Source: Candidatus Saccharimonadota bacterium (GTDB lineage Bacteria; Patescibacteriota; Saccharimonadia; Saccharimonadales; Saccharimonadaceae). Taken from it: DNA of 34,379 nucleotides. The stretch spans positions 1 through 34,379 of the forward strand of contig JAFWDS010000005.1 of NCBI GenBank assembly GCA_017516075.1, read 5' to 3'. A program made the translations under genes and the position numbers. Positions within the stretch are counted from its first letter, which is position 1. Each line of letters starts with the position of its first letter. This document shows positions 1 through 34,379 of this stretch, piece by piece. The notes beneath the pieces are model-generated. The model was not told where the DNA came from. It was given only the letters and a program-made list of their open reading frames with translations, and made no database searches.

Positions 1-2
1 CC

Positions 3-824
3 TATGCCATAGCAAAACTAGCTGATGGTAACTGCTGGATGATAGAAAACATGCGTCTAGAAAATACTGGAACCGATAATACTAATGGTTCGCTTGCGCA
101 AGGCTACAATGCTAGCTTTGCTGGATTAGCTAATCCAGAAGCGCCATGGGCAGATAATAGTACTACTGCAAATAGCCTATATAGCACCGATGGCTCTACC
201 GATAAAACTATTTCTGGTAGTAACCAAGCCCATAGATTTCCGCGTTATAACAATGTAAACACTCCTACTACAGCCACAGATAGACCAAGTAACCCGACTA
301 GTAATTCATTCACTAATAACAATACGACAGTGGGTATGTATAGTTATGGCAACTATTACACTTGGGCAGCAGCTATTGCAGATACTACACATTATTCCAC
401 AAATAATCAATCAGTTAGTAGTACTTCTATCTGTCCTACTGGCTGGCATTTACCGAAAGGTGGTAATAAGTCCAATGAAGCCAACAATGATTTCTGGGCG
501 CTAGTTGTAACTGGCATTAATGGTGGCACCAATCCAGCAAACTATGATAGCAGTACAACTCCATATTATACTGGTACTCCAGAGGGTTCAGATGTCTCTA
601 ATGCTCTGAGGGCTTACCCTAACAATTTTGTTTATTCCGGCGGCGTTCGCAGCGGTTCGGTGTACGATCGTGGGTCCTACGGCCGCTATTGGTCATCTAC
701 AGTAAGCTCTTACGTCTACGCTTATAGTATGCAGTTCGGTAGTAGCTTCGTCGGCCCAGGCATTGACAACATCACCCAAAAGTACTACGGAATGAGTGTT
801 CGCTGTGTCTTTTCTGGTACTTGA
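3..824 (+). CDS. FISUMP-domain surface protein, 5' end outside window
   Basis: The reading frame is open from the first bases, so the N-terminus lies upstream; 273 codons and a TGA stop are visible. The start of the visible part (AKLADGNCWMIENMRL) and the pattern ICPTGWHLPKGG, then GRYWSST and a closing SVRCVF, are typical of the Fibrobacter succinogenes major paralogous (FISUMP) domain, which is found in secreted or cell-surface proteins. A long Asn/Thr/Ser-rich stretch separates these motifs. Codon use changes near base 635: the first part uses T/A-ending codons and the last 180 bp is richer in G and C. The protein at 3136-4821 has the same C-terminal layout. Role unknown; adhesion or ligand binding is plausible. 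Confidence 0.8.
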   Translation, partial: YAIAKLADGNCWMIENMRLENTGTDNTNGSLAQGYNASFAGLANPEAPWADNSTTANSLYSTDGSTDKTISGSNQAHRFPRYNNVNTPTTATDRPSNPTSNSFTNNNTTVGMYSYGNYYTWAAAIADTTHYSTNNQSVSSTSICPTGWHLPKGGNKSNEANNDFWALVVTGINGGTNPANYDSSTTPYYTGTPEGSDVSNALRAYPNNFVYSGGVRSGSVYDRGSYGRYWSSTVSSYVYAYSMQFGSSFVGPGIDNITQKYYGMSVRCVFSGT

Positions 825-887
825 ACTATATCCCTAAACCCAACCCCACAAAGTACATAACTAATTAAAAATCACCGGAGGACCCCC

Positions 888-1433
888 ATGCAAAACCCAT
901 TCAAAACCAAAAACCATATCGACACCATCAGCGAAGGCGTCGCCACTAAAAAATCTTCACTTTCCAAAACAACTATCACTAGCCTACTAGTACTCATAGC
1001 CTCAATCTTCATAGCAGTTGTCGTTTTTATTTTCCTAAGTTTCAACCATCCCATCATAGAAGAAAACTATTTCACTTCCGACGACACCAAAACTACCATC
1101 ACCCTCACCCCAGATAACAGCTCCAATACTTCCAACCTCATCAACACCCACCTCGTCTACACCTATGACAAAGACAATAATGTTTCTAGTCTCAAAACCT
1201 ATTTCGAATACTCCGACGCCGAAACCGCCAAGACCGCCTACGAATCTTCCAAAGATCAGCCAGAATTCAAAAACGCCGAGCTAAAAGATAAGTACATCAT
1301 CGTTACCGCCGACGAAAACCAATACAAAGGTCTCACCGCAAACGACATTCACCAACAAGCCGACGCCCTCAAATCTTTTCAATCCAAATCAAAATCAGAA
1401 ACAGAATCCCCCGAATCAAACGAAAACAATTAG
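888..1433 (+). CDS. Small single-pass anchored protein of unknown function
   Basis: 181 residues. The ATG follows a clear GGAGG ribosome binding site six bases upstream. A short basic N-terminus precedes one hydrophobic segment at about residues 30-52 (TSLLVLIASIFIAVVVFIFL), and the rest is a hydrophilic, probably extracytoplasmic domain with a Ser/Glu/Asn-rich tail. There is no lipobox cysteine, so it should be anchored by the uncleaved helix. It is convergent with jag, with only two bases between the stops. I do not recognise a family. Confidence 0.7.
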   Translation: MQNPFKTKNHIDTISEGVATKKSSLSKTTITSLLVLIASIFIAVVVFIFLSFNHPIIEENYFTSDDTKTTITLTPDNSSNTSNLINTHLVYTYDKDNNVSSLKTYFEYSDAETAKTAYESSKDQPEFKNAELKDKYIIVTADENQYKGLTANDIHQQADALKSFQSKSKSETESPESNENN

Positions 1434-1435
1434 AA

Positions 1436-1897
1436 CTAGTCACTAATCTTCGAAATAATCAACTTTCTCTCTCGTCCTTCCCCTTCCGAGTGAGTCTCAA
1501 TATCCGAATAATCTTGCGCGGTCTTATGTACGATTCTTCTATCCGCCGCATTTAGATTAATTTCCATCGGTTCCCCAGTTTCGCGCACCTTGCGAATCCA
1601 ATTCTCTGCCTTCTCAGCAATTCTATCCGCTCTCTGTCTCTTATAATTTGCCACATCCACGTTCACACGTCGAAGCTCCGCGTCCTTTGACACCAGCGCC
1701 ATCGACACCACATGCTGCAATGCCCTCAGATTATCCGCATTCCGCCCAATCAAAAGCGAATTAAGCGAAGTAGAAGGCACCGATAGCTGTATTACTTCAT
1801 CGTCCACCGTCGAAGAAACCGCCACATTGATACCAAAAAAACTCAGCAAATCTTCTAGGTATCTTGCCGCAAATCTTACTGATTCGTCTTTATTCAT
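1436..1897 (-). CDS. jag: Jag/KhpB-type RNA-binding protein (KH + R3H)
   Basis: 153 residues. The first half carries a KH-like segment with the loop LLIGRNADNLRALQHVV, and the second half an R3H-like region (ADRRIVHKTAQDYSDIETHSEG). The Jag-N domain found in Firmicutes is missing, so this is a short form. The ATG has an AAGGAG site and lies just after the yidC stop, the usual yidC-jag pairing. The family binds RNA and is linked to envelope and division control in Gram-positive bacteria. The role here is inferred from family and gene order. Confidence 0.88.
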   Translation of the reverse strand: MNKDESVRFAARYLEDLLSFFGINVAVSSTVDDEVIQLSVPSTSLNSLLIGRNADNLRALQHVVSMALVSKDAELRRVNVDVANYKRQRADRIAEKAENWIRKVRETGEPMEINLNAADRRIVHKTAQDYSDIETHSEGEGRERKLIISKISD

Positions 1898-1901
1898 ATT
1901 A

Positions 1902-3011
1902 TTATCTCCTTTTCTTTTTACTTTCCTTTGCGGAGATACGTGTTATTTTTGTTCCTGTCTTTTTATTTGTAATAACTTCAGCCTCCTGAATCTTGCGAAG
2001 CTCCTTCAGTACCGCCTTATCAGTTACAGCATCAATTTCCTTATCCACCCGATTAAGTGCAATCTTTTGCATAGTGAGTGTCATAATGTTGCTGAGGAAA
2101 TAGTAAAACGCCAACGCTCCATTCAAATTAAACATAATGATAAACATCATAATCGGCATCATCGCCGACATCTGCCCAGTTGTCATACTCTTAATATCCG
2201 CATCTTCTATCTCCTTACCATCCTTAGCTTCTTTTATTAAGTCGCGGAACTTCTTCTTCTTTTCAGACTGACCAGAAGGTAGTTGTTGCTTGGTTGCATA
2301 GTATAATAGTATCGACGCAAAAACAGCACATACCAATATAAACAACGCACTCCAACTAAACTTACCAGTCATCACATCACTCGCCTTCACATCAAGCCGA
2401 ACTAGTCCAAATAACTTCGGATGAAAATCATACGCCGTCTTTTCCTCTGCCGGAATCTCCGTATTCACTAAATCTTCTAGATAAACCTTCTGCTTTTCCT
2501 GCAGACCCCGAATCTCTGAACCCTCATACGCTACAATATCATACGCCCTATTTGCTAAATTGTCTTGTGGCAAAGGCGTCGCTACTACTCTAATCGCCGA
2601 AAAAATTGCAATAAATATCGGCAGCTGAATCAAAGTCGTTGCGAGAGACGCAAATGGCTTGATATTATATCTCTTATATAAATCCATCGTCTGCAAAGAT
2701 TCCATCTGTTTGTTCCCTTTGCAATTCTTTTTAATCTGGGTCAGCTCCGGCTGAATTTTACGAATCAGTTTCGTCTGATTAAATTGCCTTTTAGTTAGCG
2801 GCCACATCAAAAGCTTCACTAGGATTGTAAAGATAATAATCGCAAGCCCAAAATCATGCACCAAATTAAAGATTACAAATAGAATGTTCACAATCGGCCG
2901 CACTACAATCATATCGATAAAATTAAACGGACTCCCAGTCGCAATCGAGCCAATCACAAACAAAATAAATATACCCCAATAAATATACTTTCTCACACTC
3001 TTCTTATCCAT
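1902..3011 (-). CDS. yidC: YidC/Oxa1-family membrane protein insertase
   Basis: 369 residues. It has an N-terminal hydrophobic segment (residues 9-27), a core helix followed by LLMWPLTKRQFNQTKLIRKIQPEL, which is the conserved YidC region, and later helices ALFILVCAVFASILLYYATKQ and MMPIMMFIIMFNLNGALAFYYF. The C-terminal tail is basic (ESKKKRR), as in Oxa1-type proteins that contact ribosomes. The large periplasmic domain of Gram-negative YidC is absent. It inserts membrane proteins alone or with SecYEG. Its -10 box is seven bases before ATG, so it appears to start its own leaderless transcript with jag, although rnpA and rpmH lie upstream on the same strand. Confidence 0.95.
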   Translation of the reverse strand: MDKKSVRKYIYWGIFILFVIGSIATGSPFNFIDMIVVRPIVNILFVIFNLVHDFGLAIIIFTILVKLLMWPLTKRQFNQTKLIRKIQPELTQIKKNCKGNKQMESLQTMDLYKRYNIKPFASLATTLIQLPIFIAIFSAIRVVATPLPQDNLANRAYDIVAYEGSEIRGLQEKQKVYLEDLVNTEIPAEEKTAYDFHPKLFGLVRLDVKASDVMTGKFSWSALFILVCAVFASILLYYATKQQLPSGQSEKKKKFRDLIKEAKDGKEIEDADIKSMTTGQMSAMMPIMMFIIMFNLNGALAFYYFLSNIMTLTMQKIALNRVDKEIDAVTDKAVLKELRKIQEAEVITNKKTGTKITRISAKESKKKRR

Positions 3012-3018
3012 TCATATT

Positions 3019-3024
3019 ATTATA
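3019..3024 (-). promoter_or_regulatory. -10 box for yidC, leaderless arrangement
   Basis: TATAAT on the minus strand with seven bases to the yidC ATG, placing the probable transcription start at or next to the start codon. No ribosome binding site is visible. Confidence 0.6.
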
Positions 3025-3135
3025 ACACAACTATTCGCGTTCGACGCAAAAAGAAGCAACCACTAATCCATCCAACCCTATCAAATATCTTTCCTAAATA
3101 TCAGATAAACAAAAACTCTTCGTAACAAAAAACTA

Positions 3136-4821
3136 CTACCGAGCCACACATCGTACCACATCACCGCGGACACGATCTTCGCTGTAGTCTGGGCCGACGT
3201 AGTCATCCGAGTCCGCGACCAAGCTGTACACATCCTTATCTCCATAGGCTACAGACGACCACGAGAACACGTCGCTACCGACGTTTCCCAGTCTACCATA
3301 CCAGAAGCCAGACAAACCAAGATAGATAGGTGATTCCCAAATCTTTTGACCATTACCAAGTGCACGATCATCATCATCCCATCCATATTGTTCTACTAAA
3401 TTCCAGAATGATTTATCTGGAGCAGCAGAAACGGAATAACAATCACCAATAGGGAGTGTCCAGCCAGCCGGACAGATAGATTGTTCTACTATACCGCCTG
3501 TAATACTGCTACTATTATTTGATGCAATAGCTGCATTCCAATTATAGAAGTTTCCTAAGTGATATTGTTGAGTAGGAGTACCAGATACGGTAATATAGGT
3601 AGCAATGGGGTTAAGAGATTCGTCGCAGGCTGGCTCATGAGTAGTACTATCCCAAGTACAACTATTATAATAAGTACTCCAATTACTATAATTACTCAGT
3701 GTTTCATTCCAGTATAGGTTACCTGGATCATAGGATTCTGGAGTGTAGTTATTCTGACAATAGTTGTATTGACTATTCCAAGTTCCTCCCTGGCACCAGG
3801 TCTTAGTATTGGAATCATAGGTAGAGCGAGCTGGGGTCCAGCTAGCAATACTATAGCTCGTACCATTCCAACCAAGATCTGTATCTAGGTTTGTGTAGGT
3901 TTTATTCGAATCTAGATCCAAGTCTAGATTCTGCGTCATCCAGATATTACCATCAGCAAGTTTGGATATAGTATATGATTTACTATCTCGTTTATCAATT
4001 AGGGTATATTGCTGTTCACTTGTCATTGATGATAATATGGAAGATTTGTTGGTAGAGGAAATGTCTTGCATACAAACAATATCTGTACTTGTATTGGTAC
4101 CAATTGTAGTGCCAGATGGATTACAAGCCCCTGGCACTAACGCAGTGGATGGATGGACTAGAATATATATAACTTGCCCAGAATATGTTTCAGCCGGTTG
4201 GGTCTTACTAATATATGCAGCGTAAGTAGTAGTGAGTTTAACTCCGCCAGTCATAGCCATCATATCAGTGCCAGAATTCTTATGGGCTACCTTGGTGTAT
4301 TTATTTGGCACTACGTGGTATTGATCAAACGAAGCATCAGAACCTCCACTTACATTCGGCGCAGAATCAATAGCAAAAGCATTAGCACCAGAAGTATCAC
4401 CTGAGTCCTGTGTCATAGCTAGCTTCATCGCCCAGTTGGATACATCAGGATTCCCAGCAGATGTAGCTATACCAGATTCTATGGCGGAGTTTCCACTAGC
4501 AGTTGTCCCCACTAGTTTATTACTATTTGTTCCTCCTACTTCATCACCGGTGTATCCTGCCGCATAGATAGCAAATCCTTCCGCGTCATTACAAAAAGCA
4601 TGCAAAGTAGTAGTACCAATGTTTGCTTGGTAAGTGCCATTCGTAATCTCGGCATTATGAGACGTCATACCAGTACCACTCATAGAACAAGACACTGGAA
4701 CAGTGATATTAATCTCATCCACCACATCATCTGCAGAAACAAAAATAGATGCCAAAGCCGCACCAGAAAGCAATGTAGTGATTATTAGTATATTGGTAAC
4801 ATTTGTCGCAACATTTTTCAT
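3136..4821 (-). CDS. Secreted FISUMP-domain surface protein
   Basis: 561 residues. A hydrophobic signal or anchor segment lies at residues 8-29 (ILIITTLLSGAALASIFVSA). Residues about 35-225 form a module almost identical in pattern to the N-terminus of the protein at 18806-20254 (VPVSCSMSGTGMTSHNAEI, TTTLHAFCND, EGFAIYAAGYTG). The second half is a FISUMP domain: DGNIWMTQNLDLDLDS, SICPAGWTLPIGDCYSV and a closing GDVVRCVAR. An AGAAGG site lies seven bases before ATG, and a TATGAT -10 box is further upstream. It sits between rnpA and yidC, where housekeeping genes are usually adjacent. The last 170 bp is more GC-rich than the rest. Confidence 0.85.
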   Translation of the reverse strand: MKNVATNVTNILIITTLLSGAALASIFVSADDVVDEINITVPVSCSMSGTGMTSHNAEITNGTYQANIGTTTLHAFCNDAEGFAIYAAGYTGDEVGGTNSNKLVGTTASGNSAIESGIATSAGNPDVSNWAMKLAMTQDSGDTSGANAFAIDSAPNVSGGSDASFDQYHVVPNKYTKVAHKNSGTDMMAMTGGVKLTTTYAAYISKTQPAETYSGQVIYILVHPSTALVPGACNPSGTTIGTNTSTDIVCMQDISSTNKSSILSSMTSEQQYTLIDKRDSKSYTISKLADGNIWMTQNLDLDLDSNKTYTNLDTDLGWNGTSYSIASWTPARSTYDSNTKTWCQGGTWNSQYNYCQNNYTPESYDPGNLYWNETLSNYSNWSTYYNSCTWDSTTHEPACDESLNPIATYITVSGTPTQQYHLGNFYNWNAAIASNNSSSITGGIVEQSICPAGWTLPIGDCYSVSAAPDKSFWNLVEQYGWDDDDRALGNGQKIWESPIYLGLSGFWYGRLGNVGSDVFSWSSVAYGDKDVYSLVADSDDYVGPDYSEDRVRGDVVRCVAR

Positions 4822-4921
4822 ATATAACCTTCTTTATACTTCCATCATACCACAAGCACTTTCAAAAATCCACACCACAAAACCAAAAACCTCACAACCA
4901 TCGCCACAATAAAAGCCCCTC

Positions 4922-5263
4922 TTAAATAGTTCTACTCTCTGTCACCAGTTTACTTAATACTTTTTCTAATTCACCAACCCTCATCTTTTCAACATCTTTC
5001 GAAAAAACCACAAAAATATAATCAGTCTTCCTTGGAATAGACTCAAAATTTTTCCGAATCACTTCGTAAACTCTTCGCCGTATCCGATTCCTCTTCACTG
5101 CCGACTTCTCCACCTTTTTTGACACCACCACTGCAAATCTCATAAATCCTCTGGTGTTCTCGGCAAAAACTAGAGACACCTTCGGCGACCGAATCGTCTT
5201 CCCTTTCTGATACACATATCTCACCCCACCTCGTGAATGAAACCGATACTTCTTACTTAGCAT
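4922..5263 (-). CDS. rnpA: Ribonuclease P protein component
   Basis: 113 residues from the chosen ATG, which gives the usual MLSKKYRFHS start; an upstream in-frame ATG at 5296 would add 11 atypical residues. The RNase P signature is clear: FAVVVSKKVEKSAVKRNRIRRRVYEVIR, with the basic RNR helix, then DYIFVVFSKDVEKM. It binds the RNase P RNA for tRNA 5' processing; rnpB is not in this window. It follows rpmH, the near-universal order. No strong ribosome binding site is visible. Confidence 0.95.
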   Translation of the reverse strand: MLSKKYRFHSRGGVRYVYQKGKTIRSPKVSLVFAENTRGFMRFAVVVSKKVEKSAVKRNRIRRRVYEVIRKNFESIPRKTDYIFVVFSKDVEKMRVGELEKVLSKLVTESRTI

Positions 5264-5283
5264 ATTATTATTATACTCTATAT

Positions 5284-5324
5284 TTAATATAATCATTTCT
5301 AGAATATAGAAATGATTATATTAA
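5284..5324. repeat. AT-rich perfect 18-bp inverted repeat between rpmH and rnpA
   Basis: The arms 5284-5301 and 5307-5324 are exact reverse complements around the loop GAATA. The arms are nearly all A/T. It lies in the rpmH-rnpA spacer, so it could be an mRNA processing hairpin or an origin-proximal palindrome. It is not a standard terminator, having no GC-rich stem or U tract. Confidence 0.8.
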
Positions 5325-5346
5325 TATATAGTACAACAAACAATAA

Positions 5347-5484
5347 TTAAGCGGTTAACCTTGCACGCCCTTTGAGTCTACGACGCGCCAAAACCTTTCG
5401 CCCATTCTTGGTCGCATTCCGCTTCATAAATCCGTGCTCAACCTTGCGCTGCCTCTTGTGTGGCTGATATGTTCTTTTTGGCAT
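5347..5484 (-). CDS. rpmH: Ribosomal protein L34
   Basis: 45 residues. It matches the family across its length: [36 protein letters not shown] and LKGRARLTA. It is a structural protein of the large ribosomal subunit. A GAGGAA ribosome binding site lies seven bases before ATG, and a -10 box TATAAT lies at 5523-5528 on the minus strand, giving a leader of about 30 nt. It is divergent from dnaA across the origin region, the classic layout. Confidence 0.97.
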
Positions 5485-5717
5485 AATATTATTCCTCAAA
5501 CTTTATTATTTTTCAAATATTTATTATAGTATACCGCATTTTTCCACATTTTTCAAGGAGTTTTCCACAGGGCATTTAGAGGACACTTGCAAAATGTGGA
5601 AACATTCTTATCTGTTATAATTTTTACATATTACAACATAAAAAATTCCCTCCAAAACCTGTGGAAAACTATACATTCCGTGCTATAATAATTACAGCAA
5701 AGGAGGTAAACACACTA
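5485..5717. other. Probable chromosomal origin (oriC), rpmH-dnaA spacer
   Basis: Non-coding and AT-rich. It holds four DnaA-box-like 9-mers, TTTTCCACA or its complement: forward at 5540-5548 and 5561-5569, reverse at 5595-5603 (one mismatch) and 5660-5668. AT-rich stretches between them could unwind. The dnaA promoter (a TATAAT near 5683-5688) lies at the right end. The boxes are TTTTCCACA rather than the E. coli TTATCCACA. Position between rpmH and dnaA supports the call; no skew calculation was possible. Confidence 0.7.
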
Positions 5718-7079
5718 ATGTACGACGTTTGGAAAAACGCTCTCGCTGAAATCGAACAACAAATTTCCCCAGCCAATTTTTCAACCTGGTTCCAGGACAC
5801 TTCTCTCCTTTCCACCGATAGCGGCGCAATTATTATCGGTGTCAAAAACACTTTCTATGTCAAGCAACTCCGTTCCAGATATCTAGATATTATTACTATC
5901 GCTCTCAAAAATAATGGTGTCACGGTAAATACGGTTGATTTCGAAGTCAACACTCCCACCAAAACCAAAGTCAAACCTCGAGAAGTTACTAGCGCCAACA
6001 ATCTTATTAAAGAAAAAATCCGTACTATCAAGAATACTTCCAAATCCCAAAACCCTCTAAATAACGGCTTAAATAGTAAATACACACTAGATAATTTCGT
6101 CGTCGGCTCCAACAATGACCTTGCTGTTTCTGTCGCCAAAAACATCATCGCTTCTCCTGGTACTAAATATAATCCCTTTTTTCTCTACGGCGGACCAGGC
6201 CTTGGTAAAACCCACCTTGTCCAAGCCATTGGTAACGAACTATTAAGAAACAACCCTAACTTCAAAATCTACTACACCCCCATCAATCATTTCTATTCCG
6301 ATTTTATTGAAGCCATCCAAAACGGCAAAGGCAAAGAATTCTACCAAAGATTCCAAAAACTCGACTGCCTAATAATAGACGATTTCCAGCTCATTGTGAA
6401 TAAGGAAAAAAGCCAAGAAGAATTCTTTAACATTTTCAATGACCTCTATCAACTCAACAAACAAATCATCGTGACTTCCGATCGTCTCCCGCGCCAAATC
6501 AAAACCGTCGACGAACGCCTCGCTTCTAGACTCACTTGGGCTGGCGCCTACGATCTCCAACTCCCTAAATTCGAAGACAAATGTGCTATCCTTCGTGCCA
6601 AGGCCGAATTAGAAGGTATCGAAATAGAACCAGAAGCTATTGAGTACATTGCTGAAAACGTCAACACTAATATTCGCGACCTCGAAGGAGAATTCTCTGC
6701 CATCCTCCTTATGTCCGATGTCCGCAATATGACCCCATTAGAACTCATCCAAAACGGCTCCGTTAGTGTTAGTAAAACTTCCAAATTCCGCCCCACCACC
6801 AGTAAACAAGTTGTCGACAAAGTTGCAAAGTATTACGATCTCACCACTAAAGAAATGTGTAGCAAAACCCGCGTTTCACATATCAAAACCGCTCGCCAAA
6901 TCGCCATGTTCCTTTTATCTAAAGAATTAAATCTCAGCACCAATAAAATCGCTTCCGAAGTTGGCGTCAAAGACCACACTACAGTTATGCATGGTATCAA
7001 AAAAATCGAAAACGATCTCAAACTCAATTTCATCCTCCGTGATCAAATCGAAGAAATCAAGGAGAAAATCTATGGCTAA
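5718..7079 (+). CDS. dnaA: Chromosomal replication initiator DnaA
   Basis: 453 residues from the ATG at 5718, chosen because a strong AAAGGAGG site lies just before it and the family-typical start (MYDVWKNALAEIEQQISPANF) follows. Domain I is at 1-80, with a short linker to about 118. The AAA+ domain has Walker A GGPGLGKT (158-165), Walker B CLIIDDFQ (216-223) and sensor VTSDRLPRQI. The C-terminal DNA-binding domain has SHIKTARQIAMFLL and the signature DHTTVMHGIKKI. It binds DnaA boxes on both flanks and opens oriC; those boxes also suggest autoregulation. Confidence 0.98.
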   Translation: MYDVWKNALAEIEQQISPANFSTWFQDTSLLSTDSGAIIIGVKNTFYVKQLRSRYLDIITIALKNNGVTVNTVDFEVNTPTKTKVKPREVTSANNLIKEKIRTIKNTSKSQNPLNNGLNSKYTLDNFVVGSNNDLAVSVAKNIIASPGTKYNPFFLYGGPGLGKTHLVQAIGNELLRNNPNFKIYYTPINHFYSDFIEAIQNGKGKEFYQRFQKLDCLIIDDFQLIVNKEKSQEEFFNIFNDLYQLNKQIIVTSDRLPRQIKTVDERLASRLTWAGAYDLQLPKFEDKCAILRAKAELEGIEIEPEAIEYIAENVNTNIRDLEGEFSAILLMSDVRNMTPLELIQNGSVSVSKTSKFRPTTSKQVVDKVAKYYDLTTKEMCSKTRVSHIKTARQIAMFLLSKELNLSTNKIASEVGVKDHTTVMHGIKKIENDLKLNFILRDQIEEIKEKIYG

Positions 7080-7327
7080 AATCACCAAAAATGTGGAAAA
7101 CACGTGCAAAAGCACTCGTAAAACTACGTGTATTAAAAGTGAAATTAATTGTTCAAAAATTATAAATAATTTATTCCGCGTGGATAACTTAGTTTATTCA
7201 CTAACTTTTTCGCTTTTCCCCACCAACTTTTCCGCAAGACTCTTACAGGGTATAAATAGTTACTTTTCCACTTTTACACATAGCCTAATACTACTATTAT
7301 TAAATAATTAAATAGAAAGGAAGAAAA
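7080..7327. other. dnaA-dnaN spacer with further DnaA-box-like sites
   Basis: About 250 bp of AT-rich DNA without a credible gene. It contains a perfect TGTGGAAAA at 7092-7100, CGTGGATAA at 7179-7187, and near matches TTTTCCCCA (7214-7222), TTTTCCGCA (7228-7236) and TTTTCCACT (7264-7272). Bipartite origins with boxes on both sides of dnaA are known in other bacteria. The dnaN ribosome binding site (AAAGGAAG) closes the region. Confidence 0.6.
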
Positions 7328-8428
7328 ATGATCATTAAAGTCACACAAGAAAAATTAAGTAAAGCCTTAAATAATGTTAGTCGCATAGCTATGAATAAGG
7401 TTACCTTACCTATTTTAAATAATGTCCTCTTAAGAGTAGAAAAGAAAAAGGTATATCTCATCACCACTAATCTAGATATGGCAGTCAAAGATTATCTTCC
7501 TGTCTCTAATTCAGAAGATGGAGTAGTTACAGTACCAGCCAAACTTCTAGCGGAATTTGTTTCCAACCTTCCCAAAGGTGAAACCATCGAAATCACATCC
7601 GAAGACACCAAAGTAAAAATCAAAGCCGGCAAGTATTCCTCTATTATTAATGGTTCCATTGCTGATGATTTCCCAGAACTCCCAGAAATCAACGAAAAAC
7701 AAGCTGTCATCTACAAAATCGGAGCCGATGAATTCAAAAACAGTATGAGTCAAGTTTTGATTGCTACCTCAAGCGACCTCACTAGGCCAGCTCTTACTGG
7801 TGTATATTTTAATACTTCAGATCATACTCTTGCTGTCGCTTCTACGGATGGCTATCGTCTAGCCGAGAAAAAACTCATCGATAAAACCGAAAGTGAAGTC
7901 AGTGCTATTGTTCCAGCTAGTTCCCTTCAAGAAGTTCTCCGTTCTATCAGTGATGATGTAGAAGAAATCGAAATCGCCTTCAATGATGACTTAGTGCGAT
8001 TTCGTCTAGGGGAAGTAGAGATTATCTCCAAACTTATAGATGCTAGTTTCCCTGATTACCAAAAACTCATCCCCAAAGACAATGATATTTTTGCTTCGGT
8101 CAACCGCGAAGAATTAGTCCGCATTACCAAACTTGCTGCACTCTTTGCGCGCTCAGTTGGTGGCTCCATTATTTGTGAAGCCAAAGACCCTAATACCTTC
8201 TCGGTCAAATCTATCGCTAATGAATATGGTGAAAACGATTCCGAAATAGAAGCCACTATTAAAAACACCGGCAAAGTCAACCTTAATTCTCGCTTCCTCC
8301 TTGATGCTCTTGGTGCTCTCGAAGAAAAAGAACTCGAACTTAGTTTTTCAAATCGTGTCACCCCAATTATTCTCAAAAACAAGAAATCCAAGCTCTACAC
8401 TCATATTATAATGCCGCTTAATTCATAA
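7328..8428 (+). CDS. dnaN: DNA polymerase III beta subunit (sliding clamp)
   Basis: 366 residues, the normal family length. It starts MIIKVTQEKLSKALNNVSRIA and has the clamp repeats, including LPILNNVLLRVEKKKVYLITTNLD, RPALTGVYFNTSDHTLAVASTDGYRLAEKK and a C-terminal YTHIIMPLNS. It forms the ring that tethers the replicative polymerase. An AAAGGAAG site is in place. Its stop overlaps the recF start by one base, implying coupled translation. Confidence 0.98.
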   Translation: MIIKVTQEKLSKALNNVSRIAMNKVTLPILNNVLLRVEKKKVYLITTNLDMAVKDYLPVSNSEDGVVTVPAKLLAEFVSNLPKGETIEITSEDTKVKIKAGKYSSIINGSIADDFPELPEINEKQAVIYKIGADEFKNSMSQVLIATSSDLTRPALTGVYFNTSDHTLAVASTDGYRLAEKKLIDKTESEVSAIVPASSLQEVLRSISDDVEEIEIAFNDDLVRFRLGEVEIISKLIDASFPDYQKLIPKDNDIFASVNREELVRITKLAALFARSVGGSIICEAKDPNTFSVKSIANEYGENDSEIEATIKNTGKVNLNSRFLLDALGALEEKELELSFSNRVTPIILKNKKSKLYTHIIMPLNS

Positions 8429-9423
8429 TGATAATTAAAACCATCAAACTCAACAATTTTAGAAATCACTCAAGTTTTATCCTAGAGTGTAAGGATGAAA
8501 CCTCATTAATTCTAGGTGAAAATGGCTACGGCAAAACCTCTGTCCTCGAAGCAATCTATATTTTAACCAGGGGTAAAAGCTTTCGTGCTACCGACCCAGA
8601 AATCATTAAAAGAGGTACCGAATTCTATCGTATAGAATTAGAATATCAAACCGGCGAAAAAAGTATCGCAACATTCGACGGCAAAACCAAAACCTTTATC
8701 ATTCTGGATAAAAAAACCAAACGCCTCCCCAAGAACCACAAATACCCAGTGATTCTTTTTACGCCATCAGATCTCAATCTGATTAGCCACGCACCGAGTC
8801 GCCGTCGCGATTATTTTGATCGCATTTTTAGTCAATTTAATGAGGATTATGGTGTTAGTCTTTCTAAATACAACAAAGCAATAAAACAACGAAACGAATT
8901 ACTTAAAGCCTCAAATCTCACTAAGGATATGCTATTTTCCTGGAATATTATGTTAGCAAAATATGGTATTAGGCTACACGATTATCGGAAATCTTTTACT
9001 CAGGAAATTAATCAGGTACTTACTGATACTTATCGTTCTATTTCCAAGAATCAAGACGAAGTATATATTAATTACAAAACCGAAGCTAATAATACCACCG
9101 AACAAACCTATCTAAAAAAACTCGAATCTACCCTTGATAGAGATGTAATTTTAGGTCACACTAGTTTTGGAGTTCATCACGATGATTATATTTTTGAATT
9201 CAACCACAAACTAGCAGATGGTTCAGCCTCTAGGGGTGAAACCCGCTCCATTATTCTCGCCTTAAAATTTGTCGAAGCAAAGATGATTTTTAAGAAACTC
9301 AATAAAAACCCCCTCATCCTACTCGATGATGTTTTCTCTGAATTAGACGAAACTAGACGCCACTGTCTCATTGATAACTTTAAAGACAATCAAGTAATCA
9401 TTACAAGTGTAGAATCAGTCTAA
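8428..9423 (+). CDS. recF: DNA replication/repair protein RecF
   Basis: 331 residues, slightly shorter than the usual 360. It has Walker A GENGYGKTS (30-38), the RecF block SHAPSRRRDYFDRIFSQF, an ABC-type signature region SRGETRSIILALKF and Walker B PLILLDDVFSELD. It is an SMC-like ATPase that helps load RecA at gaps. The start overlaps the dnaN stop (TAATG). It converges with the next gene, and the two ends overlap by four bases. Confidence 0.96.
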   Translation: MIIKTIKLNNFRNHSSFILECKDETSLILGENGYGKTSVLEAIYILTRGKSFRATDPEIIKRGTEFYRIELEYQTGEKSIATFDGKTKTFIILDKKTKRLPKNHKYPVILFTPSDLNLISHAPSRRRDYFDRIFSQFNEDYGVSLSKYNKAIKQRNELLKASNLTKDMLFSWNIMLAKYGIRLHDYRKSFTQEINQVLTDTYRSISKNQDEVYINYKTEANNTTEQTYLKKLESTLDRDVILGHTSFGVHHDDYIFEFNHKLADGSASRGETRSIILALKFVEAKMIFKKLNKNPLILLDDVFSELDETRRHCLIDNFKDNQVIITSVESV

Positions 9424-11660
9424 TCATTATTATATGCGTAATAATCTCTTAAATACGCAATTACGGGGTTTTCTTCCCCCTCAAAGAACGGAATAGTTGT
9501 ATAAGCAGTTTTATCATCGGCGTATTGTCGGAGCACTGCTGTTGCTCGCGCTAGAGAAACATATCTCTGCGCATATTTATACGTTGACCAGTCGCTATTA
9601 CTATAAGAATTTACAAAGGCTTCTCCCGAGGCTAACCTTTTACTATTGTCATCTGACTCCAAGAACTTCTTCACCATCCCAAGTATATTTGATATAAATG
9701 AAACCGACCCCGAATTATTTGATTCTGATTCTAGAATTCCCCCATCCACTACACCAATCGGAGTAACCCTTTCATCATTGTCTCTTATAAATCTAGCTAG
9801 TACACTATCGCTATTAATTGTCCTGTTTCCTGAAGAAGATAAAGTAGTATTATTATTCACAAACTCAATAAATCCTGGATCATTAAAGGTATCGTTCAAA
9901 GTAGAAGTATCAAAAGTTGCACTATCAGCACATTGTGCTGTTCCTACCGCTCCAATCGTAGCTAATGTCTCACAATCACCAAAAGTAGTTAAATATCTCC
10001 CATTGTCATCATCGTCTGCATGGGAAGTTGGTAATAGTGCTACTACCGAAGTGTTAACTGTTTCAGCAAAAGTATTTACTCCACTAAATAATCCACTCTT
10101 GTTGTGTGACACCGCTATCGCCAGATTATATATAATAGATCCAAGAAAAGTATTTTTGGAGGTTACATCAAACGGACTTCTGTTTAATCTGTCCGCCTTA
10201 GCATCCATCGCTAGGACTGTTGAATTTAATTTTGCGTATTGGCGTACCGATTCGGCGTCACCAGGTGTCGCACCACTTGCTCTTGCGAGCTCTGCACCTA
10301 CATTAATTGCTCCCTCCACCAAGAATTCTCCCGCGTCTATTCCTTTAATCGTCCGATAAGAATTATCTACTAGAGAGCTTTGGATTGTTGGTTTTATTAC
10401 GTCTAACGAATCGCTTGAAGCGAGTTCATTCCCAGAATTAGTAAAACGTCCAATCGATCCCTTTATCTTTTCCTTAGTAGAAGCCACTGTACCCCTAATA
10501 ATGTCACCACTATTACTATTCCCTACTCTATTTTCTACAGTTTTTAATACTCTATCAGAAGAATAATTACTCACCGCATCTGTATCAACCTTACTACCTG
10601 CAAGTACTGCATATAAACTCGGTGACTCCAGTGGTGTCCCGGTCTCCTGAATCACTCCACCGGTTTTTACATCTACTACTTCTGACTCCTCGTTTTTATA
10701 TAAATAATTCATCGCATCGTTAATTTGTGACTCATTCCCTTCCCCTGCCTTCATTTTGCTAATATTCTCCATAAACGTCAAGAAGAACAAACTAGACCTC
10801 TGTTTCTTTGAAATCTTATCGGCCACCTTGAGTGTGTCGGCTGAGCCAAGAGCTGATTCTGTGCTTGTTGCACCAGGGTTCTTTTCCCTTACCTCGTTTA
10901 CAAAACTTTCGGTATCCTTACCAGACCTTGCGTTGTTTCCATTCTCTGTATATGTATAGGATATTTCTTTCTGCCCATCCGCATTGGTTGTCTCGGTTTC
11001 TACCATCGAAACACTATTAATACTAACATTACTTCCCTTTCCCACCAAAGAATCCATCACGTCGTCAAATTCGGTTTCACTTGTATAATTGTCTCTCGTT
11101 GTACCAATCTTTTTAAAAACATCTTTAGCGGGCTCGTCGTAATAGTATGCTGCCCTTGAATATGTTGACTCATTAAAAGCGTTATAAAGCTGGACGTTTT
11201 CGCTCGATTCTTTTATAAAGTCGCTCGCTGAGATGATTTTGTCCCCCATCTTGAGCACTAATTCCCCACCACTTTGATTAGACTCAACAAACTCACCATT
11301 ATCTATATACCCCACTAGCACCCCTCTTGATTTGAGGTTGCTTGCGGTATTATTTGGTATATTCCCATTACGAAGCGCCTGTTGAAAAACTAGCTTTTTA
11401 CTCTCAACCGCATCAGCATATTGAACATCGGTCTCCTCTATTAATCTCTCCGAAATAGCCGAAGGTATTAAATTCCCAGAGCTAAAGAACACCCCAAAAA
11501 TCACAATCATCGCCGTCAAAAACCCCATCGCCCCAAAAGCCTTCAATTTCTTCCCCCCCGAAAATTTACTCAGCTGTTTTATTCCGGAGACATTTGTAAT
11601 AAACTGGTTATTAGCCAGGGCGTTGTCTTCGCTTTTTTGTAATAATTCTTCAGCGCTCAT
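9420..11660 (-). CDS. Large anchored extracytoplasmic protein, unknown family
   Basis: 746 residues from the ATG at 11660. The open frame continues 94 codons upstream, but that part overlaps the divergent methyltransferase and reads as non-protein. A cytoplasmic tail of about 40 residues precedes one hydrophobic helix (41-62, AFGAMGFLTAMIVIFGVFF), then a very long polar domain. Near the C-terminus a less polar stretch (LGSIIYNLAIAVSHNKSG) precedes a Cys-containing segment (YLTTFGDCETLATIGAVGTAQC). This architecture suits a protein projecting from the membrane, for example an envelope-machine component, but I cannot assign a family. A TATAAT box at 11685-11690 gives a leader of about 17 nt. 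Confidence 0.75.
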   Translation of the reverse strand: MSAEELLQKSEDNALANNQFITNVSGIKQLSKFSGGKKLKAFGAMGFLTAMIVIFGVFFSSGNLIPSAISERLIEETDVQYADAVESKKLVFQQALRNGNIPNNTASNLKSRGVLVGYIDNGEFVESNQSGGELVLKMGDKIISASDFIKESSENVQLYNAFNESTYSRAAYYYDEPAKDVFKKIGTTRDNYTSETEFDDVMDSLVGKGSNVSINSVSMVETETTNADGQKEISYTYTENGNNARSGKDTESFVNEVREKNPGATSTESALGSADTLKVADKISKKQRSSLFFLTFMENISKMKAGEGNESQINDAMNYLYKNEESEVVDVKTGGVIQETGTPLESPSLYAVLAGSKVDTDAVSNYSSDRVLKTVENRVGNSNSGDIIRGTVASTKEKIKGSIGRFTNSGNELASSDSLDVIKPTIQSSLVDNSYRTIKGIDAGEFLVEGAINVGAELARASGATPGDAESVRQYAKLNSTVLAMDAKADRLNRSPFDVTSKNTFLGSIIYNLAIAVSHNKSGLFSGVNTFAETVNTSVVALLPTSHADDDDNGRYLTTFGDCETLATIGAVGTAQCADSATFDTSTLNDTFNDPGFIEFVNNNTTLSSSGNRTINSDSVLARFIRDNDERVTPIGVVDGGILESESNNSGSVSFISNILGMVKKFLESDDNSKRLASGEAFVNSYSNSDWSTYKYAQRYVSLARATAVLRQYADDKTAYTTIPFFEGEENPVIAYLRDYYAYNND

Positions 11661-11701
11661 CTTGTGTGACCTATATATAACTATATTATAACATATTCTG
11701 C

Positions 11702-11707
11702 TATAAT
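11702..11707 (+). promoter_or_regulatory. -10 box for the methyltransferase gene, leaderless
   Basis: TATAAT with seven bases to ATG. It faces a divergent TATAAT (11685-11690, minus strand) for the large anchored protein, so the two promoters nearly touch. Confidence 0.6.
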
Positions 11708-11714
11708 ATAAAAT

Positions 11715-12974
11715 ATGCCAAAGATTGAAAAACTCATTCCGGGAGGTCAAGCCCTCGCAACAATGCCTGATGGTAAAAAGGCGTTTTTTTGGAAAGCTCT
11801 CCCAGAAGAGATAGTTGTAGAATACGACGTCGTCAAAAACAAATCGCATTATTTCGAAGCAATCGCCACAAAAATTGAAAACCCATCTCCTCACCGGCAA
11901 GAACCTAAAGACGCCTGTTTTCTTGCTACGTCTCCCTGGCAAATCTTAAACTACGACTATGAATTATCGCAAAAACAAGAGTTAATTGTCGAAATCTTCC
12001 GAGAACAAGGTATTTCTATTGACAAACCAGAAATCGCCACTGATTTCAAAGATTATTTTTATCGCAACAAAATGGAATATGCTCTCTATTGGGATCGTGA
12101 ACAAAGTAAGATTTTGCCTGCCTTTCACGCTCGCGGTTTCCATCGCAAAATTCCCATCACCTCGTCCTCTATCGAACGTCCAGAATTATTTCAGCGCGCC
12201 ACTGAAATCATTGATGGGTTAAACGCGAATCACGAAGAAGCCCGCAAATATCATTCCCTACTACTTCGTTGTAATACAAAAGGCGAAATCTCCGGTGGTC
12301 TCTACGAAAACAAAAAGCCTCACCCAGTCTTCGATAATCTCACCGACAAGATTCTTGGCCAAGAATTTTCGTACTCTCCAAACGGCTTTTTCCAAATCAA
12401 CCTCCCAGTCTACGAAATGGCATTAAAGGAGATTAAAAAACATATCAATACGGATAGTGTTCTCGACCTCTATGCTGGCGTCGGCACCATCGGCCTCACT
12501 GTTGCCCCCGACTGTCGTCTCGCTCTAGTCGAAGTCGATAAAAGCGCTTATAAAGAGTTAGAACGAAATTGTACGATGCGGCAAGTTATTACTACTTCTG
12601 AGGAGCATGTTTGCCGACGTGGCAAACGCGGAGCGACCGAAGCCCGTGACGACGGGCCTGAGGGAGCGTTCCGAAGAAGTAGTAATAACTTGCCTACCCC
12701 AATTCTTTCGAAATCTGAAGAGGTTCTAAGTTTTATCAACTCCGACCAAACCATCATTCTTGATCCTCCTCGCGCCGGCCTCGACCAAAAACTTGTCGCA
12801 CACCTAGCCAAAGCTAGACCCAAAACTATTATCTACTTATCATGCAACCCAATTACCCAAGCTCGAGACATTAAACAACTACTAGATGCTTACGAGATTA
12901 AGAAGTTTAAAACCTTCAACTTCTTCCCCCGCACTCCCCATATTGAAAACTTAGTAGTATTGGAAAGAAATTAG
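11715..12974 (+). CDS. TrmA/RlmC/RlmD-family RNA uracil-C5 methyltransferase
   Basis: 419 residues. A TRAM-like N-terminus (residues 1-55) precedes the family core: FFQINLPVYEMA, SAM motif VLDLYAGVGTIGL, IILDPPRAGLD, and the catalytic cysteine at about 377 in YLSCNPITQARDI. The substrate should be a uridine in tRNA or 23S rRNA; which one cannot be told. The four-cysteine iron-sulphur motif of RlmC/RlmD is not seen: only one cysteine remains in DACFLATSPWQ. A family B palindromic element lies in frame between the acidic end of the SAM region (LVEVDKSAYKELERNC) and the DPPR motif, a variable loop in the family. The frame and all catalytic motifs are intact. Confidence 0.88.
   Translation: MPKIEKLIPGGQALATMPDGKKAFFWKALPEEIVVEYDVVKNKSHYFEAIATKIENPSPHRQEPKDACFLATSPWQILNYDYELSQKQELIVEIFREQGISIDKPEIATDFKDYFYRNKMEYALYWDREQSKILPAFHARGFHRKIPITSSSIERPELFQRATEIIDGLNANHEEARKYHSLLLRCNTKGEISGGLYENKKPHPVFDNLTDKILGQEFSYSPNGFFQINLPVYEMALKEIKKHINTDSVLDLYAGVGTIGLTVAPDCRLALVEVDKSAYKELERNCTMRQVITTSEEHVCRRGKRGATEARDDGPEGAFRRSSNNLPTPILSKSEEVLSFINSDQTIILDPPRAGLDQKLVAHLAKARPKTIIYLSCNPITQARDIKQLLDAYEIKKFKTFNFFPRTPHIENLVVLERN
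12580..12694 (+). repeat. Family B palindromic element inside the methyltransferase gene
   Basis: The 75-bp core 12600-12674 is nearly identical to 31961-32035 in the ATPase gene. It holds two hairpins, GTTTGCC/GGCAAAC (12609-12615 with 12621-12627) and GCCCGT/ACGGGC (12642-12647 with 12652-12657). Outside the core, 12580-12599 and 12675-12694 are perfect 20-base inverted repeats whose sequence is not shared with the other copy. The core is exactly 25 codons and is read in the phase GAG GAG CAT. It adds a basic peptide (HVCRRGKRGATEAR) to the host protein. Confidence 0.85.
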
Positions 12975-13044
12975 TTTTTAAGAGCATTGAGTGAGCCAAG
13001 AAATTTTTGAAAGTTTTAGAAAATATAACAACAAAAGAATAACA

Positions 13045-13122
13045 TCGACGGGTGACGACTTTTCTGGGGGACCCCCGAACCAGCTGGATTCGGGGGAAAG
13101 AAAAGTCGGCAGGACCCGTCGA
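13045..13122. repeat. Family C intergenic palindrome, copy 1
   Basis: A three-tier hairpin: outer arms TCGACGGGT/ACCCGTCGA (13045-13053, 13114-13122), middle GACTTTTCT/AGAAAAGTC and inner CCCCCGAA/TTCGGGGG. The outer TCGAYGGGTGACGA, the inner run of Gs and the closing CAGG-CCC-TCGA recur at 21628-21708. It lies between the methyltransferase gene and tRNA-Ser. There is no U tract, so it is not a plain terminator. Confidence 0.75.
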
Positions 13123-13170
13123 AAATTGATGTAAAATTTTACGAATTATATGATAGAATAGTTTTAATAC

Positions 13171-13260
13171 GGAAAGGTGGCCGAGTGGTTTAAGGCGCAC
13201 GCTTGGAAAGCGTGTAAAGGGGCAACTCTTTCGCAGGTTCAAATCCTGTCCTTTCCGCCA
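13171..13260 (+). tRNA. tRNA-Ser(GGA)
   Basis: 90 nt with encoded CCA. The acceptor stem GGAAAGG pairs with CCTTTCC. The anticodon stem CACGC/GCGTG encloses the loop TTGGAAA, giving anticodon GGA. A long variable arm of class II type and the T arm CAGGTTCAAATCCTG follow. It should read UCC and UCU. It ends 25 bases before the GTG of the ABC ATPase gene. Confidence 0.96.
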
Positions 13261-13285
13261 TAATTCAAAAATACATGGAGACAAA

Positions 13286-14101
13286 GTGAGCGAAAATACT
13301 ATTATCGAGCTGAAAGGACTAACCAAAAAGTATGGCTACGGCGATACCGAATCCTTTGCTCTCAAAGATTTCGATCTCACCATCAAAAGGGGTGAGTTCA
13401 TCATGATTATGGGTCCGTCCGGTTGCGGCAAGACCACGCTACTTAATATTATTGGTCTATTAGACCGTGCAACTCGTGGAGAATACATCTTAAACGGCGA
13501 AAACGTTGCGGGAATTTCCTCTCATCGTCAAGCCAAGCTTCGAGCCAAAAAAATCGGCTTTGTCTTTCAAAATTTCAATTTAATCAATGATCTCCCTATT
13601 CTCGAAAACGTCGCTCTTCCCCTGGTTTACACCGGCTATTCCAAAACCTCTCGTCTCAAAAATGCCTCATCAGTACTTAAAAGATTTCATCTTCAAGAAC
13701 GCGAATACTATCTTCCTTATCAACTATCCGGTGGTCAACAACAACGCGTCGCAATTGCACGCGCCATCGTTGGTGATCCAGAGATAATTCTCGCCGACGA
13801 GCCTACTGGTAATTTAGATTCTCGCAGTTCCCATATTGTCATGGAAGAACTCAAAGGTATCCACGAAGAAGGCAATACTATTATTATGGTGACTCATAAC
13901 CCTACTCTCACAGTTTATGCTACCCGAGTTATTAATATGCTAGACGGTCAGATCGATACCGACGTCAAGACAGTCGCTGACGCCAACCTGCCGCAGCCTA
14001 TCAGCGTCAAAATCAAGAAACGCAAAAGCGATTTTTCTTCTCTTACCGACAACGACGTCAAAAGATCTAGAAGAAGTAGAAGATCACGGAGGAAAAAATA
14101 A
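13286..14101 (+). CDS. ABC transporter ATP-binding protein, MacB/LolD type
   Basis: 271 residues with a GTG start after a GGAG site. Motifs: Walker A GPSGCGKTT (43-51), Q loop FVFQNFNLI, signature LSGGQQQRVAIARA, Walker B IILADEPTGNLD and H-loop IIMVTHNP. The last 30 residues form a basic tail (KRSRRSRRSRRKK) not usual in the family. The next gene is the partner FtsX-type permease and its ATG overlaps this stop. Such pairs export peptides or lipoproteins or work mechanically on envelope targets; the substrate cannot be read from sequence. Confidence 0.93.
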   Translation: MSENTIIELKGLTKKYGYGDTESFALKDFDLTIKRGEFIMIMGPSGCGKTTLLNIIGLLDRATRGEYILNGENVAGISSHRQAKLRAKKIGFVFQNFNLINDLPILENVALPLVYTGYSKTSRLKNASSVLKRFHLQEREYYLPYQLSGGQQQRVAIARAIVGDPEIILADEPTGNLDSRSSHIVMEELKGIHEEGNTIIMVTHNPTLTVYATRVINMLDGQIDTDVKTVADANLPQPISVKIKKRKSDFSSLTDNDVKRSRRSRRSRRKK

Positions 14102-15333
14102 TGGCACTTCTCTTAAGAACTCATTACAAACTCGCCAAGACCGCTATCAAAGAGAATCGCACGCGTTCATTCTTGACCTGTCTCGGTATTGCAATTGGTG
14201 TTGCGAGTATTATTTTGATTCTCTCACTTATGGGTAGCATCTCTAATCTAATCAAATCAGAAATCGGCGAAATTGGTGCCGATCTCATCGTAGTGCGTCC
14301 TGGCACCACCAAAGACACTGTTACTAGTATCGTCGAGGAGCTTACCTCCGCCAACTCTTTCCAAAAGTCCAATCTTTCCGCTTCAGACACTGACGCTATC
14401 AAAAAAATCGAAAACATCTCTGCTGCCGCCCCGATTGCTATATCTAATAATACTGTAGCTTCTGAGAAAAACACATTCTCCTCTGTTTCGATTCTTGGTA
14501 CTACTACGGATTTCATCAAAATCGAGCCGCTCGCTATGCGCTTTGGCTCTTTCTTTAACGAAAACAACCAAGAAAATTCCGTAGTCCTCGGTCATACTCT
14601 GTCGCTCGCCTTATTTAATACTATCAATAGTACTGTTGGTAAAACCATTACCATCATGGGTGAAAAATTCATGGTCGTAGGCGTCTTGGACGAAATCGAA
14701 AAGTCCATCAGTTTTGATAATATCGATTTTGACAACGCCCTCATTATGAACATCAACGCCATCGATAAACTTACCGGCTCTACTCAGGTTCAGCAAATTA
14801 ATGTCAAGGCGGCCAACACCGACAGCCTCGACACCATCTCGGACAACATCAAAAAGACCCTTCTCGAGAAAAAGAACGGCGATCAGAATTTCGCCGTAGC
14901 CCACGGCGACGGCATCACGCATCCAGCCGGTTCTCTCTTTAATATCATTTCGGGCATGTTGACCTTGGTGGCAGCTATCTCGCTAGTTGTTGGGGGTATT
15001 GGTGTAATGAATATTATGCTCGTCTCTGTAGCTGAGCGTACCCACGAAATCGGTATCAGAAAAGCCGTTGGCGCTTCTTCGAGAAACATTCTCTTACAAT
15101 TCCTCTTTGAAGCTCTTATTCTTTCCATCCTCGGCGGCATTTTTGGCTTAATTCTAGGCTACATTCTGGCTTTTATTCTCTCTACTTTTACTCCATTCGC
15201 ACCATTTATCAGCTGGGAGATTCTTGCCATCACTTTCCTTACTACTCTCGTCATTGGTATCATCTTCGGTATTTATCCAGCCCTTAAAGCCGCTACCAAG
15301 AATCCTATCGATTCTCTCAAACATTATCAATAA
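14101..15333 (+). CDS. FtsX/MacB-type ABC transporter permease
   Basis: 410 residues. One N-terminal helix (SFLTCLGIAIGVASIILILSLMG) is followed by a periplasmic-type domain of about 230 residues, then three C-terminal helices, with the FtsX signature GGIGVMNIMLVSVAERTHEIGIRKAVGAS before the second of them and a closing YPALKAATKNPIDSLKHY. This is the MacB topology. A GGAGG site lies in the end of the ATPase gene. With only one permease gene, a homodimer with two copies of the ATPase is expected. Confidence 0.93.
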   Translation: MALLLRTHYKLAKTAIKENRTRSFLTCLGIAIGVASIILILSLMGSISNLIKSEIGEIGADLIVVRPGTTKDTVTSIVEELTSANSFQKSNLSASDTDAIKKIENISAAAPIAISNNTVASEKNTFSSVSILGTTTDFIKIEPLAMRFGSFFNENNQENSVVLGHTLSLALFNTINSTVGKTITIMGEKFMVVGVLDEIEKSISFDNIDFDNALIMNINAIDKLTGSTQVQQINVKAANTDSLDTISDNIKKTLLEKKNGDQNFAVAHGDGITHPAGSLFNIISGMLTLVAAISLVVGGIGVMNIMLVSVAERTHEIGIRKAVGASSRNILLQFLFEALILSILGGIFGLILGYILAFILSTFTPFAPFISWEILAITFLTTLVIGIIFGIYPALKAATKNPIDSLKHYQ

Positions 15334-15336
15334 TGT

Positions 15337-15342
15337 TATAAT
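15337..15342 (+). promoter_or_regulatory. -10 box for the murE-like gene, leaderless
   Basis: TATAAT starting four bases after the permease stop, with six bases to ATG and no ribosome binding site. Confidence 0.55.
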
Positions 15343-15348
15343 TAGCTT

Positions 15349-16584
15349 ATGAAAAAACAACTTGAGAAATTACCCTTCTACAATTCCGCCGTTCTTCCCT
15401 ATCACTACTTTCAAGCTGTAGCGGCCGGTATCAAATTTCATCATCCTGGCAAAAAAATCCGTATCATCGGCGTCACCGGGACCAATGGTAAAACTACCAC
15501 CTGCTTCATGATTTGGCATATGCTAAATCATGCTGGCAAAAAAACCGGCCTCATGACTACTGTTGCCTGGGGTGTTAATAAACTCAAGCCAGAATTAAAT
15601 CACATGACCACCGTAGACGCCTTTACTCTCAATTCGCGCATCCAAGATATAGTAAACCAAGGTGCCGAATATTTGGTTCTCGAAGTCACCTCTCATGCTC
15701 TCGCTGAGTATCGCACCCTTGGTATCCCTATAGAGATTGCTGTTTTTACCAATCTTACCCACGAGCATCTCGATTATCACAAAACCTTCGCCAAGTATCG
15801 TGAAGCCAAAGGTAAACTCTTTGCGCGCGCCAGTTATTCTATCCTCAATGCCGACGACAAATCCACCAATTATTACAAAAAACTCTCCCCTGAATATATC
15901 ACATATGGTATAAAAAATGGCGATTTTTGTGCTAAAAACATCAAGCTGGGCGTTACTGGCGTCAAATATTCACTTGATGATATAAATATAGAGACCAAAA
16001 TCCCCGGAGAGTTTAATGTTTACAATTCTATGGCTGCTGCCCTAGTCGGTCTAAGGCTCGGCCTCTCAAACTCCCAGATAGAGTCCGGTCTTAGCACTCT
16101 AGATAGTGTCGAGGGTCGCATGAACATTGTAGACGCAGGCCAACCATTCACTATTATTGTTGATTACGCCCACGCTCCAGACGCTCTTGAAAAGGTTTTC
16201 GAATCAGTCAAAAACCATCAAGGTCGTATCATCTCTGTGCATGGTGGTGCTGGCCGTCGTGATCCATCCACTAGACCCATTCGTGGCGAAATCCTTGGCA
16301 AGTATTCCGATATTGTCATCATCACCGAAGACGATTCGCGCGACGAAGACCCTGAAAAGATTGCCGCGGATTTCATCAAAGGCGCAGAAAAAACTGGCAA
16401 AACCCTAGGAAAAGACCTCTTCAAAGAATTAGACAGAAGAAAGGCTATCAAACTCGCTCTCGATACTGCCAAAAAAGGTGACCTTGTCCTTATTCTTGGT
16501 AAAGGTCACGAAAAAACCATTCTCCGCGCCGACGGCCCACACGATTTTGAAGATATCAAAGTAGTTAAAGAATTATTGAAATAA
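15349..16584 (+). CDS. murE: MurE-like Mur ligase (UDP-MurNAc-tripeptide synthase type)
   Basis: 411 residues, against 480-500 for typical MurE; the shortfall is in the N-terminal UDP-binding domain, since the P-loop VTGTNGKTTT is already at residues 42-51. Other signatures: NLTHEHLDYHKTFAKYREAKGKLF, GEFNVYNSMAAALV, EGRMNIVDAGQPF, DYAHAPDALEKVF, GAGRRDPSTRP and ILGKGHEKT. The amino-acid selectivity motif reads DDSRDEDP, close to the DNPR of meso-diaminopimelate enzymes but with two changes, so the third residue of the stem peptide is uncertain. It acts in cytoplasmic peptidoglycan precursor synthesis. It ends one base from the convergent Mur-like gene. Confidence 0.88.
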   Translation: MKKQLEKLPFYNSAVLPYHYFQAVAAGIKFHHPGKKIRIIGVTGTNGKTTTCFMIWHMLNHAGKKTGLMTTVAWGVNKLKPELNHMTTVDAFTLNSRIQDIVNQGAEYLVLEVTSHALAEYRTLGIPIEIAVFTNLTHEHLDYHKTFAKYREAKGKLFARASYSILNADDKSTNYYKKLSPEYITYGIKNGDFCAKNIKLGVTGVKYSLDDINIETKIPGEFNVYNSMAAALVGLRLGLSNSQIESGLSTLDSVEGRMNIVDAGQPFTIIVDYAHAPDALEKVFESVKNHQGRIISVHGGAGRRDPSTRPIRGEILGKYSDIVIITEDDSRDEDPEKIAADFIKGAEKTGKTLGKDLFKELDRRKAIKLALDTAKKGDLVLILGKGHEKTILRADGPHDFEDIKVVKELLK

Positions 16585-16585
16585 A

Positions 16586-17332
16586 TTATTCAGGACTATA
16601 TTCAGCAATACCATCTATAATATGCTTTTCGTCAATCCCTAATCCATTAGCTATTGCTACCGCGCAAGCCATATAAGACACAGCAACTTCTCCTGGCACA
16701 AAGGTTGCCACGGACATAATATCCGAGCGAATCGAAAGTGTGGCTTCTGTACCTTTGCTATAAAGTTTTGAATTTAATATTTTTACATCAGCACTAGATT
16801 GCCCATAAGTGATAGTTCTGTCTGTCCCCTTAAAATCACAAAACGATTCATAGTTTAAATCGTCATGATTCAACACTACAATGCTTGGCTTCATATCAAA
16901 TAGCGTTTTCTCATTTTCAACATATTCTTCTGGAGTCATATTATTGAGGCCAGCTGTAGTAAAATTAGTCATTGCAGCCAAATACACTGGCAAACCATAA
17001 AACACATTATCTCTTAGCCCCTCTGCAGGTACGGTTACTACTACATAATTTGCTCCCGCTTTCCATGCGTCACTTAAGAATTTATGCAGCATCCCTAGCT
17101 TGAATGGCTGATCAGACGCTAGTACTGCCACTTGCTCTCCGGTCGCACGCAGTATCTCATGTACATAATGCGCTACGATAGTTTTGCCGGTCGTTCCGGT
17201 AATTGCAATCAGTTTCATATCGCGCATTGGGTTGCCATAATACGATTTTAGAAGCTTTGCTTTAATTTTTTGAGTCTTGTTTTTCAGTCCACCCTTTTTG
17301 TTTTTTCTCTGATTATCTTCCCTCTTTGCCAT
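16586..17332 (-). CDS. Mur-ligase-like protein without C-terminal domain
   Basis: 248 residues from the ATG at 17332; the frame continues upstream towards the tRNA but that part is not protein-like. A basic N-terminus (residues 2-33) precedes a Mur middle domain: P-loop ITGTTGKT (44-51), an AMTNFT-like segment, TPEEYVENEKTLFD, VVLNHDD and GEVAVSYMACAVAIANGLG. The protein stops at IDGIAEYSPE, exactly where the C-terminal Mur domain should begin. Either it is a stand-alone ATPase-domain protein or a gene cut by rearrangement. Its -10 box (17342-17347, minus strand) is nine bases upstream of ATG. Confidence 0.75.
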   Translation of the reverse strand: MAKREDNQRKNKKGGLKNKTQKIKAKLLKSYYGNPMRDMKLIAITGTTGKTIVAHYVHEILRATGEQVAVLASDQPFKLGMLHKFLSDAWKAGANYVVVTVPAEGLRDNVFYGLPVYLAAMTNFTTAGLNNMTPEEYVENEKTLFDMKPSIVVLNHDDLNYESFCDFKGTDRTITYGQSSADVKILNSKLYSKGTEATLSIRSDIMSVATFVPGEVAVSYMACAVAIANGLGIDEKHIIDGIAEYSPE

Positions 17333-17358
17333 AATACCCTTATTATACCATAAAATAA

Positions 17359-17377
17359 TGGCGGAAGCGGAGAGATT
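17359..17377 (-). repeat. Displaced copy of the tRNA-Ser(CGA) 3' end
   Basis: 19 bases identical to the 3' end of the tRNA gene (17436-17454) in the same orientation, 58 bases beyond it and after the terminator. A weaker match continues (GGAAGC at the other side). This is what a leftover attachment site or a partial tRNA duplication looks like. Confidence 0.65.
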
Positions 17378-17398
17378 GGAAATCCTCTGTGCTTCCTT

Positions 17399-17425
17399 CA
17401 AAAAAACAAGAGAGCAAGCTCTCTT
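17399..17425 (-). terminator. Intrinsic terminator of tRNA-Ser(CGA)
   Basis: On the minus strand an eight-base stem AAGAGAGC/GCTCTCTT is followed by a run of seven Ts, 11 bases after the CCA end. Confidence 0.85.
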
Positions 17426-17435
17426 CTTTCGTTTC

Positions 17436-17526
17436 TGGCGGAAGCGGAGAGATTCGAACTCTCGAGACGGTCAACCCGCCCACACGATTTCGAGTCGTGC
17501 GCCTTCAACCACTCGGCCACGCTTCC
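17436..17526 (-). tRNA. tRNA-Ser(CGA)
   Basis: 91 nt with encoded CCA. The acceptor GGAAGCG pairs with CGCTTCC. The anticodon stem CACGA/TCGTG encloses CTCGAAA, giving CGA, which reads UCG. It has a long class II variable arm and T arm GAGAGTTCGAATCTCTC. Confidence 0.96.
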
Positions 17527-17576
17527 ATCTATCATTATACCATAAAAACATCCAAAATAAATCGCTAGCACTATGC

Positions 17577-17582
17577 TATAAT
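17577..17582 (+). promoter_or_regulatory. -10 box for the small membrane protein gene, leaderless
   Basis: TATGCTATAAT (extended type) with six bases between TATAAT and ATG. Confidence 0.6.
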
Positions 17583-17588
17583 AGCTAC

Positions 17589-18146
17589 ATGGATCACACA
17601 TTTAATTTCTGGCTTGGAGTCGTCGTTATATCGACCATCGGTACTTTGGCGCATTTTGTTTATGACTGGACCAATCAAAACAAAATCATCGGTCTATTTA
17701 CCGCCGTCAATGAGTCGACTTGGGAGCATATCAAAATCGCCTTGACCCCAACATTTCTCTGGGCGCTCTACGATGGCTTTGTGTATGGCATGGAGCCCAA
17801 CTACTTCCTCGCTAAATTTGCTAGCGTCCTTACCTTGATTATACTAATCCCCGGCCTATTCTATTCTTATCGTAGTGTCGCAAAAAAAGACGTTCTAATT
17901 GCAGATATTGCCATCTTCTTTACGTCAATCATCTTGAGCCAGCTCGTCTTTTATGTCCTAATTACTCTACCAACCCAACCATTCATCGTCAATTACCTTG
18001 CATGCTTCGGATTGATCGTCTTATTCGGTTGCTATATGACCCTAACTTTAGCTCCGCTCAAAACCTTTATTTTTAAAGACCCCATCACTCACAAGTATGG
18101 TTTTCGTGGTCATTTCCGCCTCCTCAAGAAAAAATCCAAAAAGTAA
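17589..18146 (+). CDS. Polytopic membrane protein, DUF6512-like
   Basis: 185 residues from the ATG next to the -10 box; a longer frame runs back through the tRNA and is rejected. There are about five hydrophobic helices. The conserved-looking start (FNFWLGVVVISTIGTLAHFVYDW) and FTAVNESTWEHIKIALTPTFLWALYD match my memory of the DUF6512 family, whose function is unknown. It has a basic C-terminal tail. It appears monocistronic. Confidence 0.75.
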   Translation: MDHTFNFWLGVVVISTIGTLAHFVYDWTNQNKIIGLFTAVNESTWEHIKIALTPTFLWALYDGFVYGMEPNYFLAKFASVLTLIILIPGLFYSYRSVAKKDVLIADIAIFFTSIILSQLVFYVLITLPTQPFIVNYLACFGLIVLFGCYMTLTLAPLKTFIFKDPITHKYGFRGHFRLLKKKSKK

Positions 18147-18170
18147 TTATTCAAAAATCAAAAAATATGT

Positions 18171-18294
18171 TATAATATAATCGTCACCATTCGGTGATGC
18201 TCATTTAATTTCTAGGTGGATGTAGCGATTTATTCAAAACATCCACATATGTACTCCTCAGCCCTAAAGGCTAAGGAGTAGATCCAATTCGTGT
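18171..18294 (+). ncRNA. Structured leader or small RNA ahead of tRNA-Arg
   Basis: A TATAAT at 18171-18176 predicts a transcript from about 18183. Three hairpins follow before the tRNA: TCACC/GGTGA (18184-18188, 18193-18197), GTGGATGT/ACATCCAC (18216-18223, 18239-18246) and TACTCCT-AGCC/GGCT-AGGAGTA (18252-18280). No open frame of note. It could be the 5' leader of the tRNA transcript or a separate RNA. I recognise no family. Confidence 0.45.
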
Positions 18295-18371
18295 GCGCCC
18301 GTAGCTCAGCTGGATAGAGCGTTTGCTTGCGGAGCAAAAGGTCGTAGGTTCGAATCCTGTCGGGCGTACCA
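18295..18371 (+). tRNA. tRNA-Arg(GCG)
   Basis: 77 nt with encoded CCA. GCGCCCG pairs with CGGGCGT (first pair G-U), the D stem is GCTC/GAGC, and the anticodon stem TTTGC/GCAAA encloses TTGCGGA, giving anticodon GCG for CGC and CGU. The body closely resembles bacterial tRNA-Arg(ACG), with position 34 changed from A to G. Confidence 0.92.
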
Positions 18372-18407
18372 GATAAAAAGAAGACCCTAAAGGGTCTTAT
18401 TTTTATC
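18372..18407 (+). terminator. Intrinsic terminator of tRNA-Arg
   Basis: AAGACCC/GGGTCTT around a short A-rich loop, with flanking A and T runs that lengthen the stem and give the U tract. It starts right after CCA. Confidence 0.85.
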
Positions 18408-18416
18408 TGGTATATC

Positions 18417-18670
18417 TAACAGGATGTGAACCGTAGGTTCAACCGGACGAGTGAGCGAGTAAATAAAACAAGCTTGCTTGTTTTATTTCGAGCCACGAGG
18501 AACGGACGACTTTTTACGCGAGTAAAAAGTCGAATCCTGTCGCTCGCTCATGATTTTTCGAACGAGGCAGTCCGGTATCGTTTGCGCTTTAGCGCAAACG
18601 AGTTTTCCTGTCGGATTTTCGAGCCACGAGGAACGGACGACTTTTGCTTTAGTAAAAGTCGAATCCTGTC
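18417..18670. repeat. Family D palindrome array beside tRNA-Arg
   Basis: No credible gene lies in 18372-18805. Two copies of a unit of about 52 bp (18489-18541 and 18620-18670) begin CGAGCCACGAGGAACGGAC, hold a hairpin (GACTTTT...AAAAGTC) and end TCGAATCCTGTC, a 12-base match to the tRNA-Arg T arm (18351-18361 region). Further hairpins precede each unit: AAATAAAACAAGC and its complement at 18461-18488, and CGTTTGCGC/GCGCAAACG near 18579-18600. Outer arms TGAGCGAG/CTCGCTCA (18452-18459, 18543-18550) and ACCGGAC/GTCCGGT enclose the first unit. A reversed T-arm-like piece (GTAGGTTC) is at 18433. The remaining 18671-18805 is AT-rich and holds the promoter of the next gene (TATAAT near 18770). Confidence 0.7.
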
Positions 18671-18805
18671 ATCAAAATGCGCAAATGAGATTTCCTAACG
18701 GGTCACTATTATTAAAATTAAGCCTTTTTTAAGAGCTTATTTTTACAATTACAACTTATTTATGTTATAATGATTATGCATAAAGGTTAAATAGGATACT
18801 TTTCT

Positions 18806-20254
18806 ATGAATAAAACGAAGCATCATACAAGAATTGCCGTGTCAGATAAAACAAATAAGTATCTATTACTCACCCCACTAAGTTTATTCGGCATAATAGT
18901 CCTTTCTGGAACTATTTTAATGTCTAGCATAGTAAATGCAGACAATGATAGCGTCGTAGATGAAATCAATATCACTGTTCCAGTTTCTTGTTCCCTTTCT
19001 GGTGTTGGTATGAATTCGCACAATACTAATATAGCTAATGGTATATATACTGCAGATATTGGTACTACCACACTACATGCATTTTGTAATGACAATGAGG
19101 GCTTTGCTATCTACGCTGCAGGATATACTGGAAATGAAGTAGGAGCAACTAATAGTAATAGACTAGTAGGAACAGCTGCTTCTAATAATGCCGTAATAGA
19201 CACTGGCCTAAATACTAGTGGTGATACTTCTAACTGGGCGATGAAACTATCCGTAGTCTCTAGCCCTACTCCTACTTATCCTATTACGATAGATTCTGCT
19301 CCTAATGTATCAGGTGGAGCTAATGCTAGCTTTAGTGACTATCATACTGTTCCGAATAGATACGCTAAAGTAGCACATAGAGATTCTGGTACTGATATAG
19401 GCCAGTCTGCTGAAGGAGCTACACTTAATACTACTTATGCAGCATATATATCAAAGACTCAACCTGCTGATACTTATTCTGGACAAGTAATATACACACT
19501 TGTACATCCTAGTGACCATGCGAAACCAATTGCTAATCCTGCTACACTAGATACTGGACAAACTATTAACTCTAAGCTAAAGTCTCTTGCGGCTACAGTA
19601 GTAAATGGGGAGGATACGACTAGTGTTTATGATGCTGTTGATAATTATATTAAATCTATTGAAGTCCACCTTGAAACAGCTGCTCCTACTGGCTTTACTC
19701 CAACTGAAAAGAATACCATTTCTACTTCTACTTCAAAGAAACCAGTCTATATAGTCTTTGATAATACTAATGGTGCTGGCATTATGCATTTCTATACTGA
19801 AGGAGATCAAATCGCTCTTTCTTCTGATTCATCTTATATGTTCAATTATTTTCAACGGCTTACCGAGATTTCTGGTATTTCTGATTGGGATACTTCTAGC
19901 GTGGCGGATATGTCTCACATGTTCTCCTATGCCGGCCACAGCGCCACCACCTTCACTTTAGACCTCTCTTCATGGGACACTTCTAAAGTGACGAGTATGA
20001 ATTCCATGTTCTACTATGCCGGCTATAACGCCACCACCTTCACTCTGGACCTCTCTTCTTGGGATACTTCTAGTGTGACGAATATGTCTTACATGTTCCG
20101 CTCTGCCGGCAACAGCGCCACCACTTGGTCTGTCACTATCCCTCAAACAAATGGAGGCGGTATTAGTAACACTACTGATCGTCTTTATGGAAAAACCACA
20201 TCGACTTATGGCGCACCAGTAAGTGGTAAATATTTCACCTTGGCACAACCATAA
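18806..20254 (+). CDS. BspA-like (DUF285) secreted surface protein
   Basis: 482 residues. A signal or anchor segment (LTPLSLFGIIVLSGTILMSS, about residues 27-46) is followed by the module shared with the FISUMP protein at 3136-4821 (VPVSCSLSGVGMNSHN, TTTLHAFCNDNEGFAIYAAGYTG, TTYAAYISKTQPADTYSGQVIYTLVHPS). The last third is BspA/DUF285-type: repeats of about 33 residues with WDTSSVADMSHMF, LSSWDTSKVTSMNSMF and LSSWDTSSVTNMSYMF. Such repeats form leucine-rich-like adhesive structures in host-associated bacteria. The 99-bp repeats are more GC-rich than the rest. There is a short leader with only a weak ribosome binding site. Confidence 0.88.
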   Translation: MNKTKHHTRIAVSDKTNKYLLLTPLSLFGIIVLSGTILMSSIVNADNDSVVDEINITVPVSCSLSGVGMNSHNTNIANGIYTADIGTTTLHAFCNDNEGFAIYAAGYTGNEVGATNSNRLVGTAASNNAVIDTGLNTSGDTSNWAMKLSVVSSPTPTYPITIDSAPNVSGGANASFSDYHTVPNRYAKVAHRDSGTDIGQSAEGATLNTTYAAYISKTQPADTYSGQVIYTLVHPSDHAKPIANPATLDTGQTINSKLKSLAATVVNGEDTTSVYDAVDNYIKSIEVHLETAAPTGFTPTEKNTISTSTSKKPVYIVFDNTNGAGIMHFYTEGDQIALSSDSSYMFNYFQRLTEISGISDWDTSSVADMSHMFSYAGHSATTFTLDLSSWDTSKVTSMNSMFYYAGYNATTFTLDLSSWDTSSVTNMSYMFRSAGNSATTWSVTIPQTNGGGISNTTDRLYGKTTSTYGAPVSGKYFTLAQP

Positions 20255-20284
20255 TCCAGTTCTAATAGAGTCAATTCTCGACAT

Positions 20285-20446
20285 CTACTCATCGGCTTTC
20301 AAACTCGAAACCATATCGATTTTCTTAATTTTCCGAGAAAGCATTCTCGACACCACATACGAAACCGCGAAAGCCCCAATCGCCACCATCGTTTCCGTTC
20401 GTAACGAGATAAAACAGATTAAAGATAAGAAATACGCTAAAATATG
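20285..20446 (-). pseudogene. Possible C-terminal relic of an FtsX-type permease
   Basis: On the minus strand an open stretch of 53 codons has one helix (MVAIGAFAVSYVVSRML) followed by SRKIKKIDMVSSLKADE and a stop. A helix followed by a basic RKIKKI-PVEAL-like end is the usual C-terminus of FtsX-family permeases. Nothing upstream continues the protein. The plus strand is also open here (VRNEIKQIKDKKYAK) and, after a one-frame shift at a short tandem duplication near 20434-20453, continues into a hydrophobic end (ITYILCCVAWFVLGFGIGLFAA). Which strand was the gene is unresolved. Confidence 0.35.
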
Positions 20447-20454
20447 CTAAAGGA

Positions 20455-20723
20455 CAACTGAATCAATTTATCATTACCTATATTCTTTGTTGTGTAGCTT
20501 GGTTCGTATTAGGGTTTGGAATAGGACTTTTCGCTGCATAGAGACTAAAAGTTTCGGAGGCGATAGGACTCACAATTACGCCTCAGCAAGTTGTGTCTAC
20601 GAGCTTGGGGCGGGCGGGGGATCTCCCACCATACTAGGCAAAAAATATAATGTGAACGACCCATTATATTTTCTTTAAGACGGAATTCAAGTTAACACTA
20701 TCTTAGTATCGCCATACTTATGC
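20455..20723. other. Gene-free stretch with several hairpins
   Basis: No supported gene. Hairpins: GAGGCG/CGCCTC (20557-20562, 20579-20584), CACAA/TTGTG (20571-20575, 20591-20595), and AAAATATAATG with its perfect complement at 20643-20653 and 20663-20673. Read on the minus strand, 20557-20580 resembles a tRNA T arm and acceptor end (GAGTCCTATCGCCTCC), but no D or anticodon arm can be built, so at most it is a tRNA relic. Confidence 0.4.
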
Positions 20724-20729
20724 TATAAT
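20724..20729 (+). promoter_or_regulatory. -10 box for the PAP2 gene, leaderless
   Basis: TATGCTATAAT with seven bases to ATG. Confidence 0.6.
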
Positions 20730-20736
20730 ATGATGT

Positions 20737-21237
20737 ATGCAATGGGAACTAATTACTAATATCATACTTATATCATCAATCGTAATCTTGGCGGTTTTCG
20801 CCACTCTCGGCCTCGCCCAGTGGATTTCGCGAAAATCCATAAAGAAAGTCGACAAACAACTCCTCTGGATGCCGCTACCATTAATCTTGATGGTGGCTAC
20901 CTATCTAATCTGCGACAAAGTACTGCCAAAACTCTTTGACTTTATGCCCACTCGCCCCAACGGCTCCGGCGAACCCTCTTTCCCTTCCACTCACGTCATG
21001 GTTGTCGCTACTATCTTCTTTGTTGTTACTCTCGCACTCCCGAGATACATCAAATCCAAAACCATGCGCATCTTTCTCGAGCTCATCATGGCTGTTCTTA
21101 TCGGTCTCACCTGTACTGGTCGCGTCGCCGCCAACCTACACTCAATTGTAGACGTCGTCGGTGCTCTGGGTTTTGCTTTTATTTTTAGCGAAATTTATCA
21201 TATCGTTATTAAAAAAAGGAAAAAAACCAATGAGTAG
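20737..21237 (+). CDS. PAP2-superfamily membrane phosphatase
   Basis: 166 residues. Helices lie at about 7-29, 46-58, 87-100, 108-125 and 135-152. Phosphatase motifs: PTRPNGSGEPSFPSTH (71-86, with the PSFPSTH core) and GRVAANLHSIVDVVGA (catalytic His in LHS-D). A short first motif (KSIKKVDKQ) may replace the usual KX6RP. The family dephosphorylates lipid phosphates, including undecaprenyl diphosphate; a role in recycling the cell-wall lipid carrier is an inference. The last codons overlap the start of the HIT gene. Confidence 0.85.
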   Translation: MQWELITNIILISSIVILAVFATLGLAQWISRKSIKKVDKQLLWMPLPLILMVATYLICDKVLPKLFDFMPTRPNGSGEPSFPSTHVMVVATIFFVVTLALPRYIKSKTMRIFLELIMAVLIGLTCTGRVAANLHSIVDVVGALGFAFIFSEIYHIVIKKRKKTNE

Positions 21238-21604
21238 TATTTTTACCAAAATAATTCAGGGCGAGATTCCCTGCTACAAAATTTACGAAGACGATAAAAC
21301 CATCGCCTTTCTCGACATCCACCCAGAGACCAAAGGCCACACTCTTGTAGTTCCCAAAAACGAAATCGACAAAATCTACGAACTTCCAGAGGAAGACTAT
21401 CTAGCCCTCATGGATACAGTTAAAAAACTCTCCGCCCATATGGAAAAAGTTCTAGGCACTCGTACTCTCTGGAAAGTTATCGGCACCGATGTTCCTCATG
21501 CCCACGTTCACCTTCTTCCCTACGACGAAACCTGGGAACACGGCAGAACTCTGGATTTAACTCCAGAAGAATTCGAAGAAATCAGAGATTTATTAAAACT
21601 ATAA
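21230..21604 (+). CDS. HIT-family nucleotide hydrolase
   Basis: 124 residues from the ATG at 21230, chosen for the AAAGGA site and the family start SIFTKIIQGEIPCYKIYEDD. The histidine triad is PHAHVHLLP (89-97). The domain also has FLDIHPETKGHTLVVPK. HIT proteins split nucleoside phosphoramidates or related AMP conjugates; the substrate here is unknown. It overlaps the PAP2 gene by eight bases, so the two are translated together. Confidence 0.93.
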   Translation: MSSIFTKIIQGEIPCYKIYEDDKTIAFLDIHPETKGHTLVVPKNEIDKIYELPEEDYLALMDTVKKLSAHMEKVLGTRTLWKVIGTDVPHAHVHLLPYDETWEHGRTLDLTPEEFEEIRDLLKL

Positions 21605-21627
21605 CATTGGCGGGGATAAGTGCAGCA

Positions 21628-21708
21628 TCGATGGGTGACGATTGCGGAGGGGGTCCCAATAATTGCTGTCAATTTCGGGGGAGGAGAGCAACCAGCAGGC
21701 CCCATCGA
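21628..21708. repeat. Family C intergenic palindrome, copy 2
   Basis: Outer arms TCGATGGG/CCCATCGA (21628-21635, 21701-21708). It shares TGACGA, GGGGG-CCC, GCTG, ATTTCGGGGGA and CAGG-CCC with copy 1 at 13045, but the middle arm differs (TTGC/GCAA). It lies between the HIT gene and the valS promoter and has no U tract. Confidence 0.7.
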
Positions 21709-21733
21709 GTGAGTTGCTATATCTAGAATGTGA

Positions 21734-21739
21734 TATAAT
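21734..21739 (+). promoter_or_regulatory. -10 box for valS, leaderless
   Basis: TATAAT with six bases to ATG and no ribosome binding site. Confidence 0.6.
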
Positions 21740-21745
21740 TATTTT

Positions 21746-24679
21746 ATGAAATATGCGAGTAGTTATGAACCGGGAGAATACGAATCAGATATTTATGCTT
21801 CTTGGGAAGCATCCGGTATTTTTAATCCAAAACTAACCACCATGCCCGTCGACAATGACGGCGACGGCGTCGACGACAGGCAAGAAAACTTGGCATCCAA
21901 TCCTAAGGTATTCTCTATCGTCATGCCACCGCCAAACGCCAACGGCAATTTACATATTGGCCATGGCCTCACTGTTGCTCTCGAAGATTCTCTTACACGC
22001 TATTATCGCTTAAGAGGCGCATCCTCTTGGTATATACCTGGCGCCGATCATGCCGGCTTCGAAACCTGGGTCGTCTACGAAAAAAATCTCGAGAAACAAG
22101 GCCACACTCGCTTCGAATTCGACCGTGACACTCTCTATGCTCGCGTCTGGGATTTTGTCGCCGAACAACGTGGCAACATGGAGCTCCAGCTCCGCGCCCT
22201 TGGCGCCTCATGTTCTTGGGATGACCTCACCTTCACTCTAGACGAAAACGTCATCGACCGCGTCTATACTACATTTGAAAAGATGTGGAATGACGGCCTG
22301 ATTTACAGAGGCGAAAAGCTCGTCAATTACTGCCCCAAGCATCGTACTGCTTTCGCAGATATAGAGGTAGAGCACAAAGACGAAAAAGGCACTCTCTGGG
22401 ACCTCGAATACAAACTAGTAGAAGAGGATTCGGAAAGTGCTATTTCGAAACATGTACGAGGCTCCGACAGTCATTTTGACAACGGTCACGGACGAGAATC
22501 TGATACTGAAATATCAGGGCGAGTCCGCCTGAACCGTTGTGAAAATGACGATCGCGAGCCGAGTACGTTGAGAAATGGCACTTCCGAAACTTCCCTAATA
22601 GTTAGCACTACTCGCCCAGAGACCTTATTCGGCGATGTTGCCGTAGCTGTAAATCCGGAAGATGTGCGCTACAAGGGCCTAATTGGTAAGCATGTTCGAC
22701 TCCCTCTAACAGATAGAACAATTCCAATTATCGCCGACGAGCATGCCGACCCAGAATACGGCACTGGTGCTGTCAAAATCACCCCTGCTCACGATTTCGA
22801 TGATTTCGAGGTTGGCGAGCGCCACAATCTTGAGCGTATTCAGGTGATTTCCGAAGAAGGCAAGATGGTCAATGTCCCAGAGAAATACTATGGCATGACC
22901 ACCGAAGAATGCCGCAAACAAGTTTTGAAGGATTTGAAGGAACAGGGTTTACTCAAAGGTGAACACAAAATTGTTCACTCTGTCGCCCACTGCTACAAAT
23001 GTGGTACTATTCTCGAGCCCATGCTCAAAGAGCAATGGTTTGTTGATGTTGAAACCTTGGCCAAAACCGCTATCGAACATCTGGAAAACGACGAAATCAA
23101 ATTCCACCCAGAGAACAAGAAGAAGGTCCTCATCAATTATCTCAAGAATCTCAAAGACTGGAACATTTCCCGCCAAATTCCTTGGGGTATCGCCATCCCG
23201 ATGTTTCGCCAGGTTGGTGATGCCTCAGACGAACCAGATTGGATTTTTGATCGCCGAACCCATTTGAAGGAAATAGAAAAAGCCGGCGTGCGATATGAGC
23301 GCGATGAGGATACTTTTGATACTTGGTTCTCTAGCTCGCACTGGCCAATTGTCTGCACTAACTGGACCGAAGAAAATTTCAACCCATATTACCCTCTAAA
23401 TGTCATGGAAACCGGCGCCGATATCCTCTTTGCTTGGGTCGCCCGCATGATTATGATGGGGCTTTATGTAACGGGCAAAGTGCCATTTAAAGAAGTTTAT
23501 CTTCACGGCCTCGTTCTCGATGAACATGGCCAAAAAATGAGCAAAAGCAAGGGCAATGTGATAAATCCCATGGATCTTGTCACTAGATATGGCTCCGACG
23601 CCTTCCGCCTTGGTATATTGAGAGGCCGCTCCGCCGGCATGAACCAAGCCTTCAGCGAAAACTCCGTCATCGCTGGCCGCAACCTCTGCAACAAGCTCTG
23701 GAACATCTCCCGTCTCGTCCAATCTATCGTAGATGAAGAATCGGAAGATAACATTTCGAAACATTTACGAGGCGCCGACAGTCATTTTAACAACGGTCAC
23801 GGACGAGAATCTGATACTGAAATATCAGGGCGAGTCCGCCTGAACCGTTGTGAAAATGACGATCGCGAGCCGAGTACGTTGAGAAATGTTACCTCCGATT
23901 CTTATTCAACAGATAATATGGGCGAAGACTGGATTTGCCGCGAGATTAATAGCTGCTTGGAGCAGGTTGAAAGCTGTATGCAGAACTATCGTTTTGCCGA
24001 AGCAGTAGAAATCTTATATCAGACCATCTGGGACAAATACGCTGACTGGTTCCTAGAGTCGCAGAAACTTTACAAGAACGCCACACTTCTAAAAACCACC
24101 CTCACTTCCCTGTTAATTGCCCTCCATCCTTTCGCTCCCTTTGTTACCGAAGCAATTTGGCAAAATCTCTCCTGGACCGAAGGCTTCATTGCTACAGCAA
24201 AATGGCCTGCTAGGCTCGAATATGACCCGATTTCCGCCGAAAACTTCGAAAACATAAGAATTATCGTGTCTGAAGTCAGAACCACCTTGCAAGCCCTTCC
24301 AGGCGCCAATAACGCCAAAAAATACAACCTATATTACGACAACGACAGCCTCGTGGATGATAATCAGTTGTTAATCAAGACTCTCACCAGAGTCCCAGCG
24401 GTTAATTCCCTAGATGGCGCCCCTAGAGGCCTCAGATTAGCTCTAGCCAACCACGAGCTTTACCTTGATGTCCCAGAAAAAGTCGTCAAGCAGTACAAAG
24501 ACGCCCTTACGGAGAAGATTCTCGCCGTCGGCCGCGAGCTAGATGCTCTTAATCTCCGGATGAGCAACCCCAATTACGTCGAACGCGCCCCAGAACATCT
24601 CGTCAAAGAGACAAAAGATCAGATTAAAGAAAAGGAATCCCTCATCTCCCGCCTCAAAACTCAGCTATCAATAATATAA
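21746..24679 (+). CDS. valS: Valine-tRNA ligase with two embedded palindromic elements
   Basis: 977 residues, longer than the usual 870-900 because of the inserts. HIGH motif is LHIGHG (69-74) and KMSKS is near 596. The editing domain has TTRPETLFGDVAVAVNPED. The catalytic domain continues with DTWFSSSHWP and GADILFAWVARMIMMG, then the anticodon-binding domain and a C-terminal coiled coil (KDQIKEKESLISRL). Family A elements lie in frame at residues 233-277, just before the editing-domain TTRPET strand, and 670-714, at the start of the anticodon-binding domain. Before HIGH is an extra acidic loop, DNDGDGVDDRQEN (36-48), like an EF-hand or thrombospondin type 3 calcium loop. It charges tRNA-Val. 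It is leaderless and is followed closely by an AT-rich gene. Confidence 0.97.
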   Translation: MKYASSYEPGEYESDIYASWEASGIFNPKLTTMPVDNDGDGVDDRQENLASNPKVFSIVMPPPNANGNLHIGHGLTVALEDSLTRYYRLRGASSWYIPGADHAGFETWVVYEKNLEKQGHTRFEFDRDTLYARVWDFVAEQRGNMELQLRALGASCSWDDLTFTLDENVIDRVYTTFEKMWNDGLIYRGEKLVNYCPKHRTAFADIEVEHKDEKGTLWDLEYKLVEEDSESAISKHVRGSDSHFDNGHGRESDTEISGRVRLNRCENDDREPSTLRNGTSETSLIVSTTRPETLFGDVAVAVNPEDVRYKGLIGKHVRLPLTDRTIPIIADEHADPEYGTGAVKITPAHDFDDFEVGERHNLERIQVISEEGKMVNVPEKYYGMTTEECRKQVLKDLKEQGLLKGEHKIVHSVAHCYKCGTILEPMLKEQWFVDVETLAKTAIEHLENDEIKFHPENKKKVLINYLKNLKDWNISRQIPWGIAIPMFRQVGDASDEPDWIFDRRTHLKEIEKAGVRYERDEDTFDTWFSSSHWPIVCTNWTEENFNPYYPLNVMETGADILFAWVARMIMMGLYVTGKVPFKEVYLHGLVLDEHGQKMSKSKGNVINPMDLVTRYGSDAFRLGILRGRSAGMNQAFSENSVIAGRNLCNKLWNISRLVQSIVDEESEDNISKHLRGADSHFNNGHGRESDTEISGRVRLNRCENDDREPSTLRNVTSDSYSTDNMGEDWICREINSCLEQVESCMQNYRFAEAVEILYQTIWDKYADWFLESQKLYKNATLLKTTLTSLLIALHPFAPFVTEAIWQNLSWTEGFIATAKWPARLEYDPISAENFENIRIIVSEVRTTLQALPGANNAKKYNLYYDNDSLVDDNQLLIKTLTRVPAVNSLDGAPRGLRLALANHELYLDVPEKVVKQYKDALTEKILAVGRELDALNLRMSNPNYVERAPEHLVKETKDQIKEKESLISRLKTQLSII
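22430..22587 (+). repeat. Family A palindromic element, copy 1 (valS)
   Basis: The 135-bp core 22442-22576 codes for 45 residues from ISKH to STLRN. Core stem GTCATTTTGACAACGG (22470-22485) pairs with 22534-22549 with one mismatch. An inner hairpin CTGATA/TATCAG sits at the tip. The outer arms 22430-22441 and 22577-22587 also pair. Copies 2 and 3 have the same core length and codon phase. Confidence 0.9.
23739..23900 (+). repeat. Family A palindromic element, copy 2 (valS)
   Basis: Core 23753-23887 (135 bp) is nearly identical to copy 1. The outer arms 23739-23752 (AATCGGAAGATAAC) and 23888-23900 (GTTACCTCCGATT) pair with each other with one gap, and differ from the arms of copies 1 and 3. 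Confidence 0.9.
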
Positions 24680-24687
24680 GGAGAAAA

Positions 24688-25250
24688 ATGAAGAGTCAAA
24701 TTAAAAAAGTTAGTAGTCAAAACGCTGTCTTATATTTATTAGATAAAATACAAAACAACGATCAGCTATCATTAAGTGATGTTAGTTTATCCACCAAAGA
24801 GTTAAAAAACCTCATCTAGAATACAATGGGATTGCCTTAACGGATAATATAGTTATATCATTAAAAAACAGAAATGGAAGTAAAGGAGTTGGGACATCGA
24901 TAAAGTATTCTGATATTATCTGGATATACTATGTTAGCGGGGTCACGGCAACAATCTGGAAAGACGAATTAAAAGGGTTTTTGTCGTTTGATAGTTATAA
25001 TGTGTATCTGGTTATTCGTGCAAAAAAGGATATAATTATAGTCCAGGACACGCATAGTTCCGAAGGGCATTTTAAAAAGAAAAAATATGACATACAAACA
25101 GTTTTTGACAAGATAGTCGAAAAGGTCCCCAAAGGAACGCTAATAGGGTACAATGCTGAAAACGAGAAAGAATTTTGCTTAAAAACTGGAAGAGAAATAC
25201 CGAAAGACCCTGATTTTCAAAACTCTGCTAAGTACGACGAAGGGATTTAG
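24688..25250 (+). CDS. Unknown AT-rich gene in two frames, -1 frameshift at A_AAA_AAC
   Basis: An ATG after a GGAGAAAA site, eight bases past the valS stop, opens 43 codons (MKSQIKKVSSQNAVLYLL to KELKNLI) ending at TAG 24817-24819. The -1 frame is open from 24786 to the stop at 25250 and continues a protein-like sequence (EYNGIALTDNIVISLKNRNG, WIYYVSGVTATIW, FVDKIVEKVPKGTLIGYN-like). The overlap contains A_AAA_AAC (24804-24810) in the right phase, followed three codons later by the 0-frame stop. Joined, the product is about 187 residues. The alternative is a plain pseudogene from loss or gain in the A run. Codon use is more AT-rich than neighbours, suggesting transfer. No family recognised. 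Confidence 0.55.
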
Positions 25251-25288
25251 GAGACAAGTAACCCCCAAAGATTAAATAGTTAATACTT

Positions 25289-25435
25289 GAAATCGCCTTC
25301 GATAATAAGTTAAAAAACGTTCGCAAATGCCACATCGAACCAGATTAGCTGCTAATTTATCGCAAAGAAAAACAAGTCCAAATTCTTCGTTGCCTCCGTA
25401 CCGACACCCACTCCAATCTGTTTTGCATTATTTAG
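25289..25435 (+). pseudogene. YafQ/RelE-type toxin remnant with in-frame stop
   Basis: The frame reads NVRKCHIEPD-stop-LLIYRKEKQVQILRCLRTDTHSNLF and then a stop. YafQ-family mRNA interferases end with RECHIEPDWLLIYK and RTGSHSDLF-like segments, so the TAG replaces the tryptophan codon TGG by one base. The N-terminal half and an antitoxin gene are not found. It is a decayed toxin gene. Confidence 0.7.
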
Positions 25436-25478
25436 CTCTCACCCCCCCATAAAACCCAATTTAACCTAGTATAAAAAA

Positions 25479-25496
25479 GCCACCTAATCAGGTGGC
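25479..25496 (-). terminator. Terminator of the 25508-25843 gene
   Basis: On the minus strand GCCACC/GGTGGC with a six-base loop, followed by six Ts, 12 bases after the stop codon. Confidence 0.85.
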
Positions 25497-25507
25497 CCAA
25501 AAGAGTG

Positions 25508-25843
25508 TTATACGTAGCGCATTTCAATGAAATTACAAACATCGGTTATCGCGCCGCCGAGAGCTTTAAACTCCGGCTTTTTGATGGGATTATACTCCAG
25601 GTTGATGATTCCCCGCTCTAAGTTTGCGGTGTCAACTATTACAAACACGCTCCCCTTAGAGCCTATTTTTATTTCCTCGGCAAGTTGCTCGAGCTCGGTG
25701 GTGTAAATCACATAGTTAGTGTAGTCGAAAAGAATTCTAATTGAGGTCTCAGAAATTCTGTCAACGGCTATCCCATTGCAAACCACCACGGCGTTACTTT
25801 GCGGCGACAAGACTGCAGAAATGTTTTCAGTATTCCACTTCAT
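25508..25843 (-). CDS. Unknown 111-residue protein
   Basis: The ATG at 25843 is chosen because GAGGAGG lies seven bases upstream; a GTG two codons earlier is possible but would overlap that site. The protein begins MKWNTENISAVLSPQSNAVVV and alternates hydrophobic strands with polar loops (SIRILFDYTNYVIYTT, GSVFVIVDTANLERG), suggesting a small alpha/beta or all-beta fold. It has no signal or membrane segment. It is a single gene with its own terminator in an accessory patch. No family recognised. Confidence 0.7.
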   Translation of the reverse strand: MKWNTENISAVLSPQSNAVVVCNGIAVDRISETSIRILFDYTNYVIYTTELEQLAEEIKIGSKGSVFVIVDTANLERGIINLEYNPIKKPEFKALGGAITDVCNFIEMRYV

Positions 25844-25926
25844 AAACACCCTCCTCTTAGTAAGGTACTAGCAAAAACTACCTAGCTATTATGACAAAAA
25901 TCAGAACAAAACTCAAGCATAAGAAA

Positions 25927-26130
25927 TTATTTGTTATATCTATCCAGGTTAAACAGTGGGTTCTTTTTCCCATCGATAATCTTGCGCGCATCCCTCATCA
26001 GTTTCTTTAATCCCCTCTCCGAACTCGCCGATCCAACATGCACGGTTTTTACCACTCTTCCCTGTTCTTTATAACAAACTTGCACCCCAGTAGCACCAGA
26101 GGTTGTTTTGAACTTTCTTATATAAGGCAT
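25927..26130 (-). CDS. IS1634-like transposase N-terminal fragment
   Basis: 67 residues from the ATG at 26130. The sequence MPYIRKFKTTSGATGVQVCY, then VVKTVHVGSASSERGLKKLM, follows the pattern of the N-terminus of IS1634-group transposases, which reads like FIRKVKTASGATAVQI...HIGSAHTEEEL. The catalytic DDE domain is missing; the frame stops after NLDRYNK. A TACAAT -10 box lies six bases before ATG, the leaderless arrangement used by real genes here, so the fragment may be expressed. It is either insertion-sequence debris or a retained DNA-binding domain. Confidence 0.55.
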   Translation of the reverse strand: MPYIRKFKTTSGATGVQVCYKEQGRVVKTVHVGSASSERGLKKLMRDARKIIDGKKNPLFNLDRYNK

Positions 26131-26485
26131 AACTCCATTGTAGCATACTGGAGCCGAAAGTTTTTCGCACCAAAACCACCATCTTTTCCACCAAAGCATA
26201 AGCCAAAAAAAATCCAAACATCGTAAAACTAGCAACCATCACGGCTAGCAACCCACTTGACAAACCAAAATGCACAAGCTAAAATGAGGATAACAACTTC
26301 GAGCATTTGCTCAAGTTGGGAGCAGTTTTAGCAACCGATGCGACAAAAATGACAGTAGACCAAGAAAGCTAAAACTAAAGAACCTATTATTCTGAACGAC
26401 TAGGAGAAATCAGAGCCGTAAGTTTTGATATCATAAAAAACATAAGCAGTCAAATAAAAGCACGTGTTTTAATTGAAAAATGATG
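26131..26485. other. Gene-free stretch with possible decayed coding DNA
   Basis: No intact gene. On the plus strand, 26280-26480 reads as broken protein in one frame (FEHLLKLGAVLATDATKMTVDQES, two stops, then RLGEIRAVSFDIIKNISSQI). This looks like an old gene remnant. A CGAGCATTTGCTC palindrome is at about 26299-26312. Confidence 0.35.
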
Positions 26486-26491
26486 TATAAT
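26486..26491 (+). promoter_or_regulatory. -10 box for the first FemAB gene, leaderless
   Basis: TATAAT with six bases to the ATG at 26498; it argues against the earlier in-frame ATGs at 26480 and 26483, which precede or overlap it. Confidence 0.6.
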
Positions 26492-26497
26492 ATAGCT

Positions 26498-27427
26498 ATG
26501 TTTATCCCAATTACACAATCAAAAATGTGGCAAAAACTCCAGGATGACCTTGGTGAAAAATCTTCTTTAGAAGCAGGGAACGGCTATCAGTATTTAGCTA
26601 TCCAGAAATCCACACCGGTAGGGAATTATCTCTATTTGCCCTATGGCCCAGTAGTGGAAGACGTTGCCGGATTTCGCAATTCCTTCAAATCACTTAAGAA
26701 TTTGGCCGCTAAAACTGATTCTATCTTTATCCGTATTGAGCCGCTCAATGCTGAACTTGCCAATAATTTCCCTAGTAACACTATCAAAGTAAAGGATTTA
26801 AACCCCAAAGAGACCTGGCTTCTCGACCTCCGCGGCTCCGACGAAGATTTAAAAGCCAAGCTCCCTTCACGTCTCCTCAGATATTACAAAAATGCCGAAA
26901 AAAACGGCATCACTATCGAAACTTCCCACAATCCAGACGATATTCACTATCTATTAGATCTCCAAAAAGCCCTAGCAAAGAAAAAGGGAATTAACACTTT
27001 CTCTGAAACCTATCTGAAAACCGAGCTCGCTCAGCCCTTTTCTACTCTTTATATCGTCAAATACAAGAATCCAGAGACCAATCAAACCGAAATCGCCGCC
27101 GCCGGCCTAGTTTTTGACGATAAAACCACCAGATATAATCTCCAGGGCGCCCAGACCAACAAAGGTCGCACTCTCCACGCCACCGGTATTCTTACAATTC
27201 AGTTAATCAAAGACGCCAAGGCCAAAAATCTCAAGACTTTCGATTTTTGGGGAATTGCTCCTGAAAACGCCCCAGATAACCACCCCTGGAAAGGCTTCAC
27301 TAATTTCAAAAAGACCTTCGCCGGTTACGAACGCGACCACGCCGGCACTCACGACATCATCTTAAAGCCGTTAAAATATAAGTTATATCAGGCTCTCCGC
27401 AAAATCAATCGAAAGCGTAAGAAATAA
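26498..27427 (+). CDS. FemAB-family peptidyltransferase (cell-wall crossbridge type)
   Basis: 309 residues from the ATG beside the -10 box. The FemAB/FmhB GNAT-like fold is suggested by YLYLPYGPVVED, LPSRLLRYYKNAEKNGI, FSETYLKTELAQPF, AAGLVFDDKTTRYNLQGAQ and FWGIAPENAPDNHPWKGFTNFKKTFAG, the last being a hallmark of the family. These enzymes use aminoacyl-tRNA to add residues to lipid II. The acceptor and amino acid are unknown. The coiled-coil arm of staphylococcal FemA is absent. Its stop overlaps the DUF3137 gene start. Confidence 0.88.
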   Translation: MFIPITQSKMWQKLQDDLGEKSSLEAGNGYQYLAIQKSTPVGNYLYLPYGPVVEDVAGFRNSFKSLKNLAAKTDSIFIRIEPLNAELANNFPSNTIKVKDLNPKETWLLDLRGSDEDLKAKLPSRLLRYYKNAEKNGITIETSHNPDDIHYLLDLQKALAKKKGINTFSETYLKTELAQPFSTLYIVKYKNPETNQTEIAAAGLVFDDKTTRYNLQGAQTNKGRTLHATGILTIQLIKDAKAKNLKTFDFWGIAPENAPDNHPWKGFTNFKKTFAGYERDHAGTHDIILKPLKYKLYQALRKINRKRKK

Positions 27428-28374
27428 TGGACTTTCAAACCTTCGATACCATTCGTAAAAACTATGCCACTAAGCTCAGAAGGATATATGCGCCTCTTAT
27501 TATCATGTTTATACTGCTAATAATTGGTGCACCGCTCAGTATGTTAATTGGGAGTGGTTTTTACCTGTCCAGCTATATCTCGTTCGTAGTTATAGCGTTT
27601 TTTGTTTTAACACTACTTTTGATTATTTTTGCCTTTGCTAGCCGTAAAGACGCCAAAGCCTACAAGAGCGCATATAAGACTTATTTTGTATCCCAGGCTC
27701 TCAACCAAATCTTTACAGAAGTAAAATACAATCACGACCAGGGAATCGCTAAAGAAGAATTAAGAGCAACCGATATGATCCGGCTCGGTAGCATTTATCA
27801 CTCCAACGATTACTTTAACGCCAAATACCATGACGTCGCGCTCCGCCAGGCTGATGTTGACATCAAAGAACAATATACTGACTCGGATGGTCACACTTAC
27901 TACGTCACAATTTTTAAGGGCCGTTGGATGATTTTTGAATTCCCTAAATCCTTTACTTTTCGCCTCCAGGTTATTCAGAAACGCTTTTCGGCTGGCAAAA
28001 AAGCCGGCAAAAATCACGAAACTGGTCGTAAATTGAAGAAAATCTCTACCGAATCTATCACTTTCGACCGTGAGTTTACCGTACTCGCCGAAGACGATTT
28101 CGAGGCTTACTATCTATTGGACCCGGCCTTTATTGATCACATTGAACAGCTGGCGAATGCACAAAAAGGCAAAATCATGCTTTGCTTTAAAGATAACCAG
28201 CTCCACGTTGCCGTTTATGACGGGAAAGATGCCTTTGAACCGCCTAGCCCCATGAAAGAAGTCGACGAAAAAGCCGAATTTACTAAAACGGCGCAAGACA
28301 TTAAAACCATCACTGACTATGTAGATTTTCTCAAATTAGACCGCAAGCTATTTTCTACTCAAAATCAAAAGTGA
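27427..28374 (+). CDS. DUF3137-like membrane protein
   Basis: 315 residues. Two adjacent helices (residues 19-42 and 48-73) are followed by a soluble domain of about 240 residues with EQYTDSDGHTYYVTIFKGRWMIFEFPKSF and LCFKDNQLHVAVYDGKDAFEPP. This layout and the FKGRWMIFEF-like segment resemble DUF3137 proteins, whose function is unknown. The start overlaps the FemAB stop (TAATG), so it is translated by coupling. Its stop is adjacent to the -10 box of the next gene. Confidence 0.7.
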   Translation: MDFQTFDTIRKNYATKLRRIYAPLIIMFILLIIGAPLSMLIGSGFYLSSYISFVVIAFFVLTLLLIIFAFASRKDAKAYKSAYKTYFVSQALNQIFTEVKYNHDQGIAKEELRATDMIRLGSIYHSNDYFNAKYHDVALRQADVDIKEQYTDSDGHTYYVTIFKGRWMIFEFPKSFTFRLQVIQKRFSAGKKAGKNHETGRKLKKISTESITFDREFTVLAEDDFEAYYLLDPAFIDHIEQLANAQKGKIMLCFKDNQLHVAVYDGKDAFEPPSPMKEVDEKAEFTKTAQDIKTITDYVDFLKLDRKLFSTQNQK

Positions 28375-28380
28375 TATAAT
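28375..28380 (+). promoter_or_regulatory. -10 box for the second FemAB gene, leaderless
   Basis: TATAAT immediately after the TGA stop of the previous gene, six bases before ATG. Confidence 0.6.
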
Positions 28381-28386
28381 AAGAAT

Positions 28387-29616
28387 ATGAATTTTATTAC
28401 CTTAGAACCAGAACAATTCAGGGAATATGCTCAAAAATCTCCCTATAAATCCTTCTATCAAACCCCAGAAATCGCCAAACTCCGCGAAAACAGTGGCTGG
28501 ACTCCCTATTATTTTGGTGTAGAAAGTAGTGGCAAACTCCTTGCCGCTTCTATGGTAGTAGCGAAACCTGCTTTCCTTGGCAAATCCATCTATTACGCTC
28601 CCGGCGGACCCTTGTTAGATTTCGAAGACGCAGACCTCACAGGCTTCTTCATGAAAAACCTCAAATCCTACGCCAAGTCTCACAACGGCTACATCGTTCA
28701 TATCGAGCCATATTATGAGCTCGTCGAACGTGATCGCCACGGCGAAATAATAGAAGGAGGCTTTAATCACCAAAAAGCTCTCAACAACCTCAAAAACGCT
28801 GGCCTTATCCGCCTACCAAAATCTGATGAACCTAAATACTCTTTTGTCCTGGACATCAAAGACCACACAGCTGAACAAATATTTGCCGACATGAAGAGAA
28901 ATACTCGGAACCACATCAGAAAAGCCGAAAAAATGGGCGTCAAAATCCGCGAATTAAAAAGGGAAGAACTCGGCATTTTCAAACAAATCACCGAATCTAC
29001 CTCCAACCGCCGCAACTTCACCGACAAGCCCTTGTCCTATTACGAACAGATGTACGACCTCTTCCATGGTCGTGGCGAAGTTATGTTTATGTTGGCAGAA
29101 GTGGAGGGGCAATTGGAAGATACCATTTCGAAACATTTACGAGGCGCCGACAGTCAGAATTACAACGGTCACGGACGAGAATCTGATACTGAAATATCAG
29201 GGCGAGTCCGCCTGAGCCGTTGTGATTCTGACGATCGCGAGCCGAGTACGTTGAGAAATGGTACTTCCAATTGCAAAACCCCATTATCTGCCGCCATGTT
29301 CATGCTCTACGGCGATGAGGTGATATATCTGTTTTCCGGTAGTGATGAGAAATACATGAAAGACTACAACGCCCAGTATTTGATCCAATGGCACATGATC
29401 AAATACGCTGTCGAGCATGGCTTCAAGCGCTACAATTTCTACGGCATCCAAGGCTTGCCAGATAAATCCAGCAAAGATTACGGTATTTATGACTTCAAAA
29501 AAGGTTTCACTTCTGATGAAACCGGCCGTGTCACCGAACTTATCGGGGCTCATGAGTTACCAGTGAATATGATTTTTTATCAGCTACATAAATTATTAAG
29601 TAAACTAAAGCATTAA
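28387..29616 (+). CDS. FemAB-family peptidyltransferase with embedded palindromic element
   Basis: 409 residues. Family features: SFYQTPEIAKLRENSGWTPY, GKSIYYAPGGPLLDFED, a central FADMKRNTRNHIRKAEKMGV, SAAMFMLYGDEVIYLFSGSDEKY and YNFYGIQG-like with YGIYDFKKGF. A family A element fills residues 247-291, between EVEGQ and PLSAAMFMLYGD, two strands joined directly in relatives. Without it the protein is about 360 residues, normal size. It probably adds amino acids to peptidoglycan precursors. It is only about 22% identical by eye to the first FemAB gene, so it is not a recent duplicate. A DUF362 gene follows with a proper ribosome binding site. Confidence 0.87.
   Translation: MNFITLEPEQFREYAQKSPYKSFYQTPEIAKLRENSGWTPYYFGVESSGKLLAASMVVAKPAFLGKSIYYAPGGPLLDFEDADLTGFFMKNLKSYAKSHNGYIVHIEPYYELVERDRHGEIIEGGFNHQKALNNLKNAGLIRLPKSDEPKYSFVLDIKDHTAEQIFADMKRNTRNHIRKAEKMGVKIRELKREELGIFKQITESTSNRRNFTDKPLSYYEQMYDLFHGRGEVMFMLAEVEGQLEDTISKHLRGADSQNYNGHGRESDTEISGRVRLSRCDSDDREPSTLRNGTSNCKTPLSAAMFMLYGDEVIYLFSGSDEKYMKDYNAQYLIQWHMIKYAVEHGFKRYNFYGIQGLPDKSSKDYGIYDFKKGFTSDETGRVTELIGAHELPVNMIFYQLHKLLSKLKH
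29110..29273 (+). repeat. Family A palindromic element, copy 3 (FemAB gene)
   Basis: Core 29125-29259 (135 bp). Its main stem is GTCAGAATTACAACGG (29153-29168) with 29217-29232. Compared with copy 1 the left arm changed from CATTTT to CAGAAT and the right arm from AAAATG to ATTCTG, so pairing is kept. Outer arms 29110-29124 (CAATTGGAAGATACC) and 29260-29273 (GGTACTTCCAATTG) pair. Confidence 0.9.
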
Positions 29617-29624
29617 GGAGTATT

Positions 29625-30512
29625 ATGACCAGCAAAGTCTATTTTACTAAACAAATCACCCCGGAATCCCTCATCAAAATCTATGAGGCTCTTGGAATTG
29701 ACCTCAAAGGAAAAGTTGGCGTCAAAGTCAGCACCGGCGAAGCCGGCGCCAAAGGCTATCTCAAAGCCGACCTCATTGGCCCACTGGTTAAGAAGTTAAA
29801 TGGCACCATTATCGAATGCAACACTGCTTATCCCGGCAAACGCACCAACACCAAAGAACACATCAGAGTCGCCGAAGACCACGGTTTTACTAGTTTTGCC
29901 GACGTTGATATCATGGACGCTGATGGTGATTTTAAAATCCCCGTCAACAAGGGAAAACACCTAGAATACGACCTCATCGGCAACAACTTCGCAAATTACG
30001 ATAGTATTTTAAATCTCGCCCACGGCAAAGGCCATATGATGGGCGGATTTGGTGCTAATCTCAAAAACCAATCCATCGGTATCGCCTCTAGAAAAGGCAA
30101 AGCCTACATCCATTCCGCCGGCCAGACCACCAGCCCCACACTTTGCTGGGCTTCCAAGCACGAACAAATCGATTTTATCGAATCTATGGCCGAAGCCGCC
30201 ACGGCCGTCGCTGACTATTTGAGAGAAAACGGCAAACCTATCGCCTATATCATCGTCGCAAGCGCCCTCTCTCTAGACTGCGACTGCGCCGAAAACCAGG
30301 GCGACCCAGTCATGAAAGATATCGGTATCTTCGCCTCGCTGGATCCAGTTGCCAATGACCAAGCTTTCATCGACGCCATCTGGGCATCCAAGGACCCAGG
30401 CGCCAAGCAGCTACAAGAACGAATTGATTCTCGCGAAGGTCGCGCCATTCTCCCTTACGCCGAAACTCTCGGCCTCGGCACCCGCGAATATGATTTGATA
30501 AAAATCCAATAA
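29625..30512 (+). CDS. DUF362-domain protein
   Basis: 295 residues. The ATG follows an AAGGAG site, eight bases after the FemAB stop. It starts SKVYFTKQITPESLIKIYEAL, has VGVKVSTGEAGAKGYLKADL, ECNTAYPGKRTNTKEH, NLAHGKGHMMGGFGANLKNQSIG and LDCDCAENQGDPVMKDIGIF. This matches DUF362, a family often carrying a ferredoxin domain; here no 4Fe-4S CxxCxxC motif is seen, only the DCDC pair. The function is unknown; an iron-sulphur or redox role has been guessed for the family. Confidence 0.85.
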   Translation: MTSKVYFTKQITPESLIKIYEALGIDLKGKVGVKVSTGEAGAKGYLKADLIGPLVKKLNGTIIECNTAYPGKRTNTKEHIRVAEDHGFTSFADVDIMDADGDFKIPVNKGKHLEYDLIGNNFANYDSILNLAHGKGHMMGGFGANLKNQSIGIASRKGKAYIHSAGQTTSPTLCWASKHEQIDFIESMAEAATAVADYLRENGKPIAYIIVASALSLDCDCAENQGDPVMKDIGIFASLDPVANDQAFIDAIWASKDPGAKQLQERIDSREGRAILPYAETLGLGTREYDLIKIQ

Positions 30513-30546
30513 TCCTAAAAACTACTTTACAAATCAAAAAATATGC

Positions 30547-30700
30547 TATAATAGAATTACGGCAACCCATCAGCATCGCAAAAAAGGGAAACATCTAGAC
30601 CCAAGCATTTCCGCGATAAAAAAGGCGTCGTAGGTATTCGTCGTGGAATAATCCCTTTGGATGTTTATGATGGAGTGTCGCAGCCTACGGCGCCTTTTTT
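30547..30700 (+). ncRNA. Candidate small RNA with own promoter and terminator
   Basis: TATGCTATAAT (TATAAT at 30547-30552) predicts a start near 30560. The segment contains ATCGC/GCGAT enclosing GGAAA/TTTCC, and AAACATC which can alternatively pair with GATGTTT at 30660-30666. It ends in a 17-base stem (30618-30634 with 30684-30700, one G-U) finishing in six Ts. No protein frame is convincing. It lies just ahead of the ATPase promoter, so a sRNA or an attenuator are both possible. I match it to no known class. Confidence 0.5.
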
Positions 30701-30704
30701 GTGT

Positions 30705-30710
30705 TATAAT
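30705..30710 (+). promoter_or_regulatory. -10 box for the P-type ATPase gene, leaderless
   Basis: TATAAT directly after the terminator-like T run, six bases before ATG at 30717. Confidence 0.6.
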
Positions 30711-30716
30711 TTATTT

Positions 30717-33116
30717 ATGAATCAGACCGGTCTCACCAAAAAACAAGTCCAAGCTAGAATTTCCGAGGGTAAGGTCAATCAAGCCCCTCGCAAAAATCAG
30801 ACCACAATCACCAATATCATCCTCCGAAACACCCTCACTATCTTTAATCTCGTCAACCTCATCCTCGCCCTCATGATTATCTCAGTCGGTTCTTACAAGA
30901 ACCTTCTTTTTGTTTTGATTGCCATCGCGAACACCCTTATCAGTATTATCAACGAAATCCGCGCTAAAAAAACCGTCGACAAAATGCGTCTTATTTCTGA
31001 ACAAAAACCCACCGTCATCAGAGATGGCAAAACTCAGCAAATCCCTGGGGACCAAATTGTCGAAGGCGACCTCCTTGTCTATTCTCTCGGCGACCAAATC
31101 CTCGTTGATTGCAAAATCACCGAAGGCTCAGTCGAAGTCAACGAATCTTTCATCACTGGCGAACAAGACAATATCACCAGGGCAAAAGGCGCCAAACTTA
31201 TTTCCGGCTCCTTCATCGTTTCCGGCACCTGCAAAGCCGAAGCTACCGCTGTTGGCAAAGACAGCGAGCTAAACAAACTCGAATCCAGCGCCCACGTCAT
31301 CAAAACCGCCGATTCCAAGCTCTTCAAACTCATGAATAACATCGTCAAATACATCAGCTTCGCTCTCATCCCTATCGGCGCTCTCCTTCTCTGGAGCCGC
31401 TTCCGTGTCGAAACCACAGACACCACCACCGCCGTCACTAGCACCGTTGCATCTCTTATCAACATGATTCCAGAAGGTCTCATCCTTTTAACCAGCTCTG
31501 TTCTCGCTCTCGCAACCATCCGGCTGAGTAAAAAGCAGGTTCTTGTCCAAGACCTCTATTCCATTGAGACGCTCGCTCGTGTCGATACCATCGCTCTAGA
31601 TAAAACCGGCACCCTCACTTCCGGCAAAATGAAGGTTCACGACTATACCCCCATCAAAAAATCCTTTGAAACGGCCCTAGCATCGATTCTAAGCCACCAA
31701 ACCACCGAAAATGCTACCATAAGCGCTTTGAAGCAAAAGTTCTTAAAAACTACCAATAATCAAGAAATAGACGATATTATCAATATCATCGATTTCTCCT
31801 CCGAACGCAAATGCTCCGGCATCGTCACAAGAAACGCCACCTACCTCCTTGGTGCCGTCGATTTCATCACCAATGATGAAGAGATTATCAAAAAGGTCCA
31901 ATCCGCCTCCGCAGGCTACCGCACCTTAGCAGTTATACAGTGCGAGGAATACCCTCGTTCGAGGAGCATGTTTGCCGACGTGGCAAACGCGGAGCGACCG
32001 AGCCCCGTAACGACGGGCGCGAGGGAGTGTTCCGAGAACGACGGGTATTCTCGCACTGTGCTGCTAGGGTTCATTCGTCTCGAAGACGAAATCCGCCCTG
32101 ACGCCAAGCAGATTATCAAGTACTTCTACGACAACGACATCGCTGTAAAAATTATCTCCGGCGACGATCTGGAGGCTGTTACCAAAATCGCCACCCGCGT
32201 CGGCGTCAAAGACTTAAACGGTGTTAATCTTTCCGATTTCAAGACTCCAGATTATGACAAACTGGTTCAAAAATACTCGATTTTCACTCGTGTCACCCCA
32301 GCCCAGAAAAAGCATCTCATCGCAGCTCTGAAAAAACAGGGAAACACCATTGCCATGACTGGCGATGGTGTCAACGACATTCTGGCTATGAAAGAAGCCG
32401 ACGTTTCAATTGCTATCGGCGAAGGCTCCGACGCCGCCCGTAGAAGCGCCAAACTCGTCCTCTTAAACTCCGGCTTCGAATCCGTCCCGTCCATCATCGA
32501 CGAAGGCCGTCAGTCTATCAACAACTTAGAGCGCTCCACCGCCCTCTTTCTCGCCAAAACCATCTACGCCAGCATCCTCGCCATCATTTTTATCTTCATC
32601 CCCATCAAATACCCCTTCTCTTCACCAGTTGAAATGTCACTCTTAAACTTCGCCTGTATCGGCTTCCCAGGCCTCATCCTCGCTCTCGAACACAACACCG
32701 AGCGCATCAAAAACCGCTTTACTCGCAATATCATCGAATACTCTCTCCCAGTCGGCCTTACAATTTCCATTTCTATGCTCACTCTTTCTATCCTCGCTCA
32801 CCTCAACATTTTCCCACATTACGACCTCGCTACCACCGCAGTTTTCGTCACCTTTACTATTGACCTCATCCTAATTTACTGGATCTCGAGACCTCTAAAC
32901 ACCCTCCGCGCCGGCCTCCTCCTCACCATCATCGCTATTATGGTAGGCGCCTTCCTTATTCCATTCTTCCACGATTTCTTTGACTTCGTCTTCCTCACCT
33001 CAAACGGTCTCATTGTCACCCTCATCGCCATCGCTTCTTCTGTTGCTCTTTTCGGAATCCTCCGCCGCATCATGAAATTCATCTCTACCCGCCTCTTCGA
33101 CCAACCAGGCATTTAA
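30717..33116 (+). CDS. P-type cation-transporting ATPase, CtpE-like
   Basis: 799 residues from the ATG at 30717; an upstream in-frame ATG lies inside the preceding hairpin and is rejected. Motifs: actuator ESFITGEQDNI, helix motif NMIPEGLILLTSS (PEGL), phosphorylation site ALDKTGTLTSG, hinge MTGDGVNDILAMKEADVSIAIGEGSDAARRSAK, and about ten membrane helices. The PEGL motif and GDGVNDILAMKEAD suit the actinobacterial CtpE group, linked to calcium uptake, but ion specificity is not certain. A family B element lies in the nucleotide-binding domain (codons about 415-440), between TLAVIQC and LLGFIRLEDEIRPDA, which are adjacent strands in relatives. Confidence 0.9.
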   Translation: MNQTGLTKKQVQARISEGKVNQAPRKNQTTITNIILRNTLTIFNLVNLILALMIISVGSYKNLLFVLIAIANTLISIINEIRAKKTVDKMRLISEQKPTVIRDGKTQQIPGDQIVEGDLLVYSLGDQILVDCKITEGSVEVNESFITGEQDNITRAKGAKLISGSFIVSGTCKAEATAVGKDSELNKLESSAHVIKTADSKLFKLMNNIVKYISFALIPIGALLLWSRFRVETTDTTTAVTSTVASLINMIPEGLILLTSSVLALATIRLSKKQVLVQDLYSIETLARVDTIALDKTGTLTSGKMKVHDYTPIKKSFETALASILSHQTTENATISALKQKFLKTTNNQEIDDIINIIDFSSERKCSGIVTRNATYLLGAVDFITNDEEIIKKVQSASAGYRTLAVIQCEEYPRSRSMFADVANAERPSPVTTGARECSENDGYSRTVLLGFIRLEDEIRPDAKQIIKYFYDNDIAVKIISGDDLEAVTKIATRVGVKDLNGVNLSDFKTPDYDKLVQKYSIFTRVTPAQKKHLIAALKKQGNTIAMTGDGVNDILAMKEADVSIAIGEGSDAARRSAKLVLLNSGFESVPSIIDEGRQSINNLERSTALFLAKTIYASILAIIFIFIPIKYPFSSPVEMSLLNFACIGFPGLILALEHNTERIKNRFTRNIIEYSLPVGLTISISMLTLSILAHLNIFPHYDLATTAVFVTFTIDLILIYWISRPLNTLRAGLLLTIIAIMVGAFLIPFFHDFFDFVFLTSNGLIVTLIAIASSVALFGILRRIMKFISTRLFDQPGI
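31928..32065 (+). repeat. Family B palindromic element inside the ATPase gene
   Basis: The 75-bp core 31961-32035 matches 12600-12674 almost base for base, but is read in another phase (AGG AGC ATG TTT), giving SMFADVANAERPSPV. Its outer arms, 31928-31960 and 32036-32065, pair over about 28 bases with three small bulges and bear no resemblance to the arms of the other copy. Confidence 0.85.
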
Positions 33117-33128
33117 AACCACCTTTTA

Positions 33129-34379
33129 TTAGTTTTTCTTGAAATCAATAAACCTCTCTGCAGCCCAGCCCTTAAAACCCGGAAATTCTCTTTCAATTTC
33201 TTGATACTCCTCTTCTTCGGTAGCTGGAATTCTCAGCGTCCTCTTAAAGCTTTTATTGTATTGATAATAACTCCCGCCATCATATATTACAATCCTGTCG
33301 CTATATACTTCTCCAACCATCACATTATGCATCTGGTGGTGTAGCGGATAGTGCCAGCTAGAGTCATGACGATTTCTCTTGTCGAATCTATGATCCTTAA
33401 GGTAGACAAAGTCACCCGGGCGCAAGTCCTTAAACCTAGTTATAAGCCTAGCATTTTTGGTCTCAATCCCTAGCTTTTCGTAAATAAATCCTGGAGGGCC
33501 ACCGCATTCGGTTGACATTTGCAAACCTTTTGCTCCGGATATTCTTTCGTCAAAGGTAGCGTTAATCTTTCCCCTATATAGAGAGCTGTTGACGTAGAAT
33601 GCGTCAGGTGCGTAACTACTTCCACCCCATTTCTCGTGCTGCCCACCAGCATTTAAGTAATCCCATCCAATCATATACATCCATCCGAATACATATTCGG
33701 CGGCTTTATGAAAATCGTATTCGGTGCGACCCGTAATAGTCTTACCGTAGTATTTGCCGAATATGCCGCCTAGACTCCTGGCGTAGTTAGCGAAGCCACC
33801 ATGGGAATTTATAACATCATAAAAATTGTTTGCATCAAAATCGTATAAATGGTTTTCTACTATTCTCATAGTCTCAGAAGAAAAAAGACCTGGCTTTACG
33901 GTGCCATTGCCTTTATAGCTGAAATCTAGTTTGGTAGGTTCTGGTTGTTTGACGGTCACTTCCATAGTGGCTTGTTTACCATTAGCAGATGTAGCAGTGA
34001 TTTTGGTTTTACCAGTTTTCTTGCCAACTACCACACCATTGACTACTGATGCTATATTGCTATTAGCACTCTTCCAGGAGAGTGTCTTATCAGTAACATC
34101 TGCTGGTTCAAATTGTACAGTTAGCTTTTCGCTTTTACCAATATCCACGGATGCTTTAGCTTTATTAATTGTAATAGAAGAAATATCACCAGCAGGATTA
34201 TTTAGCAATCCTCCTGGTAGTAGCCATTGTAAGAATGTAAACATGATAGCATAGGCTACTAGACCTATGACTATTTCAAAGAGTCTTCTTTTGGCTTTGG
34301 TAGTCTTTTCAGTATTGGGTCCTGCCGTGAGATATTGTATACCTACTACACTAATACCAATTACACCAAGGATACCTAC
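33129..34379 (-). CDS. Pilin-like TM pair + Ig-like domain + cysteine-peptidase-like domain, 5' end outside window
   Basis: 416 codons visible; the frame is still open at the window edge, so the ATG at 34244 is internal. Visible residues 1-56 are two helices joined by a basic loop (GILGVIGISVVGIQYLT, TTKAKRRLF, EIVIGLVAYAIMFTFLQWLL), the pattern of VirB2/TrbC-type pilins in this phylum. Next comes a Big_2-like domain (KASVDIGKSEKLTVQF, LSWKSANSNIASVVNG, GKTKITATSANG). The C-terminal 250 residues resemble NlpC/P60 or CHAP enzymes: STECGGPPGFIYEKLG (Cys), LRPGDFVYLKDHRF and MHNVMVGEVYSDRIVIYDGG (His, then Asp). It would act at the cell surface on peptidoglycan. The enzyme assignment is inferred from motif order. 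Confidence 0.7.
   Translation of the reverse strand, partial: VGILGVIGISVVGIQYLTAGPNTEKTTKAKRRLFEIVIGLVAYAIMFTFLQWLLPGGLLNNPAGDISSITINKAKASVDIGKSEKLTVQFEPADVTDKTLSWKSANSNIASVVNGVVVGKKTGKTKITATSANGKQATMEVTVKQPEPTKLDFSYKGNGTVKPGLFSSETMRIVENHLYDFDANNFYDVINSHGGFANYARSLGGIFGKYYGKTITGRTEYDFHKAAEYVFGWMYMIGWDYLNAGGQHEKWGGSSYAPDAFYVNSSLYRGKINATFDERISGAKGLQMSTECGGPPGFIYEKLGIETKNARLITRFKDLRPGDFVYLKDHRFDKRNRHDSSWHYPLHHQMHNVMVGEVYSDRIVIYDGGSYYQYNKSFKRTLRIPATEEEEYQEIEREFPGFKGWAAERFIDFKKN

Follow-up and report, generated by a model that had tools for sequence, protein, structure and literature searches.

The trmA-like gene of a Saccharibacterium carries an insert bracketed by perfect inverted repeats, and related inserts in other genes of the window are bracketed by repeats of their own, which raises the question of how one element comes to have arms that match each other at every locus. 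The first-pass annotation had proposed that the arms are locus-specific, one being host sequence and the other an inverted copy of it. The window analysed, a stretch of 34,379 nucleotides, comes from a genome of 0.92 Mb (95.7% complete) whose closest trmA relatives are Saccharibacteria. The reading we favour, with a probability of about 0.58, is that the inserts are protein-coding palindromic repeats, similar in kind to the Rickettsia palindromic elements (RPE), and that template switching during replication keeps their arms alike and lengthens them. Most likely, no new kind of transposon is required.

An inverted-repeat element in trmA and its relatives in the window

The element in the trmA-like gene comprises the following features.

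11715-12974, forward strand: host gene, an open reading frame for a trmA/rumA-like methyltransferase, with orthologues that have and lack the insert
12580-12599, forward strand: left arm, 20 bases, the perfect complement of 12675-12694
12600-12674, forward strand: family B core of 75 nt; it contains two hairpins, both with paired double changes, and has copies in its own genome and in genomes of the genus
12675-12694, forward strand: right arm, the perfect complement of 12580-12599

The perfect 20-base complements reported previously are present and flank the 75-nt core. Arms and core together encode residues 289-327 of the TrmA-like protein. When this TrmA was modelled with AlphaFold2 (mean pLDDT 86), the sole stretch scoring below 50, residues 291-323, fell inside this segment, and the insert is therefore predicted to form a loop without order that links a helix to a strand.

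The family B core has five copies in its own genome, in trmA, the P-type ATPase gene, argS (two copies) and dus. The window also contains three copies of a second core family, A.

31937-31960, forward strand: left arm in the P-type ATPase gene, with looser pairing out to 31923
31961-32035, forward strand: family B core in the ATPase gene, 92% identical to 12600-12674
32036-32059, forward strand: right arm in the ATPase gene, with looser pairing out to 32070
22413-22603, forward strand: family A, valS site 1 (repeat D1); arms 22413-22446 and 22572-22603, core 22447-22571, 27 paired columns
23719-23921, forward strand: family A, valS site 2; arms 23719-23757 and 23883-23921, core 23758-23882, 33 paired columns
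29109-29274, forward strand: family A in a femX-like gene; arms 29109-29129 and 29255-29274, core 29130-29254, 20 pairs in 21 columns

In the ATPase gene, 23 bases are strictly paired, with one single-base bulge in each arm, and the looser extension brings this to 32 pairs, so that the earlier figure of about 28 was a fair one. The weaker pairing of 12-15 bases given for family A was not borne out by the counts listed above. In other species, the valS and femX sites are occupied by family B instead of family A.

Copies across the genus

The family B core was found in 31 of 99 genomes of the genus; outside it, a sample of the family yielded short partial core matches only, in three other genera. 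The genome set contains one genome per species, mostly metagenome assemblies, and the sets of orthologues are small. From the source genome and its relatives, we assembled at least 57 distinct copies. The palindromic arms around the cores are real: the two arms of the same copy pair over a mean of 23.1 bases (range 17-37, n = 57), against 7.2 bases for left and right arms taken from different copies. Elements are about 115-165 nt long, consisting of arms of ~20 nt and a core of 75 (family B) or 125 nt (family A). All but one of the copies (56/57) lie in an open gene, where the inserts stay in frame and lack stops, and an element may run either with or against its host gene. Grouped by their flanks, the hosts are many different genes, including argS (at three separate sites), trmA, dus, valS and an ATPase; we read some further flank groups as putative obg, tsaD and cysteine desulfurase genes.

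In different species, several unrelated hairpin families are found at one and the same codon position of a given gene, always in frame. These hotspots are located in trmA near 12580, at the N-terminal, middle and C-terminal sites of argS (L144-L173) and in dus (L174-L203); in each of these three genes, the same codon position is used by several core families.

Paired changes, inverted cores and bulges

Orthologous copies in trmA and at the C-terminal site of argS differ by paired changes in both arms, as where GCATCT/AGATGC becomes GTATCT/AGATAC in argS, which points to arm change after insertion. In one trmA orthologue (L008), most of the core is lost and a long stem is retained, suggesting that the stem is maintained independently of the core. 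Cores can also be inverted: at the dus site, the core of L187 is the inverted version of that of L182 (93/102), the core of L181 likewise reads antisense, and the C-terminal argS copy of L108 is antisense where its orthologues are sense. Within the first 21 arm columns there are 1063 Watson-Crick pairs, and one-base bulges (68) outnumber substitutions (49); an extra base at right-arm position 7 recurs in 22 copies. This excess would be explained if arm copying erases substitutions, whereas the removal of a bulge shifts the frame and is eliminated by purifying selection.

We infer that these patterns stem from template switching and not from selection for a DNA structure. A palindromic repeat would have been inserted in frame at a tolerant loop of a housekeeping protein, in one genus of gut Saccharibacteria, and the hairpin in the gene would then serve as a hotspot for template switching by the DNA polymerase. 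A fork stalled in the hairpin would copy one arm off the other, so that point differences between the arms are either erased or spread to the opposite arm. The stem would creep outward into host codons, with the protein holding one arm while the other is rewritten to match, and the core would occasionally be flipped by the same process. Selection would preserve the frame and, on the side under constraint, the residues of the host protein, and one-base bulges would persist. This scheme builds on paired arms that track their locus, mismatches with no wobble preference, the excess of bulges, one core inversion and dus orthologues that are empty and free of any palindrome.

In coding DNA, the reported footprint of template switching is arm homogenisation together with spacer inversion (PMC8604942), and stem repair, stem extension and compensatory change in RNA genes have been assigned to it (PMC8794818). 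Template switching elsewhere favours short spacers (PMC8604942), and the spacer here, at 75-125 nt, counts against it, although it is itself folded. Of the processes suggested for reversed copying of the flank, template switching fits best.

A different account is that a DNA hairpin or cruciform is selected, for mobility or for a host protein, with compensatory substitutions preserving the stem. Bulge positions are conserved, and fixed bulges could be functional or reflect recognition of the stem by something; arm length is close to 20 in most copies; and the core helices show paired double changes, all of which suit such selection. However, long stems survive the loss of most or all of the core (L008, L200), and selection would be needed separately at each host locus, on flanking sequence that stays behind when the element moves. 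A search directed at Y1 transposases brought no enzyme to light either: the source genome (G000) has none and 3 of the 99 genus genomes have one, on which grounds a REP/RAYT mobiliser was rejected. We regard selection on a DNA structure as unlikely.

Arms follow the locus and cores do not

The arms have two layers, with a boundary that varies among subfamilies. Positions 1 to 5-7, counted from the core, are largely element consensus; past position ~15, different sites have little sequence in common, and the outer ~8-10 bases are locus-specific. Fourteen copies at five different sites have nearly the whole arm in common (CACGAGGAATACCC-TCGTTC and its partner), with 26-40 of 40 matches compared with 9.7 in random flank, and have at least two further locus-specific pairs outside the shared arm. 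When arms were examined as MITE-type terminal repeats, this fixed arm was absent from the remaining copies, and it is not known to be shared with any transposon. The proposal that arms are locus-specific consequently stands for the outer bases, and fails for the inner bases and for these 14 copies; a fixed arm sequence in many copies, which the first-pass annotation had named as evidence against itself, is found in this part of the set.

In the outer arms, identity is.68 for orthologous sites and.34 for all other comparisons. Cores at the same site in different genomes are.847 identical, against.838 for unrelated pairs; cores at different sites within one genome reach.873, an apparent excess that is small. 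Arms track the locus and cores do not, and the histories of arm and core are decoupled. Homogenisation or exchange among copies probably acts on the cores, which would account for their similarity while arms remain local.

In filled dus orthologues, the 5′ arm coincides with the conserved codons for E-[EKQ]-[YHF] in a conserved helix, and whatever codons the host has there reappear in inverted form in the 3′ arm: 8.15/9 of the outermost bases match, compared with 4.9/9 when partners are shuffled (2000 shuffles, highest value 6.7). In some trmA lineages, pairing reaches further into the host codons, with perfect runs of 8-11 in L008, L020, L024 and L027 (11 in L008, 10 in L027 and 9 in L020). 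Permutation of partners among the filled trmA genomes gave p of about 0.002, and in the empty genomes, a small control set (n = 6), pairing was close to that of their own shuffles. The view that one arm is host sequence and the other its inverted copy is therefore upheld at dus. It is not universal, because at the middle argS site host sequence cannot be recognised in either arm.

The mirrored 3′ arm of dus would also be expected if hairpin-primed or template-switched synthesis reversed the flank during insertion, so that every insertion is born with target-matched arms. The locus-specific pairs beyond the shared arm, and the matched outer arms of different families at one site, agree with this. 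On the other hand, the nearly identical arm at five sites implies that an arm can travel with the element, and the paired changes between orthologues in argS arose after insertion. Arms are thus not made at insertion of necessity, and we think it unlikely that they generally are; the inverted copy of the host flank probably arises mostly after insertion. We are similarly doubtful of a dedicated mobility process, in which hotspots in housekeeping genes would act as hairpin landing pads, host-matched arms would come from hairpin-primed synthesis and cores would be cassettes that are exchanged or flipped. By eye, no target-site duplication was seen on comparing filled and empty dus sites, which come from distant species.

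It is very improbable that the elements entered palindromes already present in host genes: short fortuitous complementarity does occur in hosts (the KNC/AIL codons of TrmA, TAGCAG/CTGCTA in the ATPase gene), and one site is used by several families, but the true empty dus orthologues L192, L194, L197 and L199 read LYEKYAGEHYEPLK or similar and have no palindrome, and the arm remnants without a core in L200 and L201 look like deletion derivatives. True empty sites with both arms in place, the other finding that would have spoken against the original proposal, were not encountered at dus, where a prior host palindrome was rejected.

Mismatches do not suggest an RNA fold

If a structure is maintained as RNA, G.U is expected to be far better tolerated than A.C. 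The first 21 arm columns, read in gene orientation, contain 16 G.T and 17 A.C mismatches, and the dus set 4 and 12; over whole alignments the counts are 22 and 28, so that the wobble argument draws on a few dozen mismatches. Among 684 cells, the core helices have nine G.T and six A.C, with many double changes from C-G to G-C. Since G.T is not in excess over A.C, the suggestion that the fold is actively kept is disfavoured as far as RNA is concerned, and an RNA fold is probably not what is maintained. Selection on an mRNA structure, such as an RNA that splices itself or is bypassed and holds the exon ends together by its outer helix, could draw on the strong predicted folds and the tandem G-A motifs in the core, but besides the mismatches it has to contend with elements in both orientations relative to the gene and a window with no Rfam match beyond tRNAs, and we give it hardly any credence. 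An Rfam-type RNA family was rejected on the same evidence, as was an intron or translational bypass, given that in-frame, stop-free inserts require no removal.

Comparison with known palindromic repeats

The closest counterparts are the RPEs of Rickettsia and the repeats of Wolbachia, palindromes of ~105-150 nt that occur in many copies and several families and are fused in frame to unrelated conserved genes, the extra peptide being tolerated (PMC10969869, PMC2229807). The Saccharibacterial elements resemble RPEs in lying in frame inside many unrelated genes, in forming a long stem-loop with arms of ~20 nt around a 75- or 125-nt core and, according to the structural model, in contributing an exposed or disordered segment. 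They belong to another phylum, and the likeness is one of layout and in-frame habit. RPEs are described as losing repeat identity over time (PMC6649704), whereas complementarity here is renewed as arms change and extends into host codons. In addition, several families occupy one insertion site here.

Quasipalindromes that undergo template switching show the same arm homogenisation, spacer inversion and stem extension, also in coding DNA (PMC8604942, PMC8794818). Those are chance inverted repeats with short spacers, whereas here the hairpin comes with a repeated element, at dozens of sites, and has a spacer of at least 75 nt. In mitochondrial genomes of Nematomorpha, genes likewise contain perfect inverted repeats of which both arms are coding, and conversion, for instance by template switching, is believed to keep the repeats identical; these arms reach 284 bp, much longer than here, and enclose no repeated core element (PMC6649704). 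Bacterial MITEs and REP sequences are also short, presumably mobile palindromes in many copies. In contrast to these, the elements described here appear to lack fixed terminal repeats on most copies and are almost wholly intragenic, and, unlike REP sequences with RAYT, their carriers have no Y1 transposase. Our searches of open-access literature turned up no description of palindromic or MITE elements in Saccharibacteria or Patescibacteria, which is not proof that no such description exists.

Protein-coding palindromic repeats would in this case reside in the small genome of a candidate-phylum bacterium and offer a natural laboratory for template switching at dozens of loci. In these housekeeping genes, one flank seems to be remodelled by a selfish hairpin into the mirror image of the opposite flank, and the linked amino-acid changes that follow from arm rewriting could pass for RNA structure or positive selection. 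The decoupling of core and arm makes the mechanism directly testable with strain-level genomes.

Other repeats at trmA and in the window

At the trmA site of L010, the element is reduced: its loop (TCGGAACGCTCCCTC) corresponds to the 3′ end of the family B core in inverted orientation, as would result from a deletion with inversion that took away the remainder. Directly 3′ of trmA, at 13045-13121, the window has a strong intergenic palindrome (GACGGGTGACGACTTTTC ... GAAAAGTCGGCAGGACCCGTC); a resembling hairpin layout occurs inside argS of L147 and L148, and this type may be another family. An exact 29-nt direct repeat (TTTCGAGCCACGAGGAACGGACGACTTTT) is present in intergenic DNA at 18486-18514 and 18617-18645, 131 bases apart. 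Two paralogous putative surface protein genes, at 3136-4821 and 18806-20254, lie on opposite strands and are 74% alike over 263 nt. An 87-nt tandem repeat, in three copies, spans 19886-20146, and from its translation we take it to encode a leucine-rich, BspA-like surface repeat.

Follow-up and report, generated by a model that had tools for sequence, protein, structure and literature searches.

Two-helix hairpins resembling VirB2-like pilins carry predicted surface enzymes in Saccharibacteria and small-genome Bacilli

Saccharibacteria need a type IV secretion system (T4SS) with VirB2-like pilins for life on their hosts, and VirB1-type enzymes are often not found in them according to two studies (PMC12102498, PMC12857230). 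Arrays of VirB2-like pilins have been reported in Patescibacteria, and that report, in which neither 'NlpC' nor 'CHAP' occurs, gives most VirB2-bearing genomes as lacking VirB1 (Quinonero-Coronel 2025, PMC12102498). In the other study, VirB2 is described as absent from Gram-positive T4SS with the exception of Patescibacteria, the essential pilin array is said to raise the possibility of a pilus-like structure, and some inactive VirB1 homologues are proposed to be adhesins (PMC12857230). VirB1-type hydrolases such as TraG (pIP501) and PrgK (pCF10) are membrane-anchored extracellular wall enzymes of T4SS-bearing monoderms, which is also what we propose for the protein studied here. Known members carry SLT, CHAP, MUR or LytM domains, and none is described on a pilin hairpin in the same source (PMC12857230). 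The Patescibacterial VirB2-like pilins (PF18895) form a two-helix hairpin behind a signal peptide, as does the present protein family (PMC12102498). In contrast to these short pilins, our protein adds an Ig domain and a putative enzyme, is encoded elsewhere in the genome and scores below the PF18895 cut-off. Enzymes on pilin hairpins are not described in the literature that we searched, which took in few subscription journals and no bioRxiv preprints.

We analyzed a window of 34,379 nucleotides, which is an entire contig (G000:C19) of a 0.92 Mb genome in 37 contigs. With a VirB4 that shares 94% identity with its counterpart in a Candidatus Saccharibacteria genome (that of L040), the window genome is Saccharibacterial, and its source is a small, probably parasitic bacterium. 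An ORF on the minus strand (33129-34379) comprises 416 codons plus TAA and is open up to the contig end, such that its 5' end is missing. It encodes, in this order, a pilin-like two-helix hairpin, a Big_2 domain and a C-terminal domain without family name (the head in the following), with these features:

33129..34379, minus strand: whole ORF with hairpin, Big_2 and NlpC/P60-like domain (416 aa + stop, 5' end missing)
34323..34379, minus strand: truncated helix 1 of the pilin-like hairpin, predicted transmembrane (residues 1-19; model, hydrophobicity; T4SS_pilin 20.3 bits, below cut-off)
34281..34322, minus strand: short basic inter-helix loop, predicted cytoplasmic (residues 20-33; sequence, positive-inside rule)
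34212..34280, minus strand: predicted transmembrane helix 2 (residues 34-56; model, hydrophobicity)
33960..34181, minus strand: Big_2 Ig-like domain, putative spacer (residues 67-140; Pfam E 2.5e-12, beta strands in model)
33132..33890, minus strand: NlpC/P60-like domain (residues 164-416; AF2 pLDDT 91, structural neighbours, profile against PDB sequences)
33504..33506, minus strand: codon of Cys292, presumed nucleophile (Cys in 38/38 relatives)
33327..33329, minus strand: codon of His351 (His in 38/38 relatives)
33279..33281, minus strand: codon of Asp367 (35 Asp and 3 Glu among 38 relatives)

The three-part architecture is certain. It is more than chance, since the same parts recur in a paralogue with 77% identity to the window ORF and in named Saccharibacteria loci. 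This paralogue (489 aa, full-length) lies on contig C10 (L009:3890-5359) and supplies the start that the window ORF lacks, i.e., a signal-like helix and a short outer segment, followed by hairpin, Big_2 and the same head. Contigs C26 and C12 each terminate in a further 5' end that matches the paralogue at 63% and 70% identity, respectively, and neither of them overlaps the window end exactly. The genome thus has three or more such loci, for which only two C-terminal halves were found. These two contig ends (L076:1-156 and L077:1-132) share 141 identical bases inside the 5' part of the gene and differ in their upstream flanks; such near-identical copies point to recent copying or gene conversion.

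The AlphaFold model of the full ORF (pLDDT 88.1, pTM 0.73) shows an Ig-like sandwich and, for the hairpin, helices at residues 2-17 and 23-53. With regard to the hairpin, the hydrophobic stretches cover residues 1-19 (truncated) and 36-54 and are joined by a loop rich in Lys and Arg. That is, the protein has the two transmembrane helices and the short basic loop of T4SS_pilin members. Following the positive-inside rule, basic loops of membrane proteins stay cytoplasmic, and we consider it likely that the hairpin is an outward-facing membrane tether with this predicted topology. The PF18895 match of the window ORF is below the cut-off of 26.6 bits (E 6e-4, 20.3 bits; 24.5 in the genome search), as is that of the full-length paralogue (21.4 bits), while relatives exceed it (29.3 and 38.4 bits, and 27.9 for L158, which has the same chassis). 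For the hairpin proteins, NCBIfam yields only weak matches below cut-off, to intimin and to membrane proteins of pilin-like or conjugation type. The Big_2 domain is clear (47 bits, cut-off 22.8, E 2.5e-12). The preliminary description had read this ORF as pilin helices leading into an Ig-like domain and a cysteine-peptidase-like domain with the Cys, His and Asp order of NlpC/P60 or CHAP enzymes. All three parts are borne out by the models, the structural neighbours of the head and the residue conservation detailed below, and the predicted structures hold both the hairpin and the papain-like site on which that reading had been staked.

The head alone matches neither a PHROG nor any Pfam family at E<=0.1, and thus does not reach the cut-off of PF00877 (23 bits), for which its relative L037 scores 18.7 bits. 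Its AF2 model from 29 sequences is confident (pLDDT 91.0, pTM 0.91). A Foldseek search of the model against PDB and viral models gave nothing at E<=0.001. A second structural comparison ranked MepS (7v6u) first (Z 7.8, 116 residues, 3.4 A), followed by 3h41 (Z 7.5), and its top 14 rows are all NlpC/P60-type peptidases with Z between 7.8 and 6.8, where values below 8 are rated middling by the tool. The assignment therefore leans on the agreement of structure, profile search and residues. In the profile comparison with PDB sequences, the best seven of ten matches are NlpC/P60 proteins (E 0.03-0.3), and the catalytic Cys is aligned with those of 4fdy, 3h41 and 6biq. Among 38 aligned relatives, Cys292 and His351 are invariant and position 367 is Asp in 35 and Glu in 3; Asp323 and Arg409 are likewise kept in 38/38. 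As in NlpC/P60 domains, the Cys precedes a helix (by two residues, helix 131-139 in head-model numbering), the His opens a strand (188-195) and a third polar residue follows. A chance resemblance of the Cys/His/Asp pattern is ruled out by the 38/38 conservation together with the structural model. By this agreement, the head is a putative papain-like domain of the NlpC/P60 superfamily. It resembles NlpC/P60 (C40) and CHAP hydrolases, e.g., MepS, in predicted fold and Cys-His-Asp order and differs from them by a longer N-terminal part, by inserts and in that no curated profile reaches its cut-off.

Relatives of the head occur in 17 viral-contig loci. We scanned seven long phage proteins in full with Pfam and found extra domains after the head domain, namely CW_7 (L044), Amidase_2 plus PG_binding_1 (L047, L049), GH25 (L048) and choline-binding repeats (L051-L053); an eighth, cut-off piece (L056) shows a weak Amidase_6 match only. 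Five of the scanned proteins match endolysin PHROGs via these other domains, not via the head, and endolysin, tail and integrase families are represented among the neighbours scanned at three of the viral loci. For one phage protein, NCBIfam gives weak matches below cut-off, wall enzymes among them. Given the endolysin company of the head in viral contigs, a wall-cutting role is the natural reading by association. That is, the head appears to be an endolysin-type wall-hydrolase domain, which strengthens the earlier proposal of a wall hydrolase, and we regard a wall hydrolase as likely. It would add an undescribed family to the endolysin-type catalytic domains. The phage endolysins (viral contigs L044-L055) have a catalytic domain homologous to the window head, but they are soluble, carry wall-binding or second catalytic domains and have no hairpin, whereas the window protein is tethered by a hairpin, has no wall-binding domain and thus is not a soluble lysin of a phage lysis module. 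We ran tblastn with one phage copy of the domain on 50,697 annotated phage records and with the window domain on 72,556 plasmid records, and neither search produced a match. Some viral-contig relatives (L050, L057, L058, L060; L045, L046) show TGA at a conserved Trp or an in-frame TAG, which suggests phages with altered genetic codes.

The design of hairpin plus enzyme is not unique to the window genome; two unrelated small-genome groups have it. Named loci with the head (n=19) belong to Saccharibacteria, several of them titled rumen, ileum or jejunum, and to MAGs labelled Bacillales or Firmicutes. In the 13 genomes from which 13 of these loci derive, the head is present 31 times. In four Bacilli genomes, we found 9 to 19 PF18895 hairpins per genome, mostly in ORFs of 280-440 aa, and the hairpin-enzyme genes are dispersed over many contigs. 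In 31 Saccharibacteria-family genomes, PF18895 ORFs mostly have about 90-250 aa and few reach at least 400 aa (among the matches listed, E to about 1.6e-8). To summarize the heads, we compiled 64 hairpin ORFs (47 from Bacilli, 17 from Saccharibacteria). These are the window ORF and its paralogue, 13 ORFs of the loci already described and 49 ORFs with a length of 250 aa or more in stretches of seven genomes; two of the 64 (L160, L161) are multi-hairpin proteins without head. The Pfam tally at E<=0.001, in which some matches are below the curated cut-offs, comprises T4SS_pilin (53), Big_2 (11), NLPC_P60 (8), GH114, Lactamase_B, S11 and CHAP (2 each) as well as YkuD, VanY, ELLD, Amidase_3, glucosaminidase, C39_2, GDSL_2 and DUF4886 (one each). 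The head type of the window is present in 18/64. For one ORF (L026:5596-6621), both T4SS_pilin and YkuD exceed their cut-offs. As judged from these matches, T4SS_pilin hairpins bear putative interchangeable surface enzymes in rumen/gut Saccharibacteria and small-genome Bacilli. A Saccharibacterial ORF (L148:634-1584) shows the reversed order, with an endolysin-like domain first and the T4SS_pilin hairpin last.

At least four head types are common to Saccharibacteria and Bacilli. Cross-phylum identities are 48% for the window head (with L024), 55% for GH114 (L137 and L156), 52% for C39-like (L129 and L152) and 34% for GDSL/DUF4886-like heads (L146 and L153). In a tree of 38 heads, a 12-row set with support 100/100 unites the window, its paralogue and the Saccharibacterial L025 with nine Bacilli rows, and the remaining 15 Saccharibacterial rows fall outside of it. 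A single clade of all 18 Saccharibacterial heads is rejected (AU p 9.4e-9), where the grouping was set by taxonomy and the test was chosen after tree inspection. The hairpin and Big_2 chassis of the paralogue is 50% identical to that of L158 from another Saccharibacterium, the C-terminal part of which does not match the window head and is a different head. With a head nearest to Bacilli and a Saccharibacterial chassis, the window protein is a chimera, the head of which may have been transferred in either direction. Heads have moved between Saccharibacteria and Bacilli. We also considered MAG contamination as origin of the Bacilli copies. The L024 and L026 copies are surrounded by ordinary chromosomal genes of their contigs (names judged by eye), which makes contamination unlikely, and it is further disfavoured by the presence of Bacilli copies in several genomes and by hairpins without the Saccharibacterial signal and Big_2 chassis.

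The preliminary description had suggested looking for T4SS genes next to the ORF. The window contains none, and the gene neighbours of the ORF include FemAB and DUF362 genes. The T4SS cluster of the genome, with short homologous hairpins, PrgI (44.8 bits) and VirB4, is on contig C30, apart from both the window gene (C19) and the paralogue (C10). The window gene is therefore not beside virB4, unlike the genes of VirB1-type hydrolases. VirB4 is found in 12/14 head-bearing genomes, where the head gene has no linkage to virB4. In three Bacilli genomes, short hairpin genes are located within about 5 kb of virB4 and near the gene of a large membrane protein, which in L166 is TrbL_4 (30.5 bits, above cut-off) and accompanied by a VirD4-type gene (T4SS-DNA_transf, 189 bits). 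In Bacilli, short hairpins have virB4 as well as VirB6-like and VirD4-type genes as neighbours. These loci (L164, L165, L166) represent a small-genome Bacilli family with a chromosomal T4SS and VirB2-like hairpins. The Saccharibacteria likewise carry a chromosomal T4SS. One further gene of the L166 locus (10031-12412) encodes a SpoIID domain (31.3 bits, cut-off 23), which is possibly the wall enzyme of the Bacilli T4SS itself.

Within the Bacilli family of G554, VirB4 is present in 49/58 genomes (E<=1e-20) and the hairpin in 42/58 (E<=0.001; above cut-off in 22). Hairpins occur in 39 of the 49 genomes with VirB4 versus 3 of the 9 without (p 0.0096), a comparison for which MAG completeness and common descent are confounders. 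The head, on the other hand, is found in 2/58 genomes of this family. Given this co-occurrence and the rarity of the head, hairpins accompany the T4SS, while the window head in general does not. Among 199 Saccharibacteria-family genomes, four including the window's own show the head, one of them so weakly that it is not counted as real, and among 379 genomes of the phylum only the window's own does. We therefore rejected the head as a general T4SS component, since it is too rare (4/199, 1/379, 2/58 genomes).

Taken together, we consider it rather probable that the best overall explanation is a surface-tethered cell-wall hydrolase on a VirB2-like hairpin. The Sec-type signal seen in the paralogue would export the protein, the hairpin would stay embedded in the membrane, its two ends facing outwards, Big_2 would act as spacer, and the NlpC/P60-superfamily head is predicted to cut peptidoglycan peptides outside of the cell. 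Its likely role is to open or trim the wall at the site of contact, perhaps in concert with the T4SS. Catalysis, membrane topology and contact-site role are all inferred, and the cooperation with the T4SS is the least certain step, for which we see about even chances; an attack on the host wall is possible. The latter had been linked to a parasitic lifestyle. The same architecture is common in some small-genome Bacilli, which need not be parasites, so parasitism is not a sufficient explanation. All in all, the evidence backs the preliminary interpretation in part. A more far-reaching and tentative idea takes the VirB2-like hairpin as a T4SS sorting tag: VirB4 would pull hairpin proteins from the membrane and display or deliver swappable heads at cell-cell contacts, an arsenal on which Saccharibacteria and small-genome Bacilli would have converged or which they would have exchanged.

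In another reading, the hairpin is a plain two-helix membrane anchor that has nothing to do with the T4SS, and the enzyme trims the wall of its own cell as this grows. This agrees with a gene apart from the T4SS cluster, with the spread of hairpin-enzyme genes over many contigs in four Bacilli genomes and with YkuD, VanY and S11-like heads, which suit work on the own wall. We nevertheless deem it unlikely, because hairpins of this family also occur as short VirB2-like genes next to virB4 in both groups, GH114, GDSL and metallo-hydrolase heads are not obvious self-wall enzymes, and heads are exchanged with another phylum. The canonical NlpC/P60 motif is DCSG, and the window has ECGG at this site. 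Together with a head that is rare and multi-copy, this would fit an adhesin for the host surface that binds peptidoglycan without cutting it. However, Cys, His and Asp/Glu are kept in 38/38 relatives from phages and two phyla, which is unusual for a dead enzyme and renders such an adhesin very improbable. It is hardly probable either that the protein is a lysin or antibacterial weapon acquired from phage and directed against competitors rather than the host. The domain is shared with viral contigs, its distribution is patchy and the near-identical extra 5' ends speak for recent copying; against this, the protein has a membrane tether and no cell-wall-binding domain of phage lysins, and in the 38-head tree the window head is closer to other sequences than to the phage copies.

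If they are tethered wall hydrolases, pilin-hairpin enzymes are concrete candidates for the missing wall-opening step of the Saccharibacteria T4SS, and they also provide a testable idea of pilin cargo. Unrelated small-genome Bacilli combine this design with a chromosomal T4SS, which suggests that these uncultured bacteria, too, may act on neighbours by surface contact.

Finally, the window carries in-frame repeat inserts within conserved genes, i.e., at 29143-29292 in the FemAB ORF and at 31953-32060 in a P-type-ATPase-like ORF. Copies with 85-95% identity are located at 22479-22585 and 23771-23888, and at 12600-12674 and in L077 (5636-5716 and 5097-5171). These inserts are reminiscent of the Rickettsia palindromic elements.
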